A DNA stretch of 10,379 nucleotides, taken from positions 1 to 10,379 of the forward strand of contig CAMOWO010000019.1 in NCBI GenBank assembly GCA_946628525.1. The letters are read 5' to 3'. A program made the position numbers and the translations under genes. The DNA is from an uncultured Bacillota bacterium (lineage in GTDB: Bacteria > Bacillota_A > Clostridia > Peptostreptococcales > Anaerovoracaceae). Below, in pieces: positions 1 to 10,379 of this stretch (its first letter is position 1; each line of letters begins with the position of its first letter). The notes below the pieces were generated by a model. That model saw only the letters and a list, made by a program, of their open reading frames with translations. It was not told the DNA's origin and did no database searches.

Positions 1-1
1 G

Positions 2-196
2 GAAGAAAGTAAGATGGCGTCCATCGATATCAGAGGCCGCTCGTACAAAGAACTCCTGGCGGACTTCGACCTCACGATCATAAATGAGGCGATCGCAGAG
101 GAAGGATCCCTTCCGAAGGCTGCGAAGCTTTTGGGGGTGGACCCGACGACCCTGAGAAGGAAGATCGCGAAATACAAAGGAAATGCCGAGTCATGA
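2..196 (+). CDS. C-terminal end of sigma-54-dependent regulator (TyrR/Fis-type HTH), 5' truncated by window
   Basis: The reading frame is open from base 2, so the ATG at base 14 is probably internal and this is the last ~64 residues of a larger protein. The visible part (SYKELLADFDLTIINEAIAE, then GSLPKAAKLLGVDPTTLRRK) matches the TyrR-like/Fis-type helix-turn-helix at the C-terminus of NtrC/RocR/TyrR-class enhancer-binding proteins. The turn is at LLGVDPT and the recognition helix is TTLRRKIAKYK. In that family an N-terminal sensor (often PAS) and an AAA+ sigma-54-activating domain precede it; both lie outside the window. The case is strengthened by the near-perfect sigma-54 promoter about 240 bases downstream and by inverted repeats between the two. 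I infer that it activates the ureohydrolase-creatininase cluster, probably in response to that cluster's substrate. The HTH assignment is firm; the sigma-54 class is inferred from this context. Confidence 0.85.
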   Translation, partial: EESKMASIDIRGRSYKELLADFDLTIINEAIAEEGSLPKAAKLLGVDPTTLRRKIAKYKGNAES

Positions 197-209
197 GAAG
201 AGCGTGCGC

Positions 210-233
210 TTTTGCATGACAAATCGTGCAAAA
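210..233. promoter_or_regulatory. Candidate upstream activator site (inverted repeat TTTTGCATGA-N4-TCGTGCAAAA)
   Basis: Arms at 210-219 and 224-233 are inverted repeats of 10 bp with one mismatch; the outer 7 bp (TTTTGCA/TGCAAAA) are perfect. The centre lies about 237 bases upstream of the predicted sigma-54 start, within the usual range for enhancer sites. It begins 13 bases after the regulator's stop codon. The AT-rich arms and lack of a T-tract argue against a terminator. The core CGTGCAAAAATGCA (225-238) recurs with one change at 302-315 (CGTGCGAAAATGCA). The binding protein is inferred, not shown. Confidence 0.5.
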
Positions 234-260
234 ATGCAGTGGACATATTTCCGTGAAAAC

Positions 261-274
261 CGCTGAATTCAGCG
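261..274. promoter_or_regulatory. 14-bp perfect palindrome, possible operator
   Basis: CGCTGAATTCAGCG is perfectly self-complementary. It is followed at 276-287 by a second small inverted repeat, TGTAC-AC-GTACA. Both lie between the regulator gene and the sigma-54 promoter, about 170-200 bases upstream of the predicted start. They could be dimer-binding sites for the TyrR/Fis-type activator or for another regulator. Only the symmetry is seen; function is inferred. Confidence 0.35.
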
Positions 275-294
275 ATGTACACGTACAAGCATAG

Positions 295-326
295 AAAAGA
301 CCGTGCGAAAATGCATGGTCTTTTTT
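295..326 (+). terminator. Rho-independent terminator of the regulator gene (possibly bidirectional)
   Basis: Stem AAAAGACCGTGC (295-306) pairs with GCATGGTCTTTT (313-324), one G-T pair, with loop GAAAAT (307-312). It is followed by further Ts, giving a T-run at 320-326. It isolates the regulator transcript from the downstream sigma-54 operon. The A-run on the left arm would let it act from the other strand too. Its loop region also repeats the sequence found at 225-238, so it may double as a protein-binding site. Confidence 0.85.
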
Positions 327-431
327 GATATACGGAGTGACGGGCGGAGAGACGGGCGCGAAAAGAGCAAAAAAGTTACGCAAAATACAAAATACTCGAC
401 CTAAAGGCAGCAAAATAATCATTATTCGCCG

Positions 432-448
432 TTGGCACGCTAATTGCG
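432..448 (+). promoter_or_regulatory. Sigma-54 (-24/-12) promoter of the ureohydrolase-creatininase operon
   Basis: TTGGCACGCTAATTGCG matches the sigma-54 consensus (TTGGCACG-N4-TTGC). The invariant GG is at 434-435 and GC at 446-447, with the required 10-bp spacing. Transcription should begin near 458-460, leaving a ~35-base leader before the first gene. An AT-rich 13-bp palindrome, AATAAT-C-ATTATT (414-426), lies just upstream. Such a promoter needs an ATP-dependent enhancer-binding activator, consistent with the regulator fragment at the left edge. No competing sigma-A promoter was seen in this gap. Confidence 0.92.
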
Positions 449-494
449 TTTTATATAGGTGCTTAAAGAAACCGTAATTTAAAGGAGGATCATG

Positions 495-1451
495 ATGACT
501 AAAAAGTATGTACCGCTGAATTCCTTAGAAAGCCCGCGCTTCGCGGAAGTCAAGACGTTTATGAGATTGCCGTATGTCAAGACGACGGAAGATATCGACT
601 ATGCAGTGGTAGGTGTACCATTCGATACAGGTGTCACCTACAGGACAGGCCAGAGATTCGGTCCTTCAGCCATCAGAGACATCTCATCTCTGATCAAACC
701 GTACAACATCCCGCAGGATGTGAATGTGGTGGAAGAACTGTCGGGCGTGGACTACGGTGATGTGCCGGTAAATCCGGGATACATCCTGGACACCTATGAA
801 AGGATGGTGGACACGCTGTCACCTCTCGTGGAGGCAGACGTCATCCCGATCTGTATGGGAGGAGATCATTCCATCACACTGGGAGAACTCAGAGCCGTCG
901 CGAAGAAGCACGGCCCGGTAGCACTCGTACACTTCGATTCTCACTTCGACACCATCGATGAGTACTTCGGCAAGAAGTACAATCACGGAACCGTGTTCAA
1001 GAGAGCATGCGAAGAGGGACTGATCGACGTGGAGCATTCCATCCAGATCGGAATGAGAGGAACCTTCTATGACAGAAGCGACCTGACAGGGTCAGAAGAA
1101 CTGGGATTCAAAGTCATCACAAGCTTCGAGATGCGAGAGATCGGCCTCGAGCAGGTGAAGAAGGAAATCAAAGAGAGAGTCGGTGATGCGAAGGCATTCC
1201 TCACATTCGACATCGATTTCGTAGACCCGGCATATGCACCGGGCACAGGAACCATAGAAGTCGGCGGCTGGACAGGTCCGGAATCCCTCGACCTTGTCAG
1301 ATCCCTCAGAGACATCAACTTCGTAGGTTTCGACCTCGTGGAAGTGATGCCGCAGCAGGATCAGAGCCAGATCACCGCGTTCCTGGCAGGCAATATCATG
1401 TTCGAGTTCATCTCGATCCTGGCTTACCAGAGAAAGAACGCAGGCAAGTAA
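495..1451 (+). CDS. Ureohydrolase, agmatinase/guanidino-acid amidinohydrolase family
   Basis: A cytoplasmic, binuclear-manganese ureohydrolase (arginase/agmatinase family) that hydrolyses a guanidino group to urea plus amine. Numbering from the ATG at 492, metal-ligand motifs are complete: GGDHS (His126), DSHFD (Asp149, His151, Asp153) and FDIDFVDP (Asp240, Asp242). NHGTVF (His165) resembles agmatinase-type enzymes. Two positions are unusual: DSH replaces the common DAH, and APGTGTIEVGG has Ile where most members have Pro. Length (318-319 aa) is normal. Two ATGs, 492 and 495, are adjacent; AGGAGG at 483-488 is 6 bases from 495 but only 3 from 492, so I prefer 495. It is first in the sigma-54 operon, 20 bases before a creatininase. 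The substrate cannot be read from sequence: agmatine, guanidinobutyrate, guanidinoacetate and creatine are possible, and the creatininase favours the last two. Confidence 0.9.
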   Translation: MTKKYVPLNSLESPRFAEVKTFMRLPYVKTTEDIDYAVVGVPFDTGVTYRTGQRFGPSAIRDISSLIKPYNIPQDVNVVEELSGVDYGDVPVNPGYILDTYERMVDTLSPLVEADVIPICMGGDHSITLGELRAVAKKHGPVALVHFDSHFDTIDEYFGKKYNHGTVFKRACEEGLIDVEHSIQIGMRGTFYDRSDLTGSEELGFKVITSFEMREIGLEQVKKEIKERVGDAKAFLTFDIDFVDPAYAPGTGTIEVGGWTGPESLDLVRSLRDINFVGFDLVEVMPQQDQSQITAFLAGNIMFEFISILAYQRKNAGK

Positions 1452-1471
1452 GAAGAACGGAGGTAGTTAGT

Positions 1472-2221
1472 ATGAGTGTGTTTATGCAGGAAATGACTTG
1501 GCAGGATTTCAATGAGAAGAAGGACGGCGCGATCTGCATCCTGCCGGTTGGTTCTACGGAGCAGCATGGCCCTATGCTCCCACTGTCAGTTGACGCGATC
1601 ATCAGCACGGGCCTTGCGGAAATGATCGCACAAAAGGTGGACGGCATCGTGGCACCGTGCGTGTGCTACGGATACAAGTCGGCACCGCTCTCCGGAGGAG
1701 GTCCCGCATTCCCGGGAACCATCGACATGAACGGAGTGACGCTCATGAACCTTATACAGGATATTTTGGAAGAACTGATAAGGGACGGAGTGAAAAAGAT
1801 ATTCATCATGAATGGCCATTATGAAAATGAAGCCTTCGTACTTGAGGCTATGGATCTCGTTTCAAGGAATCACGAAGACGTGACGATGATCGAGAGCAGC
1901 TGGTGGGATGTGATGTCGGACGACGTCATGGCCAAGGTGTTCGATGAAGTAGAGTATCCGGGGATCGAGCTAGAACATGCCGGGATCCTGGAAACATCGC
2001 TGACGATGTACTTCAGACCGGAGCTGGTCAAGTGGGACAGATTCGTAGAAGACGGAGTGGAAGGGACTCTCGGATACAACATCTATCCGCCTTCAAAATG
2101 TGAGGTGACAGACACAGGCCTTCTGACGACGGCAAGAACTTCGACACCGGAGAAGGGACAGCTTCTGGCAGAGGACATCGTGGATGCATACGTTAAGATC
2201 TTTGAGGAAAGATTTGAGTAA
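1472..2221 (+). CDS. Creatininase (creatinine amidohydrolase family)
   Basis: Likely hydrolyses a cyclic guanidino amide; for the type enzyme, creatinine + water gives creatine. The 249-aa protein has LPVGSTEQHG (Glu30, His32), Asp41, YGYKSAPLSGGG, FPGT, MNGHYEN (His116, Glu118) and ELEHAGILETS (Glu168, His169, Glu174). Compared from memory with Pseudomonas creatininase (metal ligands Glu34, His36, Asp45, His120, Glu122), all ligands line up with a constant offset of four. NGHYEN, rather than the NGHGGN common in other family members, points to a genuine creatininase. Trp154 of that enzyme appears kept (Trp145), but the flap Trp174 position is Ile165 here, which may change substrate fit. Mycofactocin MftE-type and FAPy-deformylase-type relatives fit less well. 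The start follows GGAGGT (1459-1464) by 7 bases. It probably works in sequence with the upstream ureohydrolase. Confidence 0.88.
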   Translation: MSVFMQEMTWQDFNEKKDGAICILPVGSTEQHGPMLPLSVDAIISTGLAEMIAQKVDGIVAPCVCYGYKSAPLSGGGPAFPGTIDMNGVTLMNLIQDILEELIRDGVKKIFIMNGHYENEAFVLEAMDLVSRNHEDVTMIESSWWDVMSDDVMAKVFDEVEYPGIELEHAGILETSLTMYFRPELVKWDRFVEDGVEGTLGYNIYPPSKCEVTDTGLLTTARTSTPEKGQLLAEDIVDAYVKIFEERFE

Positions 2222-2244
2222 ATGTAGTAAGGAAGGAGAGTCTA

Positions 2245-3699
2245 ATGGAAACTAGAAAATTCGTAGACAATCCTGTGAATGGCGCAGAGGAGAGATTGAA
2301 ACAGCTGGGCTATAAACAGGAACTTCAGAGGGGCCTGTCGACCCCGATGAACGTAGTCATGGGTTTGGCGAACGTTTCGCCGGTAATGGCTGCATTCACC
2401 TATGCACTGGCGGCCTTCGCAACGGTAGGTACAGCGACGGCAGGCGGAACGCTGCTTCAGTGTATCAACGTATTTTGTATCGGTATGATCCTGGCAGAAC
2501 TGGGATCCATCTATCCTGTATCAGGAGGACTTTACTCCATCACCAGTTACGTGCTTCCGAAGCCGCTGGTATTCCTGGGCGTATTCAACTTCATGATCCA
2601 GGCATTCATCTACATCCCGGCTATCGCCATGGGCGTCGGCCAGTATATGCAGATCCTGTTCCCACAGCTTCCGCAGGGAACACTGGCATGCAGCGTGATT
2701 TCGGCATTATCCCTTATTGCGGCGTTGCTCATCGGACTGAATTCCATCGTGACAAACAGCCGCGTGACCGTTATATTCCTGGTCGTACAGATGATCATCG
2801 TATTCGTGTTCCTGTACATCTGCTTCGCTCATCCACAGAGGAACCTGGGAGAAGTCCTCTTCCACCCTCAGATGCTGAATGCAGATGGAACGGCACTGGA
2901 ACCTGCGAACTTCGCATCCGTACTCATGGGCCTGGGCATCATGTGTGCAGCCATCGACGGATATGGAGCATCTCTTGGATTCTCAGAGGAGACGAAGGGT
3001 TCATGTAAAAACGTCGGTAAGGCAGTATTTGCAACAGCCTTCCTGACACTGTTCTTCGTAGGACTGTGCGATATCATCTCCATGGTAGCAGCACCTGATC
3101 TTCTCAGCTTCCTGCAGGCAGATTCGCCGCTGCTGTACGTCATCAACTCCTACATGGGACCGATCGGAACGACCATGATGAACATCGGTATCATCATCGC
3201 ATCATTCGGATGTAACTGCGTACTCATCAGCTACATGGGAAGAGTCCTCTGGACAGGCGGGCGTGACAGACTGTGGCCTGACAAGATCAACAACGCACTT
3301 ATGAAGGTATCCGGAAAATCACAGGTCCCTTACGTAGCGCTTATCCTGATCGCTGTCGTAGACTGCATCCTGGTATTCGCTTCCGATATCGTAACGATGA
3401 TCACATTCGGCGGAATGAGTGCGGCGCTGGTTTACATGCTCATCGCCATCGGCTCCATCCGTCACAGAATCGTCGAAAAAGACATCACAAGACCGATCAA
3501 GATGCCGCTGTTCCCAATTCCTTCGATCCTGGTCATCTGCTTCCTCTGCGTAGCAATAGGCTCACAGACACCGCAGGATCTGATGATCGTAGGCATCATC
3601 GTGGCAATAGCAATGCTCTACTATCTGCTCTACTACAGACCTAGAGAAAAAAGAGAAGCAGCAGAGGCAGCAGCAAAGGAGGGTAACACAAATGAGTAA
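2245..3699 (+). CDS. APC-superfamily amino acid/amine permease
   Basis: A polytopic inner-membrane permease of the amino acid-polyamine-organocation superfamily, probably 12 helices. An N-terminal cytoplasmic stretch ends in QLGYKQELQRGLS. The first helix carries GLANVSPVMAAFTYALA, the substrate-binding unwound-helix region of the fold. The loop SEETKGSCKNVGKAV (Glu248-Glu249 onward) is the family's conserved EE-x-K cytoplasmic motif. The C-terminus is a basic and Ala/Glu-rich tail. Length (484 aa) is normal. AAGGAG (2233-2238) sits 6 bases before the ATG, 23 bases after the creatininase stop; the 3' end overlaps the next gene by 8 bases (ATGAGTAA), suggesting translational coupling. From context I infer uptake of the operon's guanidino or cyclic substrate, or exchange with a product. 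The family spans many amino acids and amines, so specificity is unknown. Confidence 0.9.
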   Translation: METRKFVDNPVNGAEERLKQLGYKQELQRGLSTPMNVVMGLANVSPVMAAFTYALAAFATVGTATAGGTLLQCINVFCIGMILAELGSIYPVSGGLYSITSYVLPKPLVFLGVFNFMIQAFIYIPAIAMGVGQYMQILFPQLPQGTLACSVISALSLIAALLIGLNSIVTNSRVTVIFLVVQMIIVFVFLYICFAHPQRNLGEVLFHPQMLNADGTALEPANFASVLMGLGIMCAAIDGYGASLGFSEETKGSCKNVGKAVFATAFLTLFFVGLCDIISMVAAPDLLSFLQADSPLLYVINSYMGPIGTTMMNIGIIIASFGCNCVLISYMGRVLWTGGRDRLWPDKINNALMKVSGKSQVPYVALILIAVVDCILVFASDIVTMITFGGMSAALVYMLIAIGSIRHRIVEKDITRPIKMPLFPIPSILVICFLCVAIGSQTPQDLMIVGIIVAIAMLYYLLYYRPREKREAAEAAAKEGNTNE

Positions 3700-4306
3700 G
3701 ACGATATTTATTGCAGGTATTTCCGGAAGGATGGGGTCCGCCGCGGCCGGTCTCTTCAAGAAGGCAGGCTGGAACGTGACAGGTCTCGATATCAAACCGG
3801 AAGGATGCGGGTGCGAGGACACCTTCATATCAGCAGATGTAAGAGATCCTGAAGCTGTCGCAGCCGCCATCGAGAAGGTGGATTCTCAAACTCCGATCGA
3901 TGCCGTATTCAACGCCGCAGGCTATGAGCTTGCAAAGGACTTTGAAGCGGTAACGGCAGAAGAGTGGGCGGACCTTCTGGACACGACGCTGGGCGGCGCC
4001 GGCAACCTTTGCAGAGCCATAGGCCCGAAGATGGCGGAGAGAAAAGAGGGTAAGATCATCCTCTTCTCCTCGGACTACAGCAGAGCCGAAGGAGATACCG
4101 TCGTCGATGCCGTTGCAGCGCATACCCTTCATGGGTTCGCGAAGAGTTTCGGCGTTGAGATGGCACCGGAAAACGTGCTTGTCAATGTGATATTCGCCAA
4201 TACTCCGCTGGATGCCGAGAAGGTCAGTGAGACGGTATTCTTCCTGGCCGACAAGGATACATATACGTCTGCACAGGTCGTATCCATCGGCGGACAGGAT
4301 CAGTAG
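3692..4306 (+). CDS. Short SDR-fold protein lacking catalytic Tyr/Lys (probable pseudoenzyme)
   Basis: A 204-aa protein with short-chain dehydrogenase architecture but a degraded active site. The dinucleotide motif is AGISGRMG (residues 8-15), with Arg13 where the middle Gly of TGxxxGxG is expected. Asp33 after strand 2, DV at 49-50 and NAAG (74-77) are kept. The catalytic Asn position is Thr98/99. A Ser is present (126-127), but where YxxxK should follow the sequence is DTVVDAVAAHTLHGFAKS: no Tyr or Lys at those places (aligned residues Asp139/Ala143 or Ala140/His144). The substrate-binding lobe between NVIFANTPLD and SETVFFLAD is about 25 residues shorter than in typical 245-260-aa SDRs. 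Both ends look native, with RBS AAAGGAGGG at 3675-3683 and a terminal VSIGGQDQ. Overlap with the permease and a 12-base gap to an intact SDR suggest a non-catalytic partner subunit. Confidence 0.8.
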   Translation: MSKTIFIAGISGRMGSAAAGLFKKAGWNVTGLDIKPEGCGCEDTFISADVRDPEAVAAAIEKVDSQTPIDAVFNAAGYELAKDFEAVTAEEWADLLDTTLGGAGNLCRAIGPKMAERKEGKIILFSSDYSRAEGDTVVDAVAAHTLHGFAKSFGVEMAPENVLVNVIFANTPLDAEKVSETVFFLADKDTYTSAQVVSIGGQDQ

Positions 4307-4317
4307 GAGGTGACGAA

Positions 4318-5097
4318 ATGAAATACGAAGAAATGAAAGGCAGAAAAGTGCTCATCACCGGCGGTACCCAGGGCATCGGAGAAGCCATGGCCGATACATT
4401 CACTGCCGACGGAGCAAATGTCGTGATAAACGGAAGGACCCTCAATGAGAAGGTTCAGAAGGTCCTGGACAGAACGGGGGCCAAAGCCTCCATGGGCAGT
4501 CTCATAGACCCGCAGACAGCCGCAGAAGTCGTGCGCAACGCGGCGGAGATCGCAGGAGGCCTTGATGTGCTCATCTGCAACGCAGCAGGCATGAGCATGG
4601 CGCCGTTCCTCGAGAGCGTTCCTGAGGAATGGTGGTCCCAGATCAAGATCAACCTCTCCGGCCACATAGCATGCATCAAGGAAGCCATTCCGATCATGCG
4701 TGCGAACGGCGGCGGTACCATTATCCTGATCAGCTCCTTCTTCGGAACCATCGGTTGGAACAATGCCACAGGATACGGCTCCTCCAAGTCGGGACTCGTG
4801 GCACTGGGGCAGTACCTGGCGAGAAAGTATAAAGACGATAACATCAGAGTATGCACCATCATACCGGGCGTTATCGATACGCCGCAGCTGAATGTGGACG
4901 CCAACGATCTCGGTATATCCCTGGATGAAGTTCGCGAGATGTATGCCCAGGATATCGCCATGGGAAGGATCGCGAGACCTTCAGAGATCGCAGAGGCCGC
5001 GCTCTATATGGCAAGCGATGCCGGAAGCAAAGCACTGAACGGACGCCACCTCATCGTGAGCGGAGGAGAATACAGGTCAACACCTTATTACATTTAA
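4318..5097 (+). CDS. Short-chain dehydrogenase/reductase (intact)
   Basis: A cytoplasmic NAD(P)-dependent oxidoreductase of the classical SDR family, 259 aa. Cofactor motif TGGTQGIG (14-21), NAAG (88-91) and the tetrad Asn112, Ser140, Tyr153 and Lys157 (YGSSK) are complete. The Ser-to-Tyr spacing of 13 is canonical. Arg40 just after strand 2 suggests preference for NADP(H). A normal substrate lobe follows (PGVIDTPQL, then GRIARPSEIAEA) and the C-terminus ends GGEYRSTPYYI. The start follows TAGGAGGTGA (4304-4313), which overlaps the stop codon of the preceding dead SDR, so the two are almost surely co-translated. I infer that they form one heteromeric dehydrogenase; BbsCD of anaerobic toluene degradation is a precedent for an inactive-active SDR pair. 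The substrate is unknown; annotation as 3-oxoacyl-ACP reductase would be generic. Confidence 0.88.
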   Translation: MKYEEMKGRKVLITGGTQGIGEAMADTFTADGANVVINGRTLNEKVQKVLDRTGAKASMGSLIDPQTAAEVVRNAAEIAGGLDVLICNAAGMSMAPFLESVPEEWWSQIKINLSGHIACIKEAIPIMRANGGGTIILISSFFGTIGWNNATGYGSSKSGLVALGQYLARKYKDDNIRVCTIIPGVIDTPQLNVDANDLGISLDEVREMYAQDIAMGRIARPSEIAEAALYMASDAGSKALNGRHLIVSGGEYRSTPYYI

Positions 5098-5185
5098 CCA
5101 TACAGTCGCGAGAAGCGGGGAGGCGCACCGTAAACGCATCTTCCCGCAGCATGAGCCCTGAACGGACGGGCAAGGAGGAAAGAAT

Positions 5186-5944
5186 ATGAAGAAACTTGAA
5201 AACAGAGTCGCAGTCATCACTGGAGGAAGCAGAGGCATCGGAAAGGGCATCGCTCTTGAATTCGCAAAGAACGGCGCGAACATCGCCATCTCATATAATT
5301 CCAACAAAGAGGCGGCCGATCAGACTGTGGCAGAATGCGAGAAGTACGGCGTAAAGGCCATCGCAGTCCAGGCGAACGCAGGAAATTCAGAAGACGTCAG
5401 GAAGATGGCGGACATCGTGAAAAAAGAATTCGGATTCGTCGACATCCTCGTGAACAATGCAGGAACGATCGGCCTTGAAGTAACGATAGAAGACATGGAA
5501 GAAGCAGAATGGGATCGCGTCGTCAACACCGACCTCAAGGGTGTATTCCTCAACTGCAAATATTTCATCCCGCTCATCAAAGCGAGAGCAGACGGAACCG
5601 TCGGAAAGATCATCAACATCTCATCAGAACTGTCGAAGAAGGGAAGAGAATGCTACGGACACTACGCAGCATCAAAGGGCGGCATCAACTCACTGACGAT
5701 GTGCCTGGCACTGGAGCTTGCGCCGGAGATCAACGTCAACATCGTTGCACCGGGCCCGATCGAAACGGATATGATCCTTGCAGACATGGAGCCTGAATGG
5801 GTAGAAAAAGAAAAGGACATCCCTCTCAGAAGACTCGGTACAGTTGAAGAAATCGCAGCAACAGCATTGCTTCTGGCATCCGACGACGGCAACTTCTTCT
5901 GCGGCCAGTTCGTAAGCCCGAACGGCGGAGCAGTATTTTTCTAA
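5186..5944 (+). CDS. FabG-like short-chain dehydrogenase/reductase
   Basis: A second intact SDR, 252 aa, most like FabG-type 3-oxoacyl reductases and their many catabolic relatives. It has TGGSRGIG (12-19), NNAG (90-93), Ser147, and YAASK with Tyr160 and Lys164. The position normally Asn in the tetrad appears to be Asp116 (VNTDLKGVF), a variant occasionally seen. The usual APGPIETDM and GTVEEIAATALLLASDD segments follow. It has its own RBS, AAGGAGG (5172-5178), 7 bases before ATG. It lies 88 bases after the previous SDR; I saw no promoter or convincing terminator in that gap, so it probably belongs to the same operon. As an isolated gene among catabolic functions, away from other fatty-acid synthesis genes, a role on a pathway hydroxy- or oxo-acid is more likely than lipid synthesis, but this is inference. 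Confidence 0.88.
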   Translation: MKKLENRVAVITGGSRGIGKGIALEFAKNGANIAISYNSNKEAADQTVAECEKYGVKAIAVQANAGNSEDVRKMADIVKKEFGFVDILVNNAGTIGLEVTIEDMEEAEWDRVVNTDLKGVFLNCKYFIPLIKARADGTVGKIINISSELSKKGRECYGHYAASKGGINSLTMCLALELAPEINVNIVAPGPIETDMILADMEPEWVEKEKDIPLRRLGTVEEIAATALLLASDDGNFFCGQFVSPNGGAVFF

Positions 5945-5984
5945 AACCACGGGTTATCCCTTTTAGCCTATGGTACATACTTTA

Positions 5985-6013
5985 CGGGGTCCTTTACGGG
6001 ACCCCGGCATTTT
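5985..6013 (+). terminator. Intrinsic terminator or attenuator at the end of the SDR operon
   Basis: Stem CGGGGTCC (5985-5992) and GGACCCCG (5999-6006), loop TTTACG, followed by GCATTTTGT. The 8-bp GC-rich stem is strong but the T-tract is short and interrupted. The next gene starts only 18 bases after the feature, with no clear promoter between, so it may allow partial read-through. Confidence 0.75.
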
Positions 6014-6031
6014 GTAAAAAAGGAGACAGCT

Positions 6032-6952
6032 TTGAACAGAATATACTACATATTCCCCGTGGCGGCCGGGATCCTCTTTGGCTCAGCGGGAAGCTTCGTA
6101 AGACCGATGGCATCCTATGGATTCAACGCCGTGACCATCGTTGCCCAAAGGTCTGCGTTTGCTGTGATCATGCTGGCGGTGGTACTTCTTCTGTACGACC
6201 GCACCCTTTTGCGCGTCAAGGTCCGCGATCTCTGGGTCTTCGCGCTGGCGGGGATCTTCGGTGTGACGATAATGAATGTATGTTATAACGTCGCCATGAG
6301 GGAAACGACGCTGGCTCTTGCGGCAGTGCTGCTGAGCATTTTTCCGATCTTCGTCTTTCTCTTCGCACGCATTTTTTTCGGGGAGAAGATCACGAAGCGC
6401 AAAGTATTGTGCAGTTTCCTGGCCATACTGGGGTGCTATATGGTATCTGATTTGCCCGGGATCGCAGGTGGTGTGCCCATGACAAAAATGGGGATCATCA
6501 TGGGAGCGCTGACGCCGCTGTTTTATTCCATGTACACCATCGGTTCGAGGTTCGCCGTAGACAGGGGATACCGGTCGCTGACCATAACGTTTTACAGCAC
6601 CGTGTTCATGGTCATCGTGCTGACACCTTTTGCGGATTGGGGGATGGTGCTTGAGTATGGCGCCGCAGCCCCTCTGGCTCACTGGTCCCTCATGATCGGG
6701 CACGCCATATGCGTCCTCGTTCTTCCGTACATGCTGTTTACGACGGGGATCCAGCACATCGATGCGGGCAAAGCATCGATCCTGTCATCCTGCGAGCCAG
6801 CTTCTGCCATGGTGTTCGGCGCCGTTCTGTTCGGGGAGATCCCGGCGGTGGTTTCCGTTGCCGGACTCATCCTCGTGGCCGTCGCCATCAGCGTGATCTC
6901 CATGCCGGAAAAAAGGGACCGTGAAACGAGTGCCGTCAGCAGCGGCGATTGA
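6032..6952 (+). CDS. EamA/DMT-superfamily transporter (TTG start)
   Basis: A 306-aa inner-membrane protein of the drug/metabolite transporter superfamily, with two EamA repeats and about ten hydrophobic helices. The first repeat includes GILFGSAGSFVRPM and ends with SIFPIFVFLFARIFFGEKIT. The second ends with LSSCEPASAMVFGAVLFGEIP, the typical helix-9 motif. A short charged tail follows. The start is TTG, supported by AAGGAGA (6020-6026) 5 bases upstream and by the natural N-terminus MNRIYYIFPV. Family members export or import amino acids, nucleosides and other small metabolites; specificity cannot be assigned. It uses CGC/CGT arginine codons more freely than the operon genes, which suggests lower expression or separate history. 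It sits directly behind the operon's terminator and may be expressed by read-through, for example to export an end-product; that link is speculative. Confidence 0.88.
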   Translation: MNRIYYIFPVAAGILFGSAGSFVRPMASYGFNAVTIVAQRSAFAVIMLAVVLLLYDRTLLRVKVRDLWVFALAGIFGVTIMNVCYNVAMRETTLALAAVLLSIFPIFVFLFARIFFGEKITKRKVLCSFLAILGCYMVSDLPGIAGGVPMTKMGIIMGALTPLFYSMYTIGSRFAVDRGYRSLTITFYSTVFMVIVLTPFADWGMVLEYGAAAPLAHWSLMIGHAICVLVLPYMLFTTGIQHIDAGKASILSSCEPASAMVFGAVLFGEIPAVVSVAGLILVAVAISVISMPEKRDRETSAVSSGD

Positions 6953-6997
6953 TCTGAACGGACAATATCAATGACACAAATGTAAAGGAAAGGTAAT

Positions 6998-7055
6998 AAG
7001 GAGGAATCGTATGCATTGGGTAATGTTGATAAAGAGGATTTCGCCTTTGATATAA
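6998..7055 (+). other. Possible 14-codon mini-ORF with consensus RBS (leader peptide or remnant)
   Basis: AAGGAGG (6998-7004) is followed by a 6-base spacer and ATG at 7011. The frame reads MHWVMLIKRISPLI and stops at TAA 7053-7055. The RBS is as good as those of the real genes, yet the ORF is tiny and no larger gene follows in any frame. It could be a leader peptide, a small membrane-active peptide, or the start of a gene lost by deletion. No homology is recognised. Confidence 0.3.
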
Positions 7056-7114
7056 GTACGAGGTGTGGCGTGCGATTCCGCAGGCACTGTTACGGTCACC
7101 GGCGAAGCGAACAT

Positions 7115-7189
7115 AGACAATAGATAAACCCCAGAGATTGTCTGAGCCATAAAGGTTTCAAGGCGAGTTTCTCTGGGGTTCTATTGTCT
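7115..7189. repeat. Long inverted repeat (20-bp stem with a 3-base bulge)
   Basis: The left arm is AGACAATAGA (7115-7124), a TAA bulge (7125-7127), then ACCCCAGAGA (7128-7137). The right arm is TCTCTGGGGT (7170-7179) and TCTATTGTCT (7180-7189). All 20 paired positions match. The 32-base loop (7138-7169) could hold a small inner helix. As RNA this would be a very stable hairpin on either strand. Only a weak T-rich stretch follows, so it is not a textbook terminator. Confidence 0.85.
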
Positions 7190-7283
7190 GTGAGTAAGTC
7201 GTTGTGGCCGTCAGTGAGGAGCAAGCCCTAGCCCCGCGATTCACGAAGGGAGAGCGGAGGCAGGTCTGCTGCAAAGGCTGCCC

Positions 7284-7305
7284 GCTGCGAAGCAAGGCTC
7301 GCAGC
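7284..7305. repeat. GC-rich hairpin, possible transcription end signal
   Basis: GCTGCGA (7284-7290) and TCGCAGC (7299-7305) are perfect inverted repeats with an 8-base loop, AGCAAGGC. An alternative outer pairing GGCTGC (7276-7281)/GCAGCC (7301-7306) competes with it. It lies about 30 bases beyond the stop codon of the minus-strand gene, where a terminator is expected, but no T-run follows on that strand. Function is uncertain. Confidence 0.45.
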
Positions 7306-7337
7306 CGACTGCTGGACTTAGCCGCCGCACCTTGGAC

Positions 7338-8576
7338 TTATAAATCTGTAACTTTGAATATATAGTTATCCCGAATCAGTCTCGTGTATCTGATTTTGTT
7401 CTTGATCTTTTTCTTCTTGCCTTTGTAGACTTTGATGCGCCACTTGTCAAGATAGTAGGTCTTGTAGTAGGAGCGGTAGTAGCCTGCATAGAGAACGTTG
7501 TGCCTGTGGAAGATGGTCTCCACCTCATACCGTCTGCAAAGCTTCACGGTGCTCAGGTACTTGCCGGACCAGTCGTAGACGGTGATCTTGTTGTACCGTC
7601 CGCCTTTGTACGGGCTCTGGCTCACCAGATTGTAATCGCCATAGGAATCGATGCCCTGGTAGAGCTGGCCGCCCTTGACTTTGAGGGTCACGTACTTGAC
7701 TGCTTTGAGCTGATTGTTGAGGTACAGCAGGTTGCCCTGCTTCTTCACTCGGGCGACGTACATTTTGTGCTCCCTGTTGTAGGCCAGGGCCGTGATGCCG
7801 ACGAAGCTCCTGGAGCGCTTGTAGCTTGCACCTTTTGTGCCCCTCGGGAGGGTCAGGGTGACGGTCCTTTTTACGGCGAGGGTCGAAGGGTCCACCAGGG
7901 TGACCTTCTTGTAACTGTACGGCCCGTGGGCGATGGCCACTTCCTTCGTGTTCGGATTGTAGGCGACGCTGCTTCCGTGGCCCACGTTCAGGATGGCCGA
8001 GACGTTCATGACCTCCATGGTCTTCATGTTGACTTTCGCCAGTTTGCACTTGTTGACGTTTCTGTTGTACAGGATGAACCATCCCAGATTGCCGTATGCC
8101 GTACCGCCCTGGAGCGTGTCGTACTTCTTCATCTTCTGCTTGGCAGCGCTGCGGAGTTCGAACTCCTTGCCGTTGGGCTTCGTCACGCGGATGATGATGG
8201 CTTCCTTGTTGTTCCTCGTGTTGCCTGAGACGGCCCAGCTGGAGTATTTATAGCCATCATCGGTTTTTTTGAACGTCCGGATACGAAGGTAGCAAGGCAG
8301 CATGTTCCGGCCGGCGACACGCTTTGAAGTGGCTTTTGCACCCTTCACGATGACGTTCGTCTTGTTGAGGAAGAACCGGTCGTGGGAGTACTGGATCTGG
8401 TATCCGGTGACGCCGCTCACTTTTTTCCATGAGATCGTGTAATAACTCTTCTGTACCGTGTACTTCGTGATCTTCGTCGGTGCCGGAGCGCCCGATGCAG
8501 CATAGGTGTCATCCATGAAAACAGGCGTCGTCAAAAACATGCAAATTATGATCAATATCGATGTGATTCTTTTCAT
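7338..8576 (-). CDS. Secreted basic protein: signal peptide, FN3 domain, propeller-like C-terminal region
   Basis: A 412-aa exported protein of unknown function. Residues 1-27 form a signal peptide (MKRITS, hydrophobic core, cleavage probably after TYA or YAA). Residues ~33-120 look like a fibronectin type III domain of clostridial surface-protein style (YYTISWKKVSGVTGYQIQYS, then YLRIRTFK and YSSWAVSG). The remaining ~290 residues are beta-rich, with repeated blade-like segments (KLAKVNMKTMEVMNV; HGSSVAYNPNTKEVAIAH; KVTLVDPSTLAVKRTVTL; NKITVYDWSGKYLSTVKL), suggesting a beta-propeller. The protein is strongly basic, ending in a Lys/Tyr/Arg-rich tail, so it may bind cell-wall polymers. No catalytic motif or sortase signal is seen. 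AGAGG lies about 6 bases before the ATG. It is transcribed away from the NlpC/P60-like gene through a shared promoter region, so the two may serve the envelope together. Confidence 0.85.
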   Translation of the reverse strand: MKRITSILIIICMFLTTPVFMDDTYAASGAPAPTKITKYTVQKSYYTISWKKVSGVTGYQIQYSHDRFFLNKTNVIVKGAKATSKRVAGRNMLPCYLRIRTFKKTDDGYKYSSWAVSGNTRNNKEAIIIRVTKPNGKEFELRSAAKQKMKKYDTLQGGTAYGNLGWFILYNRNVNKCKLAKVNMKTMEVMNVSAILNVGHGSSVAYNPNTKEVAIAHGPYSYKKVTLVDPSTLAVKRTVTLTLPRGTKGASYKRSRSFVGITALAYNREHKMYVARVKKQGNLLYLNNQLKAVKYVTLKVKGGQLYQGIDSYGDYNLVSQSPYKGGRYNKITVYDWSGKYLSTVKLCRRYEVETIFHRHNVLYAGYYRSYYKTYYLDKWRIKVYKGKKKKIKNKIRYTRLIRDNYIFKVTDL

Positions 8577-8611
8577 TGTTACCTCTCAGAAAGTCAAAGT
8601 TTACTAAATAT

Positions 8612-8639
8612 AGTATATAACATTTATTTACAAATTCAA
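8612..8639 (-). promoter_or_regulatory. Sigma-A-type promoter for the FN3 protein gene
   Basis: On the minus strand, -35 TTGAAT (8634-8639) and -10 TATACT (8612-8617) are separated by 16 bases in an AT-rich stretch. The start would be near 8605, giving a leader of about 28 bases. The match is fair, and the position between divergent genes supports it. Confidence 0.6.
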
Positions 8640-8651
8640 GTGCCATGTTAC

Positions 8652-8681
8652 TTGATAATACTATATAAAAAGAGGTATAAT
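8652..8681 (+). promoter_or_regulatory. Sigma-A-type promoter for the NlpC/P60-like gene
   Basis: -35 TTGATA (8652-8657) and a perfect -10 TATAAT (8676-8681) with an 18-base spacer. Transcription should begin near 8688. This places the promoter inside the longest possible reading frame (GTG at 8640), showing that the gene must start later. Its -35 box lies 12 bases from that of the divergent promoter, so a single regulator could control both. Confidence 0.8.
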
Positions 8682-8693
8682 GTACGCGTCTTA

Positions 8694-9566
8694 ATGGCAA
8701 AGGGAAAGGTGCGAAAAGTGATAAGATTCAAGGGAAAAAACATAATACTGGCATCTGCCGTCGTGTTCATATCGATCCTCGTTCTTACGATGGGTCTTCT
8801 TGTCATGTCATTCGCAGCGGAAGATGCCGAGGACACCGGAAGCAGCGAGAACGTGCGGCCGGAGGGAGTCGCCAGCGTCTTTGCGGTACCTGCAGAGGAA
8901 GATGCCTTCAAAGGCATCGCCAAGACCATGAAGAAGAACTCCCGAGGTGTGATCAAGAAGAACATGGTGGCGGCAGCTTCCAGCGGACAGGATCCGGAGG
9001 ACACCCTCAGGATGAGGCAGGAAGCGGCGCGTTTTGCAGCAGTGGACTGGGCTATAACCATCGCAGAGGATGATTCCTTCCACTACGGCGAGTCCAAGTG
9101 GGCCCACCATAATGGGTGCTATTTCTGCGGAACGAACCAGAAAGAAAACAGCCTCAAGAGAAAGGACGGCGCGGGATTCGAAGAGAGCGAGCGCACATAC
9201 TGCTGCAACCCATTCGTGACAGCAGCCTTTGTGCATGGGGCAGGAGCCACGGAGATGGACTGCCGCGTGGCAAGCAAGCGTCTGGGACTTTCCCGGGACA
9301 GCAACAAGGTCCTGAAGAACAAGGACGCCTTCGAGAAAATAACAAAACCTGCAAGTGCAGAGCAGCTGGAAGTCGGTGACATCCTTTTGACACCGACACA
9401 TGCCATGCTGTACATCGGATCGGGAGCCGTGGCAGAAGCGGCCCATCACGATGACGGCGTGCAGAACGATTACTGGAACGACTCCATAAGATGTAAACCG
9501 ATAAGCAGCAGACAGTGGAACAGAGTCGAACTTATTTACAGATATATTGGGACGGGAGCATATTAA
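8694..9566 (+). CDS. Exported NlpC/P60-like (papain-fold) cysteine hydrolase
   Basis: A probable cell-wall hydrolase or amidase acting outside the membrane, 290 aa. Residues 1-42 are a basic n-region plus hydrophobic core ending MSFAAEDAED, a signal peptide or membrane anchor. A low-complexity linker follows to ~100. The catalytic domain (~105-290) has ERTYCCNPFVTAAFVHGAG (Cys170 or Cys171 as nucleophile at the start of a helix) and LEVGDILLTPTHAMLYIG (Asp229, His236), the usual Cys and GD-x-H order of NlpC/P60 domains; His251/His252 may complete the site. Extra cysteines (CYFC, 142-145) are unusual and may bind metal or form a disulfide. Start: ATG 8694 would leave a leader of only ~6 bases without RBS; GTG 8718, behind AAAGG (8705-8709), is a credible alternative. 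It lies 18 bases before the AEC gene, probably co-transcribed. Confidence 0.78.
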   Translation: MAKGKVRKVIRFKGKNIILASAVVFISILVLTMGLLVMSFAAEDAEDTGSSENVRPEGVASVFAVPAEEDAFKGIAKTMKKNSRGVIKKNMVAAASSGQDPEDTLRMRQEAARFAAVDWAITIAEDDSFHYGESKWAHHNGCYFCGTNQKENSLKRKDGAGFEESERTYCCNPFVTAAFVHGAGATEMDCRVASKRLGLSRDSNKVLKNKDAFEKITKPASAEQLEVGDILLTPTHAMLYIGSGAVAEAAHHDDGVQNDYWNDSIRCKPISSRQWNRVELIYRYIGTGAY

Positions 9567-9584
9567 ACAAGAGAAAGGATCCAT

Positions 9585-10379
9585 ATGGCAACTACACAGA
9601 TTATTTTGTCCCTGATCAAACTCTTTCTCATGATCATACCGGGTTACATCCTCGGGAGGACCCACGTCATGAGCGAGGAACAGAGCAAAGGAGTGTCCAC
9701 TGTCATCGTCAACGTGACCTGGCCGTGTCTCATCGTCATTTCTCTCCAGAGAGAATTCTCAAAAGAACTCTGCGTCAACATGGGTATCCTGGCGGTAGCC
9801 ATGGTGGCCGCAATGATCATAGCATTCGCTTTCGCGAAACTCGTTTGCCGGTTCATGAAGCTGGATAACTCCAAAACGTACCTCATCACCTTCATGCTCA
9901 TGTTCGGCAATACAGGATTCATGGGGATCCCGGTATGCGCAGCCCTTTATGGAGGAGAAGGGACGTTCTATGCCGCCCTCATAGACGCCGTGCAGGACGT
10001 GTTCATCTTCACGGTGGGACTCATTCTGATCGAGCGATCCACAGGCAAACACATCGGCCTTTCTGTGAAGCATTTCCTGACCCCGGGAATGGCCTCCATC
10101 GTCGTGGGACTGGGGCTGTTCGTCGCAGGCATCACGCTTCCTCAGATCATCTACGTGCCTATGGAGACCATCGGAACAGCCACATCACCGCTGGCCATGA
10201 TCGTAGTCGGCTTCCAGCTGGGCCAGATCAGCCTCAAGGATCTGGTGAGCGACAGCAGACTCTACGTGATGTCAGCGTTTCGGCTTCTCGCCATGCCACT
10301 CATATTCCTGGCGGGAGTCATGATCGTGTTCCCGGATATGAGCCTGCTGTGCAAAGTGATCGTCGTGGAGATGGCCACA
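9585..10379 (+). CDS. AEC-family (auxin efflux carrier-like) transporter, 3' truncated by window
   Basis: The frame is open from ATG 9585 to the window end, giving 265 residues of a family usually about 300-320 aa long. It is hydrophobic throughout, with roughly eight helices visible. The signature MLMFGNTGFMGIPVCAALYG (about residues 104-123) is the conserved crossover-helix motif of the auxin efflux carrier/malate permease family. The N-terminal helix (LIKLFLMIIPGYILGR) and the TWPCLIV segment also fit. AAAGGA (9574-9579) lies 5 bases before the start. The gene follows the NlpC/P60-like gene by 18 bases without a terminator. Bacterial members carry malate, other carboxylates or amino-acid-like compounds; specificity here is unknown. 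The missing C-terminus lies beyond the window, and nothing suggests a pseudogene. Confidence 0.88.
   Translation, partial: MATTQIILSLIKLFLMIIPGYILGRTHVMSEEQSKGVSTVIVNVTWPCLIVISLQREFSKELCVNMGILAVAMVAAMIIAFAFAKLVCRFMKLDNSKTYLITFMLMFGNTGFMGIPVCAALYGGEGTFYAALIDAVQDVFIFTVGLILIERSTGKHIGLSVKHFLTPGMASIVVGLGLFVAGITLPQIIYVPMETIGTATSPLAMIVVGFQLGQISLKDLVSDSRLYVMSAFRLLAMPLIFLAGVMIVFPDMSLLCKVIVVEMAT

Follow-up and report, generated by a model that had tools for sequence, protein, structure and literature searches.

The 10,379-base stretch of DNA analysed here (the window) carried a single operon at 492-5944, comprising genes for a ureohydrolase, a creatininase, an APC permease, and three SDRs, with a -24/-12 promoter ahead of it and a terminator behind (Table 1). 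We read it, with a probability of roughly 0.55, as a substrate-induced sigma-54 operon through which a small cyclic acylguanidine of the creatinine type is catabolised, redox steps included. Shown directly are which genes the operon contains, their conservation and catalytic residues, and the promoter with its palindromes.

All six open reading frames lay on the plus strand, with 20 bases separating the ureohydrolase from the creatininase, and family profiles assigned the first three products to Arginase (293.5 bits), Creatininase (193.1 bits), and AA_permease_2 (121.1 bits) and the remaining three to the SDRs, in agreement with the gene arrangement given by the initial annotation. Its count of three SDRs held as regards family membership, but SDR1 was without the SDR catalytic residues. 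The EamA gene at 6032 sits behind the terminator and was rejected as an operon member; its product shared 58% identity with the EamA of L039 and 23-25% with those whose genes lie close to creatininase in L003, L046, and L049.

Table 1. Positions in the window of the operon genes and of their control elements
Feature	Positions	Strand	Basis
Activator, C-terminal end, Fis-type HTH, sigma-54 enhancer-binding; rest outside the window	2..196	+	HTH_8, 37.1 bits
Palindrome 1, TGCGCTTTTGCA, probable activator-binding (enhancer) site, predicted	205..216		Conservation
Palindrome 2, TGCAAAAATGCA, probable activator-binding site, predicted	227..238		Conservation
Palindrome 3, TGCGAAAATGCA, probable activator-binding site, predicted	304..315		Conservation
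-24/-12 sigma-54 promoter, TGGCACGCTAATTGC	433..447	+	Like site in 8/8 upstream regions
Ureohydrolase, guanidino-acid type, 319 aa; K69 at GbuA R72 position	492..1451	+	Profiles, structure matches, alignment
Creatininase, 249 aa; E30, H32, D41, H116, E118	1472..2221	+	Curated model, structure matches, alignment
APC-family permease, 484 aa	2245..3699	+	Profiles
SDR1, dead SDR by sequence, 204 aa; DAVAA replaces YxxxK, substrate loop absent	3692..4306	+	Alignment
SDR2, YxxxK intact (Y153/K157); family tracks operon	4318..5097	+	Profiles, alignment
SDR3, FabG-like, YxxxK intact (Y160/K164)	5186..5944	+	Profiles, alignment
Rho-independent terminator hairpin, 9-pair stem then GCATTTTG, closes operon	5985..6006	+	86-base stretch folds at z -3.33

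The components of a sigma-54 operon were all present, namely a -24/-12 promoter, an activator gene, and upstream sites. The promoter had 0 mismatches and was the sole match in the window at ≤1 mismatch; the chance level of the motif in the window averaged 0.32, and because 50 of 200 shuffles gave at least one match, the motif alone is weak evidence. Within the 296-base region between the activator and the ureohydrolase, the promoter score was equalled by 3 of 500 shuffles, and a promoter-like site scoring 10-12 of 12 was found in all eight activator-to-ureohydrolase-type upstream regions (equalled by 0 to 19 of 500 shuffles), bearing out the earlier claim of one -24/-12 promoter. The activator end in the window shared 58% identity over 55 residues with its counterpart upstream in L001. 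In L001 and L070, the orthologue is full-length, lies directly upstream, and is a PAS/sigma-54 activator; the activators in L002, L037, L069, and L071 were identified through similarity to these. In addition, TGYR-N4-TGCA palindromes, which likely form an enhancer, occurred in the upstream regions of seven of the eight loci, with none found in that of L038.

The seven-gene block (activator plus six genes) was found, with gene order and strand unchanged, in six further genomes (L001, L002, L037, L069, L070, and L071), with creatininase identities of 65-86%. Within the family of G001, the creatininase was detected at E ≤ 1e-60 in 7 of 349 genomes and the ureohydrolase at ≥69% identity in 7 of 345, six genomes being common to both sets. 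The co-occurrence survey proposed in the initial annotation thus found the gene pair conserved, so that non-conservation in related genomes, named there as grounds for refutation, does not apply. Matching of contig sizes was supportive only: at least 21 sizes were common to the 120 ureohydrolase and 120 creatininase matches listed (0.95 with shifted sizes), 25 sizes of SDR2 matches (118 of the 120 listed being compared) were shared with listed ureohydrolase or creatininase matches, and 23 of the 54 listed SDR2 contigs of ≥4500 bases were matched, leaving 31 unmatched. L039 (genome G263) was not taken as a case in which the ureohydrolase had been lost naturally: its creatininase gives a match only beginning at residue 26 and is directly adjoined by a histidine kinase gene, a junction that may be an assembly join.

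The creatininase scored 304.7 bits against the curated equivalog model TIGR04448 (cut-off 235), as expected from the earlier view that it looked genuine, and kept the E, H, D, H, and E residues of Table 1 together with the Trp of SWWD (equivalent to Trp154), which are the metal-binding or catalytic residues. Trp174 of the Pseudomonas putida enzyme, a lid residue and not a criterion of the TIGR04448 model, is replaced by I165 in the window, and the pocket has drifted in this respect. The position is variable, being Trp in 98 and Ile in 42 of 140 aligned creatininases including that of the window and Phe in the solved chain 3a6e, and Trp is kept in five operon copies (L037, L038, L069, L070, and L071), for which reason the Trp-to-Ile change was rejected as proof of a new substrate. 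A literature search on creatininase with Trp174 found nothing.

Matches of the creatininase to other models were weak (MftE, 87 bits, cut-off 172; IolN, 84 bits, cut-off 245). They are consistent with a scheme in which an SDR-oxidised compound is cleaved at a non-guanidine bond by the creatininase-family protein (compare IolN and 3-dehydro-scyllo-inosose) while the ureohydrolase strips a guanidino side group. A dehydrogenase step followed by a hydrolase step, as in this scheme, is like the inositol route, and an amidinotransferase-like protein of L003 distantly matches inosamine-phosphate amidinotransferase (112.6 bits). However, the TIGR04448 score and the unreached IolN and MftE cut-offs speak for a true creatininase, as do the neighbours of its 52-55% identical relatives, making this scheme improbable. 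In the order genomes with such relatives, a CodA-like deaminase gene lay beside the creatininase gene in 7 of 12 loci examined, an arrangement resembling, by analogy, the known creatinine deaminase route. This route is represented by CodA/CrnT and CreT-CrnA in Corynebacterium glutamicum (PMC8864220); in Tissierella creatinophila, its enzymes include a cytosine deaminase and an N-carbamoylsarcosine amidase (PMC5364220). It likewise employs creatininase, in T. creatinophila within an anaerobe, whereas the window operon has no deaminase, hydantoinase, or carbamoylsarcosine amidase and its predicted product is urea.

The metal ligands of the ureohydrolase (H126, D149, H151, D153, D240, and D242) were complete, and its K69 aligned with the carboxylate-capping Arg72 of GbuA, where the Escherichia coli agmatinase SpeB has Trp. 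It passed the agmatinase model TIGR01230 (212.6 bits, cut-off 174.3), and among solved structures GbuA (262 bits) and GpuA (248 bits) were closer than the agmatinase 7lba (E. coli SpeB, 208 bits). With both the basic residue at the GbuA R72 position and the full arginase-fold metal set, it appears to be of the guanidino-acid hydrolase kind and not an agmatinase. A plain agmatinase, which the initial annotation held would refute its scheme, was rejected on the sequence side, as K69 takes the place of a non-basic cap residue. The enzyme resembles GbuA, GpuA, and human AGMAT in family, metal ligands, and basic carboxylate cap (which of the two variants of AGMAT is Arg in one), but it has Lys for Arg and shares an operon with a ring-opening enzyme. 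Moreover, its substrate may be an alpha-guanidino acid, a type that the GbuA-type human AGMAT does not use, creatine and guanidinoacetate not being hydrolysed (PMC9772407).

Ureohydrolase paralogues (54-61% identity) adjoined BCCT transporters, as confirmed in three loci, which suggests linear guanidino acids as their substrates. In G534 (L097), a 69-70% identical ureohydrolase had neither creatininase nor SDR beside it, so this enzyme can serve elsewhere. Together with GbuA and GpuA as nearest solved structures, these observations favour a mixed scavenging set, in which creatinine would be the substrate of the creatininase and a separate, linear guanidino acid, for instance 3-guanidinopropionate or 4-guanidinobutyrate, that of the ureohydrolase. 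Such a set is nonetheless unlikely, since the two genes were coupled in all six complete copies and in L038, the amidinotransferase of L003 suggests one common guanidino intermediate, and the SDRs would be left unexplained.

The YxxxK motif was missing from SDR1 in all nine sequences compared, and we infer that this dead SDR is likely a partner subunit of the active SDR2. The predicted structure of SDR1 was poor (pLDDT 66) and has no bearing on such a complex. BbsCD is an SDR heteromer with one inactive subunit, and it resembles the present pair in that a dead SDR, here known as such from sequence alone, adjoins an active one. It differs in that specific sequence kinship of SDR1 was not seen: among the best 60 of 277 structure matches of the SDR1 profile, BbsD stood at 62.6 bits amid generic SDRs and BbsC was absent, leaving BbsC homology unsupported. 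SDR2 belongs to a tight family (129 proteins at E ≤ 1e-60) with four matches among 297 order genomes, all four of which also had a creatininase match. The doubt already raised in the initial annotation, that the SDRs do not fit a simple scheme, was strengthened by this restriction of SDR2 to creatininase-bearing genomes and by L003, which retains the SDRs and the permease though no close ureohydrolase was found in its genome. By these comparisons, the SDRs are integral to the operon. A literature search on creatininase with SDR and agmatinase found nothing, and none of the creatinine routes compared uses an SDR in the portions of the literature consulted.

In that simple scheme, the creatininase converts creatinine to creatine, from which the ureohydrolase releases urea to give sarcosine; sarcosine or glycine is then fermented, and the SDRs are passengers or act on side products. 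The conserved pair, the creatininase model score, and the guanidino-acid type of the ureohydrolase agree with it, as do a GrdB-type reductase in four of the nine genomes that carry the operon, whole or in part (G001, G290, G366, and G368) and T. creatinophila, which ferments creatinine via creatine and sarcosine with no creatine amidinohydrolase gene detected in its genome (PMC5364220). However, SDRs were found in all six complete copies, L039, and L003, GrdB was not found in the other five genomes (G002, G003, G110, G263, and G507), and the AGMAT specificity noted above points the same way. In G507, GrdB (sarcosine/glycine reductase B) had no match, glycine decarboxylase none over cut-off, and urease only short and weak ones, so it is not obvious that sarcosine and urea would enter those routes in this genome. 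The scheme as a whole is supported in part and is rather unlikely.

The classical creatinine pathway pairs creatininase with creatinase, a pita-bread enzyme. The same pairing is given in PMC11764249. The window operon shares with it ring opening by a creatininase of the same curated family and a second hydrolase yielding urea, but this second hydrolase is a metal ureohydrolase of the arginase fold, there are SDRs and an APC permease in addition, and creatinase was unrecognised in relatives. In a weak test for creatinase across nine relatives' genomes, PF01321 had 0 matches in G001 and 17 in the other eight, none recognised as creatinase. Sixteen of the 17 were classified with NCBIfam models; 14 matched peptidase-, DoeA-, or DddP-type models below cut-offs, and two matched no model at E ≤ 1e-20. 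Two PF01321 proteins were compared with solved structures, and creatinase was not among the matches.

L003, from one Gram-negative genome, carries the APC, SDR1, SDR2, SDR3, and creatininase genes near a gene for a protein like L-arginine:glycine amidinotransferase (AGAT; 176 bits). The SDR-APC genes run divergently from the AGAT-like and creatininase genes, and a 569-aa gene separates the two groups, which hence need not form one unit. AGAT itself also acts on guanidino compounds. The likeness to AGAT and SxtG lies in a related protein near a creatininase in a genome without a close ureohydrolase; the L003 protein differs in being predicted to run in the catabolic direction, in one genome only.

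For the sigma-54 operon reading, the activator binding, reaction order, import, SDR1-SDR2 complex, and substrate class are proposed as follows. The activator would bind three TGCR-N4-TGCA sites and switch on transcription from the -24/-12 promoter; import of the cyclic compound would fall to the APC permease, opening of its ring to a guanidino acid to the creatininase, and removal of urea, leaving an amino acid, to the ureohydrolase. In the L003 variant, the amidino group would probably be passed to an acceptor rather than released in urea. SDR2 (with dead SDR1 as likely partner subunit) and SDR3 may each carry out an NAD(P)-dependent step at a hydroxyl or carbonyl group, either of the substrate or of the product. 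More tentatively, the operon may be dedicated to the anaerobic degradation of a cyclic acylguanidine that bears a hydroxyl or oxo group and has no described route, combining redox by SDR1-SDR2 and SDR3, a drifted creatininase, and loss of the amidino group as urea or via reversed AGAT, which, if true, would save the guanidine as arginine. A literature search on hydroimidazolone breakdown by gut bacteria returned nothing on topic, judged by title.

Large amounts of creatinine and related guanidines are excreted. Their creatinase-free anaerobic breakdown is unsettled, as the creatine amidinohydrolase gene went undetected even in the creatinine fermenter T. creatinophila (PMC5364220). New here are the dead SDR1, the SDR2 family that tracks the operon, the palindromes, and the Gram-negative AGAT-like variant. 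With a ureohydrolase standing where creatinase would be expected, this conserved operon could name a metal creatinase, a guanidinoacetase, or a new guanidine metabolite.

ORF and profile searches revealed a six-gene operon encoding an arginase-family ureohydrolase, a creatininase, an APC permease and three short-chain dehydrogenases (SDR1 to SDR3), with intergenic gaps of 20, 23, -8, 11 and 88 bases in that order, bearing out the gene order and the 20-base gap described in the initial annotation. Because a hairpin terminator follows the operon, the EamA gene beyond it is probably a separate unit. At its start, the window encodes a regulator's Fis-type HTH end, which shares 58% identity over 55 residues with the upstream activator of L001 (a locus in another genome), and the upstream activators in L001 and L070 (probably Sinanaerobacter chloroacetimidivorans) are of the PAS/sigma-54 type. 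Further downstream, an inverted repeat (13 nt, arms 55 nt apart) occupies a gene-poor stretch, a 412-aa and a 308-aa protein had no Pfam, NCBIfam or PHROG match, and an Rfam scan of the window gave no match.

Features of the window (positions in nucleotides)
Feature	Position	Strand	Detail
TGYR-N4-TGCA palindromes	205, 227, 304		motif search
Imperfect 18-nt palindrome, control region	252-283		centre CGCTGAATTCAGCG
Sigma-54 (-24/-12) promoter	433-447	+	TGGCACGCTAATTGC
Operon	492-5944	+	six genes
Ureohydrolase	492-1451	+	
Creatininase	1472-2221	+	
APC permease	2245-3699	+	
SDR1	3692-4306	+	
SDR2	4318-5097	+	
SDR3	5186-5944	+	
Hairpin terminator	5985-6006		
EamA gene	6032		
Inverted repeat	7112-7192		
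412-aa protein	7338-8576	-	
308-aa protein	8640-9566	+	

The block activator-ureohydrolase-creatininase-APC-SDR1-SDR2-SDR3 was complete and in identical order in six loci (L001, L002, L037, L069 of a probable Anaerovorax odorimutans, L070, and L071), with 65-86% (creatininase) and 70-86% (ureohydrolase) identity to the window, so that the proposed check for ureohydrolase-creatininase pairing in relatives was answered by six complete copies. In L038, the stretch stops inside the APC gene, and L039 has the genes from creatininase through SDR3 plus EamA with no ureohydrolase at that place, perhaps owing to an assembly join; its genome holds ureohydrolases of 25-31% identity only. At L039:1592-3537, the creatininase match starts at residue 26 and a histidine kinase gene abuts it, which may reflect an assembly join or rearrangement. 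Within the family of genome G001, the creatininase was found in 7/349 genomes (E<=1e-60) and the ureohydrolase in 21/345 (E<=1e-95); ureohydrolase identity was 69% or higher in seven of those 345, of which six also had the creatininase and the seventh (G534, locus L097) had no creatininase or SDR genes beside its ureohydrolase. In the order sample, 4/297 genomes had SDR2 (E<=1e-60), and each of these four also gave a creatininase match; in the phylum sample SDR2 was detected in 1/299 genomes (G001 only).

The promoter was conserved as well, as a -24/-12 site with 10-12 of 12 consensus positions lay upstream of the ureohydrolase gene in all eight loci compared (the window, L001, L002, L037, L038, L069, L070, and L071), its score being reached by 0 to 19 of 500 shuffles of the same upstream regions, in agreement with the earlier claim of sigma-54 control. 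Between the activator gene and the promoter, the palindrome TGYR-N4-TGCA occurred in seven of these loci (three copies in six, two in L071), a copy number reached by 0/500 shuffles, with the first two copies 18-22 bases apart in three-copy loci; this region of L038 had none. Across the whole window, the search returned 4 matches, and that many appeared in 11/200 shuffles. These palindromes are likely binding sites of the activator.

The creatininase scored 304.7 bits with TIGR04448 (cut-off 235), far above its MftE and IolN scores, and its alignment retained the catalytic residues. The position of Trp174 in the P. putida creatininase corresponds to Ile165 in the window (counted from the alignment) and is Trp in five other operon copies, with 42 Ile and 98 Trp across 140 aligned sequences, window included. 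Among solved structures, the ureohydrolase matched the guanidino-acid ureohydrolases GbuA (262 bits) and GpuA (248) best, then proclavaminate amidinohydrolase (230), with E. coli agmatinase SpeB (7lba, 208) behind these. Its Lys69 aligns with GbuA Arg72, which PMC9772407 describes as an active-site cap from the neighbouring subunit that could bind the substrate carboxylate; at this position GpuA has Arg, proclavaminate amidinohydrolase has His, and SpeB has Trp. Because GbuA and GpuA match better than SpeB, and given the cap residue Lys69, the name agmatinase is on sequence grounds probably wrong, despite the pass with model TIGR01230 (212.6 vs 174.3 bits).

Elsewhere, ureohydrolases of 60% identity adjoin a PF04199 cyclase-family hydrolase, together with an NCS1 permease (L098:6945-10020) or an MFS_2 transporter (L099:5375-8452, a second copy in the Sinanaerobacter genome G507), and this hydrolase is possibly another ring-opening enzyme supplying a ureohydrolase. 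Paralogues of 54-61% are paired with BCCT transporters in L072, L100 and L103 (confirmed by Pfam) and, judged by appearance, in L101, L102 and L106, with genes for LuxR-type or sigma-54 activators nearby.

In L003, from a Desulfovibrionaceae MAG whose contig has lpxC as expected of a Gram-negative, APC, SDR1, SDR2 and SDR3 share one strand (SDR3 is cut by the stretch end), and divergent from them lie an amidinotransferase-like gene, an EamA gene and a creatininase gene (52% identical), with a 569-aa gene of weak TPR matches between the two sets. The amidinotransferase-like protein scored 178 bits with SxtG and 176 with L-arginine:glycine amidinotransferase, had no Pfam or NCBIfam match, and aligned at the DAAD, HID and HC motifs. 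The L003 genome had no close ureohydrolase (best 31% identity), and SDR2 (E<=1e-70) occurred in 1/199 genomes of its order, L003's own. This single genome would represent a natural swap of an amidinotransferase for the ureohydrolase, the function being predicted from sequence.

A contrasting context was observed in 12 further loci of the order sample (L040-L051, 11 genomes; creatininase 52-55% identical), where neither the ureohydrolase nor any SDR gene of the operon adjoined the creatininase (12/12). Clustering identified CodA-like deaminase (7/12), PucR regulator (8/12) and EamA (5/12) genes as neighbours, with two deaminases and two regulators confirmed by profile, and L004 (Clostridium porci) likewise had a creatininase (47% identical) plus a CodA-like gene. 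These gene sets fit the creatinine deaminase route reported for C. glutamicum (PMC8864220) and the genes listed for Tissierella creatinophila, in which a creatine amidinohydrolase gene was not detected (PMC5364220).

For the downstream steps, nine genomes with the whole or partial operon were surveyed. The expectation that the host could use sarcosine or glycine held in part, as a GrdB-type reductase was present in G001, G290, G366 and G368 but not found in G002, G003, G110, G263 and G507. Urease alpha matched in 8/9 genomes (above cut-off in 7), strongly only in G366, G110 and G263 (144-158 bits); the remaining matches were partial (<=30.3 bits), and G003 had none. Glycine decarboxylase had no match above cut-off in G001 and G507, the latter a large genome (4.8 Mb). 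Because genome completeness is not given, such absences are weak evidence. G001 gave no match to the creatinase family PF01321, and the remaining eight genomes gave 17; 16 of the 17 were compared with NCBIfam, of which 14 matched models of the peptidase, ectoine hydrolase or DddP type without reaching the models' cut-offs, and 2 matched no model at E<=1e-20. Two PF01321 proteins had no creatinase among their matches to solved structures. As to the initial view that creatinase is absent, none was recognised among the 16/17 proteins classified, but these relatives may harbor a divergent one.

The YxxxK motif was intact in SDR2 (Y153/K157) and SDR3 (Y160/K164), whereas SDR1 had neither Tyr nor Lys at this position in 9/9 sequences (eight aligned plus the Anaerovorax frame), lacked ~30 residues at the substrate-binding stretch of SDR2, and in the window had Arg in place of the second Gly of the cofactor motif. 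This dead SDR beside an active one resembles the heteromer BbsCD, but no specific kinship of SDR1 to BbsCD was seen among the matches listed in profile searches of solved structures. SDR2 forms a tight family of 129 proteins (E<=1e-60), at whose edge full-length identity drops from 54% to 47%. On these grounds, the SDRs look like part of the pathway rather than passengers.

Among the matches listed in a search of open-licence literature (titles and abstract openings), no description of such a gene set was found. There is good support for an operon logic in which the ring is opened first and the amidino group is then taken off, with creatinine or glycocyamidine as the conservative substrate choice. 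The earlier remark that the SDRs do not fit the simple creatine scheme gains from their conservation in the block: because the SDRs are conserved and one genome has no recognised outlet for sarcosine, glycine or urea, a relative carrying a hydroxyl or oxo group is a realistic candidate.
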